DNA of 64,000 bases, from assembly GCA_017302795.1 (NCBI GenBank), contig JAFLCB010000006.1, forward strand, positions 62,001 through 126,000, read 5' to 3'. Positions within the stretch are counted from its first letter, which is position 1, and each line of letters starts with the position of its first letter. Shown here piece after piece: positions 1 to 64,000 of the stretch. The DNA is from Deltaproteobacteria bacterium (GTDB lineage: Bacteria > Bdellovibrionota > Bdellovibrionia > Bdellovibrionales > JAMPXM01). The position numbers were made by a program, and so were the translations under genes. The notes beneath the pieces are model-generated. The model worked only from the letters and a program-made list of their open reading frames with translations. It did no database searches and was not told where the DNA came from.

Positions 1-1
1 T

Positions 2-853
2 GTGATTGCGACTTCAGGATTTCCAGTTGAAAAGGATGCCGAGGGTCGATACCTGCTTGCGCCGGTTGCCACGGTGTCAAAGGCCCTCGCCTTTAGTTAC
101 GAAGAACTGATGGCACTTTACCTTGCGCGCGGGACGTTTGAGACAAATCGCGGAAGTGCCATTTTTAATCATCTACGTGGTTTCTTTGACAAACTTGAGT
201 CCGCGCTGGGGCCCAAAGCACACAAGGGACTACAAGAACTTCGCCGACATGTCGGCATTAAGCCCGAACCTTCCTGGGCCGCGGGCGTTTCGCAAGAAGT
301 TATGGATACGGTGCATGGAGCTTGTGCCGAAGGTCACCTTTTAAAAATCGAGTACAGATCAATTAGCGCGACAAGTGCTTCCTCTAGAGTCGTAGGGCCC
401 GAAGCGATTTATTTTGCCGACGCCGGTGCCTACCTGGTTGCCAAGGATAGTGATAACGTACACAAGCTTTTTGCTTTGGCTCGCATTCGAAGCGCTGAAC
501 GACTGGACGATCAGTACGTGAGTTCGGGTTTTGATTTGTCTGAATTTCTTAAAGATGGAATTGGTGTCCTGAGGGTGGGCGAAATTCAAGAGGTGCTGGT
601 GCATGTAGACGAACCAATCGCAAGTTACATTAGCGAGCGGCGTTGGCACGAATCCCAAGTGGTGACTCGAATTTCAACTGGTATCGAGTTAAAGCTGAAA
701 GTCCGCGTGAATGACGAGCTCGCCCGCTGGGTTCTTGGCCTTGGGCCTTCGGCGGAAGTCTTAGCGCCGCCTAACCTGCGTGAGCGAGTTCGAGTTCTCG
801 CCAGCGAAATCTGCAATCGAATTGATACACCAAGAAAAAAATCTGCCAGCTAG
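2..853 (+). CDS. WYL-domain transcriptional regulator (5' partial)
   Basis: The reading frame is open at the left edge of the window, so the true start and probably a winged-helix DNA-binding domain are missing. The visible part carries a WYL core at about residues 112-170: an LKIEYRS strand, then a VGPEAIYF / YLVAKD segment and an LARI segment, which match the usual order in WYL proteins. Known WYL proteins sense ligands, often nucleic acids or nucleotides, and commonly regulate DNA damage or defence genes. The two genes downstream run the same way; the first begins 56 bases later. Its targets cannot be told from the sequence. The family call is fairly secure; the start is not visible. Confidence 0.8.
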   Translation: MIATSGFPVEKDAEGRYLLAPVATVSKALAFSYEELMALYLARGTFETNRGSAIFNHLRGFFDKLESALGPKAHKGLQELRRHVGIKPEPSWAAGVSQEVMDTVHGACAEGHLLKIEYRSISATSASSRVVGPEAIYFADAGAYLVAKDSDNVHKLFALARIRSAERLDDQYVSSGFDLSEFLKDGIGVLRVGEIQEVLVHVDEPIASYISERRWHESQVVTRISTGIELKLKVRVNDELARWVLGLGPSAEVLAPPNLRERVRVLASEICNRIDTPRKKSAS

Positions 854-909
854 TGACCTCGCCTGTCCCGAGTCTATCGCATTCTTAGGTCCAAGGATGC
901 GGGGGTTTT

Positions 910-2166
910 ATGGCGAGAGAGTTAGGACCATTCGAACGAGAGCGAATTCTCCACGGCATGATGGTAGCTTACAACAATAGCGAGCCAATTTCTTCGACTT
1001 CGCTTGAGGCATTAGAAAATGAACTAACCGATGCGCAAATCAAACAGTCGACTGAAACGTTAGCAATTTATCGAACGCGGACCCACTTTCAAGACGGTAA
1101 GATCATCCACGCCTACAAAACGTTGGCCGCTGCACTTTCAAAAGACCCCCACAATCTTTTACTTCAGCTCGAGCGGCTTAGAATGTTGGATGGAATGCAG
1201 GAGCAGCTTTTATTCCTGCTTACAAAAGATTTGCATAACCCATCAGCTGAAGCGCTTTACGGGATTCTGGCCAAAGAGGGCTGGCTGAACGCAGGACATC
1301 ATTGTGGCTATTTATCGCTTTTAGTAGCGGAAAAACGCTGGCAGGAAGCAATCGAACTGGCGATACCTCTTGTCGAACTTTATCCTTCGATTCTTTCGTA
1401 CAAAGAGGCGATCGGCATTATTGCAAAACAAACACTACATCCAAGGCTGCTTGAAGCAGTGCGCGTGCGGCAAGAGGATGAACTCGGGGGCTGGGTGTCT
1501 AAGCCTCCGTCCGGCGCTGAAGCGTATGAGCTACTCGGCAATTTTAGCAGACTAAATTCAATGATCAACCACTCGCATCTCAATGAGGAAGCTGTGGCGT
1601 TGTTGAAAAAAGTGATTGGCACTGACCCAGATTCCTCGGAATACGAAATCGAACTGAAAGAGTTTTACTTCATAAAAGGCACTTTAGAAGAGCGTTTGGG
1701 TAGTGCCCTGCAGGCAGTTTTGACATTTAAAAAGTTGGTTCAGCTAGATTCCTGTCGCCTCGAATACAGAAGTGCCCTTGATCGTGCGATGCATTCGCTT
1801 TCATTAAAGCTATCGGAGGAAAGTCGAACTGAATCTTCAAAAGTGGATCTCATCGGCTTGTACCCAGTTCTAATTGAAATTGGTTTTTTGGGATACGGAT
1901 TGTTGACGCTAGTCTGCAAGGCAGAAGTGAAAGCCGGACGATCGGAACAGGCCAAATTTAAGATGCAGCAATTGGTTGCACTCAATACCTATGACTTTGA
2001 TTATTTAAAAGCAGCCTCTGAAGTTGCGGAACTGATGAACGACGTTGCCTGGCTTCAAAGCCTAGATGTGCAAATGCAGAAAGTATCGCAGATACGTCCT
2101 TGGAATCTTGCGCTATGCAGTTATCTAGAAAATCGGAAACTGAAAGCCATTAAAGATGAAAAATAG
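910..2166 (+). CDS. Alpha-helical solenoid protein, TPR-like, function unknown
   Basis: The 418-residue product starts at an ATG preceded by a run of five G's, a good ribosome binding site. No signal peptide or membrane segment is visible, so it is probably cytoplasmic. The protein is almost wholly helical in character, with repeated pieces such as KRWQEAIELAIPLVELYP and SALQAVLTFKKLVQLD that follow the TPR pattern of small and large residues. TPR proteins usually act as scaffolds. It lies between the WYL regulator and a second TPR protein on the same strand, so the three may be co-transcribed. No catalytic motif was seen. Confidence 0.7.
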   Translation: MARELGPFERERILHGMMVAYNNSEPISSTSLEALENELTDAQIKQSTETLAIYRTRTHFQDGKIIHAYKTLAAALSKDPHNLLLQLERLRMLDGMQEQLLFLLTKDLHNPSAEALYGILAKEGWLNAGHHCGYLSLLVAEKRWQEAIELAIPLVELYPSILSYKEAIGIIAKQTLHPRLLEAVRVRQEDELGGWVSKPPSGAEAYELLGNFSRLNSMINHSHLNEEAVALLKKVIGTDPDSSEYEIELKEFYFIKGTLEERLGSALQAVLTFKKLVQLDSCRLEYRSALDRAMHSLSLKLSEESRTESSKVDLIGLYPVLIEIGFLGYGLLTLVCKAEVKAGRSEQAKFKMQQLVALNTYDFDYLKAASEVAELMNDVAWLQSLDVQMQKVSQIRPWNLALCSYLENRKLKAIKDEK

Positions 2167-2206
2167 CTTTAAATAATTGATTTGTTCATTTTGGGGAGAC
2201 TTGGCG

Positions 2207-2881
2207 ATGATTGAAATATTTTGTTCGACCAGTTTTTCAAAAGCGCGATCGGCATCGATCCATTTTTTGTCCTCTGTCGTGTTCCCGTCGGTCCTATTTG
2301 TATCACTCGATTCGTTTTCCTTGCCGAAAGAGGTCAGCCGAAATGATGCAGCTATTGAACTTTATAATCGAGGTACCCGTATTATGGGAAAAAGTCCCCA
2401 TCAAGCGATATCGCTATTTGAAGCCGCGATTGAAAGAGATCCCGATCTTTTTCAAGCACACGTCAATCTTGGAACAGTTTTGAAAAAGCAGGGGCGGTCG
2501 CTCGAAGCAAAAAAAGCGTACGAGTCTGCGCTTTTTATAGCGCCTTACGATGATATTGGGCTCAATCAATTGGGAAGTCTCTTGGTCTCAATGGGTAAGT
2601 ACCAAGATGCAGTCAGAAAAACCGAGGTGTGTGTTCAAAAAAATCTTCCAATTTGTCTTGAACTTCACGGTCACGCTTTAGACAAGGCCGGACTGCACGC
2701 AAAGTCATATGAGATCTATACGCGGCTTGCCAAAATGTTTCCCCTAAGATCGGAAATTCATCAAAGTCGATGTTCAACCGCAGTACGCGCTGGCCGCAAC
2801 GATCTTTTTGAGATTGCGCTTGATGACTGGGAAAGACTTTTACCCAATGACCCATTGTTGAAGAAGCTTGCGGGGGATTAG
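2207..2881 (+). CDS. TPR-repeat protein with N-terminal hydrophobic segment
   Basis: I chose the ATG at 2207 because GGGGAGA lies 8-9 bases upstream; a TTG at 2177 would add ten residues with no ribosome binding site. The 224-residue product begins with a hydrophobic stretch that may be a signal or anchor. Two to three TPR units follow, for example HQAISLFEAAIERDPDLFQA and RSLEAKKAYESALFIAPYD. TPR repeats bind partner proteins. It is 40 bases downstream of another solenoid gene on the same strand and is probably in the same transcript. The specific role is unknown. Confidence 0.7.
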   Translation: MIEIFCSTSFSKARSASIHFLSSVVFPSVLFVSLDSFSLPKEVSRNDAAIELYNRGTRIMGKSPHQAISLFEAAIERDPDLFQAHVNLGTVLKKQGRSLEAKKAYESALFIAPYDDIGLNQLGSLLVSMGKYQDAVRKTEVCVQKNLPICLELHGHALDKAGLHAKSYEIYTRLAKMFPLRSEIHQSRCSTAVRAGRNDLFEIALDDWERLLPNDPLLKKLAGD

Positions 2882-2946
2882 TTAAAAGTCCGGCGAAAGC
2901 GGGCCTCAACAGTCCAGCTGGGGGTAATGGGTTTGATATGTGTCAG

Positions 2947-3564
2947 CTAGTCCGCATTTGGTTTTTCGTTGAGCTTGGCGAACGCCGACCTGTATTGAAG
3001 GAGTCGAAAGGTGCGAGTATCACCTTCAGGATTAGACTCTTTCCAGCGTTTAAATTCCTCGGTACCGCTTATATAAATGGAAACCTGGGGGGAGGGGGAG
3101 AGGAGCACTAGCTGCTCCACGTGAGCAGCGCAATGCCAGGTTCGCTGGGATAAAAACCAGTGATTTACAAGCTTCGAAGTGAACAGAATTCGTCTCAAAG
3201 AAGGTGTCTTAAGAATTGCCTCCATCGCAGGATTGAATTCGATTTTTTTTAAGGCGCTGTCAGCGGCACTCCCATTTTGTCGTTCGCACGACTGAACGAC
3301 ATCGACGACACCAATTCTTTCTGTAGTGAGGAATGAGACGATCTCTTCTTTCGAAGAGAACTTTCGGTCAAAGCATTGGCCGACTAACTTCCACAAAAGG
3401 TTCCTGTCTCCTCCATAGTAGAAGTCGATTTCTGTCGCAGGGTTGAATTCTGATTTGCGTGCTGGATTGGTAAATTTTCCGATTGGAAAACTGCCGACGA
3501 TCAATTTCTCGACCCTGGCGGGAAGAAACGGCTGGAAAGGATGATGTTCGCGAACTGCGGTCAT
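2947..3564 (-). CDS. Uracil-DNA-glycosylase-superfamily protein
   Basis: The 205-residue protein has the pattern of the small MUG/UDG-like superfamily. There is an N-terminal LIVGSFPIGKF segment (about 21-31), where the family places its catalytic or water-binding loop. A YGGDRNLLWKL helix follows (50-60), then a C-terminal LLSPSPQ segment (154-160) in place of the usual DNA-intercalation H-P-S loop. Relatives remove deaminated or mispaired bases from DNA. The first-motif residues differ from well-studied enzymes, so base specificity is unknown. It is divergent from the gene beginning near 3689. Confidence 0.65.
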   Translation of the reverse strand: MTAVREHHPFQPFLPARVEKLIVGSFPIGKFTNPARKSEFNPATEIDFYYGGDRNLLWKLVGQCFDRKFSSKEEIVSFLTTERIGVVDVVQSCERQNGSAADSALKKIEFNPAMEAILKTPSLRRILFTSKLVNHWFLSQRTWHCAAHVEQLVLLSPSPQVSIYISGTEEFKRWKESNPEGDTRTFRLLQYRSAFAKLNEKPNAD

Positions 3565-3688
3565 GTGTTCGTTCGAGTGTAGAGACTCATGTTCAACGCC
3601 GCAAGTCTTGTCTCAAATGGAGATAGGCGAAGCGGCCAATTTCCGTTTAAAAGTGAAAATGGTAAAGTGGATAATTCAGGAGACTAAA

Positions 3689-4024
3689 ATGCCGACAGAT
3701 GAAGAGCTTCAGCAATTCCTTGATGTTTTCAAGCGTCTCTTGAGCAATGAAATTGCTGGACGTGAGGAATTGGAGGTGTGGCTTCGGCCTGGAGTGCCAG
3801 GTCGCACCGTTCTCTTTAGTTGCACATTACCAATTCAAACAGATGATGGATTGAGTGACCGTAAATACAAGGTTCACGCTGACTGCACATGTGCGGCAGC
3901 AGCAGCATTTATCAAGCAAGCGACAATTCATAATCTAACATTGGGCCAAGGTAAAAAAGGCGGCCAACGGGTTGCCGTTGATGGCGTTGTCCCAGAGGGT
4001 CTCAATATCTATTGGGATCCGTGA
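3689..4024 (+). CDS. Small hypothetical protein
   Basis: This 111-residue product starts at the ATG at 3689, which follows CAGGAGAC by five bases. The open frame extends further upstream, but that part overlaps the promoter side of the divergent glycosylase gene and has no ribosome binding site. The protein has an acidic helical N-terminus, a central beta-like region containing an ADCTCAAAAAF stretch, and a C-terminus ending in GLNIYWDP. There is no signal peptide or membrane segment. I do not recognise the family. Confidence 0.6.
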   Translation: MPTDEELQQFLDVFKRLLSNEIAGREELEVWLRPGVPGRTVLFSCTLPIQTDDGLSDRKYKVHADCTCAAAAAFIKQATIHNLTLGQGKKGGQRVAVDGVVPEGLNIYWDP

Positions 4025-4036
4025 AGAAGCGTTCAT

Positions 4037-4447
4037 CTAGCTCGCGATTTTATATTCGACCAGCAGACTTTTGTGCTGTTCCGATAGACGAGGAAAAGAG
4101 TATCGCCCTTCGCCGTTCCACGATTTCGATTCGACCATTGAAACCAATGACGAAACCTTCGCAAAAAGCAGATCGTGCGGATATAGATACCACTGGTGCT
4201 CATCGCGAAAGCAAATGTAAAGATCTTTTCCGAAATACTTTTTATCGAATGTCATGCGACCTTTAAGTTGAACTTTTAAAGTGTCGCCATCGCAATGCAT
4301 TGCTAAGAAGTCCGCACCATTCCAGTCGTCAGATAGCGCGATTGTTATGAAGCCGAAGTCTGCGAGTACGGCTGAGACCTTTTGATAATCGAAACGTTCT
4401 TGTTGCTTTGGATTGAGGTCTTCATATTGAATCTTCGAATACTTCAT
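4037..4447 (-). CDS. Putative PD-(D/E)XK-like nuclease-fold protein
   Basis: The start at 4447 was chosen because GGAGGCGAC lies just upstream; a longer frame reaches 4510 without such a site. The 136-residue product has an N-terminal helix, then WNGADFLAM and, about ten residues later, KVQLKGR. An acidic residue followed by Q/E-x-K on the next strand is the layout of the PD-(D/E)XK nuclease core, as in small restriction-like or DUF4365-type proteins. Activity is an inference; the fold was not tested. It follows two other minus-strand unknown genes with short gaps and may be the last gene of that operon. Confidence 0.45.
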   Translation of the reverse strand: MKYSKIQYEDLNPKQQERFDYQKVSAVLADFGFITIALSDDWNGADFLAMHCDGDTLKVQLKGRMTFDKKYFGKDLYICFRDEHQWYLYPHDLLFAKVSSLVSMVESKSWNGEGRYSFPRLSEQHKSLLVEYKIAS

Positions 4448-4506
4448 GCTGTCGCCTCCAGAACGTGATGGGGACTCATCGGTTTTTAGCGCCAGAGAAA
4501 GTAGTC

Positions 4507-5475
4507 TCATATTGATATTTGTGGGCTATCAAGCCGCCTGGTTCTGGCGACAACTCTAGCGAGGTGTCGCGCCTCGCTTTGACTTAGACGAATCGGCGAT
4601 AGTGCGAAGTTCTGTGCCACGAGATTCCAAACTAGCGTCGGGCCCCATTTCTGATTCCAGCCGGGGATCCAGGGGACAAAGTAAACTGGTGCGACGGGTT
4701 TAGCAGCGTCGGTTTCGGATGTTCGAATTGGCCAGCATTGACCTAAATATGCCTTTGCTAGAAATCCGCAGCCTTGAATCGGAGCAATTCCGAACTCAAG
4801 ATTCCCCAATACTAGATTACTTCTTTGTCGGTGGGGAATTGATGAGAATATGCGGTGGGCGCCACGGCTTACCATGGGTGCTTGCTGAGGCCCGAGGTCC
4901 TTATAGATCAAATCGAGAGCTTTGTCGGGCCGACGAAGTTCAGTTAAGAGTTCAACTGCGGCGACTTTGATGTCGGAAACTTCAAGACCGCTTTGTATTA
5001 GGCCAGGTGCCGCCTCCATCAGCACAGACGGATCATCTTGAAGCGTTGCAGCTCGCTTAAAGGAGTCGAGTACGGCCAAGAGTTGAATCCGAAGTGCTGG
5101 ATTCCGCCTAATGGCTTGAGATGAGTTTCTTTTTAGTTCGCAAGACAAAACCCACCGGGCAGCCTCGACATAATTTGGCGGAAACGGCGGGTCGTGCAGG
5201 ATGGGGGTAGAAACTGGAAATAGGTCACTTGGCGAGATTGACTCAAGAACGTTAGCTAATGACGAAACTTTCACCCGCTCGCGATGGATCAGCCAACCCA
5301 TCACTTCGTAAAACACCGCGCCTCGAAAGCCTTTTTTTCTTAGCGATTGTGATGCCTCGATCACCCGTTCGGTTTCCCCCAATCTCAGCTTTTCAAGAAG
5401 TGAATCGGGCGATTGGCGCTCGGTACGAGGCAAAGACCTGAGCTTCGAAGAAATTTCTGTGAGTGTATTTATCAT
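4507..5475 (-). CDS. Hypothetical protein, helical
   Basis: The 322-residue protein starts at an ATG eight bases after GAGGAC. It is helix-rich in the first 230 residues, and the C-terminal part is richer in Trp and Pro (CWPI, WIPGWNQKWG). No signal peptide, membrane segment or catalytic motif is visible. It sits 17 bases downstream of the 5493-5999 gene and 59 bases upstream of the 4037-4447 gene, so the three are probably one operon. I do not recognise the family. Confidence 0.6.
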   Translation of the reverse strand: MINTLTEISSKLRSLPRTERQSPDSLLEKLRLGETERVIEASQSLRKKGFRGAVFYEVMGWLIHRERVKVSSLANVLESISPSDLFPVSTPILHDPPFPPNYVEAARWVLSCELKRNSSQAIRRNPALRIQLLAVLDSFKRAATLQDDPSVLMEAAPGLIQSGLEVSDIKVAAVELLTELRRPDKALDLIYKDLGPQQAPMVSRGAHRIFSSIPHRQRSNLVLGNLEFGIAPIQGCGFLAKAYLGQCWPIRTSETDAAKPVAPVYFVPWIPGWNQKWGPTLVWNLVAQNFALSPIRLSQSEARHLARVVARTRRLDSPQISI

Positions 5476-5492
5476 TTTGAACGTCCTCGTTT

Positions 5493-5999
5493 TTAGTTAA
5501 GAGTCCGAGTCTTAGCGAGATCGGTTACTCGGTCCGGATCGTGTTCTTCAGATCTAAACGAGGTAACAAGCAATCCGCGTTCAAGGGCGGCGACTAGAAA
5601 CTCTTCGCTCGAATGAAGCAGGCAATCGATCGCTTCCGTTAGCATCGTGTCGGTGATCCAACAGGCCGGAGTTCGAATTTGTAGCGCGATATGCCTATTT
5701 TCGATAATGGGTCGGAACGGTACCGGAATGTCCTTCAACGTTTCTTCGATAAGCGCTTTCATCTTGATCAATTCAAAATACGAGCCGGTTGCGAACGCGA
5801 CTTCAAAGTTTATGAAAGTAATTTGTGTTTTTTTAATGCGATACACGAGGCAAACGATACTTGATTCAGCGGTTTTAGTTTTGACGAGGAAGCCGTCGTC
5901 AAGTTCCGAGAAAGCCGTATCTATATTCACGTTTTTTGTTTTGAGTAGCGTCTTTAGAACTTCCCGAATAGGTTCGAGCTCTTTCATTTCAGCGTTCAT
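5493..5999 (-). CDS. Hypothetical protein, possibly YbjN / secretion-chaperone-like fold
   Basis: The ATG at 5999 follows GGAGGG closely and was preferred over a start at 6041. The 168-residue product alternates helix, beta strands and helix: an N-terminal helix, three or four strands around LVYRIKKTQITFINFEV, a helix, another strand pair near HIALQIRTP, and a C-terminal helix. This order resembles the YbjN and type III secretion chaperone fold, but there is no diagnostic motif, so that is only a suggestion. It is the first gene of a probable three-gene minus-strand operon. Confidence 0.5.
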   Translation of the reverse strand: MNAEMKELEPIREVLKTLLKTKNVNIDTAFSELDDGFLVKTKTAESSIVCLVYRIKKTQITFINFEVAFATGSYFELIKMKALIEETLKDIPVPFRPIIENRHIALQIRTPACWITDTMLTEAIDCLLHSSEEFLVAALERGLLVTSFRSEEHDPDRVTDLAKTRTLN

Positions 6000-6174
6000 A
6001 TGCACCCTCCATGACTTAAGCCTAGACGGGTGAATGGACACGCGAGGTCTTTGTCTTTAAATGAGATGGCCTCGAATAGAGTTTGCAAATTGAAGAGAGC
6101 AGCTCCGTATAACGTAATAGTTAAATGGTTCGCCTAAGGTCATTTCTGGCTAGGAGGTTGCCTCATAGAATTAC

Positions 6175-6195
6175 CTGTGGCATCTCGTGCCACAG
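6175..6195. promoter_or_regulatory. Hairpin in the leader of the 6242 gene
   Basis: CTGTGGCA and TGCCACAG form an 8-bp perfect stem with a TCTCG loop, about 45 bases before the start of the lipoprotein gene. There is no T-tract directly after it on the plus strand beyond CTCTCTTTG. It could be a transcript leader structure or an operator. Confidence 0.4.
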
Positions 6196-6241
6196 CTCTC
6201 TTTGAACCTAGTGTCTCCTCAACATGTAAGGAGATAACAAA

Positions 6242-6622
6242 GTGAAAACGTTTAAGACTCTTGAGATTCTAGTGGCGCTATTAATGAATTCTGCCTGCGC
6301 CACGATGTTCAATGGCTCTTCGGCTTCGGTCTCAATTCGGTCAGAAGACCCAAAGGCAAAGCTCTATTTAAATGACACCTATATCGGAACTGGCGGCGCC
6401 ACAGTATCAGTTGCGAAGAAGGGAAATCATTCGATCCGTGCAACGAAAGAAGGTTGCGGCGATGGGACGACTGCGATTCAGAAGAAGTTTGATCCGACCT
6501 CACTCTTGGGCGTTCTCATCGACTTTGGAATCGTGTCGATGTTGATCGTTGATGGCGCAGCCACAGGTGCAATCAGTGATATCGAGCCAAAGAACTATGT
6601 TGTAAATCCGAATTGTGGGTAG
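6242..6622 (+). CDS. Small putative lipoprotein with PEGA-like domain
   Basis: The gene starts with GTG after AAGGAGATAACAAA, a strong ribosome binding site. The first 18 residues form a short hydrophobic signal ending in NSAC, so Cys19 is a possible lipidation site, although Asn at -3 is not typical. Residues 30-60 (SVSIRSEDPKAKLYLND, then YIGTGGATVSV) match the pattern of PEGA-type surface domains. A hydrophobic segment follows near 85-105. It is probably an envelope protein. The export call is moderate; no function can be assigned. Confidence 0.65.
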   Translation: MKTFKTLEILVALLMNSACATMFNGSSASVSIRSEDPKAKLYLNDTYIGTGGATVSVAKKGNHSIRATKEGCGDGTTAIQKKFDPTSLLGVLIDFGIVSMLIVDGAATGAISDIEPKNYVVNPNCG

Positions 6623-6751
6623 TGTTGAAAACTTCAGCTAACAATATATCCTAGAAATTTTGATCACTTCGCGTAGCATATTCTTGCGATTGAGAGCGTG
6701 AATCCTGCTTTTCACGAAGCCAGGGGGGGTATTTTGAAAAAGTCGTCGACA

Positions 6752-7132
6752 ATGAAGGCATTATCATTCTGGCAACCTTGGGCGTGGCTAATAGTGAATG
6801 GGCATAAGGATGTCGAAAATCGATCTTGGAAGCCGAGTGAAAAAAGAATTGGCGAGCGATTCGTGATTCACGCATCATCCCACAAGGTTACTAAAGCTGA
6901 ATACGAAGAATTCCTGCAAGATTGTAAAAACCGAAAGATACGTAATTTCCCGAAGTCCGTCGACGATTTTGATTACGGTGCATATGTCGGGTCAGCAGTT
7001 TTGAAAGGCGCAGTGAGAGGCCATAAGTCTTACTGGGCGGCACGAGGAAGCTGGCACCTCGTTCTTAGCAATGTGAAAAAGATGAAACCGAAAAAGAAAA
7101 AAGGCCAGCGCGGTTTTTTTCCATTTCGATAG
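6752..7132 (+). CDS. ASCH-domain protein A
   Basis: The product, from the ATG at 6752, begins MKALSFWQPWAWLIVNGHKDVENRSW, the usual opening of ASCH proteins in which the Gln-Pro-Trp and Glu-Asn-Arg residues line the putative RNA-binding pocket. A TTG at 6734, just after a GGGGGGG run, would add six residues and has the better ribosome binding site. At about 127 residues it is close to a single ASCH domain, with a Lys-rich C-terminus. ASCH domains are thought to bind RNA or modified nucleosides. A second ASCH gene follows 24 bases later. Confidence 0.75.
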   Translation: MKALSFWQPWAWLIVNGHKDVENRSWKPSEKRIGERFVIHASSHKVTKAEYEEFLQDCKNRKIRNFPKSVDDFDYGAYVGSAVLKGAVRGHKSYWAARGSWHLVLSNVKKMKPKKKKGQRGFFPFR

Positions 7133-7156
7133 AATAAAGTCACGAGGAGTTTTCAG

Positions 7157-7516
7157 ATGAAACTGAAGGGATTGATCGTTCGCGAAGAGCCAATGAAGCT
7201 AATTTTGAAGGGCGTTAAAAAATGGGAAATTCGCAGTCGTAGAACTCACATCCGAGGTGACATTGCATTGATCACTTCGAAATCAGGTACGGTGGTTGGT
7301 ACGGCAAAGGTGGTCGGGTGTATTGGGCCGTTGACAGTCAAGGAATGGAACAGCAACTTGCGAAAAATGGGGTTCGATAGCTCTGACAAAATCAGATCTA
7401 TTTCTGAAATTGGTGAGCTATATGCGTGGGTTTTAGGTTCAGTGCGAAAGCTAAAGAAGCCTGTGCCATATAAGCACAAGCCTGGAATTATAAATTGGCA
7501 TCCAGTTGAGATATAA
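7157..7516 (+). CDS. ASCH-domain protein B
   Basis: The 119-residue protein starts at an ATG after CGAGGAG. Residues 5-27 (LIVREEPMKLILKGVKKWEIRS) are the ASCH opening, with E-I-R-S-R replacing the E-N-R-S-W of its neighbour. The C-terminal third (ELYAWVLGSVRKLKKPVPYKH) matches the end of the domain. It shares only the fold pattern with the 6752 gene, so this is not a recent duplication. The two are probably co-transcribed. The ligand is unknown; RNA or a modified base is the usual suggestion. Confidence 0.75.
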   Translation: MKLKGLIVREEPMKLILKGVKKWEIRSRRTHIRGDIALITSKSGTVVGTAKVVGCIGPLTVKEWNSNLRKMGFDSSDKIRSISEIGELYAWVLGSVRKLKKPVPYKHKPGIINWHPVEI

Positions 7517-7545
7517 AAAAGCCATAGCTTAGTCTCAATGTCGCA

Positions 7546-8406
7546 TCAGTATACCAAATTACCTATTTCATTTCGGTGCTCGAGGACCTCGAGCCATTCT
7601 TTTGGAATTGCTTCGACTCCTCCCACGGCACCCCACATAGCCCCGCAAATGGCGCCATTGGTATCGGCATCACCACCGAGGTTCACGACCTTGATTAAGG
7701 CGTCTTCGAAGCTCGTGCAGTTGAAGAGTGACCAAACTAGTACATGCAATGAATGAACAACCCAGCCTGAATTGGGAAGATCGTCCCAAGTTTGTAGATG
7801 TGCGTTGGCGATTTGGTCGCTAAAAAACTTGTTGGCTAGGAGTGACTCTCGAAGCAAGTCTCGTACTTCGGCCAATGGCTTTCCACGTAGAGCATTTTTC
7901 AGGGCTTGCACGAAGCACCGATCGGCGAAGATGCAGTTGGGATGGGCATGTGTCAAACTTGCTTGGGCATCTATGAGCATTTGATGGTCTTGAATTGGGA
8001 GATCTAGTAGCGCTAGCGGCGCGACCCGCATTAATGATCCATTCCCTTGTTCATCCTCATTTTGCGTCCCGCCAAATTTCATTCCATTTTTCATTCTTCC
8101 AATGGCGGCGGCGGTCGCAATCCCGATGCCGGGCGGGTTGGAATCAAGATAGTCGATCATATTTTTCCTAAGCCGATTGATATCGAGGCCTGAAATGCCT
8201 GGCATGGCTTTCAAAACGAGAAGTGCTAGGGCGGTGTCGTCTGTTGCGGCACCTTTACGGTGATTTCGCTGAATGCAGTCGATCATTGATCGGTGATCTA
8301 AGGACGGGTTCTTGTCACTAAACTCGACAGGCGCCCCCAGCGAGTCTCCAGCATGAAGTCCAAGAAGCATTCCTAGAACTCTTCGTCGCTCGTAATAAGC
8401 TTTCAT
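7546..8406 (-). CDS. ADP-ribosylglycohydrolase family protein
   Basis: The 286-residue protein has all the landmarks of the DraG/ARH family: GDSLGAP at 20-26, the metal-binding ATDDTA (Asp56, Asp57, Thr58), GNGSLMR at 121-127, THAHP near 152, and GGDADTNGAI at 244-252, which supplies the second pair of metal-binding acids. These enzymes remove ADP-ribose from proteins or nucleic acids using two Mg ions. All catalytic acids are present, so activity is likely. No ADP-ribosyltransferase is seen nearby. The gene converges on the two ASCH genes. Confidence 0.9.
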   Translation of the reverse strand: MKAYYERRRVLGMLLGLHAGDSLGAPVEFSDKNPSLDHRSMIDCIQRNHRKGAATDDTALALLVLKAMPGISGLDINRLRKNMIDYLDSNPPGIGIATAAAIGRMKNGMKFGGTQNEDEQGNGSLMRVAPLALLDLPIQDHQMLIDAQASLTHAHPNCIFADRCFVQALKNALRGKPLAEVRDLLRESLLANKFFSDQIANAHLQTWDDLPNSGWVVHSLHVLVWSLFNCTSFEDALIKVVNLGGDADTNGAICGAMWGAVGGVEAIPKEWLEVLEHRNEIGNLVY

Positions 8407-8576
8407 TATTCTACCTGCTTTCTATTGAAGGTCCTAGAAACGACTATTCGAATTTTAAGGCTTCATAGTGGCAACGGGGGTCACAAGCGTGGGGTGTCTG
8501 GCTGATCCTCAACGGCGTGACCTCACCTGACACGGTAAGAAAGCAAAATAGTGTTTTGTAAGCCAGGAGGTGAAAC

Positions 8577-8699
8577 ATGCTTTTAAAAATTCCGCTTGTT
8601 TTCTTTGCGCGATTTCTCGTCTGGACCGTCTCGCTAACTTTCAACTTTGGCTTCTGGCTTGTTGTTGCTTATTTCATTTTGATGGCCGGAAAAAAATAA
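8577..8699 (+). CDS. 40-residue single-span membrane peptide
   Basis: The gene is short but has a near-consensus AGGAGGTG six bases before ATG. The product begins MLLKIPLVFFARFLVWTVSL and continues with a Phe/Trp/Val-rich stretch, then ends in MAGKK. It is hydrophobic through most of its length, with positive charges at both ends, so one or two tight membrane passes are likely. It stops ten bases before the next gene, which suggests co-transcription. I know no family for it. The ribosome binding site is the main reason to believe it is expressed. Confidence 0.6.
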   Translation: MLLKIPLVFFARFLVWTVSLTFNFGFWLVVAYFILMAGKK

Positions 8700-8709
8700 G
8701 GGGGTTTGT

Positions 8710-9474
8710 GTGAACAGTTTTTTAACAAATGAGGTTCTTAATAGCATTGCCTCTCAGGCCTATGGACGTCTTGTAAGCGCTGAAGACATATTTATAAATC
8801 AAGGCTTTTACGGGCGTGATCCGTATTTTGTGTTTTTAAAGGGTTACCAGTTGATTGTTTGTTTCTTAAGAGAAAAGCCCTTTTCTCTTACAGAGCGCGA
8901 GAGTTTAGAGATTCAAGGTGGTTCACACTTTAAAGGGCACGTGATTCGATTTTGGCAAAATGGATCGTCTGTTGAAATTAAGAACGCGTTGAGTGAAATG
9001 GATTTTGATTTTGACCGGCTGGACTTGACGACACGCCTGCAGATGTCGATGTGGGAATGGGCTTCGTTTGCATGTGCGGTTTTGAAGGAAAGGCTCGTTA
9101 AGGCTGGTGAAGAGATTCAGGTGGTGCAGACTCTTATAATGGGTCCACCGCACATTGTTTCTAAAAATGGAAATCACATGCATTTTCGTTTTGTGATGGG
9201 TTTTCCTCACGGCCCAAGTTTACCGGGGTTTTATCCCGACAAAAAATTACTAGAAGCGATCGTCAGTAACATGGAAATCCCAGACGACTGTTCGGCGTCG
9301 TTCTCGATAGTCTATGTGCCGATCAAAGACCTTCAGATGGATCCGCATGATCCGCGCTTTCCTCAATTTCCGCCTGTGCGTCGATCAAAGCTAGGTGTCG
9401 GTGAAATCACTGAAACTGCTGTTGCGAAGTATGATTCTTCCGCGGTGCTAACTATTTATAAGCGATCGGAGTAA
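8710..9474 (+). CDS. Hypothetical protein
   Basis: The 254-residue product starts with GTG after AAGGGGG. There is no signal peptide. The sequence is globular and mixed, with a central helix MSMWEWASFACAVLKERL, and a later segment HFRFVMGFPHGPSLPGF. The C-terminus is rich in Pro and Asp. I do not recognise a family or active site. It directly follows the 40-residue membrane peptide gene, and a stem-loop about 65 bases after its stop probably ends the transcript. Confidence 0.6.
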   Translation: MNSFLTNEVLNSIASQAYGRLVSAEDIFINQGFYGRDPYFVFLKGYQLIVCFLREKPFSLTERESLEIQGGSHFKGHVIRFWQNGSSVEIKNALSEMDFDFDRLDLTTRLQMSMWEWASFACAVLKERLVKAGEEIQVVQTLIMGPPHIVSKNGNHMHFRFVMGFPHGPSLPGFYPDKKLLEAIVSNMEIPDDCSASFSIVYVPIKDLQMDPHDPRFPQFPPVRRSKLGVGEITETAVAKYDSSAVLTIYKRSE

Positions 9475-9537
9475 TTGAGTTGCGATAGCGTAGGAAAAGT
9501 ACGTTTGTGAACTAATAATCTTCGAATCTCGCATTAG

Positions 9538-9563
9538 GCCCGCCCTTAGATGAAAAGGCGGGC
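9538..9563 (+). terminator. Probable intrinsic terminator
   Basis: GCCCGCC and GGCGGGC form a 7-bp GC-only stem around a 12-base loop, followed by TTTG. The T-tract is short. It follows the plus-strand gene ending at 9474 and lies between convergent genes. Confidence 0.55.
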
Positions 9564-9580
9564 TTTGAACACTTCTAGGA

Positions 9581-10144
9581 TTACCAAGAAGTTTGAGTGA
9601 GCGTTAAAAGCGTCTCGTCGGTGTCTTCAGCAACTCCGTCGTTGTCAGTATCGTAGACCACATAGGCTGTGTTTGACGCTTTTACGTAAACTAGGAACGC
9701 TGCACGAAATCCAGATCCACGCGCGACGAAGTCAGACAGCTTGATGTAACCGCCTGTAATTGATCCTGGTAGAACGACGGTCACTGCGTTTTGATCTGTG
9801 TCGGTGTCGCCGCCGTTTGCATAGATCGTTGCAAAGGCCCCAAGTAGAATTATCGATCCATCTGAGTATTTGACGATTTGTCCCCCAGAAAAGAAACAGG
9901 AGTGTCCGACATACTCGATGCATAGGTCAGTTGTTGAACTACTTAGTCTGACGTTTGAAGTAACACTGAGGTCTGACGGATCCGGAGTCTCGGGCGCGGG
10001 AGTAGCCGGGGCGGCGGCTGCTGGGCTACCGCCTCCTCCGCCGCTACAGCCAATCGTCATCGTCGCAATTAGCGCCAATAGGCCAATAGAAGTGATTCGA
10101 CCCGAAGAGATTCGTATTGATAAGTTTGTAGCTACGTTCCGCAC
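9581..10144 (-). CDS. Secreted lipoprotein, function unknown
   Basis: The 187-residue product has a hydrophobic signal (about 20-32) ending in MTIGC, a good lipobox, followed by Gly5 and an Ala/Pro/Thr-rich spacer of about 25 residues. The rest looks beta-rich with an acidic Asp-repeat near the end (DTDNDGVAEDTDE), which resembles a calcium-binding or thrombospondin-3-like loop. Two Cys lie near residues 74 and 82. It is probably tethered to the outer membrane. The function is not known. Confidence 0.7.
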   Translation of the reverse strand: MRNVATNLSIRISSGRITSIGLLALIATMTIGCSGGGGGSPAAAAPATPAPETPDPSDLSVTSNVRLSSSTTDLCIEYVGHSCFFSGGQIVKYSDGSIILLGAFATIYANGGDTDTDQNAVTVVLPGSITGGYIKLSDFVARGSGFRAAFLVYVKASNTAYVVYDTDNDGVAEDTDETLLTLTQTSW

Positions 10145-10187
10145 AGGACCCTCCCTTTTTTAGGTTAAGAAACTATCGGCGGCGCGC

Positions 10188-10267
10188 GTGGCATGTGAGG
10201 ACACGGGCGTTTTATGTGTCAGTCTGATTCGCTCTTCTGGAAATCAATGCGTGTCCTTAGGTGCCAC
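10188..10267. repeat. Long interrupted inverted repeat upstream of the 10310 gene
   Basis: GTGGCA-tgtg-AGGACACG (10188-10205) pairs with CGTGTCCT-tagg-TGCCAC (10250-10267), giving 14 base pairs broken by one symmetrical 4-base internal loop, with a 44-base spacer. It occupies the intergenic region between divergent genes and lies 42 bases before the GTG start at 10310. It may be a leader RNA structure or a binding site. Confidence 0.5.
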
Positions 10268-10309
10268 TTCCAATTGATATTCTAGTGTCGGACTTACGAG
10301 GAGGCCCAG

Positions 10310-10624
10310 GTGCCAGAAACAATCACGATCAGCACGACGACTCTGCTCCTGATCATTTGGCTTGCGACGGATCCGCCAGATATCTTTGGATTAATTAGCG
10401 TACTGCTTTGGGGAGCGCTGGCCCTTTTGGTATTTGCTTTTCAAATGCTGTTCACAACAGTTGGCGCTGTTACCGCGTTGATCGCCTCGTACTTCATTTG
10501 GGGACATGACGGTCCAATGTTTATTCTCTGCTCAATTGGTGTCTTAGGACTGATCGGCCTAGTTTTAGCTCATTTATATCCACAGAAACCAGAAGACAAA
10601 GAACAGGTAGAAGTGAAGTCATGA
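10310..10624 (+). CDS. Small multi-span membrane protein
   Basis: The gene starts with GTG after CGAGGAGGCCC. The 104-residue product has three hydrophobic segments (about 9-20, 27-45 and 48-88 with a break at WGHDGP) and a polar, Lys/Glu-rich C-terminal tail. The next gene overlaps its stop codon in the ATGA arrangement, so the two are translated together. I do not recognise a family. Confidence 0.6.
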   Translation: MPETITISTTTLLLIIWLATDPPDIFGLISVLLWGALALLVFAFQMLFTTVGAVTALIASYFIWGHDGPMFILCSIGVLGLIGLVLAHLYPQKPEDKEQVEVKS

Positions 10625-11070
10625 TGCAGTCATTGGATACAGCACTTCATTTAACTAGTGAGACTTATTCGAGCGGCTCGCAGCTTCGAGAATTTCCGCA
10701 GTATTCAAGGCACTATGTCGGTGCAATTTACTCTTGGCTTTTGAAAATTCCCGAAGATCGTTTTCACGCGTTTTCGGGAAATGCGAGTGCAGGAGGTTTT
10801 TCAAAAGCGCTGCTAGAAAGCTTTGATCCCTTAGATCAGCACGAAAGCGAGCTTCGTAAGTGCCTTGAGGCATTTCTTCCGCGCTTTTCCTTCGACCACG
10901 GAAGGCTTGCAGAAAAAGTCATCGAAAGCGCACGCTCTGGTAGCTTTAGGGAAGAAGCCTTCGAATATGTATTTAATCTTTTTGATCAAACAGTGCAAAG
11001 CCGGGTTGATCGGGAAATCTGGGACATCACTTGCCGAGCACTTTGCCGGCTACCAGAGAGCGGATCTTAG
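10621..11070 (+). CDS. Hypothetical helical protein
   Basis: The ATG overlaps the preceding stop codon by four bases, a sign of translational coupling. The 149-residue product is helical and soluble, with an aromatic-rich N-terminal third (YSRHYVGAIYSWLLKIP) and a C-terminal REIWDITCRALCRLP segment. It ends four bases into the end of the convergent gene at 11067. No known domain was seen. Confidence 0.55.
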   Translation: MMQSLDTALHLTSETYSSGSQLREFPQYSRHYVGAIYSWLLKIPEDRFHAFSGNASAGGFSKALLESFDPLDQHESELRKCLEAFLPRFSFDHGRLAEKVIESARSGSFREEAFEYVFNLFDQTVQSRVDREIWDITCRALCRLPESGS

Positions 11071-12131
11071 GTTTCGAGATCTGATGGTAAGTCGTTCTCA
11101 AAGGATTCAACTTTAGCAATAAGCCTCAGCGCCCGCTGGAAGTAGTTGTCTCGGGCTGTGGCGCATTGGCGCATAGAAGCAAGCTTTGCAAACCTTGTGG
11201 CGGCGCTCATGGCAAGTTGTTGAGAATCGACGTTGTAGGGCGTGAGTCTCAAGATCGCTTCCGCTGAATCAAGGGCTAGGGTTGCGTCGTCATTTTTTAA
11301 AATGTCGAAAGCGACAAGGATCATTGGGCGAGAGTGCCGCTCGCGAAGCATTTTGGAAATCTTGGTGAGTGATTCGATTTCGGGATCATTTGCTTTCTCT
11401 GCAGATGGCAAAAGTCCATACTTCGATGTTTCGGATAAAAGATGTTCGCTTAAGACTTCTAAGGCCTGTGCCTCGATGTTTTCGCAAAGTAAATTAATTT
11501 GCCTCGCTTCGTTGGCAGAACCTGGATTGTCGTCAATGATATCTAACTGAAGCTTGATCGCCTCAGCGAATCGCCCATAAACAAAGTGCTCGTTTCGGAG
11601 TATTCTTCGTAGCCCGGTTTCTTTTCGGCGGTTTAGTCTTGTGGGTAGGATCTCGTTTGGATCTCGACCAGATAGCAGCTGTGCGCCAGGAAATATTTTA
11701 GAACTTAGACGGGCTAAGAAATCAGCCTTGTCTTTTCTTTGAGTCAGATCCAGGTGTAAAACCCAGGTTGGTACTCGGGACGGGGAAAGAAGGCCAAGCT
11801 GCCTTAGGGATTCAAAGTCACAATCGATTTGAGTATCGAGCGCACCGTTTTCTGTGAGTGTATCGATTCTAAGTGCTAGTTTACGACTAATCGCCTTCAG
11901 TAGACGTTTTAAAATGTAGGGTTCGAGCCGTTCTTTTTCGTCGTAAAAGACGTTGAACGCTTCTAGGTTTTTTCTTTCCTCAAACAGCTGAAGGATCTTT
12001 TCTTCGATTCCTTCTGGGTAATAGCCAGCGTTTATAAGCGACTGGATTTCGTTTTTGACCGACTCAGGAACGTCTTCTGTTTGCTTCATCTGAAGCCGAA
12101 TTTGCGCTAAGCGTTTTAGCTGAGTATTCAT
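11067..12131 (-). CDS. Hypothetical helical solenoid protein
   Basis: The 354-residue product is almost entirely helical, with a heptad-like N-terminus (LKRLAQIRLQMKQ) and repeats such as ALDSAEAILRLTPYNVDSQQLA that recall TPR units. There is no signal peptide or membrane segment. It resembles the solenoid proteins at 910 and 2207 in type but not obviously in sequence. An ATG following AGGGTAAAC is the likely start. The function is unknown. Confidence 0.6.
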   Translation of the reverse strand: MNTQLKRLAQIRLQMKQTEDVPESVKNEIQSLINAGYYPEGIEEKILQLFEERKNLEAFNVFYDEKERLEPYILKRLLKAISRKLALRIDTLTENGALDTQIDCDFESLRQLGLLSPSRVPTWVLHLDLTQRKDKADFLARLSSKIFPGAQLLSGRDPNEILPTRLNRRKETGLRRILRNEHFVYGRFAEAIKLQLDIIDDNPGSANEARQINLLCENIEAQALEVLSEHLLSETSKYGLLPSAEKANDPEIESLTKISKMLRERHSRPMILVAFDILKNDDATLALDSAEAILRLTPYNVDSQQLAMSAATRFAKLASMRQCATARDNYFQRALRLIAKVESFENDLPSDLET

Positions 12132-12176
12132 GTTTACCCTCGACCCTAAGTATGGCTGGGGGCCGTGTCATAATGG

Positions 12177-12195
12177 GCCACAAGGCGGTTGTGGC
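12177..12195. other. Short intergenic hairpin
   Basis: GCCACAA and TTGTGGC form a 7-bp stem with a GGCGG loop, in the 175-base gap between the 11067-12131 gene and the AbiE pair. It is the only structured element seen in this gap. Confidence 0.35.
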
Positions 12196-12306
12196 AGCAC
12201 ATCGATGGGTATTCCTGCGTAATTGTGGCATTGGATTATCGGTAGCTCTTCAGGCCCAATATTTTCGAATATCGTCAGCCAACAAATAAACCGGATAAAG
12301 AATGTA

Positions 12307-13275
12307 CTACTCTAACCCAACACGGTCTTGAATCGTGGCAAAGCAATTTCGTACTTCTTTGAACTGAGGGAGATTTCCTTCGGGGATGACGATCTCTTTG
12401 AGATCAGCAGCAAAGAATCCTTCAACATTGTCCATTGCCGTTTTGGGGTTGGCGAACAATGGAGCTTCGACCAGCCGAGTGTCAGTCCATTTTGTGCGAC
12501 TCGCGAGTCGTTCATCTTGTCGGATTCGTCGGAGGTCATTTAAGAATTCCTGGGATAAGAGGTATTCTTCAAATTCTCGCTGAGAAAACAGCATCGTCAA
12601 ATCATAGAAGTGACGGACTCGACTTCGAAGCTCAATCGTCTTGTCCATTCCGTCTTGCATGCTTGCGTATGCGAGCGACAGTATCTTTTCAACGAAGGTG
12701 ATTTTCCAGTCCAATACCGAGATTTTAAATGGATGTAACGAGTATTCCTCGATCGTGCTTTGTGCGCCTATTGCCTCGAGGTGTTCTGTAATAAATGATG
12801 AAATTACCATCTGAAGTGCTGGAGTCGGATTTCCAAAGCAGTTTACTTCCAGCAGAAGTTGATCGCGAACAGGTCCAAAGTTTGTTCCGGCAATTGAGCG
12901 AGGGTATTCGTGCAGTGTTCGTCTCATGAGCCCCTTCTTGCTGGTGATACCGGGCTCTTCACGTTCGATGAATGGAGCAACCGTGACATCTTTCGCGATT
13001 TCCTTAATGAGTCTACCGATCGCGGCATCCGTCTTATTACCCTTCACGATCGCGATATCGACGTCTTCAGAGAAGCGCTTCACAACTTTGTATGCTTTGG
13101 AAAGAGATGTGCCACCTTTAAACACGAGTTCAGAAGACTTGGGGTGTGTGGATAGTCGTTTGAGCAGAAGTGAGACCCAATAGTCTTTCTCAACGTAAAC
13201 CGCCCGGATTTTCAAATTCTCCGCCGTCGCCTGAACGGCGTCTCGAAAATCTTGTTTGTTCTGGTGAAGATTCAA
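12307..13275 (-). CDS. abiEii: AbiEii-type nucleotidyltransferase toxin
   Basis: The 322-residue protein has the nucleotidyltransferase core of the AbiEii/AbiGii family: VEKDYWV at 28-34, FKGGTSLSK at 52-60, and FSEDVDIAI at 68-76, where Asp71 and Asp73 would bind metal. Known members are toxins that transfer nucleotides to tRNA or another acceptor and abort phage infection. The start overlaps the stop of the upstream antitoxin by four bases. The domain and residues appear complete, so the pair is probably functional. Confidence 0.9.
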   Translation of the reverse strand: MNLHQNKQDFRDAVQATAENLKIRAVYVEKDYWVSLLLKRLSTHPKSSELVFKGGTSLSKAYKVVKRFSEDVDIAIVKGNKTDAAIGRLIKEIAKDVTVAPFIEREEPGITSKKGLMRRTLHEYPRSIAGTNFGPVRDQLLLEVNCFGNPTPALQMVISSFITEHLEAIGAQSTIEEYSLHPFKISVLDWKITFVEKILSLAYASMQDGMDKTIELRSRVRHFYDLTMLFSQREFEEYLLSQEFLNDLRRIRQDERLASRTKWTDTRLVEAPLFANPKTAMDNVEGFFAADLKEIVIPEGNLPQFKEVRNCFATIQDRVGLE

Positions 13276-13991
13276 TCAATTCCCCATTCGGTTTTGTTGG
13301 GCAGGATATCAGACGATATTGAGAGGCGATACCTGGTTATCGGGTTAAGTGTCTCTTTAAGCTCGGTAGATAGACGTCTATCAGACTCCTGCAAAATCGC
13401 ACCGAGAAGTGCTCGAACGTATGGCCGTTCGTTTTTAGCTAAGCTTACGAGACGCTTTTTATCGACTTCCGACCGCCATTCGACGATTGATCGGACGCGC
13501 GTGATTGTTTTCGAAGTTGCTCCGTCTGGAGTTCTTCGAATGAGGCGTAGGGCCTCTAAGATATCAGTGAGATCCGCGTCTTTGATACCAGCCTTCTTGT
13601 TGCCTTGGCGTACAAGATTGATCGTTAGAGAGCCAATTTTGAGCTTTCGGGTAGAGCGAGCGCCTCGAATGCTGACGACTGATGGAACTTGGGTGGTTAC
13701 TCCGATTCGATTCAGTGCCGTATTACCTGCGAAGTAGCCTCCGCTTTCCTTTACGACTTGATCTAGAATTCTCCACTCGTCGGGGATGACTTCTCCGAAC
13801 TTCGTCTTTCGGGGAACGTAGTATTTCCCTTTTCCGAGACGAGCAATGCGTCCGCTCTTCTTGAGGCGACTAAGAGCAAGCAGCACGGCTTGCGGATTCC
13901 CGAGGTCGGCAAAGTCCTTCATTCCGAAGATTGTGGACTCAGGCAGGCTTTCGATTTTTCGAATGACTTCTCGTGTGATCACGCCCTTCAT
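13272..13991 (-). CDS. abiEi: AbiEi-type antitoxin, transcriptional regulator
   Basis: The 239-residue protein has an N-terminal winged-helix segment (about 5-60; SRLKKSGRIARLGKGKYYV is the recognition helix and wing) followed by the C-terminal antitoxin domain. Family members bind their own promoter and neutralise the AbiEii toxin by controlling its level. The A/T-rich region upstream (13992-14060), which includes TTGACATG on the minus strand, is the likely promoter and operator, but no clean -10 or inverted repeat pair could be fixed. It overlaps the toxin gene by four bases. Confidence 0.85.
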   Translation of the reverse strand: MKGVITREVIRKIESLPESTIFGMKDFADLGNPQAVLLALSRLKKSGRIARLGKGKYYVPRKTKFGEVIPDEWRILDQVVKESGGYFAGNTALNRIGVTTQVPSVVSIRGARSTRKLKIGSLTINLVRQGNKKAGIKDADLTDILEALRLIRRTPDGATSKTITRVRSIVEWRSEVDKKRLVSLAKNERPYVRALLGAILQESDRRLSTELKETLNPITRYRLSISSDILPNKTEWGID

Positions 13992-14206
13992 ATCGGTAAT
14001 TATGGCACATTTTGATAGGTTTTTATATATATTTACATGTCAAAAAATATACCAGTAGTTTCAATAACTTGCTGAAGACTGGAAGGCCAGGTCTGACGGA
14101 ATGGATATCAAGCTGAGGTACAGGAAAGGCGCAGAAATCCCTTTGTTGATGCGGGTTTCAGAGAGATTCCCCTAGACACTCGCCGTGGATGCGACAGAAT
14201 AAAAAT

Positions 14207-14230
14207 AGCCGGGTGTTAGCGCACCCGGCT
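14207..14230 (-). terminator. Strong hairpin with minus-strand T-tract
   Basis: AGCCGGGTG and CACCCGGCT form a 9-bp perfect stem with a TTAGCG loop. Read on the minus strand it is followed by ATTTTTATT, as in an intrinsic terminator. On the plus strand it is followed only by TTA. No minus-strand gene is known to end here, so the transcript it would stop is unidentified. It also opens the leader of the 14354 gene. From 14060 to 14200 I see no other feature. Confidence 0.5.
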
Positions 14231-14238
14231 TTACGTAT

Positions 14239-14348
14239 AACCAAGGGCACGGATGCCGAGCTTGGTTTACTCGTTCGGATACCTCATTTAGAGGCGACGA
14301 AGTAAATCCAGTCAACTTAGTTTCTGTGCCCTCTAACCAAAGGAGGGC
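14239..14348 (+). promoter_or_regulatory. Candidate leader RNA with alternative helices covering the ribosome binding site
   Basis: Three helices are visible. AACCAAG...CTTGGTT (14239-14245/14261-14267) encloses GGCA/TGCC. GCCCTC (14328-14333) can pair with GAGGGC (14343-14348), hiding the GGAGGG ribosome binding site. AGGGCACGG (14244-14252) can instead pair with CTGTGCCCT (14324-14332) in nine base pairs, one of them G-U. The last two helices share bases 14328-14332, so only one can form. That is the logic of a translation-control riboswitch or thermosensor. No known class is recognised and this is from inspection only. Confidence 0.45.
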
Positions 14349-14353
14349 CAAGC

Positions 14354-14527
14354 ATGGCCACTAATCCACCAAAAGGCGATGGACACCGGAACGGTGCCGT
14401 CAAAGACAGATCGCAGACCTATAACCCAAAGACCGACAGCTGGGTTAAGCGAGACACTGGAAACGGCCGGTTTATTGATCGGAAGGCAGATCCAAAGCCA
14501 TTCAAAGGCGTGAGAAAAGAGAAATAA
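14354..14527 (+). CDS. 57-residue KGDGHR-type small conserved protein
   Basis: The gene has a strong GGAGGG ribosome binding site 8 bases before ATG. The product opens MATNPPKGDGHRNGAVKDRSQ and ends PFKGVRKEK, with YNPKTDSWVKRDTGNGRF between. I recall small proteins with this pattern in many bacteria, all of unknown function; that is memory, not a search. It is highly basic and polar with no hydrophobic core, which suggests nucleic-acid binding or a structural role. A strong terminator follows 15 bases after the stop and a structured leader precedes it. Confidence 0.75.
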   Translation: MATNPPKGDGHRNGAVKDRSQTYNPKTDSWVKRDTGNGRFIDRKADPKPFKGVRKEK

Positions 14528-14541
14528 CACGCTAGTAGTCT

Positions 14542-14572
14542 AAAGCCCCGGCACCGAGGGTGCCGGGGCTTT
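14542..14572 (+). terminator. Bidirectional intrinsic terminator
   Basis: AAAGCCCCGGCACC and GGTGCCGGGGCTTT form a 14-bp stem with a 4-base loop, followed by T-rich sequence on the plus strand (TTTTC) and TTTAG on the minus strand. It separates the convergent small-protein gene and the coupling-protein gene. Confidence 0.9.
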
Positions 14573-14603
14573 TCTTACGGAATCATGAACTGGTGTACCC
14601 AGT

Positions 14604-15923
14604 CTATCGCGGAAGGCCGATCGTTAATCTTGTTGCGCGGGCGCTAGGGTACTTTCGCACCACAACACATTCCCCAACGCCAAGCGACTTCACAACGTTC
14701 GGGTGGACATTGAATTCTTCGACTTCGCGAGAGCTACGCTTTCCGGTGTCAATCGAGATGCCTGCGAAGGATTCGGTTTGTCGAGTTTCTTTCCACGCGG
14801 TGCGAGTGCCTGCGATCCCAGAAATTAGTTCAGCAGACTCCGGCCGCTTTTGTAGAAACGCGAATAAGGTTGCAGTATTTCCCATTAGTCTCGCTGCAAA
14901 CTGCGGAGAAATGCGATCAAGGTCGGAAATCTCTTGGTGGGCGACGACGATGCCCATGCGACTGCTCCGGGCACGATCGAGGAAGCCGACGAATTCTTCG
15001 TCCGCGAGATCGGCAAACTCGTCGATGATGACGGTGAAAGGCTTTCGGTCGCTTGCTCGAACTTCGGAATCAATCCTCGCTGAAACGGATTTGAGATCTT
15101 GGATGATAAACCTCCCGATCGAACGAGCCGTTTCGCCGAATCGTCTGGTGTCTAAGAACATAAACGCGATCTTTCCTTTACGGACAGTTTCGAAAAGATC
15201 GATGGCGTCTGGCTGCGCTTTAACGCGATCACCAAAGTCGGAATAGACGATCGAGCTAAGCTGCACGCGTAAGCCTTGAAGGGATTTTGCGCCTTCCGGA
15301 CTTTTGAGAAGTGCGTGCGCCTCTTCAAAATGGAAATGAACCTTTTCTAGGTCGTCAGGAACTTGGGTGGAATATTCTGCGATAGCGTCAGAGGACCGCA
15401 CGCATTCTAAGATGACGCTGAGATCAAGTTTCATTGAGCGATTATCTCTTAGCCAAACAAGACCAATTAGCAGAGATAGAAGGAAACCAGCTGACTGGTT
15501 TTTGTAAAACTCTTCGCTCCAGATGAGAGAACCCATAATTCGGTCCCTGAGTTCTGTGGCAGAGCCATTGTTCAACAAATTGTAGCTAGAAGACTTGTCG
15601 TGCGCGCCCAAAGAGAAAACTTTTAGGTCATCCGTGCGACCTGCGGCCGCTACATACTTAGAAAACTGCTGAATGGTTTCAAGATCTCCTTTTTGATCGA
15701 TGAAAAGACATCCGTGGCCAGATTCAATGCGCGAGCGCAAAATATGAGAGATCAATACGGTCTTCCCGAATCCACTCGCCCCCACAATGTGGATGTGATG
15801 ACCAAGTTCCTTTTCGGTGATCCACTCCGCCGGGCGAAGAAATTTCTTTGCTCGTCCAATATGAACCGCTCCGCCAGACGGGACTAATCCAACATACTTT
15901 TTAAGTGTCTCGATGAAGTTCAT
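14604..15923 (-). CDS. VirD4/TraD-like type IV coupling ATPase
   Basis: The 439-residue protein has a Walker A GASGFGKT (48-55), a FIDQKGD segment near 73-79, a Walker B VIIDEFADL (297-305), and a later VAHQEISDLDR switch region. This is the layout of conjugative coupling proteins, which hand relaxase-bound DNA to a secretion channel. The usual N-terminal transmembrane pair is absent, since the Walker A lies only 48 residues in, so it may be a soluble TraD/MobB-type or an AAA+ of a mobilizable element. Its start overlaps the preceding gene by four bases. Confidence 0.85.
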   Translation of the reverse strand: MNFIETLKKYVGLVPSGGAVHIGRAKKFLRPAEWITEKELGHHIHIVGASGFGKTVLISHILRSRIESGHGCLFIDQKGDLETIQQFSKYVAAAGRTDDLKVFSLGAHDKSSSYNLLNNGSATELRDRIMGSLIWSEEFYKNQSAGFLLSLLIGLVWLRDNRSMKLDLSVILECVRSSDAIAEYSTQVPDDLEKVHFHFEEAHALLKSPEGAKSLQGLRVQLSSIVYSDFGDRVKAQPDAIDLFETVRKGKIAFMFLDTRRFGETARSIGRFIIQDLKSVSARIDSEVRASDRKPFTVIIDEFADLADEEFVGFLDRARSSRMGIVVAHQEISDLDRISPQFAARLMGNTATLFAFLQKRPESAELISGIAGTRTAWKETRQTESFAGISIDTGKRSSREVEEFNVHPNVVKSLGVGECVVVRKYPSARATRLTIGLPR

Positions 15924-16759
15924 GCGGAGACTCCTTTCGCTGCGGAAAATGGCTCCACCAAGCGAACTTCAAAAAGTCCGCCATAAATGCGGGTTTCGTC
16001 GCGCAATATTTCAAAAACAGGTTTTCGGTGACAGACGTAGATCACTTTTCTGATGCCATCTGGTTTCGAGCGCGATTCGCGGATGAGTCTCACATAGCGC
16101 GAGATCTTTTCTCGGTACCGAACGCGTGACTTCGTTGCGATCTCAAGTTCTAGTGCGACAACGCCCACTTGAGGTAACTTCACAACTGCATCAGGGACGT
16201 CGGAACCAAAGATGCCCAATGTCTCACTAATGCCTTGTTTAAGTCTTCGGTCAGAGATCCAAGCGACATCGCCGTGCTTTCGTTCAAAGTCCATTCTAAG
16301 CAGTAAAAGTTTGCGGTCGTGAACAAAGGTGCGGAGATCCAAACCGCCGGTGGGCTTCGGCCGTAAAACGGAAGGGGAGAATGAGTTTAAAAGATAGTAA
16401 GCTTTGAAAGTCGAGACGTAGACAAGTTCTTGAACACCGATACCGACCGTTGATTTTAGAAAACCAGATCTCGTAAGTTGCATGAGGCGACGTTTTGTCC
16501 ACTTGGTCGGGTGACCTACCTGAGGCAAGTCAGGTGAGCGCGCAAAGAACTTCTCGTATACCTCGGTGGCAGTAGCGAATTTCATATCGAGGATGAAATC
16601 GAGAACCTTTACGTCGCGCTCAACGATCTCAACCGTGGGCGACCGAGGTCGCCTTTTAAAAAACGAAAGCTGTTGCTCTCGTTTTTTCGGGGCGAAGCCC
16701 CCTTGTTCGGAGACGACAACTTCGACACTATCAGAATCTAACTTTTGGAAACTGGACAT
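15920..16759 (-). CDS. Replication-relaxation-type protein
   Basis: The 279-residue product has an N-terminal winged-helix unit at about 48-105 (RDVKVLDFILDMKFATATEVYEKFF, then KRRLMQLTRSGFL). A nuclease-like C-terminal half follows, with DVPDAVVKL and VALELEIATKSRVRYREKI, whose Asp, Glu-x-Glu and Lys resemble a PD-(D/E)XK site. This is the pattern of Replic_Relax proteins of mobile elements, which are thought to nick or bind the transfer or replication origin. It is co-transcribed with the coupling ATPase, and a dense inverted-repeat region lies just upstream. Confidence 0.75.
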   Translation of the reverse strand: MSSFQKLDSDSVEVVVSEQGGFAPKKREQQLSFFKRRPRSPTVEIVERDVKVLDFILDMKFATATEVYEKFFARSPDLPQVGHPTKWTKRRLMQLTRSGFLKSTVGIGVQELVYVSTFKAYYLLNSFSPSVLRPKPTGGLDLRTFVHDRKLLLLRMDFERKHGDVAWISDRRLKQGISETLGIFGSDVPDAVVKLPQVGVVALELEIATKSRVRYREKISRYVRLIRESRSKPDGIRKVIYVCHRKPVFEILRDETRIYGGLFEVRLVEPFSAAKGVSA

Positions 16760-16818
16760 CGAAACTACCTCTTGGATTCTCCGTTCCCTTCCCCCTTTGC
16801 TAAAAAATTGGAACCCAA

Positions 16819-16974
16819 GGCCCGCCCTCTTTCAGACAACTGTCTGACTAGCACTGACTAGCTTCTTTGTTCCTGACCACCTGCCATCACTCGTTGAGGG
16901 CGGGTGGTCAGGAACAAAACGGAAGCTACCAAAGTGCGCATCCCGAGCCTTTTGAAAGGCTTAGAGGGCGGGCC
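16819..16974. repeat. Nested inverted-repeat cluster, candidate oriT or replication site
   Basis: Outer arms GGCCCGCCCTCT (16819-16830) and AGAGGGCGGGCC (16963-16974) are perfect 12-bp complements. Inside, CAGACA/TGTCTG (16833-16846) and a 16-bp perfect pair TTTGTTCCTGACCACC / GGTGGTCAGGAACAAA (16866-16881/16903-16918) occur. The latter is extended by TAGCTTC/GAAGCTA (16859-16865/16922-16928) across a 3-base bulge. AGCCTTTTGAAAGGCT (16946-16961) is a further hairpin. The cluster lies between the tRNA and the Replic_Relax gene, in a 448-base stretch without a gene. Confidence 0.7.
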
Positions 16975-17084
16975 GTGGCTCCAAAGCAGCGGAGCAAAGA
17001 ACTGTGTTGAGAACTGGGTTGGGCCCATCTACCAGGCGGTAGGCTTCGGATCGTGCTAGTCTAACCGTAGTCAAAGCTAGTCAG
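16844..17084. repeat. Iterated CTGACTAGC sites
   Basis: CTGACTAGC occurs twice in direct orientation (16844-16852, 16854-16862), once inverted as GCTAGTCAG (17076-17084), and once as a shorter inverted GCTAGTC (17055-17061). The spacing and orientation suggest binding sites for the element's own Rep or relaxase protein. The rest of 16975-17207 holds only small palindromes such as CTTTTCCTAGGGAAAG and AAGTCACTGAAAGGACTT. Confidence 0.6.
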
Positions 17085-17207
17085 CCACCGGCCCCGAGTG
17101 ACCCCGCTTGTCCCTTTTCCTAGGGAAAGCAAAGCCTAAGTCACTGAAAGGACTTACGAGAGTTTTCGGTATCTTGGATTTTATCTGATCTGACGGCGCC
17201 CTAAAAA

Positions 17208-17285
17208 TGGGGTGAATGACGGGACTTGAACCCGCGACCCTCGGAATCACAATCCGATGCTCTAACCAACTGAGCTACAATCACC
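17208..17285 (-). tRNA. tRNA-His (anticodon GTG)
   Basis: Read on the minus strand this is a complete cloverleaf with encoded CCA. It has the extra 5' G-1 opposite C73 that marks tRNA-His, D-arm GCTCAGTTGGTTAGAGC, anticodon loop TTGTGAT, and T-arm GCGGGTTCAAGTCCCGT. The acceptor stem GTGATTG/CATTCAC has one U-U mismatch at position 5:68. The next gene on the minus strand is 450 bases further left, so the element lies directly at the 3' end of this tRNA. Confidence 0.95.
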
Positions 17286-17414
17286 ATATAAAACAATGCG
17301 GAAGTTGGCGGGGCGTGAGCCTAAAAAAAGGGCAAGCCGAGAACTGCCAACGACAGGGAAGTTATAAGGGCTCCGGGCCTTTGGATTCAACAAAAAACAG
17401 CGAAAACAGACGCT

Positions 17415-18344
17415 TTAAAAGTCATCATCATAATTCGGATCGTTGCCGACAGGGTGGGGAATGCCGTCGCTGCCAGTGCCTTTGGCAGTCGGGCGCTGGC
17501 GATTGGCCTCAGCCTCTTGAAAAGCCAGCTGGCTGGCGCCAAGGATCTCGTTGGCCAATTGTTGAATCGGGGCCTCGTGAAGTGGACGCGAAAGCAGCAC
17601 AAAGCCACGCCCATCTACCAGCGAGATGCGAACGTCCCTGGTCGCTGACGGAGTTAGGCTATAGGCTTCGATCAAGCGATGAATCTCATCGCGAGTACTA
17701 GTCACAAAAGACCATTGCCGCGGATCTAATTGATTGCGAACCATCCACGATTTTCGTTTCGCCGCCGTGTCGGCTTCCGGATGGGGAGAAATTAAAACCA
17801 TTTTATGAAACGTTAGACCAAGTCTGGTCACCTCATCATCCAAGGCTCGAAGTCTCTGCGTGACGGAGTTTCCATGGCGGCCGTCAGTGGTTTCAAGACA
17901 ATAGAGAAAACGCTCCTGCGGAAGATGGCCAGTGACGTAAAACTCGGCGCCGTTCTGATCATTCCATACTTTAGGCATCAGCCCAGGGTTCAATTTTCTT
18001 TCTCCTTCAATCACACGTTCAGCCCGGTAGTTGCGGCCAAGGCTTCCGACCATGACGAACAATCCAAAAATGGCGGCGTCGGTCCAAGTTAATTCGCGAT
18101 AGGAGTATCGATTGTAGTACCCGTAACCGTAGGGCGAATAGTACCGCGAGCGTCGAAAAAAAAATGCATGCCTAGCAGGAGTGAGAGCGTGGTGACCTGC
18201 GGAAGTAGCCACCGAGAATACAGATTTCGCAGCTTTGGTGATCGCGATTGTAGGTGAAGAGGAGATAAGTGCAGCCAATGCTAAAGACGGAAGAAGCATA
18301 CAGAAAGTATCGATTTCTTTCCGCCTCGCTACGATGAAATTCAA
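17415..18344 (-). CDS. SCO1/SenC-like thioredoxin-fold protein without the Cys motif
   Basis: The 309-residue protein has a signal or anchor (about 16-37), a Tyr-rich linker (YYSPYGYGYYNRYSYRE), and a second hydrophobic segment near 89-101. From about 145 on it follows the SCO1 order: a strand with FLYCLETTDGR where SCO1 has its copper-binding CxxxC, a helix LRALDDEVTRLG, then ISPHPEAD and later LDPRQWSFVT. Only one Cys is present in the motif position and no metal-binding His is evident, so copper delivery is unlikely. The family call is from pattern only. The C-terminus is an acidic tail. Confidence 0.5.
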   Translation of the reverse strand: MNFIVARRKEIDTFCMLLPSLALAALISSSPTIAITKAAKSVFSVATSAGHHALTPARHAFFFRRSRYYSPYGYGYYNRYSYRELTWTDAAIFGLFVMVGSLGRNYRAERVIEGERKLNPGLMPKVWNDQNGAEFYVTGHLPQERFLYCLETTDGRHGNSVTQRLRALDDEVTRLGLTFHKMVLISPHPEADTAAKRKSWMVRNQLDPRQWSFVTSTRDEIHRLIEAYSLTPSATRDVRISLVDGRGFVLLSRPLHEAPIQQLANEILGASQLAFQEAEANRQRPTAKGTGSDGIPHPVGNDPNYDDDF

Positions 18345-18432
18345 GAAACCGTCTCAATTTGAAACGCTATTTATTCGTCGCAAAGTTTTGCTTGGTCTCA
18401 AAATCTCGAAGCTGCAATTGGCGATCGCGGGA

Positions 18433-21400
18433 TCACTGGAATCGAACTCTTGGAACTAGTTGAGGTACGCGCGACGTGTAGCCCAGCGGAAGCTGTCCAT
18501 CATCTGCAGCACCACGACAGCGCCAGTATCCAGCGGACGGTTTTGCACATGTTTGAAGTTCGCCAGTTTCAACTGCGGTAAATGTACCGGCTTCAAATAA
18601 ACTAGGGGAAACGACAGGTGCGACAGCAGGAAAGTTTTGGCCAAAAACGGAAGCTCCCCAGCAGTTGACCGTGTTCGCGTTGGTCAGTGCGCAAACATGT
18701 GTACCTGGTCCGTTAGTCTTCATGTTTTTACCGACCTTGACGTCGATGTAAGTACCGCCCACCATCATCGGCGAAGTATATTGCGGAGGAGAAGTTGCAC
18801 CCTGTCCGATTTCGGCAGAAGCGTTTCGTCCCCAACAATATAAGCTACTCCCACTATTGATGTAGCAGGTCGCTTCCGCGCCAACTGAAACTTTTTGAAC
18901 ACTGGAGACGACCAGAAACGGTGTTGTGACATTGACTGTTGTGCCGTCGCCAACTTGCCCTTTATTGTTGTTGCCCCAGCAATAGAGATCGTTAGCAACA
19001 GTAACTGCGCATGCCGTGTTCGCACCAACGCTGACTGATGAAAAATCAGTCACTGGCATAACTGACTGAGGCAAATCGTGACTAGTCGTTGATCCAAGAC
19101 CAAGCTGCCCATCCGCGTTGTTACCCCAGCAAAATAGCTTGTTCGACATATCGATCGCGCAAGTCGATGTAGTGCCAACGGAAACAGAAAGGAAACCCGC
19201 CGCGACCGGCACAGGCAAATTCTGTCCAATTGTATTTCCGATCCCAAGTTGACCACCCGTGTTCATGCCCCAGCATTTCAGCAAGTTGGAAGTCGTAATT
19301 CCGCAGGTGTGACGGGTGCCAAAAGAAACCGAGGAATATGTAACACCCGGATCGACGTGAACCATTGCGTCTCGCGTGATCGTCGTTCCGTCGCCCACAT
19401 TGCCCGTCGCGAAAATAGAGTCCAGATCGTTCGCACCCCAGCACCAAAGAGCTCCAGCGGGTGTTATGCCGCATCCGCCGCGGCCAAGACTGACTGATGC
19501 GAAATCAACAAGCGGGGCCAAGGCGACGATAGCAGTTTTGCTAATGTTCCCAGTTCCCAGGTGGTTGTTACTGTTGCCGCCCCAACAAAATCCTTTACCT
19601 TGGCTGACCGCACAGGCGTTCGTGGCATTCAGCGAAAAATGAGTTGTCATGCCCGGGAGCAATGAAGCATCCACAGGTGTCATGCTTGAGCCTCTTCTTA
19701 CTCCGTCACCAAGAAGCCCGTAGTAGCCATAGCCCCAGCATTTTAAGCGACTATCCGCCTGATCAATTCCACAGGTTGTGTTTGCACCGGCTTTAATGGA
19801 ATTGAAATTGTAGGCAGCCTGAGAGGCGATCGGAAGGGACGAGTTTGTGCCGGCTCCTTGCCCAAGTTTTCCGGAGGAACCTTGGCCCCAGCAAAACGCT
19901 TTTCCGTCTGCCCGCAGAGTACAAGTGTAGTATTGGCCACCAGTAACTTGTACCATTCCTCCGCCGGTCACTATTTCAAGTGGTGTTAAGACGTCCGTGG
20001 TATTGCCGTTTCCAATTTGCCCAATAGAGTTGCCACCCCAGCATAAAGTCGCTCCATCACTTCGAATAGCGCAAGCATGGTCATAGCCGACCGATACATC
20101 AACAGCCGTTCCACCAATGCTGATCGCGACTGGTAGCAACGCATCGCCGGCTGATAAATTATTTCCAACTCGTCCATTGTTTTGGCTGCCCCAACATTTA
20201 ACGGACCCATCGGTTTTTAGGCCGCATGCGGAACTGAGCCCATTCGCCACTTTGACATAACCTGTTCCAGTCAAAGTAGGAACATTCATGGAAATGAGGT
20301 TCCCAATTCCAAGCTGGCCGGTTGTGTTGTTCCCCCAGCAATAAAGTGAATTATCAGTTCGGATGGCGCATGTTGAATAGTTTCCGACTGCCACTTCCAA
20401 GTAGTTGTTAGCGGCATCAATCGGCACAGGGTAAAGCTGATCAACGTTACCGCCGCCATCACCGAGTGCGCCACTTGTGTCGCGCCCCCAACAAAAGAGT
20501 TTTCCGGCAATCGAAATTCCGCAGCTATGGGTGCTGCCGACGACAATTTTATCGAGTGGAGTAGGGGCAAAGTCAAAATCCTCAATCCAAAGCTCATGCA
20601 CTTGCTTTTCGCCGATTTGAATTCCTTGGGTGTTGGGTGAACCTTTCAAAGAAACGGAGAGTCGTTTCTCTAAATTTCCCACGCTCCCGCCAATCACGCT
20701 GACATCAACTGAATGAGAACTGGTGAAAGCAGGTACCATAATGTTTTCCCGACCCAGGAAAAATCCGCTGTACTGAATTCCTTGCGAAGCAGTACCTTGA
20801 ACTTCGATGTCGAGCGAAACCGGCGTTGAAAGAATCGGTGATATGTCGATTGCAAGACTTCGCAGTCCGACATTTTCCGGCGCCGATGACCATCGTTCGA
20901 CAAAGGAAATTACGACAGGTCCCTTTGTAAGGCGTTCGATCGTCGGCGTTGCAACGATCTGTTCGTTTCCTGCCGCGTCGATTCCTATAACACAGACGAA
21001 ATAAAGTGCAGGCGTAGGAGTCGAGACATCCAAAGGTGTCGCGACTGGTAGTGATGCAGAGTAATTGCCGATATTCATACAGTCAGATTGTGTAATGTTT
21101 GAAACCGCATACCGATATTGAACGACATCCCCGGGGCTCACTGTCAGCCCAACACTTGTTCCAAGTACGATGCTGGTCGGTAGACCTGTAACCACTGCTG
21201 TGGGCGGAGTCGCATCTTTTGTGGCAATGACTGCGTTCGACCCATAATTTCCAACGCTATCTAAAATGTCAGCCGCGATCGGCAGCGAGCCATCGACTTC
21301 CGCTGTGACATTCACGTTTGTCGAATAGACGCCACCCGCGCAAGTCGCCGAACCGAGTGTACTACCTAGGGTCAGATTGACAGCAGCGCCATTGTCAGAA

Positions 21401-22668
21401 CAAGTTCCGCTGACGTTTAAACTTACGGAGCCGGTCGCATTTACTACCGACGCATTGACAGGTTGGGTGATGGTCACCGTCGGCACGACGACATCTTTAA
21501 AAACTGTATCTGAACCGTTTCCGGAATTTCCTGCTGGATCCGTCGATACGACAGTAAGGGTCGCTGCGCCATCCGCAAGGGCCGCGAGATCTATTCCTGC
21601 AACAGCGTATACGCCAGATGAACACACCGTCGATCCGTTTATGGCGCCGATGGTCCAATTGACCGCGAGTCCGTCATCTGAACAGGTCCCGCTAAATCCA
21701 AACGTTGAAACGGAAAGTGCGTTCACGTCGGAGGCAGGCGTGAGGCTTATTGCCGGTGCAGTTTGATCTAAAATGATCGCGTTTGAGAGGCATGAAGAAA
21801 CCGATCCAGATGAATCTCGAAACTTTGCGTAAACCGATTTCGGGCCGTCCCCCGAGGTAAGGGCAAAGCCAGATGTTGTCGGGGAGTACGGTTGCCAAGT
21901 GCCACCGCCTGAACAAGTCGAGTTCGTCGTGTAATAAGCTTCGCTTGCAATAAAGGGAAGTGAGTTGGTGATAGTGACGTTGAGACTGTTAGTATAGTTG
22001 GCGCCCGAATTGAGTGTAAAGGTTCCGCCTGTCAATGGCGGGGGCGTTTGCCATTCGCAATTGTCATAGGCCGTGCTGGTAGCGAAGCTACCCGTGATTT
22101 CAATGTTGTTGATACCTGAAACGATGTTCGCTTTTTTGGATCCGATGTGAAGTGGGCCCGACAGTGAGGTCTTTCGAATTAATGAACCGACGGTGGTGAT
22201 CTGGCATTCTCCAGAAGACTCGGCCGCGAATGCGAACAAATGAAATGTTCTATTCGGCCCAGGCGCGACGTTGAGCTCGATCTCGCTTCCGGCAGGCGCA
22301 AGTCCCGCAAATTGCGAAACAGCAATATTCTTTTCAGGAGCCGAATCTACAGTGCACTGCTGGGTAGCAAGCGTGGAAGTCGAACCTTCTGGAATTTCTA
22401 CAACAACAGCGAAGCACTTTGTTTCAGCTAACGAGGCGGGGTGTGCAACACCCCAATCTGCTGCAGACATTGCTTCCAGTTTTGCGATTTTCGCAAAATG
22501 GTCTTTTGCTTCAGGCTGGGTACTGGCGGGAAGTCGAACGATGACTTGAGAACTGTTTTCCGGTTTTCGGGTACAGCTCAAAACGGAAACGGAAACAACG
22601 GCCGCAAGTAGCACGGCGTAGCCTCGGGTCGGACGACGAATAGCATTTAGACTTCTGAAAAGCATCAA
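18433..22668 (-). CDS. Large lipoprotein with Ig-like domains and 14 RCC1-type repeats
   Basis: The 1411-residue protein has a signal ending in VLSC with Cys32 as lipidation site. Residues about 215-300 resemble a chitobiase-type carbohydrate-binding domain (YYTTNSTCSGGGTWQPY), followed by two or three bacterial Ig-like domains with the DPAGNSG / DSVGNYG pattern. A linker follows at about 600-690. The remaining 700 residues hold 14 repeats of the form C-[AG]-I-x-x-x-x-x-L-x-CWG-x-N-x-x-GQLG-x-G, the RCC1 propeller unit, which would fold as two seven-bladed propellers. It is probably an outer-membrane surface protein. Confidence 0.9.
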   Translation of the reverse strand: MMLFRSLNAIRRPTRGYAVLLAAVVSVSVLSCTRKPENSSQVIVRLPASTQPEAKDHFAKIAKLEAMSAADWGVAHPASLAETKCFAVVVEIPEGSTSTLATQQCTVDSAPEKNIAVSQFAGLAPAGSEIELNVAPGPNRTFHLFAFAAESSGECQITTVGSLIRKTSLSGPLHIGSKKANIVSGINNIEITGSFATSTAYDNCEWQTPPPLTGGTFTLNSGANYTNSLNVTITNSLPFIASEAYYTTNSTCSGGGTWQPYSPTTSGFALTSGDGPKSVYAKFRDSSGSVSSCLSNAIILDQTAPAISLTPASDVNALSVSTFGFSGTCSDDGLAVNWTIGAINGSTVCSSGVYAVAGIDLAALADGAATLTVVSTDPAGNSGNGSDTVFKDVVVPTVTITQPVNASVVNATGSVSLNVSGTCSDNGAAVNLTLGSTLGSATCAGGVYSTNVNVTAEVDGSLPIAADILDSVGNYGSNAVIATKDATPPTAVVTGLPTSIVLGTSVGLTVSPGDVVQYRYAVSNITQSDCMNIGNYSASLPVATPLDVSTPTPALYFVCVIGIDAAGNEQIVATPTIERLTKGPVVISFVERWSSAPENVGLRSLAIDISPILSTPVSLDIEVQGTASQGIQYSGFFLGRENIMVPAFTSSHSVDVSVIGGSVGNLEKRLSVSLKGSPNTQGIQIGEKQVHELWIEDFDFAPTPLDKIVVGSTHSCGISIAGKLFCWGRDTSGALGDGGGNVDQLYPVPIDAANNYLEVAVGNYSTCAIRTDNSLYCWGNNTTGQLGIGNLISMNVPTLTGTGYVKVANGLSSACGLKTDGSVKCWGSQNNGRVGNNLSAGDALLPVAISIGGTAVDVSVGYDHACAIRSDGATLCWGGNSIGQIGNGNTTDVLTPLEIVTGGGMVQVTGGQYYTCTLRADGKAFCWGQGSSGKLGQGAGTNSSLPIASQAAYNFNSIKAGANTTCGIDQADSRLKCWGYGYYGLLGDGVRRGSSMTPVDASLLPGMTTHFSLNATNACAVSQGKGFCWGGNSNNHLGTGNISKTAIVALAPLVDFASVSLGRGGCGITPAGALWCWGANDLDSIFATGNVGDGTTITRDAMVHVDPGVTYSSVSFGTRHTCGITTSNLLKCWGMNTGGQLGIGNTIGQNLPVPVAAGFLSVSVGTTSTCAIDMSNKLFCWGNNADGQLGLGSTTSHDLPQSVMPVTDFSSVSVGANTACAVTVANDLYCWGNNNKGQVGDGTTVNVTTPFLVVSSVQKVSVGAEATCYINSGSSLYCWGRNASAEIGQGATSPPQYTSPMMVGGTYIDVKVGKNMKTNGPGTHVCALTNANTVNCWGASVFGQNFPAVAPVVSPSLFEAGTFTAVETGELQTCAKPSAGYWRCRGAADDGQLPLGYTSRVPQLVPRVRFQ

Positions 22669-22692
22669 GGGTTATATCGGTATTTTAGTGCC

Positions 22693-22764
22693 GAGACTGA
22701 ACGTACCAGTCTCAGCTTGATGCGATTCGCGGTCTCAAGTGGTCGACAATCTCAGACTGAGATT
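22693..22764. repeat. Two palindromes between the lipoprotein gene and the 22763 gene
   Basis: GAGACTG/CAGTCTC (22693-22713, 7-bp stem, 7-base loop) and AATCTCA-GAC-TGAGATT (22748-22764) flank the 94-base gap. The second overlaps the stop codon of the 22763 gene, so it may end that transcript, but there is no T-tract. A similar TCTCA...TGAGA palindrome appears at 63135. Confidence 0.5.
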
Positions 22765-23194
22765 ACTTTTTTTCCGCGGGAAGGCCCTCTGTAAGAGCGT
22801 CAGCGATACTAAGGCGAGCCATATTCATAAACGCCTCAAATCCGACCGCACTTTTTTCTTTCAATAGAGAAACAGCCATCCCAAGTTTAATCGACGCGAT
22901 TTTGCAAGATTCGCTTACTTCGATCGCCTTGAATTCTTTGGTCAGGGTTTCTAGATCCGTCGATTTGGAAATAGAGTGGTAGATTCCCATCGTGAACGGT
23001 GCTCCACAGTGAGCAAGCGTAAGACCAAGATTAACGCTCGCATCAGCCGACAGTGCCCACGGACCTTTTGTTTGAAGGGATTCGTTGTAGGGCTTTACAG
23101 CCGCATCAACTTCTTTCTCGCCAGCCAAGGATTGGGCCGAAACGAGTGTAAGTGTTGCCACAAAAGCTATCGCCGCTGCCAAAATGTGTCGCAT
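22763..23194 (-). CDS. Small secreted protein, function unknown
   Basis: I chose the ATG at 23194, preceded by AAGGAG at good spacing, over a start five residues earlier. The 143-residue product has a clean signal peptide (hydrophobic 4-20, then SAQSLAG). The mature part is mostly helical with two Cys (THCGAPF and ESCKIAS contexts), which could form a disulfide in the periplasm. No family was recognised. Confidence 0.65.
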   Translation of the reverse strand: MRHILAAAIAFVATLTLVSAQSLAGEKEVDAAVKPYNESLQTKGPWALSADASVNLGLTLAHCGAPFTMGIYHSISKSTDLETLTKEFKAIEVSESCKIASIKLGMAVSLLKEKSAVGFEAFMNMARLSIADALTEGLPAEKK

Positions 23195-23375
23195 GATAAA
23201 CTCCTTCAAGGTGTTACCTGGTGATTAGCAGTATTGAAAGTGTTCGCTTCAGGGACGACGCTCTTCTCATTTGGCTGTGGTTTCTGCATTTTCTAGGCTA
23301 CGCCAGGCTGAATCCAATAGGCTCTCATCCCGGGTAGGCTACCGGTTGGCGACAAATTTGCGCTCAGCGGGCCTC

Positions 23376-23915
23376 CTATTGAGCGCTCGAAGTTTCAGGT
23401 GATGGTGTCGGGATCGCAAGTAAGGCTTCTTGCCACGGAACGCCGTCGATCAGGAGATCCGTAACTTGAGCTTCACCGCGACTACCGATAGAAACGACAA
23501 TACTGGCTTGCCGATTTTGAACCAGTTTTTCTAATGCGAGTGCCTTTTCTTGAGGAACATAGAAACGTTCTAGGCCCGCAACGAATCGGCTTCCGGTGCA
23601 GGATCCCTCGATTGCGACTTTGCAGTTTGAATCGCGAATTGGACCATTGACGAAAACACCCGTGTCAAAACAAATATGGGCTTCAGTTTTTTTGGACCAA
23701 TTTGCACTGCCTACGGAGCACACATCTGGAATGCCATAGTCGACCGAGTAAATCAGATAATGCCCCGACAGTAGGTCGCGCGGGTCGAATCCGGAAATAG
23801 GAAATACTTTTTTTACACCAGTCTGGCGCAATGTATGTTTTTGGAGGGTGAGTCCTAGTAGCAAGACGATGGGAAATGCTATAGCAAACAATAGTTTTTT
23901 CCGATTTAACGTCAT
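23376..23915 (-). CDS. GDYXXLXY-type membrane-anchored protein
   Basis: The 179-residue protein has one N-terminal membrane segment (about 7-24) followed by the family signature: FDPRDLLSGHYLIYSVDY, corresponding to PRDxLxGDYxxLxY. Such proteins are usually encoded next to a DUF2157 membrane protein, as here: the two genes overlap by four bases. The pair is believed to act in the cell envelope, but its function is not known. Several Cys in the C-terminal half may pair in the periplasm. Confidence 0.85.
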   Translation of the reverse strand: MTLNRKKLLFAIAFPIVLLLGLTLQKHTLRQTGVKKVFPISGFDPRDLLSGHYLIYSVDYGIPDVCSVGSANWSKKTEAHICFDTGVFVNGPIRDSNCKVAIEGSCTGSRFVAGLERFYVPQEKALALEKLVQNRQASIVVSIGSRGEAQVTDLLIDGVPWQEALLAIPTPSPETSSAQ

Positions 23916-25072
23916 CTAGCAAATCCTTCGGCCCATGTGGCGATCGCTGTGCGATACTTGTTCCAGAGAAGTCCAATTCCAATGACTACTCCGCCCGAGA
24001 GGATCAGACCGAATCCCGTCGTCGCAAGTCCGCCAATAGCTTGAAAGTAAAAAATCAGAAACCGGAGGGCCATTAGTCCCAGAATCCACTGAAAGACTTT
24101 TTTGTCGTGCAAAGTTGCTACTAGCACTCCGGCGATGGCGAGCGTGGCTAACGTCATTCCGGAATAGGCGAATTGATTTCGAACGCCAATTGATACGGCG
24201 TGAAATGGCAATGAAAAAGCGAGAAGCATCATCAGCATAAGGTTTCTCTGAATGCGATTGTAGGTTCCGGCACGCAAAATTCCGAAAATTGAAACGGCCA
24301 GCAAAGCGTAGCCGAGGACAAATCCGCCGAATCCGTAGGTCTTGTCATTGTACCGACTAATTTGGCCAACTGTTTCGGCGACTCCGATCGCGCTGAGGCC
24401 GGTGATCGCGGTCCAAAAGCGGAGCGCCACTGTTACACCAGGCTCCGATTGCCCCGGAAGAATTTGCGAAATGAAGCGAGAGACCACTGTTCCCGCAAAG
24501 CAAAGTAGTGGTGTCGTAAACGCGAGTGCATAAATGTTTTCGTCAAAGAAAACCTTCAGTGATTGCGAGTCGACAATTCCCCAAAGGCCTGCGGTCAGAA
24601 AGCCGCCTAACCAAAGTTTTGCAATGATTGGGCGCAAAGACATAAACGACAATGGCCCCATAGCCAGAGACCAAAACAGAATGGCCTGGTAGAGTTTCCC
24701 GCCGGTGTGATAAATCTGCGAGATTAGGCCGATGGATGCCAAAACCATCATCATCAGACCGAATATCAATGAGTCGTACAATATCGGTTTCGCCTGTTGG
24801 TCAGCGATATAAATTCGAAAGCCGATCGCTCCGAGGACGAGGAAGTTTACAGATAGTTTTACGAAGTTAGGTATTTGATTCCAATTAGAAGCAACCAGTG
24901 AAATAACGCCGATCCCGACGATCAATGTGCCAAGGATCAGCAGGCTGCTAAGAACCCATGAACTTTCTGGAAGGCTCGCCTCATAGGCGCGGATTTTTTC
25001 AATCTGTGCCGCATCGATCAAGCCGGCTTTTTCCCAATGCATTAGTTTTGAATCGAGTTTTGATTTCGCCAT
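23912..25072 (-). CDS. DUF2157 multi-span membrane protein
   Basis: The start at 25072 lies one base past the stop codon of the upstream gene and was preferred over an in-frame TTG at 25093. After a soluble helical N-terminus with the DUF2157 pattern (KAGLIDAAQIEKIRAYE) there are about eleven hydrophobic segments, beginning with WVLSSLLILGTLIVGIGVISLVASNW. It is co-transcribed with the GDYXXLXY protein downstream and a DUF2959 lipoprotein upstream. Its role in the membrane is unknown. Confidence 0.85.
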   Translation of the reverse strand: MAKSKLDSKLMHWEKAGLIDAAQIEKIRAYEASLPESSWVLSSLLILGTLIVGIGVISLVASNWNQIPNFVKLSVNFLVLGAIGFRIYIADQQAKPILYDSLIFGLMMMVLASIGLISQIYHTGGKLYQAILFWSLAMGPLSFMSLRPIIAKLWLGGFLTAGLWGIVDSQSLKVFFDENIYALAFTTPLLCFAGTVVSRFISQILPGQSEPGVTVALRFWTAITGLSAIGVAETVGQISRYNDKTYGFGGFVLGYALLAVSIFGILRAGTYNRIQRNLMLMMLLAFSLPFHAVSIGVRNQFAYSGMTLATLAIAGVLVATLHDKKVFQWILGLMALRFLIFYFQAIGGLATTGFGLILSGGVVIGIGLLWNKYRTAIATWAEGFAR

Positions 25073-25073
25073 G

Positions 25074-25940
25074 CTAGCGCTGAAGCTTTCCAACCAGCGC
25101 TTGAATTTCGGTTGTCTGAGAATTTATTTCGGCGATATTTGCTTCTAGCTTTTTCAAAGCGCTATGGCTTTTCGATTTCGGTCCGACAAGAATTTGCTGG
25201 TTCGGCTCGAGACTTCCCAAAAGGCTCTGAATAGACGCTTTGACGTCGGGTTCTTTCGCTTTGATTTTTTCAACGATTTCTTGGATCTTATCAAGAATCG
25301 GCTGGTTCAAATTCTGTTTCTCAGCAGCCTGCTTTTGAACTTGCGACTTCGTCTCATCTATTTTGCTCTGAATTTGACCGATGACGGATGCGTATTCTTT
25401 ATCTAAGCGTTCGCCCTGTGACTTCAATTGATTTGTATCTACTTTTCTGAAGCCGTGCTTTGTGGCACCGTCGACAAACTCCTTTGAAGCCTCTTGATAA
25501 CGCCCCATTGTTTTCTCGATGGTTTTGAAAGTGGTCTTCCACTTCTTCTGGGTCGCATTTAGGTGCTGGTAGGCCGGATCATCGGAACGCACGCGATCTT
25601 TCCCTTGAAGCTTTGCTTCCAATGCAGTTTTGTCCGCGATCAGCGCATTGCGTTCATTGGCGATTGCGCGATGGGCATCGGCCATTTTTCCGAGTGCTTG
25701 ATCAAGATCCTTGTACGGTGCTTCGGTTCGCTTTCCGCCATCGTTCAAGGTCCGTTCAAAAAGTCTTTTTTTATCGTTGAAATCTGCATCGACTTGCCCA
25801 AATGAAGTGTCGAGACTGTGCATGCTGGTGTTGAGACTATCAGTGACACCGTTTGTTTTGTACGCAACCACGCAGCCAGTTGTCAGGAAAAGTGATAAAG
25901 CCGTGATGATTCTCGCAATTCCAGCGACATGAATTAGCAT
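25074..25940 (-). CDS. DUF2959-type coiled-coil lipoprotein
   Basis: The 288-residue product has a signal with lipobox LTTGC (Cys23), and a long helical coiled-coil region over most of the rest, with segments such as SQGERLDKEY and QSKIDETKSQVQKQAAEKQN. DUF2959 proteins are periplasmic or outer-membrane lipoproteins of unknown function. It is the first gene of a three-gene minus-strand operon with DUF2157 and GDYXXLXY proteins. Confidence 0.8.
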   Translation of the reverse strand: MLIHVAGIARIITALSLFLTTGCVVAYKTNGVTDSLNTSMHSLDTSFGQVDADFNDKKRLFERTLNDGGKRTEAPYKDLDQALGKMADAHRAIANERNALIADKTALEAKLQGKDRVRSDDPAYQHLNATQKKWKTTFKTIEKTMGRYQEASKEFVDGATKHGFRKVDTNQLKSQGERLDKEYASVIGQIQSKIDETKSQVQKQAAEKQNLNQPILDKIQEIVEKIKAKEPDVKASIQSLLGSLEPNQQILVGPKSKSHSALKKLEANIAEINSQTTEIQALVGKLQR

Positions 25941-26069
25941 TTGTTGGTCTCCCTTTATTCCATCGATTCTGGAGCCACTAGAATGATTGAAACGAGAGCG
26001 GCATTCAAAAGTTAGGGTACAAAACGGATTTTGCTGGATGAAAGTCCGTGCTGGTAGTTCAATCGAGTT

Positions 26070-26612
26070 ATGACGAATAGGTTGTTCGAGAAGTTACGAC
26101 TCCGTTGGAAAGCCGTACTCACTCTTTTGATTATTATTGTCCCTATGGCGTTTGGGCGAAAGACATTGATCCCGGTGGTTGGTGCGACGACGAAGTCTTG
26201 GAACGAAAAAACATTTTGGTATGAGCCGTGGGGTATATCTGGGGTTCATAAAGGTATCGATATATTTGCAGACAAAGGAGTGACCGCTCAGGCGCCTGTG
26301 TCTGGTCTGACCATTTATGCCGGAGAGATCGCGTTGGGCGGAAAAGTTGTTTTGCTTCTCGGGGGAAGCTGGCGTCTGCACTATCTTGCCCATTTAGATA
26401 GGATCGATGTTTCGCTATTCCAGACTGTCATCCAAGGAAGTCCACTGGGCCTCGTGGGCGACACTGGCAATGCGAAAGGAAAGCCGCCCCATGTTCACTA
26501 TTCGATTGTCACTTTAGTGCCGTATCCTCATCTGATCGATCAATCGACACAGGGCTGGAAAAAGATTGCCTATCTTAATCCGGATGAAATTTTGCGTTCA
26601 AGTTTGGACTGA
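26070..26612 (+). CDS. M23-family (LytM-like) peptidase
   Basis: The 180-residue protein has an N-terminal hydrophobic segment (about 16-28) for export or anchoring. The domain shows the zinc-binding HKGIDIFA (His and Asp about 60-64), HYLAHLD near 108-114, and a final HVHYS with the second and third zinc ligands near 146-150. M23 enzymes cut peptide bridges in peptidoglycan. The 3' end overlaps the end of the convergent epimerase gene by 38 bases. Confidence 0.9.
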   Translation: MTNRLFEKLRLRWKAVLTLLIIIVPMAFGRKTLIPVVGATTKSWNEKTFWYEPWGISGVHKGIDIFADKGVTAQAPVSGLTIYAGEIALGGKVVLLLGGSWRLHYLAHLDRIDVSLFQTVIQGSPLGLVGDTGNAKGKPPHVHYSIVTLVPYPHLIDQSTQGWKKIAYLNPDEILRSSLD

Positions 26613-27609
26613 GTTTTTCTATTAGCCTTGTCTCAGCTTCCTCGCTTAGGCCAATCTTGGGAGTTCGCTTGAGTCGCAAAAAAGCCTCAGTGGCATCCTT
26701 TAAAGCGATCTCTGGCGGGGTGCTCACAAATTCGAGATAGTGGCGTGCGAGGTAGGTGTCGACGAGAAAGTTAGTGCTTGGAATCCATAAAGGTAAGTCC
26801 GACCAAGGCCCAACCCCCAAACGCTGGAGCTCTTCGGCACTGACCGAAATCGCATTAGCCAGTGAATTAACTCCCGCTGTTTCGCCGATAATTCCTAAAG
26901 AACTTCCGAGACTGAGCGGAAACAAGTCGGCGACATTAAAAGCGTGGCCTACGGCTTGAGGCCTCGTTAATGCACTAACAAAAGCTTGCGCCAAATCTGG
27001 TGCATAGGTCTTTTGAACTGTTGTCAGACCAGCTTCCGGTAGAATGAATTTTCTATTTCTGGTCGCACGCCAAATCCAATAAGCAAAACGATCCGTGTGA
27101 TCATGTTCACCATACACCACGCTTGGTCGAATAATGACGGTGGGAATTCCTTCGTATTGTTGACTCCTGGCAACGCGTTCGCATTCGGCTTTTCGCGGGC
27201 CGTAGGTCATCATCGAAGCGTCTACCGCTTCGCTTTCGGTGCATTCAAAAAGTTCGGAATTTTCGGACAGAATTCGTGATGGATTTATGTTGATCGAGGA
27301 TTTGTAAACGCTAATAGTGCTGCACTGAACATAGAGTCCAGACCGACCTTTTAATGTTTCCAATAATCTAAGTAGCGACTTCGGAAAGTAGGCGCAGAGG
27401 TCAATGACGGCATCCCAGTTCTGCCTAAGTTCTGAGATCTGCAGTAGGTCATCTTGTTCGCGATCTCCGAGGATGCGGTTGAGTTGAGGGAAGACTTCTG
27501 GACCCGTTTTTCCGCGATTAAAAAGTGTTACGTCGTGATTCTGTGCAAGCAGCTGAGTGACGACGTGTCGACCGATGAACTGTGTTCCACCGATAACAAG
27601 AACTTTCAT
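26575..27609 (-). CDS. NAD-dependent epimerase/dehydratase-like SDR protein
   Basis: The 344-residue protein has the Rossmann GGTQFIGRHV nucleotide-binding loop at 7-16 and SDR-extended landmarks: DLCAYFP, CSTISVY for the Ser residue of the catalytic triad, and MTYGPRKAECE for Tyr-x-x-x-Lys (Tyr, Lys near 135-139), then IIRPSVVYGEHD. Members of this subgroup act on sugar nucleotides or RNA-bound substrates; the substrate here is not known. It overlaps the upstream gene by four bases. Confidence 0.85.
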   Translation of the reverse strand: MKVLVIGGTQFIGRHVVTQLLAQNHDVTLFNRGKTGPEVFPQLNRILGDREQDDLLQISELRQNWDAVIDLCAYFPKSLLRLLETLKGRSGLYVQCSTISVYKSSININPSRILSENSELFECTESEAVDASMMTYGPRKAECERVARSQQYEGIPTVIIRPSVVYGEHDHTDRFAYWIWRATRNRKFILPEAGLTTVQKTYAPDLAQAFVSALTRPQAVGHAFNVADLFPLSLGSSLGIIGETAGVNSLANAISVSAEELQRLGVGPWSDLPLWIPSTNFLVDTYLARHYLEFVSTPPEIALKDATEAFLRLKRTPKIGLSEEAETRLIEKLSPNLNAKFHPD

Positions 27610-28259
27610 AATGTAAGTTTCTCTTTAATTCTCATCGGTTCTGCAACATTGCAATATCGGTGGGTCCGTTCACCGGGAACTTTAAGACTCACACTTGGAT
27701 CTGGCGAAAAATACAGTTTGTGATCGAGCTTTGTTCCCCAATTAACGATAGGTCCGAGGAATTTTTCGCGACAACAGCCAAGTAAACTAGCCCCTGAATT
27801 TTTTGAGCAATCGTTTCCGAGCGTGGTCTTTGCACCTTCGACGCAGTCTTTAACTGTCGCAGTGAACGGAAGGTCAACGGAAGATGGTTTGCCTAGCGAA
27901 GCCGGTAGAGAATTTTCTTTGTCCAAAGTCCAAAGTTCAGCATTCGAAAAGAGCTTGGTGATTTCGACCTTAGCTGCCTCGAGATTGTTGTCAGCTAAAA
28001 TCTGAAAGTATCTTTCAATTGACGGAAGACCTGTTACGAAATAGCCGCGAGCCGTCGCGCCAGTAAAAAAGTGGCGTTTGATTGAAGCCTTGGATGGCAC
28101 TATTTTGCTTGAACCGCAGATCTGGATTTCTTTAGCGCCCGATTCGCTTACAGCTTGCACCCAAAGAAAATCTTGAGCGCTGATCTGGGCGGCCTCTAAT
28201 GGGACCGAAAGCTGGGAAATTGAAAACAACAATCCGATCAGACAAATTAATTTTTTCAT
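27606..28259 (-). CDS. Secreted protein with Cys-rich C-terminus, unknown
   Basis: The start at 28259 has AGGAAA six bases upstream and gives a proper signal peptide (MKKLICLIGLLFSISQLSVPLEAA); a longer frame would add 38 residues. The mature part holds about seven Cys, including CVEGAKTTLGNDC and GCCREK, consistent with disulfide bonding in the periplasm. It overlaps the downstream epimerase start by four bases. No family was recognised. Confidence 0.65.
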   Translation of the reverse strand: MKKLICLIGLLFSISQLSVPLEAAQISAQDFLWVQAVSESGAKEIQICGSSKIVPSKASIKRHFFTGATARGYFVTGLPSIERYFQILADNNLEAAKVEITKLFSNAELWTLDKENSLPASLGKPSSVDLPFTATVKDCVEGAKTTLGNDCSKNSGASLLGCCREKFLGPIVNWGTKLDHKLYFSPDPSVSLKVPGERTHRYCNVAEPMRIKEKLTL

Positions 28260-28266
28260 GAATTTC

Positions 28267-28608
28267 CTAGAATAGAGCGTTTTCGACCATCTTGCGAAGG
28301 TCGGTAGGTAGTTGCGATGAAAGTTCACTAAATCTCTCTTTAAGTCCGTCTGGAAGAGATGCCTGTTCTCCAACTACAATTGCAGAGGGATTGAATTTTG
28401 TCCGCTGGTCACCGGCGTCAATCAATAGAACTCTGCGTTTGCCGTTTTTGAATTCGACGTGAAATGTGTTTGAACCGCGCCGGTAGTCCACGTGCAAATA
28501 ATCTCCGCCAAAAGTGAGATCGAAATCAGTAGAACGAAACCATCGCTCTCCCTTTTTCTCATGCTCCGTGACTTCATAAAGCTTTTCGCGACCAAAAGAA
28601 TTGCCCAT
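28267..28608 (-). CDS. Small hypothetical protein
   Basis: The 113-residue product has no signal peptide. It appears beta-rich in the first half (FDLTFGGDYLHVDY, TFHVEFKNGKRRVLLID) and helical at the end (LKERFSELSSQLP). It lies seven bases upstream of the secreted Cys-rich protein gene, so co-transcription is likely. Function unknown. Confidence 0.55.
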   Translation of the reverse strand: MGNSFGREKLYEVTEHEKKGERWFRSTDFDLTFGGDYLHVDYRRGSNTFHVEFKNGKRRVLLIDAGDQRTKFNPSAIVVGEQASLPDGLKERFSELSSQLPTDLRKMVENALF

Positions 28609-28656
28609 TCGAGAATCGTAGCGGGGTCGCGCGTGGAGGGCGACTTAAATTAAAAC

Positions 28657-28680
28657 GCCGCTCGGACGATTTGGAGCGGC
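28657..28680 (-). terminator. Intrinsic terminator for the 28706 gene
   Basis: On the minus strand GCCGCTC and GAGCGGC form a 7-bp stem with a 10-base loop followed by GTTTTAATTT. It lies about 25 bases downstream of the stop codon of the secreted protein gene. Confidence 0.75.
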
Positions 28681-28710
28681 GCATTTCAAAAATGTAGGAG
28701 GTACCTTAGG
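28676..28710 (-). repeat. Copy 1 of a 3'-end repeat (GTAGGMGGTACC)
   Basis: The segment GCGGCGCATTTCAAAAATG then TAGGAGGTACCTTAGGG ends in the stop codon of the 28706 gene. It matches the copy at 29703-29757 base for base over most of its length, and more loosely the one at 49711-49760. Confidence 0.55.
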
Positions 28711-29596
28711 GTATGGTGACTGTGAATTCAGGTTGCATGGGGTCGGTACCTGGCTTCGGAGTGACTTCAACCGTGGTGTAAACTTTGTTTATGCAACCAG
28801 CTGGGCAGTCACCAGATCCTTGGTAATAAACCAAAGTGAATTTGTCGTTGAACGACGCTTTGCCGGTCGAGCCGACCAGCGCGATATCGCTGGACGCACC
28901 GATCACCATTGAATTTGCAGGCGGACTGAGGGCTTTGATAAAACCGTGATCGATCCCGGGAATCATAAGAACTTGATTTTTCACGTAGCGCATGTCTTGC
29001 CAAGTATTGACACTCACTTCGAGCGATACTTCGAAATTCGATGAATACCCACCGCTTCGCTCTTTCACCACCAGGCGATTGAGGCCTAAGTCGGCAAGAA
29101 CTTTGGCCGTTGGAGAGACGCACTTCATGGTTCCGCGAGAGTCCAGCTGATAGACTACTTCGACAGAAGTTGACTGACTAGGTTTCGCGTAGCCGAGGTT
29201 TTGCTCTTCGAGCAAAGTTTTCCGACTGTATCCGCAGCCGTTGGAAATCTCTGTGACCTGGGCCTTTAGCGCCTCAACTTGGTTCGCATCTGTAGCGAGA
29301 TCATAGGTTTGAAATGACAAGGTTCGAAATTTTGCTTCGCCTTGAGTGACCGATAGCTTGCCGACGCCGGTCAGATTTGGATATGCCGCCTCGACAGCAC
29401 TAAGTGCCTTGTACATAAAGGTGTGCTGCGGGCCCCATGACTTTAATTCTGATTTTGCGTCCGCATTGAAATGTTCAATTGCAAGTTCGAGGGCCGACAG
29501 GAACTTCTCATCTTGAGCGTTGGCCGGCGGAGCGATTGCCAGGCCGGCAATAAGCGAACCGAACGAAAAAAGAACCCTCACGAAATTTGCTGCCAT
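28706..29596 (-). CDS. Secreted beta-rich protein, unknown
   Basis: The 296-residue product has a signal peptide (about 5-27, cleavage after PPANA). The mature protein is mixed, with a helical front half and a beta-rich back half (FTLVYYQGSGDCPAGC, VYTTVEVTPKPG). The Cys residues near 121, 156, 265 and 269 could form disulfides. It is probably periplasmic. The stop codon lies inside a repeated element. Confidence 0.6.
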   Translation of the reverse strand: MAANFVRVLFSFGSLIAGLAIAPPANAQDEKFLSALELAIEHFNADAKSELKSWGPQHTFMYKALSAVEAAYPNLTGVGKLSVTQGEAKFRTLSFQTYDLATDANQVEALKAQVTEISNGCGYSRKTLLEEQNLGYAKPSQSTSVEVVYQLDSRGTMKCVSPTAKVLADLGLNRLVVKERSGGYSSNFEVSLEVSVNTWQDMRYVKNQVLMIPGIDHGFIKALSPPANSMVIGASSDIALVGSTGKASFNDKFTLVYYQGSGDCPAGCINKVYTTVEVTPKPGTDPMQPEFTVTIP

Positions 29597-29702
29597 CGGA
29601 ACTCCTAAGTGGGTGCGGTCAATTAGAGTCTTCCTCTAGCTCAGAGTTCGAAGATAAGAGAAGTAGGCATTTCGCTATGTAAAACTTCGGTGTTTCAATT
29701 TA

Positions 29703-29757
29703 GCCGGCGCCCGTACCTTTTGGCGCGGCGCATCTCCAAAATGTAGGCGGTACCTAG
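29703..29757 (-). repeat. Copy 2 of the 3'-end repeat
   Basis: GTACCTTTTGG is followed by GCGGCGCATCTCCAAAATG and TAGGCGGTACC, so the two ends can pair (GTACC-TTTTGG with CCAAAA...GGTAC). The stop codon TAG of the cytochrome gene falls within the last bases. It matches copy 1 at 28676-28710. Confidence 0.55.
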
Positions 29758-31715
29758 AGGGTTTGGAGGAACTGGATGAGATCTGTGCGGTCGGTAGGTG
29801 AGAACACGAGTTTTCCGTCTTTAATGAGAATTCCCTCGTCGTGTCCGTGATTCCCGAGACCAGGCCTTCGCGAGTCGAAAAGATATTCTCGGGACTTCAT
29901 CCAAGACCTCGGCGCTCGTGCGCCCATCGGATAGCCATTGCATTCGAAATCAAAGTCGCGCTGTGGATTAAGGGGTTCACCAGCCCAATAGGTTTCAGGG
30001 CGATCGTCGCCCGTGGTCAGAACGGCGCACAGACTTGGGGCTGAATTGTTGTGAAAGTAAGGCCATCTCGCCCAAATACCCACGAGGGGTGGCGGGACGT
30101 AGCCGTTTTGAGTTTCGATTTGGACGCCATTGGTTTTTGAAATTTTCAACGTATTCAAAGCAAGGAGTGATTTCATACCTTGATGACGGTGAGAATCTGT
30201 TCCGACATCGACGACGCGGGTGGATTTCGGATATAGGACTTTTGTGGTTTTCAAAATTTCACTAGCGGAGAGATCCGTCGTGTTCGCTTTGTCCCAAGCC
30301 TTTTCATATTGCCCATGGCAGCGCACGCAGTGAGCCGTAAATAGAGCTTGCCCGCGCTTCGCCCTTTCAAGATCAATCTGCTCGGCCGGGAAAAATTCGG
30401 TAATGGAAGGCGCCGTCGTCGAAAACACGGCTGTGGTAAGTTCCTTCAAAATTTGACGATTGTCTGCGATCCACTTTTCGAGTTCATGCAGGTCGGTCCC
30501 TCGCCCGAGTTCGTTCCACAATATATTCGTCACGATTGGATTTCCGGAAACGACAGATCCATCCGATAGAAATCTATTTTTGTATTTCACGTTCCACCAA
30601 ACAGCTGGCTTGCTGTCGGCCGGAAAAGTTTTTAAAATTTCCTCGTCTGGGGCGTACGGCTTGTCAGGATTTTTGGTCGAAAATTGATCGCGATCACGTC
30701 TGGCCAATGAAAGTGCTACGTGTGCTAGAGATGTATCGAGGCCTAAGACTTCCGGGCGTTTGCTGTCGACAAAACGCATATTTTGCCTGGTGCGCCGATA
30801 CATTGCCGCTTCGCCTTTGCTGCTTCCAGTCGCGGCTTGGAATAAAGGAGTAGGGGCTAGCTCCGTCATCGTTTTTCCTCGAATAAAAAACTGGTTCGCC
30901 CGCGGGAAACGATTTGTTAAACCAAATATCGGCTGACCAAATAGTTGTCCGATGTGACAGCCAGCACAGCTGATTGTAAATCCAGTTCCTTTACTGGTTT
31001 TGATTTTACTCAGTCCCATTGGTTCGCCCACTTTGTACCCAGGCGGAAGTGGAATGGACTCAGTTGTCGTGCCGGCATTTTTCGGAAAGCGATGTAAGCC
31101 AAGCCAGCCCATGGCGTCTGAAAACGATTCGATCGAAGTGAACGCTTGCGATAAATTTTGTAAAATCGCGCGAAGCGGATTGTGCGATGGAACGTCCAAA
31201 AATCGTTTGATTGATCGGTAAGGTAAAAGCGCTCCTGTGACCGTGACTGGATAAACAAGTGGGTGTACGCGTCCACGAAGAAGAGCTTCTTTGTATTGAG
31301 CCTCCTCGAGTCCATAGGGATTTGGCCGTCCGCCCTCCTCGATGATCTCGCCACGAAGCCAAGTGGCAGGAGGAGGCGGTATCGGTCGAGGCGCAACAGG
31401 GGGCACTTCGCTGACCGGAGAATTTTCCGCCTCTTTCGCAGCTGCCTGCTGATCAGAGGACTTCGCACAGGACGAAAGTAGGAGGGCTAAGCACAGCGCG
31501 ATTCCTCCCCGCGAAGCGATCACAGGCACCACCGCTAAAATCTCAGCGGCTTCGGGAAAAATAGTGGCGAGAAATCGCAATTTGAAAATTTCAATCACCG
31601 TTTCAATATAAACTGTTGAATCATAACCACCAATTCCAGCTCGCCAGATTCTTGATCTAGTCTGACCTTGGTCGGGTAGTGCGGCGTGCCCTTGAGTCAT
31701 TGTCTTTGGCTGCAT
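29754..31715 (-). CDS. Di-heme c-type cytochrome lipoprotein
   Basis: The product has a lipobox-like LLLSSC (Cys83) and two c-heme sites, CAGCH at 250-254 and CVRCH at 463-467. The large gap and the Trp/Tyr-rich linker recall MauG/CcpA and rubber-oxygenase (RoxA-type) families rather than small cytochromes. As annotated the N-terminus before the lipobox is very long (82 residues), so a later GTG (31523 or 31529) or TTG may be the true start; none has a clear ribosome binding site. A Pro-rich spacer follows the lipid site. Substrate and partners are unknown. Confidence 0.75.
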   Translation of the reverse strand: MQPKTMTQGHAALPDQGQTRSRIWRAGIGGYDSTVYIETVIEIFKLRFLATIFPEAAEILAVVPVIASRGGIALCLALLLSSCAKSSDQQAAAKEAENSPVSEVPPVAPRPIPPPPATWLRGEIIEEGGRPNPYGLEEAQYKEALLRGRVHPLVYPVTVTGALLPYRSIKRFLDVPSHNPLRAILQNLSQAFTSIESFSDAMGWLGLHRFPKNAGTTTESIPLPPGYKVGEPMGLSKIKTSKGTGFTISCAGCHIGQLFGQPIFGLTNRFPRANQFFIRGKTMTELAPTPLFQAATGSSKGEAAMYRRTRQNMRFVDSKRPEVLGLDTSLAHVALSLARRDRDQFSTKNPDKPYAPDEEILKTFPADSKPAVWWNVKYKNRFLSDGSVVSGNPIVTNILWNELGRGTDLHELEKWIADNRQILKELTTAVFSTTAPSITEFFPAEQIDLERAKRGQALFTAHCVRCHGQYEKAWDKANTTDLSASEILKTTKVLYPKSTRVVDVGTDSHRHQGMKSLLALNTLKISKTNGVQIETQNGYVPPPLVGIWARWPYFHNNSAPSLCAVLTTGDDRPETYWAGEPLNPQRDFDFECNGYPMGARAPRSWMKSREYLFDSRRPGLGNHGHDEGILIKDGKLVFSPTDRTDLIQFLQTL

Positions 31716-31717
31716 AA

Positions 31718-32626
31718 TTGAATTCGAAATGCCGATTCATAGGAGTGAGTTTTTCATGGCGTAGATTTAGAGAATATCGCTGCCCATGGACCGATTTATT
31801 GGTTGTTTTCACATTCTTTAGTTGTTCACTGCTAACATTTTTCAGCTTATCAGCAGCTGCCGATTCCCGAACGTGCTCTGCTGACTATGCCAAACTTGAT
31901 TTTTTAACCGAAGAGGCACGAAGCCGTGTGTTGGCATTCAGTAAAAACGCGGCCAACTTTGTTCGATCGAATTTTGACAGTGTCAGTGAGCGGCAAAATG
32001 TCGAGCTAACGAAACACGGTTTACCAGAAATCAAAACTGGCATAGTTGAACCGATCGTTCCTGCTTCGCTGCCCAAGGACGAGCGTCTCGCGGCAATGGC
32101 AAACAAGGTTAACTTTTTATTTCAAGATCAAGACTCGATCGTGAGTTTTGTCCAAGTCTTTGCCGAGGATATTGCCGCGAGATTGGCCAAAGAGGGCCGA
32201 CTGAAAAGTTCCGACTTGTTTCTTACGTCAAAGGCAGGTTTCCCCCACGTATTGCAGGACCTCGCTTCGGATCAGGGTTGGGGTCCAATTCTTTGGGACC
32301 CTGGCTACTTACCAAGGGACAAATTCCGAACGGAGGTTCTCGCTTCCGGAAAACTGTGGTACGAACACGAACTGGCGGACACGACGCATACCGGCTCTTC
32401 TCACATAATACAGTGGCTTTACGTCACACCCGCTTTGGAGAAAGAGTTTGGTCCCGGAGCAGCTAAAGATTTATTGAAGTATATGTCGACACCTGAAGGC
32501 TATTCTTTGTGGGAAACCCTGTTTGACAGAGCGCCGCCGCCCTCATTTTTTCGCGACTTTCGTGGGCCATCGGCGTTTAGCGCTTATCGACTTGCGGGTC
32601 CACTATCTTGGTTTGGCGTACCTTAA
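31718..32626 (+). CDS. Secreted protein, unknown
   Basis: From a TTG at 31718 the 302-residue product would carry a hydrophobic stretch at about 26-48 ending in LSAAADS, consistent with a signal peptide; the true start may be a later GTG (31745) or TTG. The mature protein is helical and contains an WGPILWDPGYLPRDKF segment and THTGSSHIIQWLYV. Its 3' end overlaps the end of creC by 50 bases on the opposite strand. No family recognised. Confidence 0.55.
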   Translation: MNSKCRFIGVSFSWRRFREYRCPWTDLLVVFTFFSCSLLTFFSLSAAADSRTCSADYAKLDFLTEEARSRVLAFSKNAANFVRSNFDSVSERQNVELTKHGLPEIKTGIVEPIVPASLPKDERLAAMANKVNFLFQDQDSIVSFVQVFAEDIAARLAKEGRLKSSDLFLTSKAGFPHVLQDLASDQGWGPILWDPGYLPRDKFRTEVLASGKLWYEHELADTTHTGSSHIIQWLYVTPALEKEFGPGAAKDLLKYMSTPEGYSLWETLFDRAPPPSFFRDFRGPSAFSAYRLAGPLSWFGVP

Positions 32627-34067
32627 ACGTAAGTTCAGCGACAGCACCTTTGGGTATGCAATTTCGAACTGTGATTGTTCCTCCGTGTAGCGCCATGCAT
32701 TGCTGAACAAAGCTGAGGCCGAGGCCCGAGCTTTTTTTACCAGTGCGCGGTCGTTCCATGGAGAAAAATTTTTCCGTCGCGCGATCAAGCGCAAAATCGG
32801 GAAGTCCGACGCCCTCGTCTTTGACCGCCAGTTTTACTTGATCACTTTCACGAACGACCGAAACCGTGATGGTGCCGTCACCTTCCGTCGAAAAATCGAG
32901 AGAGTTTTGAACGAGGTTAGAAAGGCATTGCCAAATTAAAAATCGTTCGGCGAAAAGCGAAACTCCATCTGGAATGTCGGACCTAAGAGAAATTCCAAGG
33001 GTGCGTGCCTGCGCAAAAAAGCTTTCTAGTACTTCGTCGACAAGAAGGCCGATATCGAAGCTTTCCAACTTTAGTCGGCCGGCGCGTGCTTCAAGCGAAG
33101 CGAGTTCGAGCAATCGTTCAGCAAGATCGTGAAGTCGTTTTGCCTCTGTTTGGATGTTTCCTAAAAGATGTGTCCGGTCCCTTTCCTCAAGCTGATTGCG
33201 CTGCAAAAGTTCAACTGCCCCTACGATACCAGTAAGCGGAGATTTCATTTCGTGCGTAAGATTATGCACGTAGTTCTCGACATATTTTTTTCCCTCAAGC
33301 TTTTCTCGCAAGTCTTCAAAAGCTAAAGCGAGGGAGCCAATTTCGTCGTCGGCTAAGCGGGGATAAGTTGCTGACATACCTGAGCGGCGCATTTCAACGT
33401 ACATTTTAAGTCTTTGAATGGGGCGTGCGATCAGTCCGCTGGCAATGTAAGCAAGAGGAAGCGACAGGATCAGAGTTACAAAGAAAATCAATAGCACTCT
33501 AAATTTGTTGCGACGTATTTGCGTTGCCACACTGTCGACCGGTTTCCCAATTGAAACAGCGCCGATCGTCGTACCTCTCACTATAATGGGTGCCGCAATG
33601 AAGTGAATACTGGTCGCTGCATCGTCAGGATTCTGTCTGGTTGCGCGTGCGCCGTATTTGCCATTGAGTGTTAAATTGATGTCTCTCCATTTGGAAAAAT
33701 CTTTTCCGACGGCTTCTCCTGCTTTGCTATCGAAAAGTACTCGAGCGTTATCGTCGGTGACATAAACCCGAAGAACTCGATGACTCTCTTGATCGGAAGC
33801 ATTTCGGTGAGGAAAGCTTGTGGCAATGAGGCGGGAAAAACTTTTCTCTAGATCGATGATTGCGCTGCTCAGGTCTCCTGTCTTTTCGGCCTGCTCGGCA
33901 ATTTCAGATGCGAGAATTCGGGATGCATCAATTAACGTCAGTTCGACCGCTTCCAAAAGCATGGGTCGCATCTCTCGATAGGCGCCGAATGCGACGATCC
34001 CGGTCGAAAGAAAAGTAACGACGGCAAAGCTTAAAGCCATTCGAACTGAAAGCTTAAGATTTCTCAA
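32577..34067 (-). CDS. creC: Sensor histidine kinase CreC
   Basis: The 496-residue protein has two membrane segments (about 11-30 and 190-212) enclosing a periplasmic sensor of the sCache type, a HAMP segment, a dimerisation helix with H-E-M-K-S-P (His272 is the phospho-acceptor), and an ATPase domain with N-box NLVQNSLDFS, DEGVGLP and GLGLSFV. The operon order creD-creB-creC and the sequence pattern support CreC, which responds to carbon and envelope conditions. It starts four bases after the end of creB. Confidence 0.9.
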   Translation of the reverse strand: MRNLKLSVRMALSFAVVTFLSTGIVAFGAYREMRPMLLEAVELTLIDASRILASEIAEQAEKTGDLSSAIIDLEKSFSRLIATSFPHRNASDQESHRVLRVYVTDDNARVLFDSKAGEAVGKDFSKWRDINLTLNGKYGARATRQNPDDAATSIHFIAAPIIVRGTTIGAVSIGKPVDSVATQIRRNKFRVLLIFFVTLILSLPLAYIASGLIARPIQRLKMYVEMRRSGMSATYPRLADDEIGSLALAFEDLREKLEGKKYVENYVHNLTHEMKSPLTGIVGAVELLQRNQLEERDRTHLLGNIQTEAKRLHDLAERLLELASLEARAGRLKLESFDIGLLVDEVLESFFAQARTLGISLRSDIPDGVSLFAERFLIWQCLSNLVQNSLDFSTEGDGTITVSVVRESDQVKLAVKDEGVGLPDFALDRATEKFFSMERPRTGKKSSGLGLSFVQQCMALHGGTITVRNCIPKGAVAELTFKVRQTKIVDPQVDKR

Positions 34068-34070
34068 TTC

Positions 34071-34772
34071 CTATGACTCCCTCAATGAATATCCGGTTCC
34101 GCGATGTGTTTCGATCGGAGAATGCATGGGCTTTGCGGCCTTTAATTTGGCCCGGAGTGATTTAATATGCGCATCGACCGTTCGTTCAAGGCTCATCCCG
34201 GGATCCTCCCACACAGCTTCCATCAGCTGTTGGCGAGAAAATACGACCCCTGGACGTCTGATCATCAATTCCATGAGACGAAATTCGTAGCGTGAGAGTT
34301 CCAGAGGAATGCCATCGAAATGAATTTTCATTTTCTCGTGATCGACTTTAAAAAGCCCGCACTGACTAATGCGACTAGTTTCTGCGACGTTTACTTTGGT
34401 TTGCGCGCGCTTTGCCAGCGCTCGTACCCGCATGGCAAGTTCTCTGGGGCTAAAGGGCTTGGTCAGGTAATCATCGGCACCCAATTCGAATCCCACGATT
34501 TTATCTATTTCCTCTCCTCGCGCGGTGAGAAAGAGAAGTGGAGTTTGAACTGTCATGCGGACTTTTTTGCAGAGTTCAAACCCCGTTTGATCTGGTAAAC
34601 CAATATCGAAAATTAAAACATCATAAGCTTGAGAGCCGATCAGCCGAAGGCCCTCGGCGCCAGTTTTTGCGTGGTCGAGTGAATATCCCTCTTGTTGAAG
34701 AGCGACTCTCACATTGTCGGCGATTGAGATTTCATCTTCGACCAGCAAAACTCTTAGCACCGTTGACTCCAT
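34071..34772 (-). CDS. creB: Response regulator CreB
   Basis: The start at 34772 was preferred over a TTG at 34808, since the latter would overlap creD. The product is 233 residues with a receiver domain (Asp13, phospho-acceptor Asp56 in FDIGLPD, Lys105 in LTKPFSP) and a C-terminal OmpR-type winged helix (RYEFRLMELMIRRPG, RTVDAHIKSLRAKLK). It is the DNA-binding partner of CreC and is encoded in the same operon. Confidence 0.9.
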   Translation of the reverse strand: MESTVLRVLLVEDEISIADNVRVALQQEGYSLDHAKTGAEGLRLIGSQAYDVLIFDIGLPDQTGFELCKKVRMTVQTPLLFLTARGEEIDKIVGFELGADDYLTKPFSPRELAMRVRALAKRAQTKVNVAETSRISQCGLFKVDHEKMKIHFDGIPLELSRYEFRLMELMIRRPGVVFSRQQLMEAVWEDPGMSLERTVDAHIKSLRAKLKAAKPMHSPIETHRGTGYSLRES

Positions 34773-34776
34773 GAAC

Positions 34777-36060
34777 TTAAGCTTCCTGCTTTTGACGGCT
34801 TCCAGCAAGTGCCCAGTTGATTTTTGCAGTCATCAACATAAAGGCCGACAGCGTCAGGAACAAGCTGATAGCGCCAATCAGTAGCGCAAAGTCCTCGCTA
34901 GAAAGCATCGTGTATATCAACGCCTTCACTCCGGCGATCACCGTGATTAAGACCAGTGATTGTTTAAATGTGGCCCCGATTGTCTTGAAGTAAATAAATA
35001 GCAGGCCCATGACCGCACAGCTTGCGACGGTGTAGGCCGTCAAAAATCCTGTTTGCTCTGAAACTGCAAGTAGGAGCACATAGAAAACGCTTAAGGGGAG
35101 TGTCATGAGCAGGTACTGCATAGCGTGAATTCGCATCGACCAAAGTGTTTCAATTAGGAAAAGCGCTGTAAGCACTAAAAGTGTTATGAGAAAGCTATAC
35201 TTCAATGCTCGTTCCGCTTGCGAGTAATGGTTGACCGGTGTCATGAAGCCTACCGAAATTCTTTGGTTCAGTTGCGGCTGGATCAATTTCCATCTCGCCG
35301 TGAAGCCAGCTTTAGAAATCGATTGATCTACCGGCAACTGGCCTTGAAAGCTTGGGTGTGGCCACCTCGAGGACATGTTTACTTCTAAAAGGTCGGCTTC
35401 GGTGCGAATGTCGAAGCCTTTGTGCCCATTAAGCTGGGCGTTCAGCTGAAACTTGATTTTTTCACCCGGAAGAAACGTCTTTTCTGGCAGGTTTAATACA
35501 AAACCTTCTGTCGTACGTTTCAGAGTCATCGGTTTGTCATTCAATTGGAATGCAAATTCGGAAATGGCCTCGCTGTGTTTGAAGCCGAGCTTTAGCTTTT
35601 GGGCAAATGGCGTTTGAATTTCTCGGTTTCCTTCGGGGATCAGGTCTTTCGGGATCTCAAATTCGCCGCGCATTTCTAGCTTGGCTTTGTAAATCGGGAT
35701 TTCAAAGATGCCGCGTTTTCGAGTTTCGAAGCTGTCGCTTGATGTGATCGTTAAATTTGCGGGAATCAAATTGAGAGAATGGTCTGTGCGAACTGTCGTT
35801 TTGTCTTTTTCTACGTAGTCCAAGTAGTGGTAGGGCAGTTCGAACGTCACGGCCCCCACTTCGTGCCAGGCGGCCCAACCATTTGTGACTGAACTAATTG
35901 CTTCTTCTTCGTATCTTTGACGATCCCGGATAAGCCCTTGAATCAGGCAGCCGGGAATCACCGAGCCCATCAGGAGCGTCGCGAGACCGATCAGTTTAAG
36001 TATCAGCGGGGAGCGATTGGACTTTTTCTTAGGGGTGTTCGACTCTGAGACAATGTTCAT
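34777..36060 (-). CDS. creD: Inner-membrane protein CreD
   Basis: The 427-residue protein has an N-terminal membrane segment (about 20-45), a long periplasmic domain (about 50-290) with an EVGAVTFELPYHYLDY stretch and FSHSEAISEFAF type motif, and five or six C-terminal membrane spans. This is the CreD architecture; CreD is an envelope-integrity protein induced by CreBC. It is the first gene of the operon; CGGAG precedes its ATG. I saw no classical cre-tag (TTCAC-N6-TTCAC) in the 175 bases upstream. Confidence 0.85.
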   Translation of the reverse strand: MNIVSESNTPKKKSNRSPLILKLIGLATLLMGSVIPGCLIQGLIRDRQRYEEEAISSVTNGWAAWHEVGAVTFELPYHYLDYVEKDKTTVRTDHSLNLIPANLTITSSDSFETRKRGIFEIPIYKAKLEMRGEFEIPKDLIPEGNREIQTPFAQKLKLGFKHSEAISEFAFQLNDKPMTLKRTTEGFVLNLPEKTFLPGEKIKFQLNAQLNGHKGFDIRTEADLLEVNMSSRWPHPSFQGQLPVDQSISKAGFTARWKLIQPQLNQRISVGFMTPVNHYSQAERALKYSFLITLLVLTALFLIETLWSMRIHAMQYLLMTLPLSVFYVLLLAVSEQTGFLTAYTVASCAVMGLLFIYFKTIGATFKQSLVLITVIAGVKALIYTMLSSEDFALLIGAISLFLTLSAFMLMTAKINWALAGSRQKQEA

Positions 36061-36236
36061 AGCTACTCCGTTTTGTTGTTAAGGAACACACCTAGGTTCC
36101 GACAGCCGTGTGAAAAAAAAATGAAGTGGTAGGGAAATTTCTGTGAAATCTCTTTAATTCGGGATTCAAAACGAATTCTGACATGCGTTTTAAACCTTCA
36201 TGATCAAGAACGTTATGCCTTCAAAGGAAGTACAAC

Positions 36237-36786
36237 GTGGGATTGGAAAAACATTTCGAATGGTTCATCTGGTCTAATCCGGTCACAATCTGGTGGGTGT
36301 TTTTGGGTACGCGTTTCGATCTTTTCTGCCACGTGCCGACGTACAAAGAATTGTGCTCTTCGATACTTGGTGGTCGAGCGTCTTTGTAGGACGAACGGTT
36401 GCGACCATTGCGGAACTGGCTTTTGTTGCGCAGTGGGCAATTGTGTTAAAGATGGTCGCTTCTGCTCTGCCAGATTTTGAAACTCAACATTCAAAAATAA
36501 GTTGGAATACGACTTGGGTCCTCAAAATTGCCGCGCTAATTGTGCCGATGATCGTGTTTGCCGAAGTGTGTTCTTGGTACGCTGTCATTACAACCAACTA
36601 CATCGGTAACTCTATCAGGAATCCACATGGGCGTTCACTCGCTGGCACGTCACTCATGACATACAAGAATGGCGTTCGGAAATCCCATGGAAGTCGCTGT
36701 ATTTTAGCGTCGCAGTTTGGGTGAGTCTGACACTATGCTATGTGCCGTCGGCACCCAACCGGCTACAAAAACATTTTCGCAAATAG
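36237..36786 (+). pseudogene. Membrane-protein gene interrupted by two frame changes
   Basis: Translation from a GTG at 36237 (preceded by AAGGAAG) gives KHFEWFIWSNPVTIWWVF and then loses homology-like sense. The second frame continues with YAFRSFLPRADVQRIVLFDTWW and carries four membrane spans, up to YIGNSI at 36617. From there the third frame reads ESTWAFTRW and runs to a stop at 36786. In the third segment one missing base (ATC-AGGAATCC) restores the frame. This suggests a decayed or sequencing-error gene for an aromatic-rich multi-span protein. I do not know its function. Confidence 0.6.
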
Positions 36787-36813
36787 TCGTAAGATCTATT
36801 CGAACAGGACAAA

Positions 36814-37242
36814 CTAATCGACGTGGCGGCTTTCGACTTTGGCGATTTTTCCCTCACGGACTTCAAACCAAACGATCCACCTTTCGACCATAAAGCCGGG
36901 AAGAATAAACCGAATTCGGTAGTCCAAATGCTTCCCAAGGGCGTCTCGAATTTCACGCACTCTTTGTGGGTAAGCCTTCCGCACTTCGGGAACGTGCAAC
37001 TCATTGTCATTCGCATAGATGGTTGAACCATCGACGGTTTGAAAATCAATTTCTTTGGCCCCCAGTTCGAGAGCTCTATCTAAAATTTTCTCTACGTTTC
37101 GTCCAAGTGCGTATTCAGCCTCAAGCTTGACGGCGTTTCTAGCGACATTGGACGAGTGGCGTGCGATCAATAACATAAAGCCGATGACTACAACGCCAAC
37201 TAGACCGGCGATCGAACCAAGCACAATCAGAACGACTCTCAT
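36814..37242 (-). CDS. Single-span membrane protein, unknown
   Basis: From the ATG at 37242 the 142-residue product has one hydrophobic segment (about 3-26) followed by a soluble domain that is mixed helix and strand, with a DFQTVDGSTIY segment and a C-terminus WFEVREGKIAKVES. It is divergent from the ankyrin gene downstream, and the two share a 54-base intergenic region. No family was recognised. Confidence 0.55.
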   Translation of the reverse strand: MRVVLIVLGSIAGLVGVVVIGFMLLIARHSSNVARNAVKLEAEYALGRNVEKILDRALELGAKEIDFQTVDGSTIYANDNELHVPEVRKAYPQRVREIRDALGKHLDYRIRFILPGFMVERWIVWFEVREGKIAKVESRHVD

Positions 37243-37296
37243 ACTAAAAAGTGTATACACCTCAGCATTTTGAAACAAGAATTAGAATGAGGCCGT

Positions 37297-37935
37297 ATGA
37301 ATCTTAAGAAAAGCGCCAAAGTTTTGATCGGTTTGCTGGGGCTATTTTCGTTGTTAGCCATTTTGATCTTTTTCGGTGGTTCTTACTGGTATGGTTGGAC
37401 TGAAAATCGAAATTTTGAAGCATTGAGGATAAAGTCGGCTTTGAATTGCCAGACTATGGCTACTCACTGCGCAATTCAGGCACAAGACAAAAAGCTGTTG
37501 GCGACTCTTCTTGTAGATGAGCGAACTCACACGCTAGTTGACGGATGGGGCTCCTCGGCGTTGCTGTTTGCTGTTGCAAATGAAAAATCAAACGAGACGG
37601 AGTTTGTCCAACTAGTACTTGAGGCTAAGATCAGTGTTCAGCTGGAAAATGAACAAGGAGATGATGCCCTCGCAGTCGCCTTGCGGTTAAAGAGGTTCGA
37701 TCTTGCCGAGCTACTGGTAAGAAATGGTGCCGAGCCCAATCGCCTGACCGGGCTCAAGGGCCAGAAACGACTGAATCGCCTTGGATCCGCGCTTCTCAGT
37801 GGTCAGCACGAGATCGTGACTTTTTTAATTGATCAGGGTGCTGACAAGAATATGAAGGACGAATTTGGGTACAGCTATTGCGAACGACTAAAACTTCATG
37901 GGCTGGAAGCAAGTTTCCCTCCTTGTGTCGATTAG
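37297..37935 (+). CDS. Membrane-anchored ankyrin-repeat protein
   Basis: The 212-residue protein has an N-terminal membrane segment (about 8-28) and then a solenoid of three to four ankyrin-like units, for example GDDALAVALRLKRFDLAELLVRNGAEPN and LGSALLSGQHEIVTFLIDQGADKN, both with the A/L-x-x-G-H/D pattern. Ankyrin repeats bind proteins. It is probably exposed to the periplasm or cytoplasm depending on orientation. Function unknown. The gap to the next gene (37936-38197) holds nothing I could identify. Confidence 0.7.
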   Translation: MNLKKSAKVLIGLLGLFSLLAILIFFGGSYWYGWTENRNFEALRIKSALNCQTMATHCAIQAQDKKLLATLLVDERTHTLVDGWGSSALLFAVANEKSNETEFVQLVLEAKISVQLENEQGDDALAVALRLKRFDLAELLVRNGAEPNRLTGLKGQKRLNRLGSALLSGQHEIVTFLIDQGADKNMKDEFGYSYCERLKLHGLEASFPPCVD

Positions 37936-38197
37936 GTCGATGGCCTGTAAAAAGGCGAGAGGCAGTGGCAAATTCTTTCCGTTGTTGAAACTTCTGCGCT
38001 TGAACCACTTCTCGAGATCAAACCTAGAGCCTAAATACGTCACCCCTCATCGAAACGACCTGGTCCGGTGTGTGCTTTACCGCCCGTCAACTTTCTTTAA
38101 TTAGTTTTCGGATAAAGCGACTGGTTCACTGATTCCGCTCAAAGGGTTGTAAATGAAGCACATGGCTGTGATGTCTTGGGGACTGATATAAGCTTGC

Positions 38198-39265
38198 ATG
38201 GCCATGGACACGGCTACAGCAAGCCAATTGAACTATGCATCTGCCTATGTGTCAGCGGCGCCGGTTCCGTTGTTCTCTCGCGAATCGACCTTACAAGTAA
38301 AAGTACGTACAGACTTTTCGTCTTTGATTGGGCGGCGTTATGGGTACGGAACCGACAAGCTAGCGAGACAGTTCCAGACCGTTTATTTGGAGTTGATTGG
38401 CCCAGAAGCGGAGCGCTTTTCAGGAATCACTCGTGCGCTCGTTTCGGGCCGCGGAGCTTTACGCGGAAACGAATGTCCGTTTCCACAATTGAAAATTGAA
38501 TTCGAAAAGCGACCCGGGCGAGATAGCTTTTTTCAAGGTATTAAAGAGTTGAAGATGGTCACACACTGCGGGGCGAGCGTCACTGGTCGAGGCGTCGATT
38601 TTAACGAGCTGGTGCGGATGGAATATCTGGTTTACAAAATCCGCCAGGCTGCATCCGATTTAAGTTTTCATGCACGGCTCTTAGAGGTGACCTACGAAGA
38701 TACCTCCGGTACGCTTGCGCCTTTTAAGAGCTACGCCATTTTTGTCGAAGACGTTTCCGATCTAGCGAAGCGAATGAATGCTGAGAGGGTTTACACTCCT
38801 GCCCAAGTTGAGGCCCGGCCCGAGTTATTGAACTTACTATTGTCCAATCTGAAGGACGTGGATCCCGTTCGCCGCGCACATCTACAGCTGTTTCAAGTCA
38901 TGATTGGGAATTACGACTACCATTGGGGGCACAATCTTAAAGGAATACTCGGTCCTTATGGTTTTGACCTCATTCCTTATGATTTTGATTATGCCGACAT
39001 TTTTGATAAGCCGATGCATGGTGGAGGCCTGTTTTTAGAGTCGGGACTCATGTCTTGTCCTTCCTCAGTCGAACTCACAGGTGTGGTGGCGGGAATATTG
39101 CGGCGTCGAGAGCAGGTGACGAACGTCGTTGCTAGAACGGACCTCATTAGTGAAGCAGCAAAGCAACTTGCCCTGGGATCATTAACAAGATTTTTTAAGG
39201 ACTTGAGTGCTGCCAAGATTCCAGACCGGGATAGTGCGGCGGGTGGCTGTTCAATTGATCAGTGA
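38198..39265 (+). CDS. CotH-like / atypical kinase candidate
   Basis: The 355-residue product follows the CotH order: a strand pair LKIEFEKRPG with FQGIKELKMVTH, a helix LVRMEYLVYKIRQAASDLSFHARLLEVTYED, an SYAIFVEDVSDLAKR segment equivalent to the CotH E-loop, then QVMIGNYDYHWGHNL (D-x-x-x-N type catalytic loop) and FDLIPYDFDYADIF (metal loop). CotH proteins phosphorylate extracellular proteins and share the protein-kinase fold. The active-site Asp/Asn residues appear present. It has no signal peptide, so an intracellular target is possible. Confidence 0.5.
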   Translation: MAMDTATASQLNYASAYVSAAPVPLFSRESTLQVKVRTDFSSLIGRRYGYGTDKLARQFQTVYLELIGPEAERFSGITRALVSGRGALRGNECPFPQLKIEFEKRPGRDSFFQGIKELKMVTHCGASVTGRGVDFNELVRMEYLVYKIRQAASDLSFHARLLEVTYEDTSGTLAPFKSYAIFVEDVSDLAKRMNAERVYTPAQVEARPELLNLLLSNLKDVDPVRRAHLQLFQVMIGNYDYHWGHNLKGILGPYGFDLIPYDFDYADIFDKPMHGGGLFLESGLMSCPSSVELTGVVAGILRRREQVTNVVARTDLISEAAKQLALGSLTRFFKDLSAAKIPDRDSAAGGCSIDQ

Positions 39266-39273
39266 GCTAATTG

Positions 39274-39756
39274 CTATTTTTCTCTAGTGTGCCAGCGATT
39301 CATCAGCTGACTGAGTTCATGCGGAGTCATTCCGTAGTTCGCGGGAAGTGCAGCTTCGTGCCCGTTGATGTTTTTCATAAATTCGGCAGCGGCTTTTTCG
39401 CCCTCAGATCGAGCTTTAAATTCTTCTGTCAGGTTAAAAGTCACCATCGAATTAAAACCGATTTTTCCAACGTTGAATCCTGTGACATCGCTCCATTTAT
39501 AGCGCTGCGTTCGAAACATTGCCTTAATTGTAAATCCCTCTGTATCTAAAACTAGCTCGCTTGCGCCCGGCAAAAGCTGCACGGCTGTGGCAAGGGCAAT
39601 GATCGAACAAACTGCACTCAGCATCAGCCCAGTGGACGAGTGATCTCTCTGATAAAGCCAGAGACCAATTGCCGCTGAAGCGACATTCCCAACAGTGATG
39701 GCGAGCGCTCGCGATTTGCCAGCTTTCAATACTTGCTTACGTTTTTGATCTAACAT
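39274..39756 (-). CDS. STM3941-like membrane protein
   Basis: The 160-residue product has two membrane segments (about 17-37 and 42-62) and then a soluble domain with ELVLDTEGFTIKAMF, RYKWSDVTGF and SMVTFNL, the arrangement seen in STM3941/PH-like small membrane proteins. Function is unknown. It is convergent with the CotH-like gene and divergent from the ICMT-type gene. Confidence 0.55.
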   Translation of the reverse strand: MLDQKRKQVLKAGKSRALAITVGNVASAAIGLWLYQRDHSSTGLMLSAVCSIIALATAVQLLPGASELVLDTEGFTIKAMFRTQRYKWSDVTGFNVGKIGFNSMVTFNLTEEFKARSEGEKAAAEFMKNINGHEAALPANYGMTPHELSQLMNRWHTREK

Positions 39757-39803
39757 CTTGTTTCTGGTCTTATTCTAGAAGAGTGCCCTTTGTCAGCATT
39801 GCT

Positions 39804-40844
39804 ATGTCTAAAGGAAAACTAGTCTTGAAGCCCATTGCCGTGTTTACGGTCTGCTTTTTAACTGCATTGCTACTCGGTGAGACGTGGATCCTCGTGCGCG
39901 GAGCAGAAACTTTTGGATTGGTATACCGCTTAGAGACCCATTATCTCGATCACCCCCACTTTTTCTGGTTAGCGCAGTCGTTTGTCTTTGGATTGATTGC
40001 CACCGCATGGTGGCACACTTTTTCAAGGGCAACTGCAGCCGTCAAATTTGTTACGGCGGTATCGGCGGTTTGGCTGGCCGTTCTTTTTGCGGCACTTCCA
40101 TGCTCACTTCTTTGGATGTTTTTTGAATATCGGCCGTTTGTCCTGCGTCCCGCACAGGTTTTTGATCTCCTGCCACAGGGTTTCGAGGCTGCGATAATTT
40201 TGTATATCACCTCGATCCCGTTGAATCTTGTCGGAACCGCGTTTGCAGTGGCTCTGCTTTTCTTTTTGCGTCAGTCGGTGCACGAAACAAGGCAGGTAAC
40301 AGGACACTCGCTGGCCTACTTTAAGCCGGCCCAGTCGACCTCAGTGCTTTGGAATCTGGTTAAGACACTCTGTCAGACAGTCGTCTTCTGGTTTTCGTTT
40401 CTCTATTTGATCCCACAGATTTTGCTCGCATTTGAGCGGTTCTTCGGTTTCCAGCCATTTCGATTTCCGGGTCAGGATACTTTGGCTTTTTTGGGATTTG
40501 TCGCAGCGAGCATTGGCGGACTGTGGAGTGGTGCGACCATGGCTGTTGTTGGACAAGGAACACCGCTTCCGTTTGATACTGCCGCGAAGCTAGTCGTGGC
40601 CGGTCCCTATAGGTTTGTTCGCAATCCGATGGCACTCTTCGGGTTGGCTCAAGGCCTATTTGTCGGAATTTTCTTGGGCTCCTATTTTATTTTTCCTTAT
40701 GTCTTTTTAGGTGGTTGGCTTTGGGGCACCTTTGTTCGTCCAGTGGAAGAAAACGAACTCAGATTTCGATTTGGCGCAGATTACGATGCCTATTGTCGTG
40801 AAGTTTCCTGTTGGCATTTTCGATTGAAAAAAAATAAAATTTAA
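39804..40844 (+). CDS. ICMT/PEMT-type membrane methyltransferase
   Basis: The ATG at 39804 is used; a GTG at 39783 would add seven residues. The roughly 346-residue protein has eight or so hydrophobic segments. The C-terminal GPYRFVRNPMALFG and PVEENELRFRFGADYDAYCREV are the conserved SAM-binding and active-site sequences of the isoprenylcysteine carboxyl methyltransferase superfamily. Known members methylate C-terminal prenyl-cysteine or small lipids; bacterial substrates are mostly unknown. It lies directly before a short gene whose product ends in Cys and a full ABC transporter. Confidence 0.8.
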   Translation: MSKGKLVLKPIAVFTVCFLTALLLGETWILVRGAETFGLVYRLETHYLDHPHFFWLAQSFVFGLIATAWWHTFSRATAAVKFVTAVSAVWLAVLFAALPCSLLWMFFEYRPFVLRPAQVFDLLPQGFEAAIILYITSIPLNLVGTAFAVALLFFLRQSVHETRQVTGHSLAYFKPAQSTSVLWNLVKTLCQTVVFWFSFLYLIPQILLAFERFFGFQPFRFPGQDTLAFLGFVAASIGGLWSGATMAVVGQGTPLPFDTAAKLVVAGPYRFVRNPMALFGLAQGLFVGIFLGSYFIFPYVFLGGWLWGTFVRPVEENELRFRFGADYDAYCREVSCWHFRLKKNKI

Positions 40845-40851
40845 ATTCCGC

Positions 40852-40881
40852 TTTACAAAAAGCCGAACTCCCTTTTATTCT
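40852..40881 (+). promoter_or_regulatory. Putative promoter for the short peptide gene
   Basis: TTTACA (40852-40857) and TATTCT (40876-40881) are separated by 18 bases and lie about 40 bases before the start codon. Both boxes are one to two mismatches from the sigma-70 consensus. Confidence 0.4.
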
Positions 40882-40922
40882 GGCATTCTCAATAAATGTT
40901 TTCACGGGAAAGGGGGCCACAC

Positions 40923-41021
40923 ATGATTTTGAAAAAATCGATTACTCAATCGACGAATCAAGCGACAAGTCAGTCGACAAATCAGTCAGCGATGGCTCTC
41001 CCTCGAAACGTTGCCTGCTGA
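40923..41021 (+). CDS. 32-residue peptide ending in Cys, possible precursor
   Basis: The ATG follows AAAGGGGG by six bases. The peptide begins MILKKSITQSTNQATSQSTN, with a repeated ST-N/S-Q pattern rich in Gln, Ser, Thr and Asn, and ends ALPRNVAC with a C-terminal Cys. It is neither hydrophobic nor a clear signal peptide. The gene lies between an ICMT-type methyltransferase and a full ABC exporter, the gene pair that processes and exports yeast a-factor. It may instead be a leader peptide controlling the ABC gene 141 bases downstream. It is too short to call with certainty. Confidence 0.45.
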   Translation: MILKKSITQSTNQATSQSTNQSAMALPRNVAC

Positions 41022-41162
41022 CGACTAGGTTTGTCCTCTCGTTGGTTTAAGTTTTTCACAACATATTTATTTTAAAGCTGCGGCATCGCTGAAGCTTAGT
41101 CTGACGCTGAGTCTGACGAGCATTCGATCGGTTCGGTCGCAGGGTGAGTTAGGAGTTTTTTT

Positions 41163-44100
41163 ATGTCTCTTCTGAGACGAATTGTAAATGTCATTGGCGA
41201 TCGGGTGTTTTTCGCGTGGTTAACACCGCTCTTGAAAACCGGCAGCGAGCGGAGTCTGGAAGTAGGTGACTTACCGGCATTACCTAGCGAGTTGGATCCC
41301 GAAACTTTGGTTTTGGACGAATCTAAAATCTCATGGGTAAGTGGCGTGTCTTTGCTTAAGACTTTGCTGATTGTTTCATCTAAGATTTGGGGACCTGCAC
41401 TCGGATTCTTTTTGCTTTTTGCGGTAATGAACCTACTTGGCCCCGTGTTGGTAAACAATTTTGTTAAAGCGATTCAGACCGGCTTTTCAACTTCGGCTGA
41501 GATGCAAGCTGCGATGATCTTGGCAGCTTTAGTTGGAACGACCGGCATCATTGGTGGCGTTGCAATACAACACTATTTTCTTTGGCATTTGAAATGGAAC
41601 CAAACTGTTACGAACATCGTGAACAAAAAGATTTTTTTTCACGCGCTGCGCTTGAGAAAAGGTGCGCGCGAAGCGACGCCCGTTGGCGATTTGGTCAATC
41701 ATTTGAGTTCCGATACCGAGGCAGTCGCTGATTTTGGCGGCGGCATGGCTGATCTCATCTACAGCATCGTGATGATTGTCGGGGCAATTGGCCTTCTGTT
41801 CTACTATTTGGGCGCGACAGCTTGGGTGGCCGTCATTCTTCTCGGCGTTCTTGCTCCTATGACCAAAAAAGTCAGCCGTGACTTCACTGCATTCGATGAA
41901 GACCTAATGAAGTGGCGCGATCGACGGGTGACTCTGATGTCACAAATCTTAACAGCGATACGACTGGTGAAACATTTTAACTGGGAAAAAAGCGTTTCTG
42001 AAGAGGTTGGAAAAGTTCGAGAGGCCGAACTACATTCGCGGGAACGATTGGCTCGCGCGGAGTTGTTAGTGACTTTGATCTACGTTGCAGTCGGCACCTT
42101 TGTGCTATTTGCTGTACTGGCAGTGCATTCGCTTCGCGGAGCGCGCTTCGATGCAGCATTGATATTCACGTGTGTAAGCTTGTTTGGGCTTCTTGAAGAT
42201 CCGTTTGCGCAAATCTCACGTGTGATCAGCACAATGATTACTGCTAAAGTTGGCGGAGAAAGAATTGCTGGATTTCTTCGGCTTCCGGTTGTCGACGAGG
42301 CGGCATTGCGAGTTGAGCGATCTATTGATCAAGGTGATAGCAAGCCAGACAAAGTCGAAGTTCATTACAAGAACTTGCACGTCCCCGCAGGGACATCACT
42401 TGCGGTCGTCGGCGGCGTCGGAAGTGGAAAATCGACGTTCCTTCATGTCTTGATGGGAGAAATGAGCGGATACTATTCGGGCCTTGAAATTCGTGGTGTG
42501 CCACGAAGTCGTCTGCGAATTGGGTACGTGTCTCAAGAGGCATTCATTTTGAATGGTACTCTTCTCGAAAATTTGGCATTCGGTCGCCAAGATATTTCTG
42601 AGTCCGAGTTATCGGAAGCCCTGCGGGCATCCTGTTTGGAAGAGGACTTGCGTTTGATGCCTGGAGGTTTGCAAACAGAAATTGGTGAAAAGGGAATCAA
42701 CTTATCGGGAGGTCAGCGCCAGCGCGTAAGTCTGGCTCGAACAATCCTACATCGCCCGAATCTTGTTATTCTAGATGATCCGCTTTCTGCAGTTGATAGC
42801 GCCACTGAAAAGGCACTAGTCGAAAATCTCCTTGATCGAAACGGACTCTGGAAAAACGTCACTCGAATTATGATCACGCATCGGCTTAGTCATTTGAAGG
42901 TTTTCGATCAAATCGGATTTTTGGCAAAAGGCGAATTTAGAGCGACAGGAAAGTTCGAAGAACTCGAAGCGATTTCTCCAGAATTTCGTAGCTACCTAGA
43001 AGAATATGCCTTTTCGCAGAGCCACGGGACTCCTTCAGAAGGGAAATCAGAGTCAATGGCAGCCACGGTCGTGCAGGTTTCCGGCCACGAGCGGGTTACT
43101 GAGGACGAAGATCGTGGCTATGGTGCCGTGGCGACAGGCATGTATCGTCACTACCTCGAAGCCTTAGGGGGCGAGAACCTGCGTCTGCGGCCTTGGGTGC
43201 TGTTCGCGCTGGCGATTGCCGCCATGAGCTTAACGGGACTTCCGCTTTTGCAAAAGACTTGGCTTGCGTATGTATCTGACGCGCTCAATGAAACCACTTT
43301 GGCTGGGGGTCCAACAGGCCTCAGCTACGTCCGAAATCTAGCAAGTCAGCCAATGTCTGCAATCTACATCTATGGAGCGATCGGCTTACTGGTCATGGGT
43401 GGAACATTACTAGCGGATTTGTTTTGGCTAAAGCGCGGACTTGCCGCCGGACGAATGATTCATGACAAGATGTTGAAATCTGTTTTAGGTACGAAAGTTC
43501 GCTTTTTCGATTCGACTCCTGTCGGCCGAACTCTCCAGCGATTCTCACGCGATCTTGAAGCTGTCGACATCCATTTGCGATGGTCCTTCGAACATTCGAT
43601 AAAGTGCTTTGCACAAGTGTTGCTGACGCTATTGCTGATAGTTTCGGTATTGCCATTTGTTGTCATAGTGATGGTTCCGGTTTTTCGAGTTTATTACTTC
43701 ATGCAAAAAACCTATCGGGCTAGCTCGCGCGAGGCAAAACGTCTTGATTCGATTTCGCGTTCGCCTCGCTACGCTCACTTTAAAGAAACCCTGCAAGGGC
43801 TTGTGGTAATTCGCTCCTTTGACAAGAAGGACTGGTTCACGGATGAGTTCTTTAAACGGCTTCGGCACAATCAGCGGATGTTCTACGGAAACTACATGAT
43901 CAATCGCTGGTTTTCGTCGCGAATTCCCGTTGTAGGGGGATTGATCTCTATTGCAACTGCAGTGTCGATCGTCATCGCTGTTAAATATGGCTCACTTTCT
44001 CCGGGCGTCGCAGGTTTGGTAACTGTTTACTCGTTGAGCTTCTGGGGCGTATTGAATTGGGGGATTCGAATCTGGGCCGAAGTTGAAAGCCGCATGACAA

Positions 44101-44906
44101 GTCTCGAGCGGGTGAGGCATTTCGCAAGCTTGCCCCAAGAGGCCGATGTCATTGGAGATTCGTCTCACGTCTCGGTACCGGAAAATTGGCCAGCTTATGG
44201 CGAAATTAAATTTGCCGGTGTCAAAGCTCGCTACGCCGAAAATCGACCAATGATTTTGAAAGGGCTCGACTTTACATTGCCGGCGGGTGCAAAGGTCGGA
44301 ATTGTCGGAAGAACGGGGTCCGGTAAGAGCACTGTGTTTCAAACGCTTTACCGATTTATCGAGCTCGAGGCAGGGAAGATTCTGATCGATGACATAGATA
44401 TTGCCACTGTGCCCTTGGCTCGACTGCGTCGTGCTCTCGCGATTATTCCTCAAGATCCGACGCTGTTCATTGGAACGATCCGAACGAATCTTGATCGATA
44501 CAACGAGCACACGGATAATAAGATTTGGAGTGTTTTAGAAAAGGCGAGTCTAGCGGAATTCGTCCGATCGCTTCCAAGAGGTCTAGAGACAGAGCTTGTG
44601 GAAAACGGAGTAAATCTCTCGCAAGGCCAGCGTCAGCTACTTTGCCTAGCACGAGCGTTGTTATTGAACGCAAAAATTATTTTGCTCGATGAGGCAACCG
44701 CGAGTGTCGACGTGAAAACTGATGCAACCGTCCAGCGAGTGTTGAAGGAAGCTGGCCATGGCGTCACGATGTTGATGATCGCCCATCGACTTGGGACCAC
44801 GAGAGATTGCGATCTTGTTCTTGAAATAAAAGAAGGAAACTTAGGACGTGTCCTGAGGGGGCCGTTCAATGTTAAATCGGTTGCACCGGCATTTGCGAAT
44901 GCGTAA
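41163..44906 (+). CDS. ABCC/MRP-like full ABC transporter
   Basis: The 1247-residue protein is a tandem TMD-NBD-TMD-NBD exporter. It opens with FFAWLTPLLKTGSERSLEVGD, typical of the ABCC/MRP linker, and has about six membrane spans per half. NBD1 has GGVGSGKST (about 416-424), NLSGGQRQR and DDPLSAVD, whose Asp replaces the catalytic Glu. NBD2 has GRTGSGKST (about 1046-1054), NLSQGQRQLLCLARALL and DEATASVD with the Glu intact. This asymmetry is as in eukaryotic ABCC. ABCC proteins export conjugated organic anions and lipids. Confidence 0.9.
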   Translation: MSLLRRIVNVIGDRVFFAWLTPLLKTGSERSLEVGDLPALPSELDPETLVLDESKISWVSGVSLLKTLLIVSSKIWGPALGFFLLFAVMNLLGPVLVNNFVKAIQTGFSTSAEMQAAMILAALVGTTGIIGGVAIQHYFLWHLKWNQTVTNIVNKKIFFHALRLRKGAREATPVGDLVNHLSSDTEAVADFGGGMADLIYSIVMIVGAIGLLFYYLGATAWVAVILLGVLAPMTKKVSRDFTAFDEDLMKWRDRRVTLMSQILTAIRLVKHFNWEKSVSEEVGKVREAELHSRERLARAELLVTLIYVAVGTFVLFAVLAVHSLRGARFDAALIFTCVSLFGLLEDPFAQISRVISTMITAKVGGERIAGFLRLPVVDEAALRVERSIDQGDSKPDKVEVHYKNLHVPAGTSLAVVGGVGSGKSTFLHVLMGEMSGYYSGLEIRGVPRSRLRIGYVSQEAFILNGTLLENLAFGRQDISESELSEALRASCLEEDLRLMPGGLQTEIGEKGINLSGGQRQRVSLARTILHRPNLVILDDPLSAVDSATEKALVENLLDRNGLWKNVTRIMITHRLSHLKVFDQIGFLAKGEFRATGKFEELEAISPEFRSYLEEYAFSQSHGTPSEGKSESMAATVVQVSGHERVTEDEDRGYGAVATGMYRHYLEALGGENLRLRPWVLFALAIAAMSLTGLPLLQKTWLAYVSDALNETTLAGGPTGLSYVRNLASQPMSAIYIYGAIGLLVMGGTLLADLFWLKRGLAAGRMIHDKMLKSVLGTKVRFFDSTPVGRTLQRFSRDLEAVDIHLRWSFEHSIKCFAQVLLTLLLIVSVLPFVVIVMVPVFRVYYFMQKTYRASSREAKRLDSISRSPRYAHFKETLQGLVVIRSFDKKDWFTDEFFKRLRHNQRMFYGNYMINRWFSSRIPVVGGLISIATAVSIVIAVKYGSLSPGVAGLVTVYSLSFWGVLNWGIRIWAEVESRMTSLERVRHFASLPQEADVIGDSSHVSVPENWPAYGEIKFAGVKARYAENRPMILKGLDFTLPAGAKVGIVGRTGSGKSTVFQTLYRFIELEAGKILIDDIDIATVPLARLRRALAIIPQDPTLFIGTIRTNLDRYNEHTDNKIWSVLEKASLAEFVRSLPRGLETELVENGVNLSQGQRQLLCLARALLLNAKIILLDEATASVDVKTDATVQRVLKEAGHGVTMLMIAHRLGTTRDCDLVLEIKEGNLGRVLRGPFNVKSVAPAFANA

Positions 44907-44920
44907 TCGGAGAACTTAAA

Positions 44921-45523
44921 ATGTGGAATGAAAAATTTGACCGACCAGATCATCTCTACGGAACAGAGCCAAACGATTTTCTTAAAGGAAGTTTCGACTG
45001 GATCCCAAAACCGGGGAAAGTGATTTCTCTCGGCGAAGGTGAAGGTCGAAACGCGGTCTTCTTGGCGCAAATGGGATACGAGGTATTTGCCGTCGATAGT
45101 TCGTCGGTTGGTTTGGAAAAAACCCGCAAGCTCGCTTTGGAAAAGGGAGTCCAAGTTTTCACTGAGGAGGCAGACCTAAAGTCCTTTGATCTCGGTACAG
45201 GAAAGTGGGATGGCGTCGTTATGATTTTCTGCCATCTCCCAAGTAGTCTGCGAGTACCCTTGTGGAATCGAATTTCGAAAAGTTTGAAAAGGGGTGGTGT
45301 GCTTTTAATTGAGCTTTATTCGCCTCAACAATTGGATGCTACTCGCGCGGGAAGATCAATCGGCGGACCGAAGGACCTTGATCTCATGGTTACAGTCGAC
45401 GAGATTCGCACAGCATTTCCGGCGGCAGAATTTAAAGTTCTTCGTGCAGTCGACCGCGACATTCACGAGGGAATTGGACATCGCGGACCAAGTCACACTG
45501 TACAGGTCCTTGCACGACTCTAG
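44921..45523 (+). CDS. Class I SAM-dependent methyltransferase
   Basis: The 200-residue protein begins MWNEKFDRPDHLYGTEPND and has the SAM-binding ISLGEGEGRNAVFLA motif (about 35-49), EVFAVDSSSVGLE with the acidic residue for ribose, and WDGVVMIFCHLP. It is close in type to TehB/thiopurine methyltransferase-like enzymes. The substrate is unknown. It starts 14 bases after the ABC transporter, so it is probably in the same transcript. Confidence 0.85.
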   Translation: MWNEKFDRPDHLYGTEPNDFLKGSFDWIPKPGKVISLGEGEGRNAVFLAQMGYEVFAVDSSSVGLEKTRKLALEKGVQVFTEEADLKSFDLGTGKWDGVVMIFCHLPSSLRVPLWNRISKSLKRGGVLLIELYSPQQLDATRAGRSIGGPKDLDLMVTVDEIRTAFPAAEFKVLRAVDRDIHEGIGHRGPSHTVQVLARL

Positions 45524-45582
45524 GTATGGCGCACCGCATTTTGTAAATGTTGGAGGCGGCTTTTGGAGTACCATTTCTGGGT

Positions 45583-46377
45583 ATGCGGACGAAAGTTTGT
45601 TTGGTTTCAACATTAAGTTTAGATGTGCGGGTCGCGATGTGGCGCTTGGTGCAGGAATCCTACGATGGGGCTACCGAGTCGCGTTTCGTTGAAGATCTAT
45701 TTGATAAAAGTCATGTAATTTTGCTTCGGTCCGAAGACGGGGATCTGCACGGGTTTTCAACTTTGCAGGTCACGGATCATGAATGCGGCGGACGAAAGTA
45801 CAGAGCTATTTTTTCAGGCGATACGGTTTTGCGCGAGAAATTTTGGGGAAACGGACATCTTGCCCGCGCCTTCGGTGCTTACATTTTGAAAGTTAGACTT
45901 AAGACATTGTTAACGTCACCTAGAACCATTGTTTACTGGTTCTTGTTATCAAAGGGTTTCAAAACCTATTTGATTATGGCCAATAACTTTTCGCAGTACT
46001 TTCCGCGTCCTGATCGACCGACTCCCTCGGAAGTTGATCAGATAAGACTACACTACTACTCACAGAAATACTTGCAGACGAAATGCCATTTTGATGAAGC
46101 GAGTGGAATTCTGATTCCGGAGCCCAGTCGTCGAATGCGCTTAAAGCACGGAGTTGCAGGTCCTCCAGCGGGGGATAAACAAAATATGAAAACCGATTAT
46201 TTCGTGCACGCAAATCCAAATTGGTCTCAAGGTGAAGAACTCGCATGCATTGCGCGGGTTTCAGTTTGGGTTCCGTTGGTTTACTCCTTCAAATTTATTT
46301 TTAAATCGACACGGTGGCAGATTTCTCGTGCGCGCAAGCAAAATGACCCCGTTTTTCGTCCCCTCGAGACTTCATGA
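45583..46377 (+). CDS. GNAT-like acyltransferase, putative
   Basis: The ATG at 45583 gives 264 residues; one at 45547 would add 12. The first half has the shape of a GNAT fold: RVAMWRLVQESYDG, VEDLFDKSHVILLRS, HGFSTLQV and a FWGNGHLARAF segment that resembles the acyl-CoA-binding loop (R/Q-x-x-G-x-G/A). The C-terminal half is less recognisable. Acyl-CoA or another donor is possible. It overlaps the downstream desaturase by four bases, which argues for a shared pathway. Confidence 0.5.
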   Translation: MRTKVCLVSTLSLDVRVAMWRLVQESYDGATESRFVEDLFDKSHVILLRSEDGDLHGFSTLQVTDHECGGRKYRAIFSGDTVLREKFWGNGHLARAFGAYILKVRLKTLLTSPRTIVYWFLLSKGFKTYLIMANNFSQYFPRPDRPTPSEVDQIRLHYYSQKYLQTKCHFDEASGILIPEPSRRMRLKHGVAGPPAGDKQNMKTDYFVHANPNWSQGEELACIARVSVWVPLVYSFKFIFKSTRWQISRARKQNDPVFRPLETS

Positions 46378-47342
46378 TTGCTGAGCTGAGGCGGATGGCC
46401 GTCTTTGATTGGCTTGTGATTACTTTCACCTGGACGACGATTTGGGCTATTGATTATTTCCTGCGACTTCCTGAATACGCTTTTTGGCTTATGCAGATTT
46501 TTGCAGTTTTGGTGATCGCCGGTCGATTTCACGCTTTAGGAGTAATTTTACACGACGCTGCTCACTCGAGTTTGAAATCAAAAAACGCGGGGCTTACGTT
46601 TCACGCGCTTTGTGCCTATCCGATAGCCACCACACTCGAGGCAATGCGGTACCATCACCTTAGGCACCACCAATTGTACGGAACAGATTTGGATCCCTAT
46701 TTAAAACGAGACTTGGCAGATTTAGATCCGCGTCTTTCACTTTTTCGAGCGGTGATTGTGACTTTTCTAAAGGCGTCGGCTTTGGTCCCAGTTTGGATTG
46801 TGCGCCCATTAGTTGGCGTTCTTGCAATTAGATTTCTGACGATAAAGGCTTTTTATAGAAAAGCATTGTTACAAGATCGCGAGCAAAACAGTTATGAGTC
46901 TGAAGAGTTTCGTGAGTGTTTGACCGCGGAAATCGGGCAGCTGATATTTTGGCTTTTGCTGGTATCGTTCTGCGTCTTTCTCACAAAAGTTATGAAAATT
47001 AATGGAACGACGATTTTTCTATTTTACTTTTTACCGCTCTGGGTAGCAGGTTTTGTTAATGTCTGGCGCGTTTTGTTTGAGCACGATCACTCCTACAGGC
47101 GGGGAAATATTGTTGGACAAGACCCAGTTGGAGTGTGGCGGACGACAAAGCTGATAACCGTTCCTGGTTTCGATTGGTTTTTTGCCCCACGAAACATTGG
47201 GTATCATCAGGCTCACCATCTTTTTCCTGCAGTTAGACTGAAACACTTACCAGAACTTCACCGTAGGCTTTTTGCTGACCTAAATCACAACATCGTTTCG
47301 GATTCCGTGACGGGCATACCAGTCGCTAAAGGTTTGAATTGA
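46374..47342 (+). CDS. Fatty acid desaturase, membrane-bound
   Basis: The 322-residue protein has the three di-iron histidine boxes: HDAAH at 60-64, HHLRHH at 94-99, and HQAHH near 277-281, with four membrane spans around them. Such enzymes insert a double bond or hydroxyl into fatty acyl chains or related lipids. The substrate (acyl chain, sphingolipid or carotenoid) is not known. It overlaps the preceding acyltransferase-like gene by four bases, and its 3' end overlaps the end of the convergent dioxygenase gene by 63 bases. Confidence 0.85.
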   Translation: MIAELRRMAVFDWLVITFTWTTIWAIDYFLRLPEYAFWLMQIFAVLVIAGRFHALGVILHDAAHSSLKSKNAGLTFHALCAYPIATTLEAMRYHHLRHHQLYGTDLDPYLKRDLADLDPRLSLFRAVIVTFLKASALVPVWIVRPLVGVLAIRFLTIKAFYRKALLQDREQNSYESEEFRECLTAEIGQLIFWLLLVSFCVFLTKVMKINGTTIFLFYFLPLWVAGFVNVWRVLFEHDHSYRRGNIVGQDPVGVWRTTKLITVPGFDWFFAPRNIGYHQAHHLFPAVRLKHLPELHRRLFADLNHNIVSDSVTGIPVAKGLN

Positions 47343-48002
47343 TTTTTTTCCGTAATAGCTAGAAGCAATCCAATATATAATACGATCATTCCACTTTCCA
47401 TACGGTTTCTTCAGCGGCCGCAGTATGTCGAGGAATAGCACAACGCGCTCTTCGTTCGTTTTGTTCCAAGCCTCGTGAATCAGGGTGTCGTCGAAAAAAA
47501 GACATTTCCCATTTATCCATGTTCGAGATTGCCCACTGACCATGAGTCCACAATCCCCTTCGGGTATTTTCAAGGCGAGGTGACAGCGGACCAGTCCTTT
47601 GTACGGACCGCGATGTGGAGGAATTATTTTTCCTGGCGCCAGAATTGAAAAGAAAGCTGTGCGCATTTCTGGAATCGCCTCGAGCGCGCGAGTTGTCGCC
47701 GGGCAAAGTGTGGTGTTTCGAACGGACTTTGCACCGTACGCATACAGCAGAAAAGTTTGCCAGCGATTGTCATTGGTTATTGCAGCTTGTTCTTTTGAGA
47801 CTTCCTGAAATGGCGGAATGGGTTCCCCCGATTTTTTCAGTTCAAGGTATTCACGAAAAATATCCGATGCATTCTGCTCAAGCCATTTCGTCCATGGAAA
47901 GTGAACAGCGTCTATGTATGGTTCGTCGGGGATCGTGGATTTTGACTGCATCCAACTTTCAAAGACTTGTAGCAGTCGAAAAAATGCCGGTGGACGATTC
48001 AT
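47280..48002 (-). CDS. Aspartyl/asparaginyl beta-hydroxylase-like dioxygenase
   Basis: The 240-residue protein matches the Asp/Asn hydroxylase-like family: PGKIIPPHRGPYKGLVRCHLAL supplies the first iron-binding His and the 2-oxoglutarate pocket, and FDDTLIHEAWN with ERVVLFLDILRP supplies the second His and Arg. Members hydroxylate Asp/Asn in peptides or fatty-acyl chains of ornithine and other amino-lipids (LpxO-type). The latter use fits the lipid-gene neighbourhood. It overlaps the upstream hydrolase by four bases. Confidence 0.8.
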   Translation of the reverse strand: MNRPPAFFRLLQVFESWMQSKSTIPDEPYIDAVHFPWTKWLEQNASDIFREYLELKKSGEPIPPFQEVSKEQAAITNDNRWQTFLLYAYGAKSVRNTTLCPATTRALEAIPEMRTAFFSILAPGKIIPPHRGPYKGLVRCHLALKIPEGDCGLMVSGQSRTWINGKCLFFDDTLIHEAWNKTNEERVVLFLDILRPLKKPYGKWNDRIIYWIASSYYGKKSIQTFSDWYARHGIRNDVVI

Positions 48003-48784
48003 ATTGGAAAGAGCTCGTTTTCAACGAGCACTCTTCGCCAGAGCGCAGCTTCGTCGATTCGAGCGCTTCCGACCGTAGGCTCGGCATGATCAATTTCGGG
48101 AAGTTCGCGATGAAAAAATTGAGGCCAAACTTGATCCTCTGTTAAAAAAACGCCGTCATTTCTTCTTCCTGGTTCAAGCTGGTTGATTCGATTTGCCTGA
48201 AGCTCGATCCATCCCGAATTTGATGTCGAAAAAGTAGAGTAGGAAAAGATCGGAAAGCTAAATCGAGTTCGCTCGATTTCGTTCACGAAGGGAAGCTCCT
48301 CGTCGCCCGCTAGTTCTGTGCAGGCCGGTTTGGCAAGAATCGCGGTCAGCGCAAGTTTGTGCATGTATTCTCGGACAGATTGGAACGGTTGTTTCGGAAT
48401 ATTTTCTCGAAAAAGAGATTTTAAGTAAGGCGCGCCTCGTTTTGGGGTTTGAAACAAGATCGCTGCTTTTGTCCGCTTTCCCAGGCTTGGATTATTTAAT
48501 ATGGCACCTAAGGTTTCGAGACCGCCTTTGCTGTGCGCGAGAAAGACAACGCTGCTGCTTTGTCCAATAACTTTCGGAAGATTGTGCGCTATTGACTCGG
48601 CGTTTTGGCTAATGGTGCCCGCAGGATCGGTAGGCGCGAATCGAACTTCCGCACCGCCGCGCTGAAGCTCCGACTGCACCTTTTTAAAGTGACCCGGCAT
48701 GTAGGCGCCAAGCAGACCGCGCACAAGAATATAAGTGGGCTGGCGCACTGATATTGTATTCTGAAGTTGAAATTTATCCGCCAC
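47999..48784 (-). CDS. Alpha/beta-hydrolase, lipase-like
   Basis: The 261-residue protein has an LVRGLLGAYMPG oxyanion-side segment (20-31) and AHSKGG with nucleophile Ser85, followed by FQTPKRGAPYL, as in triacylglycerol lipase or esterase-like proteins. An acidic residue and a His (near FHRELPEIDHAEP) would complete the triad. There is no signal peptide. It is probably co-transcribed with the dioxygenase downstream. The substrate is unknown. Confidence 0.75.
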   Translation of the reverse strand: MADKFQLQNTISVRQPTYILVRGLLGAYMPGHFKKVQSELQRGGAEVRFAPTDPAGTISQNAESIAHNLPKVIGQSSSVVFLAHSKGGLETLGAILNNPSLGKRTKAAILFQTPKRGAPYLKSLFRENIPKQPFQSVREYMHKLALTAILAKPACTELAGDEELPFVNEIERTRFSFPIFSYSTFSTSNSGWIELQANRINQLEPGRRNDGVFLTEDQVWPQFFHRELPEIDHAEPTVGSARIDEAALWRRVLVENELFPI

Positions 48785-48802
48785 CGTTCAACGCTTGAAC
48801 AA

Positions 48803-49708
48803 ATGAGAAATTTCAGCAACCAAAATCTCCTCGTTTTGTTCCTACAATCTGCGGCATGGATCATTTGCCTGGAAGCTCTTCATATCCTCGATAGCTTTTG
48901 GGCAAAATCGGCGGTCGTCGTTTTTTTCTGTTTGATGATGCAAGGTGTGTTTTCCTTGATGCATGACTGTATTCACGGACTGGGGCACAATCGCCGGCAG
49001 CTCAACTATGTTATGGGCTGGTGGACGGGAGTAATGTTCGGCACGCCGTACTCACTTTTTCAGGTTAATCACCAAGGTCATCATATTCGAAACCGAACTC
49101 CCGCAGAAATTGCCGAATATATTCTTCCCGGCGAATCGAGATTGCGAAAGACTCTCGTCTACTACTTTGCGATTCTTGGTGGAATTTGGTTCGGAAGCTT
49201 TCTAGGTTTAATACTGTTCCCTTTCGTGCCTTATTCGTTCGTTCGATTTCTGAATAAGCCAGGAACCTCGATGAACGGTTACAGCCTTTCTTTCAAGAGT
49301 TTCGATATGCTTCGATGGACAAGGTTGCGGGCAGAATGCTTAACGACGATTGTCATCTACGGACTTTTAATTCGGTGGCTGGAATGGCGGCTTTTGGAGT
49401 TGGCATTCGCGTATGTTGCGTTTGCCTTTTCGTGGTCGTCGCTGCAATGGGTTTATCATTTACGAACCCCGTTGGATCCGATTGAAGGCGCCTACAATCT
49501 CCGAAGCTTTACGCCGGTTCGCTGGCTATTTTTAAATTTTAATTACAATCTTACGCATCATCGACACCCCGAGCTCCACTGGCAGGAACTGCATCAGCGG
49601 ACAAACCTTCGCGAGACCCAGCCTTCTTGGTACAGATACCTATTGGTGTTTCGTCCTCCAGAACCGTTGCCCAAGGACGTCGGCATTCTTGAAAAAAAAT
49701 ACTTCTAA
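48803..49708 (+). CDS. Second fatty acid desaturase
   Basis: The ATG at 48803 is used; an upstream TTG would overlap the divergent hydrolase. The 301-residue protein has HDCIHG near 54-59, HQGHH at 90-94, and THHRHPELHW near 251-260, the di-iron ligands of a membrane desaturase/hydroxylase. It differs from the desaturase at 46374 in the first and third boxes, so they probably act on different substrates or positions. A strong hairpin follows its stop. Confidence 0.85.
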   Translation: MRNFSNQNLLVLFLQSAAWIICLEALHILDSFWAKSAVVVFFCLMMQGVFSLMHDCIHGLGHNRRQLNYVMGWWTGVMFGTPYSLFQVNHQGHHIRNRTPAEIAEYILPGESRLRKTLVYYFAILGGIWFGSFLGLILFPFVPYSFVRFLNKPGTSMNGYSLSFKSFDMLRWTRLRAECLTTIVIYGLLIRWLEWRLLELAFAYVAFAFSWSSLQWVYHLRTPLDPIEGAYNLRSFTPVRWLFLNFNYNLTHHRHPELHWQELHQRTNLRETQPSWYRYLLVFRPPEPLPKDVGILEKKYF

Positions 49709-49715
49709 CAGCGCA

Positions 49716-49756
49716 CCGCACTACCAAAAGGTACCGCCTACCTTTTGGTAGTGCGG
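49716..49756. terminator. 18-bp hairpin between convergent genes, repeat copy 3
   Basis: CCGCACTACCAAAAGGTA pairs perfectly with TACCTTTTGGTAGTGCGG around CCGCC. T-rich sequence (CCTTTTGG) follows on the plus strand. It lies 8 bases after the stop of the desaturase gene and 11 before that of the DadA-like gene, so it probably ends both. The minus strand reads GTAGGCGGTACC as at 29740. Confidence 0.8.
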
Positions 49757-49766
49757 CGCCTTTTGG

Positions 49767-51047
49767 TTAGAAGCGGGAGGGGCGGAAAGGGTGTGGGTCC
49801 GTCAGCGGTGGGCGGCCCAGAAGAAGATCAGCTGCGAGGCGTCCAGACCCTGGGGCACTTTGGAGACCAAGCAGCTGGTGGCCGAGGCAGAAAAACAAAT
49901 TGGAAAGGTCTTCGGACCGACCAATGACGGGCACTCCGTCTGGCGTACATGGACGAAGTCCGCGCCAAATGTCGCGTGGACCGTTCTGAGTTGTGATGTG
50001 GTCAAATTTTAGATATTCCGCTGCGCCATTAAATATATTTCGGACTCTTCTTGGCGAAATTGAAAAATCCTGGTCGACGAGTTCGAGAGTGCCAGCTAAC
50101 CGAACAGAGTTTGAACGCGGAGTAACGGCGATCTTTTTTTCCACAATCATAATTGGGTGGTGCGGTTTATTTTCCGGCATATCGATATTCATCGAATAGC
50201 CTTTACCGCCAAGCACGGGGATCCGAATACCAAGCTTTCGGCCGACCTCTTTGGACCAGGCACCGGTCGCAAGCACAATAGTCTCAGCCGTCATAAGTCC
50301 TTGTGTCGTGTGCAGCGTCTGAATGCGGCCATTCTGAATTTCAAAATCATACACTTCTGTTTGAGCCTGTACGAGCCCGCCGTGCTCTTTGAACTCGTCA
50401 ATCATAGCTATCGTTGCGGGGAATGGCTCGATTTGCGCTTCGTCGGGAAAGTAAACTCCGCCCTTGATCAAAGGCCGTAGCGAAGGCTCAAAGCCGAGAG
50501 CGTCGTCTTTCGAAAGTTTGCGTCCAGCGATTCCTCTTTCGCTCATGAGGTTCATCTCGAGTTCAGCGTGCCGAAGACCGTCGTTAGTGGCGCTGACCAT
50601 TAAGAGGCCACGCTTTTCGAAGCCAATATCTTTCGTCTTGAGAGCTTGTCGCTGAGCGAGCTCTTGATAAAAGTTCAACGAATAGGTCGAAAGCTTCGTT
50701 AGTACTTCAATCGATCGCAGCATCTTGGGGCGATTCATCGAAAGAAGAAATTCGAACATCCATTCAAGGAGAGTGGGATTCAGCTGAGGCTTGATATACA
50801 GAGGACTTTGAGGGTCAAGTACCCAGCCAATCGATTTCCAGAACATTCCCGGCTGAGGCAATGGCATTGCGAAACACGGCGTCAGCCAGCCTGCATTAGC
50901 GAAGGAACAGCCTGCTCCAATGGCGCCTTTTTCTAGAAGCAAAATCCGTTTGCCAGAATTTTCTGGACTCGTAGCAAGCTGATGGGCGATCGACGCTCCG
51001 ACGATTCCTCCGCCGATAATGACGATGTCGAATTTCTGCACGTTCAT
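49767..51047 (-). CDS. FAD-dependent D-amino-acid dehydrogenase-like oxidoreductase
   Basis: The 426-residue protein has the Rossmann GGGIVGASIA (12-21) with a following acidic LLEKGAIGAGCSFANAG for FAD ribose, matching DadA-type enzymes, and a C-terminal GLRPCTPDGVPVIG / GHQLLGLQSAPGSGRLAADLL that closes the FAD site. DadA enzymes oxidise D-amino acids such as D-alanine to keto acids and feed electrons to quinones. Other amine oxidases of the DAO family are possible. It stands alone on its strand. Confidence 0.85.
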   Translation of the reverse strand: MNVQKFDIVIIGGGIVGASIAHQLATSPENSGKRILLLEKGAIGAGCSFANAGWLTPCFAMPLPQPGMFWKSIGWVLDPQSPLYIKPQLNPTLLEWMFEFLLSMNRPKMLRSIEVLTKLSTYSLNFYQELAQRQALKTKDIGFEKRGLLMVSATNDGLRHAELEMNLMSERGIAGRKLSKDDALGFEPSLRPLIKGGVYFPDEAQIEPFPATIAMIDEFKEHGGLVQAQTEVYDFEIQNGRIQTLHTTQGLMTAETIVLATGAWSKEVGRKLGIRIPVLGGKGYSMNIDMPENKPHHPIMIVEKKIAVTPRSNSVRLAGTLELVDQDFSISPRRVRNIFNGAAEYLKFDHITTQNGPRDIWRGLRPCTPDGVPVIGRSEDLSNLFFCLGHQLLGLQSAPGSGRLAADLLLGRPPLTDPHPFRPSRF

Positions 51048-51172
51048 TTGTATAGGGCTTTCTAGTAGTTTCGCCTAAGTCTATGCATCATAATCATTTT
51101 TTCCTGATGGACCTATCACATCGACTAAGGGCACCGCTTGTCAACCCGCAAAGACCGGCGTTCACCCTGGCA

Positions 51173-51583
51173 TCAGGCAGGTGAGTTCTGATTGATCATG
51201 TGATTTGCCACTTTGCCAAAGGCGTCCATCAAAAGCGCACGCTTCCCCGCTTCGACGTTTCGGGCTTTAAGAGCCAGATCCATACAACGGAGCCATTGCT
51301 CGCTTTCACTGCGGCCTATTGAGAACGGCATGTGGCGCATTCGGAGGCGCGGGTGGCCGTGCTTTTCAACGTAAAGCTGAGGACCGCCCAGCCATCCACA
51401 TAGAAATTCAAAAAGCTTTTCGATTGAGGCGTCTAAGTTTTTGGGGTGCATAGCGCGAATCGGCGCGGCCTCTGAGAGAGTATCCATCTGCTTGTAAAAT
51501 TCAACGACGACGGCTTTCACACCATCTGCGCCGCCAAGCTGTTCATATTCGGACTCAGTGTTCGTGTTATTCACAGAGAACAC
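51173..51583 (-). CDS. Truncated haemoglobin (group II-like)
   Basis: The 136-residue protein fits the group II truncated globins: YEQLGGADGVKAVVVEFYKQM opening, AMHPKNLDASIEKLFEFLCGWLGGPQLYVEKHG for helices C-E, and RLRMRHMPFSIG with the proximal His in helix F, then WLRCM. These proteins bind O2 or NO and protect against oxidative or nitrosative stress. The gene is 26 bases upstream of the CBS-domain gene on the same strand, so order is CBS gene first in transcription. Confidence 0.85.
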   Translation of the reverse strand: MFSVNNTNTESEYEQLGGADGVKAVVVEFYKQMDTLSEAAPIRAMHPKNLDASIEKLFEFLCGWLGGPQLYVEKHGHPRLRMRHMPFSIGRSESEQWLRCMDLALKARNVEAGKRALLMDAFGKVANHMINQNSPA

Positions 51584-51609
51584 TCTATCGATTTTTCCGA
51601 AGCGGCCAA

Positions 51610-52146
51610 CTAAATTCCTGAGGCCGCTAAGCGCCGAGCGACTTCACCGATTGGGCTCGTATAGATGGGAGCTAAGTACTTCTTAAATCCCGGCTCTTTC
51701 GAACTATCGAGGAGTCGAATCAATTCCCAAAGTAAATCATCCGTGGTGACGATGCCGACGACCTCGTCGTTTTCCGTCACGAGCAGACAAGAAATTTTTT
51801 GCTCCAACATCTGCGTTGCAACTGTGACGATCGGAGTATCGGCGGAAACAAATCTTGCTGGTACTGACATGTAATCGCCAACAGTCTCATTCGCCGCGAA
51901 TTTTTCCACGGTGAATCGAACCGCACCCGCGCTGTCAAACTCTGTATGAATCGCACGCTGCAAGTCGCGATCGGTGAGAACTCCGACAATCGAATTGTTT
52001 GGACCAATAACTGGAAGGTGACGAATACGACGATTTCGCATAACCTTCCATGCTGAAACGAGAGACTCGCCTTCGGTCACGGTGTAGAGCTTATCGGTCA
52101 TTATTTTGCGGGCCACGGGTGTTGAATCAGACTGATTAAGTGACAT
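51610..52146 (-). CDS. CBS-domain pair protein
   Basis: The 178-residue product has two CBS units: one at about 15-75 (ESLVSAWKVMRNRRIRHLPVIG, then IVGVLTDRDLQRA) and one at about 95-150 (TVATQMLEQKISCLLVTENDEVVGIVTTDDLLW). CBS pairs bind adenosine nucleotides or SAM and act as regulators. The ATG follows AGGAGAG. It may regulate a partner transporter or enzyme but none is evident nearby. Confidence 0.9.
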   Translation of the reverse strand: MSLNQSDSTPVARKIMTDKLYTVTEGESLVSAWKVMRNRRIRHLPVIGPNNSIVGVLTDRDLQRAIHTEFDSAGAVRFTVEKFAANETVGDYMSVPARFVSADTPIVTVATQMLEQKISCLLVTENDEVVGIVTTDDLLWELIRLLDSSKEPGFKKYLAPIYTSPIGEVARRLAASGI

Positions 52147-52349
52147 CGGAACTCTCCTTTTCGATGTTCAATCGTTCAAACATTTACGTCTGCAAATTCA
52201 TGGCCAAATCGGCGCTTGAATTTCCATCTGTCTTTAATTGCGAGAGGACTGAGATTCGCGCCCAGTACCTCTTCTAAAGCATTAGGCGATTTGCTTCGGA
52301 GATGAATTGTCTCGCTTGAAAAATTCGTTGGGACGAAAAGACTCGTGTC

Positions 52350-52850
52350 TCAGTTTGACGCAACGATTGCTGCTCCGGTGACTGCTAGCAAGGTGCCAAT
52401 CAATTTCATGCTGTTGAAACCCGCGTCGAAGAACAGTCTTTCGGCTAGGAGGCTGAAGAAAACTTGGGCGACGATCAGAACAATGAAAGTTTTCGATGGC
52501 CCCAGCTGTTGAATTGAAAATGGAACTCCGAGAACTAGTAAGAAACCGAAAAAACCGGGTATCCAGTAAACCCAAAAAGAGGGGCCAGTTTGGGCAGCAT
52601 CACGAAAAGAAGTCGTCGGTGGTCTAAGCATTTCGGGAAATAGTTCGGGTTTTATATAGCTTGCGCCTATCACGGCTAAGCTTAAGACGAAAAAAACTAT
52701 CGCATTGATAAGCACGGCCGTCGTAAGTCCAATCGCCGCGCCAATTCGCCTATTCATAAGACCTTGTATGACGACGCCAAGTCCGAGCACTATCGGTATA
52801 GCAGTAATTGCGATTGTCGTTGCTACATTGGTGATCGTGGCAGCAGTCAT
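52350..52850 (-). CDS. DMT-family transporter (YdcZ/DUF606-like)
   Basis: The 166-residue protein has about five membrane spans in the EamA/DMT half-transporter arrangement and a RIGAAIGLTTAVLINAIVFF segment; the C-terminal span LIGTLLAVTGAAIVA is typical. It could work as a dimer for a metabolite or nucleobase. It overlaps the upstream Xdh-fusion gene by four bases (ATGA), so the two are translated together. The 200 bases downstream hold no feature. Confidence 0.75.
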   Translation of the reverse strand: MTAATITNVATTIAITAIPIVLGLGVVIQGLMNRRIGAAIGLTTAVLINAIVFFVLSLAVIGASYIKPELFPEMLRPPTTSFRDAAQTGPSFWVYWIPGFFGFLLVLGVPFSIQQLGPSKTFIVLIVAQVFFSLLAERLFFDAGFNSMKLIGTLLAVTGAAIVASN

Positions 52851-53491
52851 GTGTCGTCCTTTAAGTCACGGATTCGAAGAAGTTGGGCCGCAATACTGAG
52901 AGCAATTTCAGACGGTGTGTTGTTGCCGATTGGTTCGCCTACTGGGCAGTGGAGTTCTTTGAGGTCAGCCAGCGATACGCCTAAATCTAAAAGATTTTTT
53001 TTCAGTTTTTCTGCCTTCACGGTGCTGCCGATTGCACCGATAAAGGGAAAGTCGCACGGTAACGCTTTTTGCAGAATCGGTAGATCGGTCGCGTGGCCCA
53101 TTGTCGAAACAACAATGAATGTGCGATTTGAAAGTCGGGAAACATAGTCTTCCGGAGAGGTTTGCAGGACGGCTTGTAGGTTTCGAAACGCGGGAAGTTT
53201 TTCCAGCCATTCTTTTCTTGGGTCTATGAGGTGGCCGCCGTCGAGCCCAAGCATCGGAAATATGCAGGTATTGATGGCCTTGAACCGAGCAGTTTCGGAA
53301 AGGCCAGCTTCTTGAGAGGATGAAAGAAGAGCTGTACAGGCGCCGCAATCCCCTTCGGCGCACACCACTTTGGTGCCGGTCAAAGATTTCTCGTACCTTA
53401 AAAAATCTGAGACAGTCGAAAGTGTCTGTTCACCTTTCAGTGTCTGCTTGCGACCGTTGAGATAAAACGTAATTTCCGAGCGGGACTTCAT
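52847..53491 (-). CDS. XdhA-XdhC fusion: 2Fe-2S domain joined to XdhC C-terminal domain
   Basis: Residues 6-88 are the [2Fe-2S] domain of the xanthine dehydrogenase small subunit, with Cys44, Cys49, Cys52 and a fourth Cys at 76 (NTC), and DGGHLI that normally starts the linker to the second Fe-S cluster. From about 89 on (DPRKEW, then VVSTMGHATDLPIL, FIGAIGSTVKAEKL and CPVGEPIGNNTPSEIA) it is the C-terminal Rossmann domain of XdhC, the maturation factor. The molybdenum subunit, the second cluster and the FAD domain are absent. The frame is open throughout. It looks like an in-frame deletion scar that could still make protein. Confidence 0.8.
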   Translation of the reverse strand: MKSRSEITFYLNGRKQTLKGEQTLSTVSDFLRYEKSLTGTKVVCAEGDCGACTALLSSSQEAGLSETARFKAINTCIFPMLGLDGGHLIDPRKEWLEKLPAFRNLQAVLQTSPEDYVSRLSNRTFIVVSTMGHATDLPILQKALPCDFPFIGAIGSTVKAEKLKKNLLDLGVSLADLKELHCPVGEPIGNNTPSEIALSIAAQLLRIRDLKDDT

Positions 53492-53505
53492 ATCCCGCTA
53501 CGATT

Positions 53506-53853
53506 TCACAATTCGCCGGTTTCTGCCATGGGATTGCGCGCTGCGGAAACGAGCGGAGTCTCGGGAATCGCCTCAAGATCGAGTTCGATATCGGCATCAA
53601 GTCGCTTCTGAAGTTGAAGTCGAAGATCATTTCGTAGTTCGACCAATTCCGAGGCGGCTGCTTCCGACGCCATCGCAAGTTCTCTAACCGCTGGCTCGCG
53701 GTGCAAATTAATCGAGTTTGCTGGCGACCAATCATTTGCCTGAGCATCAGGGGCAAACAAGACAACGAATGCGAACCAAACGATCGCCATCCAAAGTGTA
53801 GTGCCTAAAAGATCACTAAGTAGGTGAAAGCTTTGAGTTCCGCGTTTGTTCAT
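53506..53853 (-). CDS. Small membrane-anchored protein, unknown
   Basis: The 115-residue product has one hydrophobic segment (about 17-38) and a helical, charge-rich C-terminus (REPAVRELAMASEAAASELVELRN). It lies 15 bases upstream of the fusion gene on the same strand. No family was recognised. It could be a small accessory of the former xanthine dehydrogenase operon, but nothing proves it. Confidence 0.5.
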   Translation of the reverse strand: MNKRGTQSFHLLSDLLGTTLWMAIVWFAFVVLFAPDAQANDWSPANSINLHREPAVRELAMASEAAASELVELRNDLRLQLQKRLDADIELDLEAIPETPLVSAARNPMAETGEL

Positions 53854-53986
53854 TTCGCCTCCGCTAGCTAAGACCAGATCGGTGACAAAAAGGGTTAGCC
53901 TAAGCCTCGGTTGTGGAAAACGTTTCTCGGTTGCCTACGCGGTTTCAGGTTTATTTTGAACTGACCAGGAACTTGATCGATCAGGC

Positions 53987-54703
53987 CTATTCTTTGGTGT
54001 CGTCCACCACGTGCCGAATGTTTTTTTTGTTATCAATGATCCAAACATCGAGGGTTTCATCGGCGTCTAAATTGACAGCGGAAATCAGTTCGAATTGATC
54101 AGCAGTTACAGCGCATCGATTGTCGCAATAGCGCTCATACTTGGCGAGGGTGACGGGTTTTGAGTAGTCATCATATTGGTAGATGGCATCACCGCCATCA
54201 TCTTTGAGCGCGATAAAGGCGTCTGAGTTCGAGCGCGAAGGATCTTCGTTTGAATTGAGTCCGCCGTTTGGTGTGAAAGACTCTAAAAAACCAAAGCGGG
54301 CTTTGATAGTTCCCTCCGCTGGTAAATATCCAATGTGCCCTAGATCGGACGAATACCTATCGTATTCCGCAAAGTAAGCTGCCTGAGCCGAATAGAGCCC
54401 CGAGAGGGTGGCTCGAATAGCGCTCCTTCGCTCAACAATTTCTTTTTCCGAGAGCGGCTTGAGCGGTGGTCCACTTGTACCTGCTGCCACCGCGGTGGAA
54501 ATTGGAGGCGTGGGCGACTGAGTCGGATTATCTGTTGAGATTCGGGGACCGCCGTTTACGATCTGGGCCTCGGAGTCCGTCTCTTCTGCCGAAATGTCGA
54601 CGGGTTGTTGCGAAGTTCCAGGTCCCGATGCTGGTCGATTCAGTAAGAACCAAAGAGCAAGAGCAATCAAGATGGTGATCATGACGGTTTGGATTCGTTT
54701 CAT
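53987..54703 (-). CDS. Single-span protein with pilin-like C-terminal domain
   Basis: The 238-residue product has one N-terminal membrane segment (about 7-23), a disordered Ser/Pro/Thr-rich stretch to about 80, and then a pilin-like domain: AIRATLSGLYSAQAAYFAEYDRYSSDL, a segment typical of type IV pilin-fold proteins. Cys near 194 and 198 (YCDNRCAV) may form a disulfide. It lacks a prepilin cleavage site, so it is not a true pilin. It overlaps purT by four bases. Confidence 0.6.
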   Translation of the reverse strand: MKRIQTVMITILIALALWFLLNRPASGPGTSQQPVDISAEETDSEAQIVNGGPRISTDNPTQSPTPPISTAVAAGTSGPPLKPLSEKEIVERRSAIRATLSGLYSAQAAYFAEYDRYSSDLGHIGYLPAEGTIKARFGFLESFTPNGGLNSNEDPSRSNSDAFIALKDDGGDAIYQYDDYSKPVTLAKYERYCDNRCAVTADQFELISAVNLDADETLDVWIIDNKKNIRHVVDDTKE

Positions 54704-55875
54704 TTTCGTTTCTTAACCACGCTCATGAGGTCTGCCGCTTTCTTCGCTAAATTTCGCGATGACTTCACCGATGTGCCAAGCGCAAGTGCTACGGCCATTC
54801 GGCGATAGGGACGGGCATTGGGTTTTCCGAACACACGCACGTCGACTTTTTTTAACGCCAACGCTTTTTCGACGCCGATGACTTCTACTTCGTCGAAATC
54901 CTTTTTTGAAAGCACGACTGCCGAAGCACTTGGACCGCGATATTGAATTTCCGGGACCGGAAGCCCGAGAATCGCTCTAGCGTGAAGGTCAAATTCCGAA
55001 AGATCTTGAGAGATCAAAGTTACCATTCCGGTGTCGTGTGGGCGCGGCGAAAGCTCGGAGAAATAAACTTCGCTATTTCTTCCGATAAAAAATTCGACAC
55101 CAAATAGGCCTGCTCCACCCAGCCGGTCTGTGACTTTTTTTGCGATCACTTGAGCTTTTTTAAGTTGGGAAGGGCTGATGCGCGCCGGTAGCCAAGACTC
55201 TTGATAGTCGCCACGCTCTTGCCGATGGCCAATTGGTTTTACGAATGTGGTTTTTCCATCTCGACTGCGAATTGTTAAAAGTGTTATCTCTAGATCAAAC
55301 GGAATAAATTCTTCGACGATCACTCGCATCTTATCGCCGCGCATGCCGTCGCACGCATATCGCCATGCCTTTTCGACGTCGCTCGAACGTTTGACTACCG
55401 ATTGGCCTTTTCCAGAGGAAGACATTACTGGTTTTACGACATTCGGAAAGCCGATCTTGTGACAGGCCGTCGCCAATTCTTCCGGTGAATCTGCGTAAAG
55501 GTACTCAGCCGTTTTAAGCTTTAGCTCCCTTGCAGCGACGTCGCGTATCGCATTGCGATTCATTGTCAGGTGGGCCGCCTCGGCCGTTGGAATGACGGTG
55601 AGGCCGCGGGTTTCGAGCTCTATCAGTTTTTCGGTTCGAATGGCCTCAATTTCAGGAACGATCATGTCTGGAGAATGTTTTTTCACGATTGCCTCAAGTG
55701 CGTCACTGTCCAGCATATTGACTACTTCGAAGCTATCGGCAACTTGCATGGCAGGGGCTCCCGCGTACCGGTCGACCGCGATGACAGTTTGGCCAAGCCT
55801 TTTTAGAGAGATGGTTAGTTCTTTGCCGAGCTCGCCAGAGCCTAGCAGCATGATTTTGTTTTGCCGAAATTTCAT
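54700..55875 (-). CDS. purT: Formate-dependent phosphoribosylglycinamide formyltransferase (PurT)
   Basis: PurT converts GAR, formate and ATP to formyl-GAR in purine synthesis. The ATP-grasp fold is clear: MLLGSGELGKEL for the N-terminal domain, EIEAIRTE, VMSSSGKGQS for the ATP loop, FIPFDLEITLLTIRS, FGVEFFIGRNSEVYFSELSPRPHDTG for the catalytic loop. The start at 55875 is used (about 391 residues); an ATG at 55965 would overlap the upstream gene by 59 bases and leave no clear ribosome binding site. Confidence 0.95.
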   Translation of the reverse strand: MKFRQNKIMLLGSGELGKELTISLKRLGQTVIAVDRYAGAPAMQVADSFEVVNMLDSDALEAIVKKHSPDMIVPEIEAIRTEKLIELETRGLTVIPTAEAAHLTMNRNAIRDVAARELKLKTAEYLYADSPEELATACHKIGFPNVVKPVMSSSGKGQSVVKRSSDVEKAWRYACDGMRGDKMRVIVEEFIPFDLEITLLTIRSRDGKTTFVKPIGHRQERGDYQESWLPARISPSQLKKAQVIAKKVTDRLGGAGLFGVEFFIGRNSEVYFSELSPRPHDTGMVTLISQDLSEFDLHARAILGLPVPEIQYRGPSASAVVLSKKDFDEVEVIGVEKALALKKVDVRVFGKPNARPYRRMAVALALGTSVKSSRNLAKKAADLMSVVKKRK

Positions 55876-55906
55876 CTCGCCATCTTGATCTGGCTTACGC
55901 GCAAAT

Positions 55907-56254
55907 TCAAGTGCGAGGTTCCGCGCAGTCTCGAACCTTTTTTCTGAGGTTCGGTTTGCTTTCAATGAGCTTCAAAAGGTCGACACGGTAATAGGCGAAA
56001 ATTTCAGAAGGCAGGATACGTCGTTGGAAATAGCCTGCGTTAAGTGCCGGCAGAAGCTCATTGAAAGCCGTCAGTAGTTCCCGATCAGCAGCAGTTTCGC
56101 CTTCCTCGACATAGAGGTCCCATTCCGCATGCGCAAGCTCATGAAAAATGGTTGTGGCAGCCGTTGACGAAGCATTTGCGGAAAGTGACCGGCTTGAAAG
56201 AGCTTGAACTGAAAATAAAAGAAGAACGGCAAAGCCGTGGCGATTAAAAGTCAT
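55907..56254 (-). CDS. Small secreted HExxH protein
   Basis: The 115-residue product has a signal peptide (about 8-27) and FHELAHAEWD with His38, Glu39 and His42, a zinc-metallopeptidase HExxH motif. A third ligand is not obvious. At this length it is short for an active peptidase, so it may be a minimal domain or a fragment. It ends 32 bases before purT. No other feature of a known family was seen. Confidence 0.55.
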   Translation of the reverse strand: MTFNRHGFAVLLLFSVQALSSRSLSANASSTAATTIFHELAHAEWDLYVEEGETAADRELLTAFNELLPALNAGYFQRRILPSEIFAYYRVDLLKLIESKPNLRKKVRDCAEPRT

Positions 56255-56566
56255 CCCTATTCTCCCTCAGAAACGAGACGGCTACTGAAGTAATGTAGGT
56301 TCTGACTATTCGCGGGTTCCCGTTCGCACGCACGTCATCTAAGTGGTCACCTAGGCAGTTTTTGCATACAATTGATGGTGGAAATGCTGTTTTGGCGTCA
56401 GAGTCTTTGACCTTTCTCCATTATCAGTCCATGGTGGCCGCAGTTTAAGCCTCCAAAGGCTCTTTCGGGGTCGGCTAGCCGACATTGCAAACGCGACAAG
56501 TTCGTAGCGGAAAAAGAGTTCGGGGGTTTTTTAGCGGCCATATTATTGCCGCAAGGAAGGATCCCC
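56255..56566 (+). promoter_or_regulatory. 312-base leader of the helicase gene
   Basis: No gene is seen here. It holds an AGCC-TCCAAA-GGCT hairpin followed by CTTT (about 56447-56463) and a perfect 14-base palindrome GTCGGCTAGCCGAC (56470-56483), which may be an operator. A long 5' leader is common for cold-induced DEAD-box genes, but no cold-box or known riboswitch was recognised. Confidence 0.4.
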
Positions 56567-58588
56567 GTGTCTCAGTCAACTGACGACATCCAAACGGATG
56601 TCTCGGAAACGTCTCCTATTGCGAATTCCTCGGAAGCAAATTCCCCGGATGTAAATTCAGGCAAATCTTATCGCACCGCTGGTCGTGCATCTTCTTCGGA
56701 CTTAGATTTTGACGATGAATATTCAGATGATGAGTCTGATGACGTCGATATGGATGATGCCGGTGAAGAAGTTGTCGCTAAGGCGGGCTTCGAACAGTTT
56801 GATTTGAGTGATGCCGTTCATCAGTCGCTGAAAAAAATCGGTTACACAGTTCCAACCGAAGTTCAGTTGCAATGTCTTCCAGTTCTTTTGGAAGATAAAG
56901 AAAGCCGCGGTCGCGATCTCGTCGCCCTTGCGCGAACAGGTACTGGCAAAACGGCAGCTTTCGGTATTCCAATTATTGAACGCATCGATACTTCGATCCG
57001 CAAACCACAGGCGCTGGTCCTTTGCCCAACGCGCGAACTTTGTCAGCAGGTGGCAACAAGTCTTGGTCAAATCGGCATGCAAAAACGCGTTCGCGTTTTG
57101 AGCATTTACGGTGGAGATTCTTACCGTCGTCAATTCGAAGGATTACAACAAGGCCCACACATTGTCGTCGCGACTCCCGGTCGGTTGATTGACCTCTTGG
57201 ATCGTAAAGCTGTTGATTTTTCGTCGATTCGAGTTTTGGTTCTTGATGAAGCTGACGAAATGATTTCGGTCGGTTTCCGAGAAGCTCTTGATCAAATTCT
57301 TTCTTCGTTTTCAAATCGTGAAGAAGGCGAGCCGCATTGCACTTGGTTATTCTCGGCAACGATGAGCGCCGACGTTAAACGTGTTCAGTCGCGCTATATC
57401 AGCGATTCTGTTTTCATCGATGCTCGTGGCCAAGAAGAAAAGCCATTGATTCGTCAACAGTACATGTTGACGTTCGAAGAAGATCGTCTTGAGGCGCTGA
57501 AGCGCTACCTTCACGTCAACGAAAACTTCTACGGCCTCATTTTCTGCCAGACAAAAGCCGAAGTGGCCGAAGTCGAGCAGGAACTGAAGCAAGAGGGTTT
57601 CAAGGTTGATTCGCTTCACGGTGATAAAGTTCAGCGTGACCGCGAAGCGGTCTTTGCAGCTTGGAAAAAGAAGACAATTAAGATTGTGATCGCGACCGAT
57701 GTCGCGGCCCGTGGTCTAGATGTAAAAGGTCTGACTCATGTTGTGAACATGAGCATTCCTCGCGAGGACGAATCGTATGTTCACCGTATCGGCCGAACCG
57801 GTCGTGCGGGTCTTGAAGGTATTGCTTTGAGTTTCGTGTGGCCAAAGCGTATCGGCATTCTTCGTCAGCTCGAGCGAAAGTTAGGCGTAAAGATGGAACA
57901 TGTTCAGGTTCCAGAGCCAGGTGATATCGCGCGCGTTGTTCTTGGTCGTGAGATCAAAGCTCTGTTCGCGAAGCCACTTGAGTACGTCGAAGGCAATCCA
58001 ATTCATAAGACGATTTCTGAATTGATCAGCGAAGCGCAACCGATGGACGCGGAAGTGTTGCCATGGGTTTCGGCTTTGGCGGCTAAGATTCTTGAAAGCA
58101 AAAATCCAGGACTCTTAAACCGTCGTACGATCAAATCACTGCGCGCGGATATGGCGCCTAGTGGCGGCGGCAGCTACGGCGGCCGTGATGGTGGTCGTCG
58201 TCCAGGTGGTTTCGGCGGTCGTGACGGTGGCCGTCGTCCAGGCGGGTTTGCTGGTCGTGATGAAGGCGGTCGTGGCGGCGGAATGCGCGGGCCACGAACT
58301 GGCGGAGGTCGTTTTGAACGTCCAGAGCGCCGCGATCGATATGCGGGCGAGGGCCGTCCTGAGGGACGTCCGGAAGGTCGTATAGAGCCGCGAGCCCAGG
58401 GGCCACGTCCTGACGGACCAGCTCCACGCATTGATCGCGCTCGTCCAGGTAAGCCACAAGAAGTTCGCGCGACTAGTCGTCCACCTTCTGATGGGCCACG
58501 TTTGCGCGATCGCCGTGACGACTTAGGCGCTGGTGGCGGTGCACCACCTAAGCGTCGCGGTACCTACGAGCGTCGCGAACGCAACTAA
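56567..58588 (+). CDS. DEAD-box RNA helicase with RGG-rich tail
   Basis: The GTG at 56567 follows AAGGAAGG; an earlier TTG at 56546 is less likely. The core has a Q-motif (GYTVPTEVQLQCLP), motif I ARTGTGKT, Ia PTRELCQQ, Ib TPGRL, II LDEADEM, III SAT, and VI HRIGRTGRAG. A serine- and aspartate-rich N-terminus precedes it, and about 150 residues of RGG/RPGG repeats follow (GGRDGGRRPGGF repeated), which bind RNA. DeaD/CsdA-type helicases act in ribosome assembly and cold adaptation. A hairpin terminates the transcript. Confidence 0.95.
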   Translation: MSQSTDDIQTDVSETSPIANSSEANSPDVNSGKSYRTAGRASSSDLDFDDEYSDDESDDVDMDDAGEEVVAKAGFEQFDLSDAVHQSLKKIGYTVPTEVQLQCLPVLLEDKESRGRDLVALARTGTGKTAAFGIPIIERIDTSIRKPQALVLCPTRELCQQVATSLGQIGMQKRVRVLSIYGGDSYRRQFEGLQQGPHIVVATPGRLIDLLDRKAVDFSSIRVLVLDEADEMISVGFREALDQILSSFSNREEGEPHCTWLFSATMSADVKRVQSRYISDSVFIDARGQEEKPLIRQQYMLTFEEDRLEALKRYLHVNENFYGLIFCQTKAEVAEVEQELKQEGFKVDSLHGDKVQRDREAVFAAWKKKTIKIVIATDVAARGLDVKGLTHVVNMSIPREDESYVHRIGRTGRAGLEGIALSFVWPKRIGILRQLERKLGVKMEHVQVPEPGDIARVVLGREIKALFAKPLEYVEGNPIHKTISELISEAQPMDAEVLPWVSALAAKILESKNPGLLNRRTIKSLRADMAPSGGGSYGGRDGGRRPGGFGGRDGGRRPGGFAGRDEGGRGGGMRGPRTGGGRFERPERRDRYAGEGRPEGRPEGRIEPRAQGPRPDGPAPRIDRARPGKPQEVRATSRPPSDGPRLRDRRDDLGAGGGAPPKRRGTYERRERN

Positions 58589-58594
58589 AATGTC

Positions 58595-58611
58595 GCGCCA
58601 GCTTCTGGCGC
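58595..58611 (+). terminator. Hairpin after the helicase gene
   Basis: GCGCCAG and CTGGCGC form a 7-bp stem with a 3-base loop, 7 bases after the stop codon. The following sequence is A/T-rich (ATATTTG ... ATATTTTT) but has no immediate T-tract. Confidence 0.6.
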
Positions 58612-58635
58612 ACGCATATTTGTACTTAAATATTT

Positions 58636-60789
58636 TTAAGCGGCCGAATCTGTGCCGCTGAAATGATCCGAGGGCTCGAGCAGACATTTTGCGCGGGCCC
58701 TTTGTGTTTGTATGGCAATGCTTGAATTGGAATGATTTGAAAGCGCGGAGGCGCGCTCGATCAATCGATGAAATTCGACTCGCGTCGAATAGTAGACTGG
58801 ATCTTTGGCTTTCAAGAGTCGGCCGATTTCTCCCATCGCGTAAAGACCGGAAGCTTTTCGTCCCTCGTCCGTGGAACGCGAGAAAATCATTTTCTCAAGT
58901 TCCTGCAATGTAAAGGAATCAAGTGCTTGGGAGCCCTCGTGTATCAAAGCATTGGCGGCAACGCGATTGTTTTCGCTAATCGTTAGATCTCGCATCGGGC
59001 GCATAATGGGGGTCACAGAGTACTTCGTTAGAACGTCGATTGTGTTTGCGATCGTTCGTTCGTCTTTGCAGTCAAGCAGTGCTTCCAAGCGAAGTATGGT
59101 TTCGTCTGTAAGAGCTGCTTTGGGAATCAAACTTGGATAGAGCATTACAATCGCTGAAGTGACTTTGACAAAATCCGAGTCTTCTTTCGCGCGCTCGGCT
59201 GAAAGTTCAAGCCACTTATTTAGACTTGGCGCCAACGTGTGACGCGATCGAAACACCGCAAGCGGGCGTAAAGCTTCTATCAGCGCGAGGTGATTTTTCA
59301 CAGACCACGCGTTTCCGGCGCTTGCGGCAGTTCCGATCAAAGTTTCCAAACTGTGATCGTTTCTAAAGCGCGATACGAATTGAAATCCAGAGTTCGGTGC
59401 GCCTGTAAGATGCTGTTGAAGTGATGTCATCCCGGCAAGCCTCAAGAGCGTGACCGATTCTGAATAGCCTTTAAGACTAAAGTCGCCCACGAGCTCGAAC
59501 TTTGCGCTTTGGTCGAGATCAGCCTGATGACGAGCGGCCATGTAAAGCAGATTTTCGCTTTTATCGGTCACGACTGAAAGAATGCGCACCGTCTCGATCA
59601 GTACGCCGCCCGATAGACTTAGTCCGTCCACCAGTCGTGCAAAGCGGAGCGTTCCGTGTGCAAGTGCAGATTTAACTGTGAAACGGTGTCCTTCAAGTTG
59701 AGTACGACTGTTAATTTCTTGTGCGAGCGTGTGAATGTCACGAATGGCGTCGATCGATCTAGCAACCGAATCTCTTTTGCTTTGGCCTGGTTTATCTTTG
59801 AAGTAGTAAATTGCCTCGTCGCCGACGAACTCATAAATCAAACCATCATAGCGCGAAGCGATTTCGGTGAGTCCCATAAAAAAAGTGTTGATGTGTTCGG
59901 CGAAACGTTCGCGGTAGTCGCTATTGAAAATCTGGCTAAAGCCATTGATATCGGTGCGCACTAGCGTGCAGTCAAAAGTGTAGGGCGGCGTTTGGCCGCT
60001 AAAGATTTCTCTTTGGAGAGCTGGTAGAATTTGCGTCTGTAGGACTGCATTTTTGTCTCGGGCCAGCTTTTCTGAATTCGCATACCCTCGGAAGCTTGCG
60101 AAGATGGCTTCAGCTTCGGACGAAATTCCGCTTCGTTTGGAGGTGCCGGTCGGGAATCGCCCGGTCTTCTGAATCTCGGTCTTGAGTTTCATCAGATCCC
60201 GAGTGTGAAGCCAGAACGCGAGTGCTGCCATTGCGATCACTGTTAGGATGTCTTGAAGGATGACTTTCCATATGTGCGTTTCAAAAATCGTCGCCCAAAT
60301 AATGTAGTTGTCTCTTTTGTCGATACCAATGGTCAATAGCAGATCGTCTGCTAGAAATTCACTTCGTTCACTTCGCACAGAGTCGATCAGATCTTTTCCG
60401 GCAAATTCAGATCGGTTTTCATAGGTTGGGTTGACCGCTAGATCTAAACCGGGTGGAAAGGCGTGGGCGAGTTGACCTGTTTTGTAGACAACAAAGTAGC
60501 TAATCTCTGCTTGTTTAAAGGCCTCTATCAGAATTTGGTGAATTTCTTTATCCGCTCCCGCGAGATAAAGGGCCTGTCCAACATTTAGGTAGTGCAGTAG
60601 CTTCTTTTCTTTCTGGAGAATAATTTGATCCCGGCGATCGTTAAGATCCATGATCGTTGAAGCAGGGAGATAAACCGCAGTACTGATGCTGATCGCGACG
60701 AGAACAAGTGTAAAGAGCGAGAACTTTCGGCTAAGTTTCTGGCCGGTTTTCAGGTGAAAGGCCAGTTTCAGCCGTAGGAGCCAATTCAT
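58636..60789 (-). CDS. Class III nucleotide cyclase with HEAT-like C-terminus
   Basis: The 717-residue protein has two membrane segments (about 27-45 and 180-194) around a sensor loop and then a class III cyclase domain: DINGFSQI with metal ligand Asp280, EFVGDEAIYYF with Asp324, and an LSLSGGVLIETVRIL segment. Glu320 sits where adenylyl cyclases have Lys and guanylyl cyclases have Glu. The usual transition-state Asn is not at its expected place, so activity is uncertain. After about 480 the sequence is helical, as in HEAT repeats. The gene overlaps the upstream secreted-protein gene by four bases. Confidence 0.75.
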   Translation of the reverse strand: MNWLLRLKLAFHLKTGQKLSRKFSLFTLVLVAISISTAVYLPASTIMDLNDRRDQIILQKEKKLLHYLNVGQALYLAGADKEIHQILIEAFKQAEISYFVVYKTGQLAHAFPPGLDLAVNPTYENRSEFAGKDLIDSVRSERSEFLADDLLLTIGIDKRDNYIIWATIFETHIWKVILQDILTVIAMAALAFWLHTRDLMKLKTEIQKTGRFPTGTSKRSGISSEAEAIFASFRGYANSEKLARDKNAVLQTQILPALQREIFSGQTPPYTFDCTLVRTDINGFSQIFNSDYRERFAEHINTFFMGLTEIASRYDGLIYEFVGDEAIYYFKDKPGQSKRDSVARSIDAIRDIHTLAQEINSRTQLEGHRFTVKSALAHGTLRFARLVDGLSLSGGVLIETVRILSVVTDKSENLLYMAARHQADLDQSAKFELVGDFSLKGYSESVTLLRLAGMTSLQQHLTGAPNSGFQFVSRFRNDHSLETLIGTAASAGNAWSVKNHLALIEALRPLAVFRSRHTLAPSLNKWLELSAERAKEDSDFVKVTSAIVMLYPSLIPKAALTDETILRLEALLDCKDERTIANTIDVLTKYSVTPIMRPMRDLTISENNRVAANALIHEGSQALDSFTLQELEKMIFSRSTDEGRKASGLYAMGEIGRLLKAKDPVYYSTRVEFHRLIERASALSNHSNSSIAIQTQRARAKCLLEPSDHFSGTDSAA

Positions 60790-63050
60790 TTTGGGTTCCG
60801 CTTACTCGTTCGCGATTGGATCAAGCGACTGTTTTCCGCGCTGTAGATGAAAACCGTGTGAGTGAGGACGCCATCAACAAGTGCCGGCTCCATCGCGCCA
60901 ATCTGACGATTCTCATGGTCGTATATTTGAATTCCATTCTTGGAAAGTGCCTTGGCAAAGTCTTGATTTTCTAGTTCGGCGGCGACAACGCGATAGCTGC
61001 CGACTACGAACTTTTTGAGATCAGTAGAACTCATTTTTTCAAACTCGTATGAGGTCGACTTTTTGCTGCTGTTTGGTTCGCGGTCTGAGGGCTTCAATTT
61101 TGTCGGCGACGAAACGCCTGGTAGGGTAGGAGCCATTCCCGAGGACTGTGTTAACTTTTCTGTTGCTGAACCTGTAATCGCATCGGCAAGTGCTGCGGCG
61201 GCAGACGGTTTTGCTTTTTCGCGGTTGCGGTCTGTCTCGGATTTTTCATTCGAACGGGAGCTTCCGGCCAGGCCCATTGATTGTTGCGCTGGTTGGTTTC
61301 GCTGTTCGCCTTTTTCATCTGCGAATGGGTTTGGAAATGAAAGATCTTTGATGTCGGCAATGTTTGAAATCTGTAGCGGTCGATTGACCAAGCTTGCAAC
61401 GATAAGTTTTTGTGCTGGTTGATCTTTTGTGCGTGGACGAAAGGCTTCGGTTGTTTCTATTTTTCGTGCGTCCAGTTTTTCAAGAGTCAGCGTGGTCGTA
61501 ACTTTTCGCGCGGCGGATTCAAGTGTGTCGACAAGCCTAGTTGCGCGGTTGGCTGAGGATACGTCTCGGCGGCCGCTTGCGCTTCCTAACGAGCGACTGC
61601 TGCTTGGTTCTGGCAGAGGCGCAATCGACGCAATAGTCCGGCTCTGGCGTTGAGCCGGCGCTGGTGTTTCGCCGCTTGAGTTGGCGTTCGCCTGTGGTGC
61701 CGGCGACTGCGGAATATCCCAAGAAATTGGGCTGGTCACCGGCAAATGCGGCGCCAATTCCTCTATGGTTCTCGCGTTGTGTTGTTGTGCCGCTTTTTTG
61801 TAATAGTCGGGAATGGTCCCATATGTTCCCTCAGTGTCACCACAATTTTTGGTAGCGGCTGAATCAAGACCAAAAAAAAGAATTTGAAAGCCGTCCAGTT
61901 TTGCGACAGTTTTGATTGGGCACTGAAGAACAGAGATCCAATCTTGCCCGGATTTAAGATTCAGTGACTTGCACTCAGCCACACCCATTTTTCGGCATTC
62001 GGTAGTGTTCGGCGGCTCTCCAGTGTTCAACTCAAGATCCCCACCGTGTAGTACACGCTTAACTCCGGCCGCAACCGTTGCGGCCGGTGAGAAGCGCTCC
62101 GCCAATGCGGCCTCGCTGTCGGCTATTTGTCTTCGCTTTGCAATCGCCTGAAGTTCGTCGCAGCGCTCGCCCATCGTGCAACATTCTTCGATTAGCTCTG
62201 TTGAGATTCCATCCTTTAGTCCCGCAGGATGTAGAACTTCATGTAGAATAGTTCTAGCGTAATCATCGCGGACCGGCTGCGGAGTTACTCGAATATTGAA
62301 CTGATTTTTTTCAGAGTCGTACTCTCCGGTTGGCGCGTTTTTGCTATTGGTGCACGCTAGTTTCATTGCCGGTTTGGTTTTTGGATCAACCACTATTTTT
62401 TGTTGCATAGCTTGAATTAGGCCAGAGTCGTGTGCAAATCCACTATCCTCGAGGCACCGCAGGTAAACCGATTTGCCATTTCTCTGTTGGGTATCAACTG
62501 AAAAAATATCGGCTGCCGCATTCATGATCGCATTTCTATGTGATTCGCTTACCGATGGATCAAAGCACGATGCATCGAAAAACTTTGCTCCAGTGAGTTC
62601 TTCTCTTTTCTTTGCGACCAATTCGCCATCTTTTACTGCGGGCCCTAGTGATGTGACGTTGAGAATCGGACTTCGCGCTTTGGGATCTAGGCAAAACGGA
62701 TCAACCTCTGGATAGTTTTGTTTTTCGAAGACTTGGAAGAGAATAAGAGTCGGGCGGTAAGATTTCGCATCAGCAGAAAGCGTGAATCTTGTGATTCGAT
62801 TTCCTGTTTTCTCACGCATTGAAATCTCAGCACGCGTGAACTGACCGAACACCGGATTCGTGAATGTGACTTTCGTGTGACCGCGAAGAACCGTGTAGTG
62901 GGTCGGAACACCATAGCCATACGGATCACTAAGTACTTCTATTGGTTTAGATGTGATTGGCTTTGAGTGCGCCAAACTAGCGACGCTCATTACAGCGACA
63001 AATGCGGTCGATAATTTGAGAACTGTTGTAATGCTAAATACTTGCTGCAT
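60786..63050 (-). CDS. Secreted HExxH-containing protein, putative metallopeptidase
   Basis: The ATG at 63050 gives about 754 residues; an in-frame TTG at 63077 would add nine. There is a signal peptide (about 7-28) and a zinc-binding ILHEVLHPAG motif near 274-283 (His, Glu and His of HExxH) with a GLKDGISTELIEEC stretch beyond. An extended disordered, Pro/Ser-rich region follows (about 430-700). The Cys-rich front third suggests disulfides. It is probably periplasmic or surface-exposed. It is translated with the cyclase downstream. Confidence 0.65.
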   Translation of the reverse strand: MQQVFSITTVLKLSTAFVAVMSVASLAHSKPITSKPIEVLSDPYGYGVPTHYTVLRGHTKVTFTNPVFGQFTRAEISMREKTGNRITRFTLSADAKSYRPTLILFQVFEKQNYPEVDPFCLDPKARSPILNVTSLGPAVKDGELVAKKREELTGAKFFDASCFDPSVSESHRNAIMNAAADIFSVDTQQRNGKSVYLRCLEDSGFAHDSGLIQAMQQKIVVDPKTKPAMKLACTNSKNAPTGEYDSEKNQFNIRVTPQPVRDDYARTILHEVLHPAGLKDGISTELIEECCTMGERCDELQAIAKRRQIADSEAALAERFSPAATVAAGVKRVLHGGDLELNTGEPPNTTECRKMGVAECKSLNLKSGQDWISVLQCPIKTVAKLDGFQILFFGLDSAATKNCGDTEGTYGTIPDYYKKAAQQHNARTIEELAPHLPVTSPISWDIPQSPAPQANANSSGETPAPAQRQSRTIASIAPLPEPSSSRSLGSASGRRDVSSANRATRLVDTLESAARKVTTTLTLEKLDARKIETTEAFRPRTKDQPAQKLIVASLVNRPLQISNIADIKDLSFPNPFADEKGEQRNQPAQQSMGLAGSSRSNEKSETDRNREKAKPSAAAALADAITGSATEKLTQSSGMAPTLPGVSSPTKLKPSDREPNSSKKSTSYEFEKMSSTDLKKFVVGSYRVVAAELENQDFAKALSKNGIQIYDHENRQIGAMEPALVDGVLTHTVFIYSAENSRLIQSRTSKRNPK

Positions 63051-63134
63051 ATCTGAATGATTGAATCGGTCGGTCAATGAAATCTGATAAGGCCTGATTT
63101 CACTCCTGGGTTTCCTATGTAAATCCAGGAGGTT

Positions 63135-63243
63135 GTCTCAATCTGAGACGGTGCCACTAAGGGTCGCCTATTGCCGTATTGGAGCTGTGGATAACTGCCT
63201 AATTCGTTTTAAACCGAGATTGAGGCATAAATGGTCGTGCCTC
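63135..63243. promoter_or_regulatory. Palindromes between the divergent peptidase genes
   Basis: GTCTCA-ATC-TGAGAC (63135-63149) resembles the palindrome at 22748-22764. GAGGCA and TGCCTC (63222-63227/63238-63243) form an inverted repeat just before TATATAG (63252-63258), a possible -10 box for the 63282 gene. These are candidate operators only. Confidence 0.4.
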
Positions 63244-63281
63244 TAGTTTGCTATATAGAAAGACAGAGACGGGGGTCGAAA

Positions 63282-64000
63282 ATGAAAAAGCAAACACAAC
63301 ATAATATCTGCTGGTCGCAAGTTGGATTTCTCTCAACAGTGTTGATCTTTTCGATGCTCAACCTTGGTAAAGCGGAAGCTCAAAATCGCAAGTTTATCGA
63401 TCCGAAAAGTGAAAATGGAAAGCTCGTTGGAATCGTGACTCAGCTTGATGGCTCCGGAGGCATCGGAAATGGGTTCGTGATCGGCGCCGGCGGATGTAAC
63501 GTCCTCGCAAATGTGCACACTACATACGGGATTGGCAAAGATAGTCAGGGCAATGCGGTGTTGGTCAACGATATGTCGGTTGGACGCAAAGTTCGTTTTC
63601 AAACAGACTTTGATTCGAAAACAAAAAAGTTTAAGCGTGAAATAAAAGCGAGCGTTATTGAGATCGGCAATTTTGTTGCAGACACGCGACGGGGTAGGAC
63701 TCAGGACGTAGCGGTTTTAAAATTGGACACTTGTCTTGGTCCCGAATACGGTACTTTGGCGTTTGATCACGAAGCTTCATCGAAACGTTTTCCTGAAGCT
63801 GATCTTGTGACCGTCGGCTTCGGAGCAATCAATGGCGAGGTCGGCATCATCATGGAAGAATGCTCTGCACTTCAGAGCACTCCGACAACGGGACTAATCA
63901 TCACTAACTGTTTCTCTGAACCTATAAGCTCTGGCATGATGTATCTCGAAAGACGCAAAGCTGATGGTAAACTCCGACTAGTTGGCATTCACCAAGGGCG
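63282..64000 (+). CDS. Chymotrypsin-like serine protease (3' partial)
   Basis: The frame starts at ATG 63282 after GGGGGTCGAAA and is still open at the window end, so the C-terminus is missing. There is a signal peptide (about 14-34). The catalytic triad is visible: His in VLANVHTTYG, Asp in TQDVAVLKLD, and Ser in a PISSGMM segment in place of the usual GDSGGP. The TGT codons in NVGGC and NCF suggest disulfide bonds. Surface or periplasmic proteases of this type are common in predatory bacteria. Activity is uncertain because the nucleophile loop is unusual. Confidence 0.75.
   Translation, partial: MKKQTQHNICWSQVGFLSTVLIFSMLNLGKAEAQNRKFIDPKSENGKLVGIVTQLDGSGGIGNGFVIGAGGCNVLANVHTTYGIGKDSQGNAVLVNDMSVGRKVRFQTDFDSKTKKFKREIKASVIEIGNFVADTRRGRTQDVAVLKLDTCLGPEYGTLAFDHEASSKRFPEADLVTVGFGAINGEVGIIMEECSALQSTPTTGLIITNCFSEPISSGMMYLERRKADGKLRLVGIHQG

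Follow-up and report, generated by a model that had tools for sequence, protein, structure and literature searches.

The window, by which we mean the whole 64,000-nucleotide stretch that was analysed, contains a short mobilization module next to a tRNA gene. A mobC-like gene (15920–16759, minus strand) for a putative MOBC/Replic_Relax relaxase of 279 aa is followed by a mobB-like gene (14604–15923, minus strand) encoding a 439 aa VirD4/TraD-type coupling ATPase with TraG-D_C and TrwB domains, and then by an AbiEi/AbiEii toxin-antitoxin (phage defence) pair (12307–13991, minus strand) that is likely cargo of the element. On the other side lies tRNA-His (17208–17284, minus strand), with its 3′ end facing the candidate transfer origin (oriT), approximately 300 bp away. 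Adjoining tRNA-His is a protein of 1411 aa (18433–22668) that combines numerous RCC1 repeats with a bacterial Ig domain, and a 1425 aa ORF was found at the matching place in the related locus L054. A set of repeats occupies the interval from the mobC-like start (16759) to tRNA-His (17208).

The outer inverted repeat, here called IR1-like, consists of GGCCCGCCCTCT (16819–16830, plus strand) and AGAGGGCGGGCC (16963–16974, plus strand). The arms match perfectly over 12 bp, as the first-pass annotation had claimed, and are 83% identical over 23 nt, with imperfect extensions from 16808 and to 16985. Nested within it is the inner, IR2-like repeat, made up of TTTGTTCCTGACCACC (16866–16881, plus strand), which contains the conserved core CTGACCACC, and GGTGGTCAGGAACAAA (16903–16918, plus strand), which contains GGTGGTCAG. 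The 16 bp stem with an extension that had been described here was likewise recovered, being perfect over 16 bp and 92% paired over 24 nt with a 5 nt loop, though its continuation to the apex is imperfect. The sequence CTCGTTGAGGGCGGGTGGTC (16890–16909, plus strand) covers the conserved apex and the putative nic region. Two small hairpins lie within the outer arms, TCAGAC-AACT-GTCTGA (16832–16847, plus strand) and AGCCTTTTGAAAGGCT (16946–16961, plus strand). The latter is one of the two originally noted and is real, but the other, TACCAGGCGGTA (17030–17041), has a stem of only 4 bp and is trivial.

When the gap was shuffled preserving dinucleotides, two stems of at least 12 bp never occurred at once in 300 shuffles, and one such stem occurred in two. 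Folded as single-stranded DNA, positions 16815–16980 gave −59.3 kcal/mol vs −24.4±3.25 (z=−10.75). In an Rfam search the tRNA was the sole match, with no other at gathering score or above chance. No T-run follows the end of the stem, and a terminator reading of the hairpin was rejected. The claim that this gap holds far more structure than any other in the window is nearly right; an 18 bp stem is found at 49716–49756, but it is un-nested. This second strong hairpin (49713–49759), with the perfect stem CCGCACTACCAAAAGGTA, is partly repeated at 29725–29755 and on another contig of the same genome, C16 (L008, 19821–19877), and looks like a dispersed extragenic palindrome.

The four short sites described as iterons were recovered as three exact copies of CTGACTAGC, at 16844–16852 and 16854–16862 on the plus strand and at 17076–17084 on the minus strand, while the fourth is only partial (17053–17061, reading GACTAGCAC on the minus strand). 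Against an expectation of 0.15 in 64 kb the exact copies number three, a count that none of 100 shuffles reached; with one mismatch allowed, the window total of 12 vs 7.8 expected is unremarkable. In the closest relatives no CTGACTAGC site was seen alongside the hairpin, and general iterons were rejected on this ground. The repeats are thus real but specific to the element in the window. They could be sites for the relaxase or an accessory protein, loosely like those of pAD1 TraX, and the first of them is a candidate MobC/accessory or integrase arm site. It is possible that these sites alone are integrase arm sites of attP type.

The 279 aa protein matched the NCBIfam MobC profile NF041423 with E=6.8e-8, at 32 bits against a curated cut-off of 200, and matched Pfam Replic_Relax weakly (E=0.0011, under the gathering score). 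The relaxase-family profile also matched two CloDF13 reading frames in the mob region (E 3e-5 and 9e-5), which is presumably where MobC lies. Across 26 homologues the residues H147 D148, P189 D190, E204, E206, K210, R214 and Y215 are invariant (HD, PD, ExE, K and RY). An AlphaFold model, with a mean pLDDT of 81, divides into a winged-helix half and a nuclease half. Its Foldseek matches took in restriction and nicking endonucleases and included BstEII, EcoO109I, Nt.BspD6I and EndoMS, but all were weak (E no better than 0.0045, with nothing at 0.001 or below). PF13814 has been equated with MobC (PMC5357655), MOBC relaxases are PD-(D/E)XK nucleases (PMC12857230) and MOBC1 plasmids are known to carry their own coupling protein (PMC7431656). 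Judged from its sequence, the protein is a divergent member of the MobC/Replic_Relax relaxase family. A coupling protein gene adjoins mobC in the window, and a coupling protein was linked to a relaxase at 25 of 44 hairpin sites; nearly all of the coupling-protein homologues with names belong to records that carry the label Bdellovibrionota or that of one of its orders. Five loci (L115, L116, L119, L120 and L122) have a second MobC-like gene in tandem straight after the first, possibly forming a heteromeric relaxase.

The first-pass annotation had proposed a search for the same repeats elsewhere. The strict pattern CTGACCACC-N-GGTGGTCAG was found in 31 of 148 relatives, normally adjoining a relaxase gene, and in none with a reversed-pattern control. 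The 4.2 Mb genome that contains the window has four hairpin copies: that in the window, one on contig C23 beside a type IV secretion system (T4SS) operon, and those on contigs C10 and C16, which sit in two related 5 kb elements. All four are in mobile-element settings, which is not what common, unrelated intergenic elements would look like. A scan of IMG/VR with the exact pattern served as a specificity control; the 47 contigs found had arm extensions of 0–4 bp and no MOBC gene, and the apex motif was present in two. A family of IMG/VR contigs (L179, L183, L186, L208 and others) contains two CTGACCACC...GGTGGTCAG repeats 154 bp apart. Contigs of this type have neither the apex motif nor a MOBC gene and are unrelated.

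Pairing in the stem is conserved beyond the sequence itself. Among 38 distinct hairpins, outer pairs 1–7 are Watson-Crick in 35–38, and as many as four kinds of pair occur at a position; pair 5, for example, is C-G in 22, G-C in 11, A-T in four and T-A in one. For pairs 5–14, beyond the core, the total was 220 vs 132±8 when right arms were swapped between sequences. The core itself varies while still pairing (GACCACC/GGTGGTC, CACCACC/GGTGGTG, AACCACC/GGTGGTT, GTCCACC/GGTGGAC, GACCACT/AGTGGTC and GGCCACC/GGTGGCC). In distant homologues the GACCACC core is lost and the arms are wholly different, but a 15–23 bp stem and a TCGTWGGG-type apex are kept. Nested outer arms scoring at least 10 were found around 30 of 37 hairpins vs 7% of swapped-flank controls. 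No G-U pair occurs in the 342 cells of outer pairs 1–9, and this points to DNA, not RNA, as the conserved molecule.

The position of the hairpin relative to mobC is also regular. It usually lies about 60–180 bp before the start of window-type mobC genes, or about 110 bp in window-type elements, and about 90 bp past the mobC stop codon in T4SS-type elements. An ORF running over the hairpin in the T4SS elements (cluster 14) was rejected as a gene, the frame shifting past the hairpin between L044 and L081/L046. To guard against circularity, 20 loci were picked by relaxase profile alone, and 17–18 of these had a hairpin no more than about 320 bp from the relaxase gene; among the loci lacking one, one was masked and one ended at a contig edge. 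Conversely, no relaxase was detected near 17 of 44 hairpin sites, some of which are at contig ends and others in relaxase-less elements. In the Bdellovibrio plasmids pBdHAGR1, 4 and 5 (L157, L159 and L158, respectively) the hairpins adjoin MOBC genes. These three are complete plasmids that MOB-suite calls non-mobilizable despite the MOBC relaxases they encode.

Comparison with known MOBC systems revealed a shared architecture. Like the window, the MOBC1 mobilizable plasmid CloDF13 has nested inverted repeats, the outer CCGGCCCCCGTCAG/CTGACGGGGGCCGG and the inner CTGACCACCC/GGGTGGTCGGG, upstream of mobB-mobC, with the coupling protein and MOBC relaxase genes on the strand opposite the GGGTGGTC arm. 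The two differ in that mobB precedes mobC in CloDF13 and mobC precedes mobB in the window, that the inner arms are about 60 bp apart in CloDF13 rather than forming a compact hairpin with a 21 nt apex, and that the relaxases are only remotely alike. Three further plasmids, all typed MOBC, are nested in the same way, namely pPA21A (Pectobacterium), pF1917-3 (Citrobacter freundii) and a Yersinia massiliensis plasmid. Their inner arms are GTGACCACCCCC/GGGGGTGGTCAC or TTGACCACCC/GGGTGGTCAA, with GACCACCC/GGGTGGTC in common, and the inner-arm core GACCACC(C)/(G)GGTGGTC is common to the MOBC plasmids CloDF13, pPA21A and those of Y. massiliensis and C. freundii. A TCGTAA-GGGGGTGGTC motif in pPA21A is close to TCGTTGAGGGCGGGTGGTC in the window, and when CTCGTTGAGGGCGGGTGGTCAGG from the window was aligned with CTCGTAACGGGGGTGGTCACG from pPA21A they had TCGT and GGGTGGTC in common. 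However, the TCGT-type motif is on both arms in pPA21A-type plasmids, giving two possible nic sites, whereas its TCGT part is on one arm only in the window.

We take the CloDF13 nic to be GGGTG/GTCGGG, and the sequence GGGTGGTCGGG is present in CloDF13 at 9752. If this is right, the corresponding nick in the window would separate 16906 from 16907 on the plus strand. For pMET1, two possible nic sites have been reported, the nic lies inside IR2 and the order oriT-mobB-mobC was noted as CloDF13-like (PMC2262945). The Vibrio MOBC plasmid p23023 has no such nested repeat, so the rule is not universal. The enterococcal MOBC system TraX/oriT2 of pAD1 has a PD-(D/E)XK active site and a bind site of short direct repeats 70–120 bp from nic (PMC12857230). 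These loosely recall the CTGACTAGC-type sites in the window, but the latter comprise two direct and two inverted copies, unlike the direct repeats of pAD1.

Several elements have the hairpin and a recombinase but lack a relaxase. L053 is bounded by 46 bp repeats of the 3′ end of tRNA-Met (6282–6327 and 12775–12820) and includes a tyrosine integrase and a hairpin at 10069, while L076 has an 18 bp repeat at tRNA-Gly (8333/14223), an integrase and a hairpin at 10087. In L053, L076, L008, L009 and L069 there was no match to MOBC or coupling proteins at E<1. L048 has the hairpin and a large serine recombinase without a relaxase, and L069 and L076 appear to derive by reduction from the T4SS element present in L070. 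Large serine recombinases were found in a number of T4SS- or hairpin-bearing elements of Bdellovibrionales (L044, L046, L048, L063, L079 and L081), while tyrosine integrases serve other elements that have this hairpin. An integrase and a hairpin without a relaxase is the combination to be expected if the site acts in cis and can be used in trans. OriT-only satellites and relaxase-less integrative mobilizable elements (IMEs) are an established concept (PMC8136818, PMC5357655). Like the staphylococcal oriT mimics and relaxase-less IMEs, L053, L076, L048 and L008 combine a hairpin (the putative oriT) and a recombinase with no relaxase; they differ in being hosted by Bdellovibrionales, where the helper would be a MOBC system.

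No match to the integrases of related elements was found anywhere in the window, and a genome-wide search allowing three mismatches did not recover the tRNA-His 3′ end a second time. The module is present beside tRNA-His in several genera and absent there in others. This patchy occupancy suggests mobility, and tRNA-His is a probable integration neighbourhood. The element may have decayed or may use an unrecognised enzyme. In a congener (L163, G001:C157) a short tandem repeat, GATCTTGCCCATTAACGGGGGCACTTCG, is found downstream of tRNA-His.

Taken with the MOBC-type relaxase, the linkage of hairpin and MOBC genes across the Bdellovibrionales, and the core and nesting shared with gammaproteobacterial plasmids argue strongly for what the first-pass annotation had implied, namely a region of transfer origin on which the neighbouring Replic_Relax protein acts. 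The segment 16819–16974 is very probably the oriT of a MOBC-type mobilization module. Both its sequence and its layout, with a putatively nic-bearing inverted repeat (IR2) beside mob genes, match CloDF13 and other MOBC plasmids, and we infer binding, nicking, strand and transfer from the anatomy, the structural conservation, the co-occurrence and this shared architecture. The MobC-like protein, with its predicted winged helix and PD-(D/E)XK nuclease, would recognise the inner hairpin and nick one strand in or near the GGGTGGTC arm. MOBC modules are expected to nick in a strand-specific way, with no covalent adduct formed, and to be mobilized through a helper T4SS. The MobB-like coupling ATPase would then aid relaxation and deliver the cut strand to the channel of a type IV secretion system, which may be supplied in trans, for example by the conjugative element that C23 carries in this genome. 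The outer repeat would frame the site, with a role perhaps in relaxosome assembly or in ending transfer. Elements with a hairpin and only an integrase would probably be mobilized in trans by such modules.

A replication origin of the excised element, either a rolling-circle double-strand origin or a theta iteron origin, initiated by the Replic_Relax protein, is very unlikely. The family name and the short CTGACTAGC repeats are compatible with it, and MOBC proteins have been discussed as possible rolling-circle initiators (PMC5714925). However, the relaxase is usually accompanied by a coupling ATPase, known MOBC sites of such layout are oriTs, and the CTGACTAGC repeats are unconserved beside other hairpin copies. 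A nick at an oriT can also start replication, and the two readings are not exclusive.

There is only a slim chance that the hairpin belongs to a regulatory RNA leader that attenuates or autoregulates mobC/mobB from within the mob operon transcript. Its location upstream of mobC in window-type elements would fit, but it is past the mobC stop codon in T4SS elements, and the lack of an Rfam match above chance, of a T-run after the stem and of G-U pairs, the last unlike most RNA helices, all count against a leader. The hairpin-bearing elements without mob genes are a strong argument against a leader and equally against an attP or other site-specific recombination site, or accessory arm sites for the integrase of the element. 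The proximity of tRNA-His and the short direct and inverted repeats that flank the hairpin in the manner of integrase arm sites fit the recombination reading. It is nevertheless very improbable, as the att repeats in L053 and L076 are kilobases away from the hairpin and the same hairpin is common to tyrosine- and serine-recombinase elements. That the hairpin is a dispersed extragenic palindrome, REP-like or otherwise, playing no part in transfer, is scarcely credible, for although it is palindromic, recurrent and intergenic, its copies in this genome are far from the many that mark REP/RAYT elements, it is absent from most relatives, and it exhibits compensatory change and a fixed position relative to mobC.

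Descriptions of MOBC transfer origins are limited to a handful of plasmids, and the MOBC-type oriT proposed here would, as far as the literature searched shows, be a compact form that is new for Bdellovibrionota. The mechanism by which a nuclease-like, non-HUH relaxase cuts DNA and reseals it has yet to be settled (PMC12857230). The motif, which varies in a compensatory manner throughout an order and is common to gammaproteobacterial plasmids, provides a wealth of natural variants on which binding and nicking could be tested. It could also help to identify mobilizable elements overlooked by typing tools, such as the three Bdellovibrio plasmids mentioned above. On balance, we favour the view that a network of MOBC conjugation extends through the whole order Bdellovibrionales (predatory bacteria and their relatives), its oriT being a compact hairpin with a single nic. 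In this view, several independent lineages of integrated elements with tyrosine or serine recombinases have dropped all transfer genes, kept only the oriT and rely on MOBC modules like that in the window for mobilization in trans. Such a network would be a possible route by which defence genes such as AbiE and other cargo move among predatory bacteria.

Follow-up and report, generated by a model that had tools for sequence, protein, structure and literature searches.

An in-frame xdhA-xdhC fusion, probably a recent deletion remnant of a xanthine dehydrogenase operon, in a genome of the Bdellovibrionales

The minus strand of the window, the 64,000-nucleotide stretch of DNA analyzed here, holds from 53491 to 52847 a single ATG-started frame of 214 residues, in which the N-terminus of the xanthine dehydrogenase (XDH) subunit XdhA is fused to the C-terminus of the maturation factor XdhC. 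The in-frame fusion had been recognized in the initial annotation, and is confirmed here by profile matches to Fer2 and XdhC_C. Aggregated, the data suggest that the fusion is probably a recent in-frame deletion remnant of an xdhABC operon rather than a new kind of protein. The features of the region, all on the minus strand, are as follows.

52350-52850, minus strand: ydcZ, a membrane protein of the DMT_YdcZ family; its start codon shares an ATGA with the stop codon of the fusion, as for xdhC-ydcZ in a genome of the same genus, G002
52847-53491, minus strand: the fused open reading frame (ORF), XdhA 1-89 plus the last approximately 124 residues of XdhC, as defined by profile matches and alignment
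52850-53224, minus strand: the XdhC-derived part, the C-terminal portion of XdhC_C without the FGAGHV loop
53222-53230, minus strand: the deletion joint, CTC/ATA/GAC (HLI/DPR), where approximately 4035 bp are gone in comparison with G002
53225-53491, minus strand: the XdhA-derived part, a plant-type [2Fe-2S] domain with C44, C49, C52 and C76
53472-53508, minus strand: a 37-nt block identical in G002, a hairpin whose loop contains the xdhA start codon
53506-53853, minus strand: a 115-residue protein, predicted to be exported and encoded immediately upstream of the fusion, in the same order in G002

Pfam assigns Fer2 to residues 10-77 of the fusion (27.5 bits, cut-off 21) and XdhC_C to residues 88-204 (85 bits, cut-off 29.7). 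The NCBIfam families are matched as well, XdhA (TIGR02963) over residues 7-89 with 72.7 bits and XdhC (TIGR02964) over residues 87-205 with 66.3 bits, scores well short of the whole-protein cut-offs of 467 and 161.6, respectively. The joint falls at residue 89/90 (HLI/DPRKEW; window approximately 53224-53227), in agreement with the earlier placement at about residue 88, near position 53227. Furthermore, the cluster ligands of the Fer2 domain, CxxxxCxxC...C, are all present, congruent with the earlier claim of intact cysteines. Compared with the XdhA small subunit (TIGR02963; Rhodobacter capsulatus 1JRO chain A), the fusion shares the first approximately 89 residues and the four cysteine ligands, but is devoid of the second [2Fe-2S] domain and the FAD domain. 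Relative to the Moco-binding maturation factor XdhC (TIGR02964; M. smegmatis 2WE8, B. halodurans 3ON5), it shares the last approximately 124 residues with all conserved columns, whereas it lacks the N-terminal domain (XdhC_CoxI) and, in the Rossmann domain, the FGAGHV loop. The initial annotation described the second half as the C-terminal Rossmann domain of XdhC, which overstates its extent: the match covers only profile positions 26-125 of 125 and, because beta1, the glycine-rich loop and alphaA are missing from the profile alignment, this part is not a whole Rossmann domain. In all relatives shown in the alignment, FGAGH or FGGGH is found approximately 20 residues ahead of the point where the XdhC part of the fusion starts. 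An AlphaFold2 model, generated from an alignment with rows for XdhC only and none for the [2Fe-2S] part, reaches a pLDDT of approximately 82-98 for residues 90-210, hinting that the XdhC piece may still be able to fold; the values of 33-70 for the [2Fe-2S] half, modelled without alignment rows, are hence left uninterpreted.

A relative that retains xdhA, xdhB and xdhC, the comparison proposed at the outset, was found within the same genus. G002 harbors an intact xdhA-xdhB-xdhC-ydcZ operon at the equivalent place (locus L111, 7997-12688), encoding XdhA of 518, XdhB of 787 and XdhC of 261 residues, and the gene order on both flanks is common to the window and G002. In the latter, the intact xdhABC genes sit between the gene of a 113/115-residue protein and ydcZ, exactly where the window has the fusion. 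The XdhA-derived part is 58-62% identical to the N-terminus of G002 XdhA, and the XdhC-derived part 56% identical to G002 XdhC; the strength of the profile matches, together with the matching operon, rules out chance. In G002 numbering, the window lacks XdhA codons 95-518, all of xdhB and XdhC codons 1-137, which bears out the earlier statement that the genes between the operon ends are missing. From the coordinates, the missing piece amounts to approximately 4035 bp (L111, 8372-12406) and is continuous in G002. An isoleucine codon is possibly common to ...HLI and ...(C)I-DPR at the joint, although G002 is too diverged for a call on microhomology. Another genome, G004, retains purT-DEAD with no adjoining xdh genes.

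The genome that holds the window (4.23 Mb, 98.6% complete) contains no other match to either half of the fusion, thus no second XdhA or XdhC, and profile searches found neither XdhB (TIGR02965) nor the XDH-family Mo subunit with MoCoBD_2 (PF20256). Similarly, the MoaA C-domain (PF06463), MoaE (PF02391) and MoeA (PF03453) yielded zero matches, in searches whose controls were positive in 11 of 14 genomes. As any other XdhA, XdhB or XdhC, the Mo subunit, MoaA, MoaE and MoeA are all missing, no xanthine dehydrogenase can be made. XdhC holds Moco, permits its sulfuration and hands it to XdhB (PMC10609526); with these partners missing, the ancestral job is impossible for either half, and the fusion product cannot serve as xanthine dehydrogenase or as XdhC chaperone. 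Three further genomes of the genus are likewise without XDH and without the tested Moco genes. In G002, MoaA, MoaE and MoeA were not found in the 95% complete assembly despite the intact xdhABC; either an assembly gap hides the Moco cluster, or the operon has persisted beyond the loss of its cofactor.

The fusion is not a widespread protein family. Among 144 genomes of the class it occurs in no other, the halves matching separate full-length genes only, and in the fetched loci no ORF matches both halves (95 match the first and 87 the second); 65 loci are listed with both an xdhA and an xdhC gene. The closest-matching public loci are from Bacteriovoracaceae, Bdellovibrionales and similar metagenome-assembled genomes (MAGs), which places the source of the window probably within this broad group, and literature searches did not recover an XdhA-XdhC fusion. 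A single tblastn match over residues 9-208 suggested a second fusion in Lysobacterales (L056), which was rejected since the alignment ran past the homologous portion of an ordinary XdhC of 274 residues, and xdhA is a separate gene upstream of it. In the MAG concerned, D96SM.bin.4, separate contigs harbor two related xdh operons, both complete (L056 and L057).

We then turned to the age of the joint. The fusion retains all 45 columns that are conserved in at least 90% of the relatives, and shows no acceleration: its terminal branch in a FastTree phylogeny is 0.33, as compared to 0.58 for the intact G002 genes, and a relative-rate count assigns it 13.4 unique changes versus 17.2 for G002. Thus, the deletion is very young on this scale, unless constraint still acts on the frame. 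Neutral evolution was simulated with a simple substitution model without indels, scoring retention of all 45 columns with no stop, and the probability of this outcome is 0.10 at 0.02, 0.03 at 0.03 and 0.004 at 0.05 substitutions per site. If neutral, the deletion is consequently younger than approximately 0.03 substitutions per site, and a neutral remnant looks this fresh in a narrow time slot only. Synonymous sites between the window and G002 are saturated in every neighbouring gene (pS 0.74-0.87). An intact frame with every conserved residue is equally expected under selection for the chimera, and a single genome cannot separate the two. A very recent deletion is nevertheless favored, because the kept residues suited partners that have vanished and the fusion recurs in no relative.

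The neighbouring elements were also assessed. YdcZ-family (DMT) genes are located near or adjoining xdh genes in the window and in L042, L048, L036 and L112. Their side and strand vary, and the association hints at a transporter related to purines. The 37-nt block, present once each in the window's genome and in G002, is identical despite the saturated synonymous sites and represents the longest exact run between the two in the 17-kb syntenic block, the next one being 29 nt. It forms an 8-bp hairpin with the AUG inside an AUGAA loop, possibly preceded by a mini-ORF (G/ATG AAA TCG TAG). The block is found in none of the 11 other genomes of the family and has no match in Rfam; it is possibly a translational control element of xdhA.

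The initial annotation left two options, a recent deletion or a chimera in use for electron transfer or nucleotide binding. The former fits best, while the latter is not supported: with the glycine-rich loop gone, nucleotide binding is unlikely, and electron transfer has no visible partner, since the FAD and second [2Fe-2S] domains are absent, and so are the Mo subunit and the tested Moco genes. More broadly, the chimera may be retained as a working small [2Fe-2S] protein, with the cluster in the ferredoxin-like domain and the XdhC tail serving dimer or partner binding. The intact ligands and conserved columns, evolving without acceleration, and the possibly foldable XdhC part speak for such a protein, but with no counterpart in the other genomes examined, and with the loop, the FAD domain, the Mo subunit and the tested Moco genes lost, we consider it unlikely; the conserved XdhC residues served a partner and a cofactor that are no longer there, which makes youth a better explanation of their retention than a new role. 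It is improbable, too, that the protein is inert and the frame held open by delivery of ribosomes to ydcZ, frame-breaking changes then being polar on this gene. Congruent with such coupling, ydcZ is intact, the ATGA overlap exists also in the intact operon, YdcZ-family genes are also located close to xdh genes elsewhere (among others in L042, L048, L036 and G009), and no promoter-like site was found ahead of ydcZ. However, the start of ydcZ is preceded by its own AAAGGA motif, and while coupling would safeguard the frame, it would not do so for the 45 conserved residues, all of which are kept; it is moreover compatible with a deletion remnant rather than exclusive of it.

Finally, the assembler may have dropped 4 kb from a genome that still has xdhABC. 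This is very improbable: the joint contains no N and no collapsible repeat, it is exactly in frame with even composition across it, XdhB and the remaining parts of XdhA and XdhC are nowhere in a nearly complete assembly, and the three Moco genes are missing as well.

Hence we return to the deletion remnant. An ancestor would have carried an ordinary xdhABC-ydcZ operon, from which one internal deletion of approximately 4.0 kb would have joined xdhA codon ~89 to xdhC codon ~138 (G002 numbering). The joint would have landed in frame, a chance of one in three, and the resulting 214-codon frame would keep the start of xdhA and the stop of xdhC, as a young remnant without selected function in which decay has not yet begun for lack of time. 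In decaying bacterial operons, internal deletions leave gene remnants; the fusion is alike in its joined operon ends, lost middle and lost pathway partners, but differs in its in-frame joint and in a reading frame that is still intact. We infer that the fusion is most likely young and its product without function; a new function is conceivable, but lacks support.

Annotation pipelines may label the fused ORF as a xanthine dehydrogenase subunit or as XdhC, and caution is warranted. That a one-step deletion gave birth to a two-part protein, a ferredoxin-like [2Fe-2S] domain with an XdhC tail, which was kept and used after the loss of XDH, appears quite unlikely, yet if true the chimera would be a fused protein born in one step, at a time that can be dated. 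As a remnant, it would instead offer a clean snapshot of operon death through one deletion, in which the joint can be seen alongside an intact relative and the loss of the cofactor genes.
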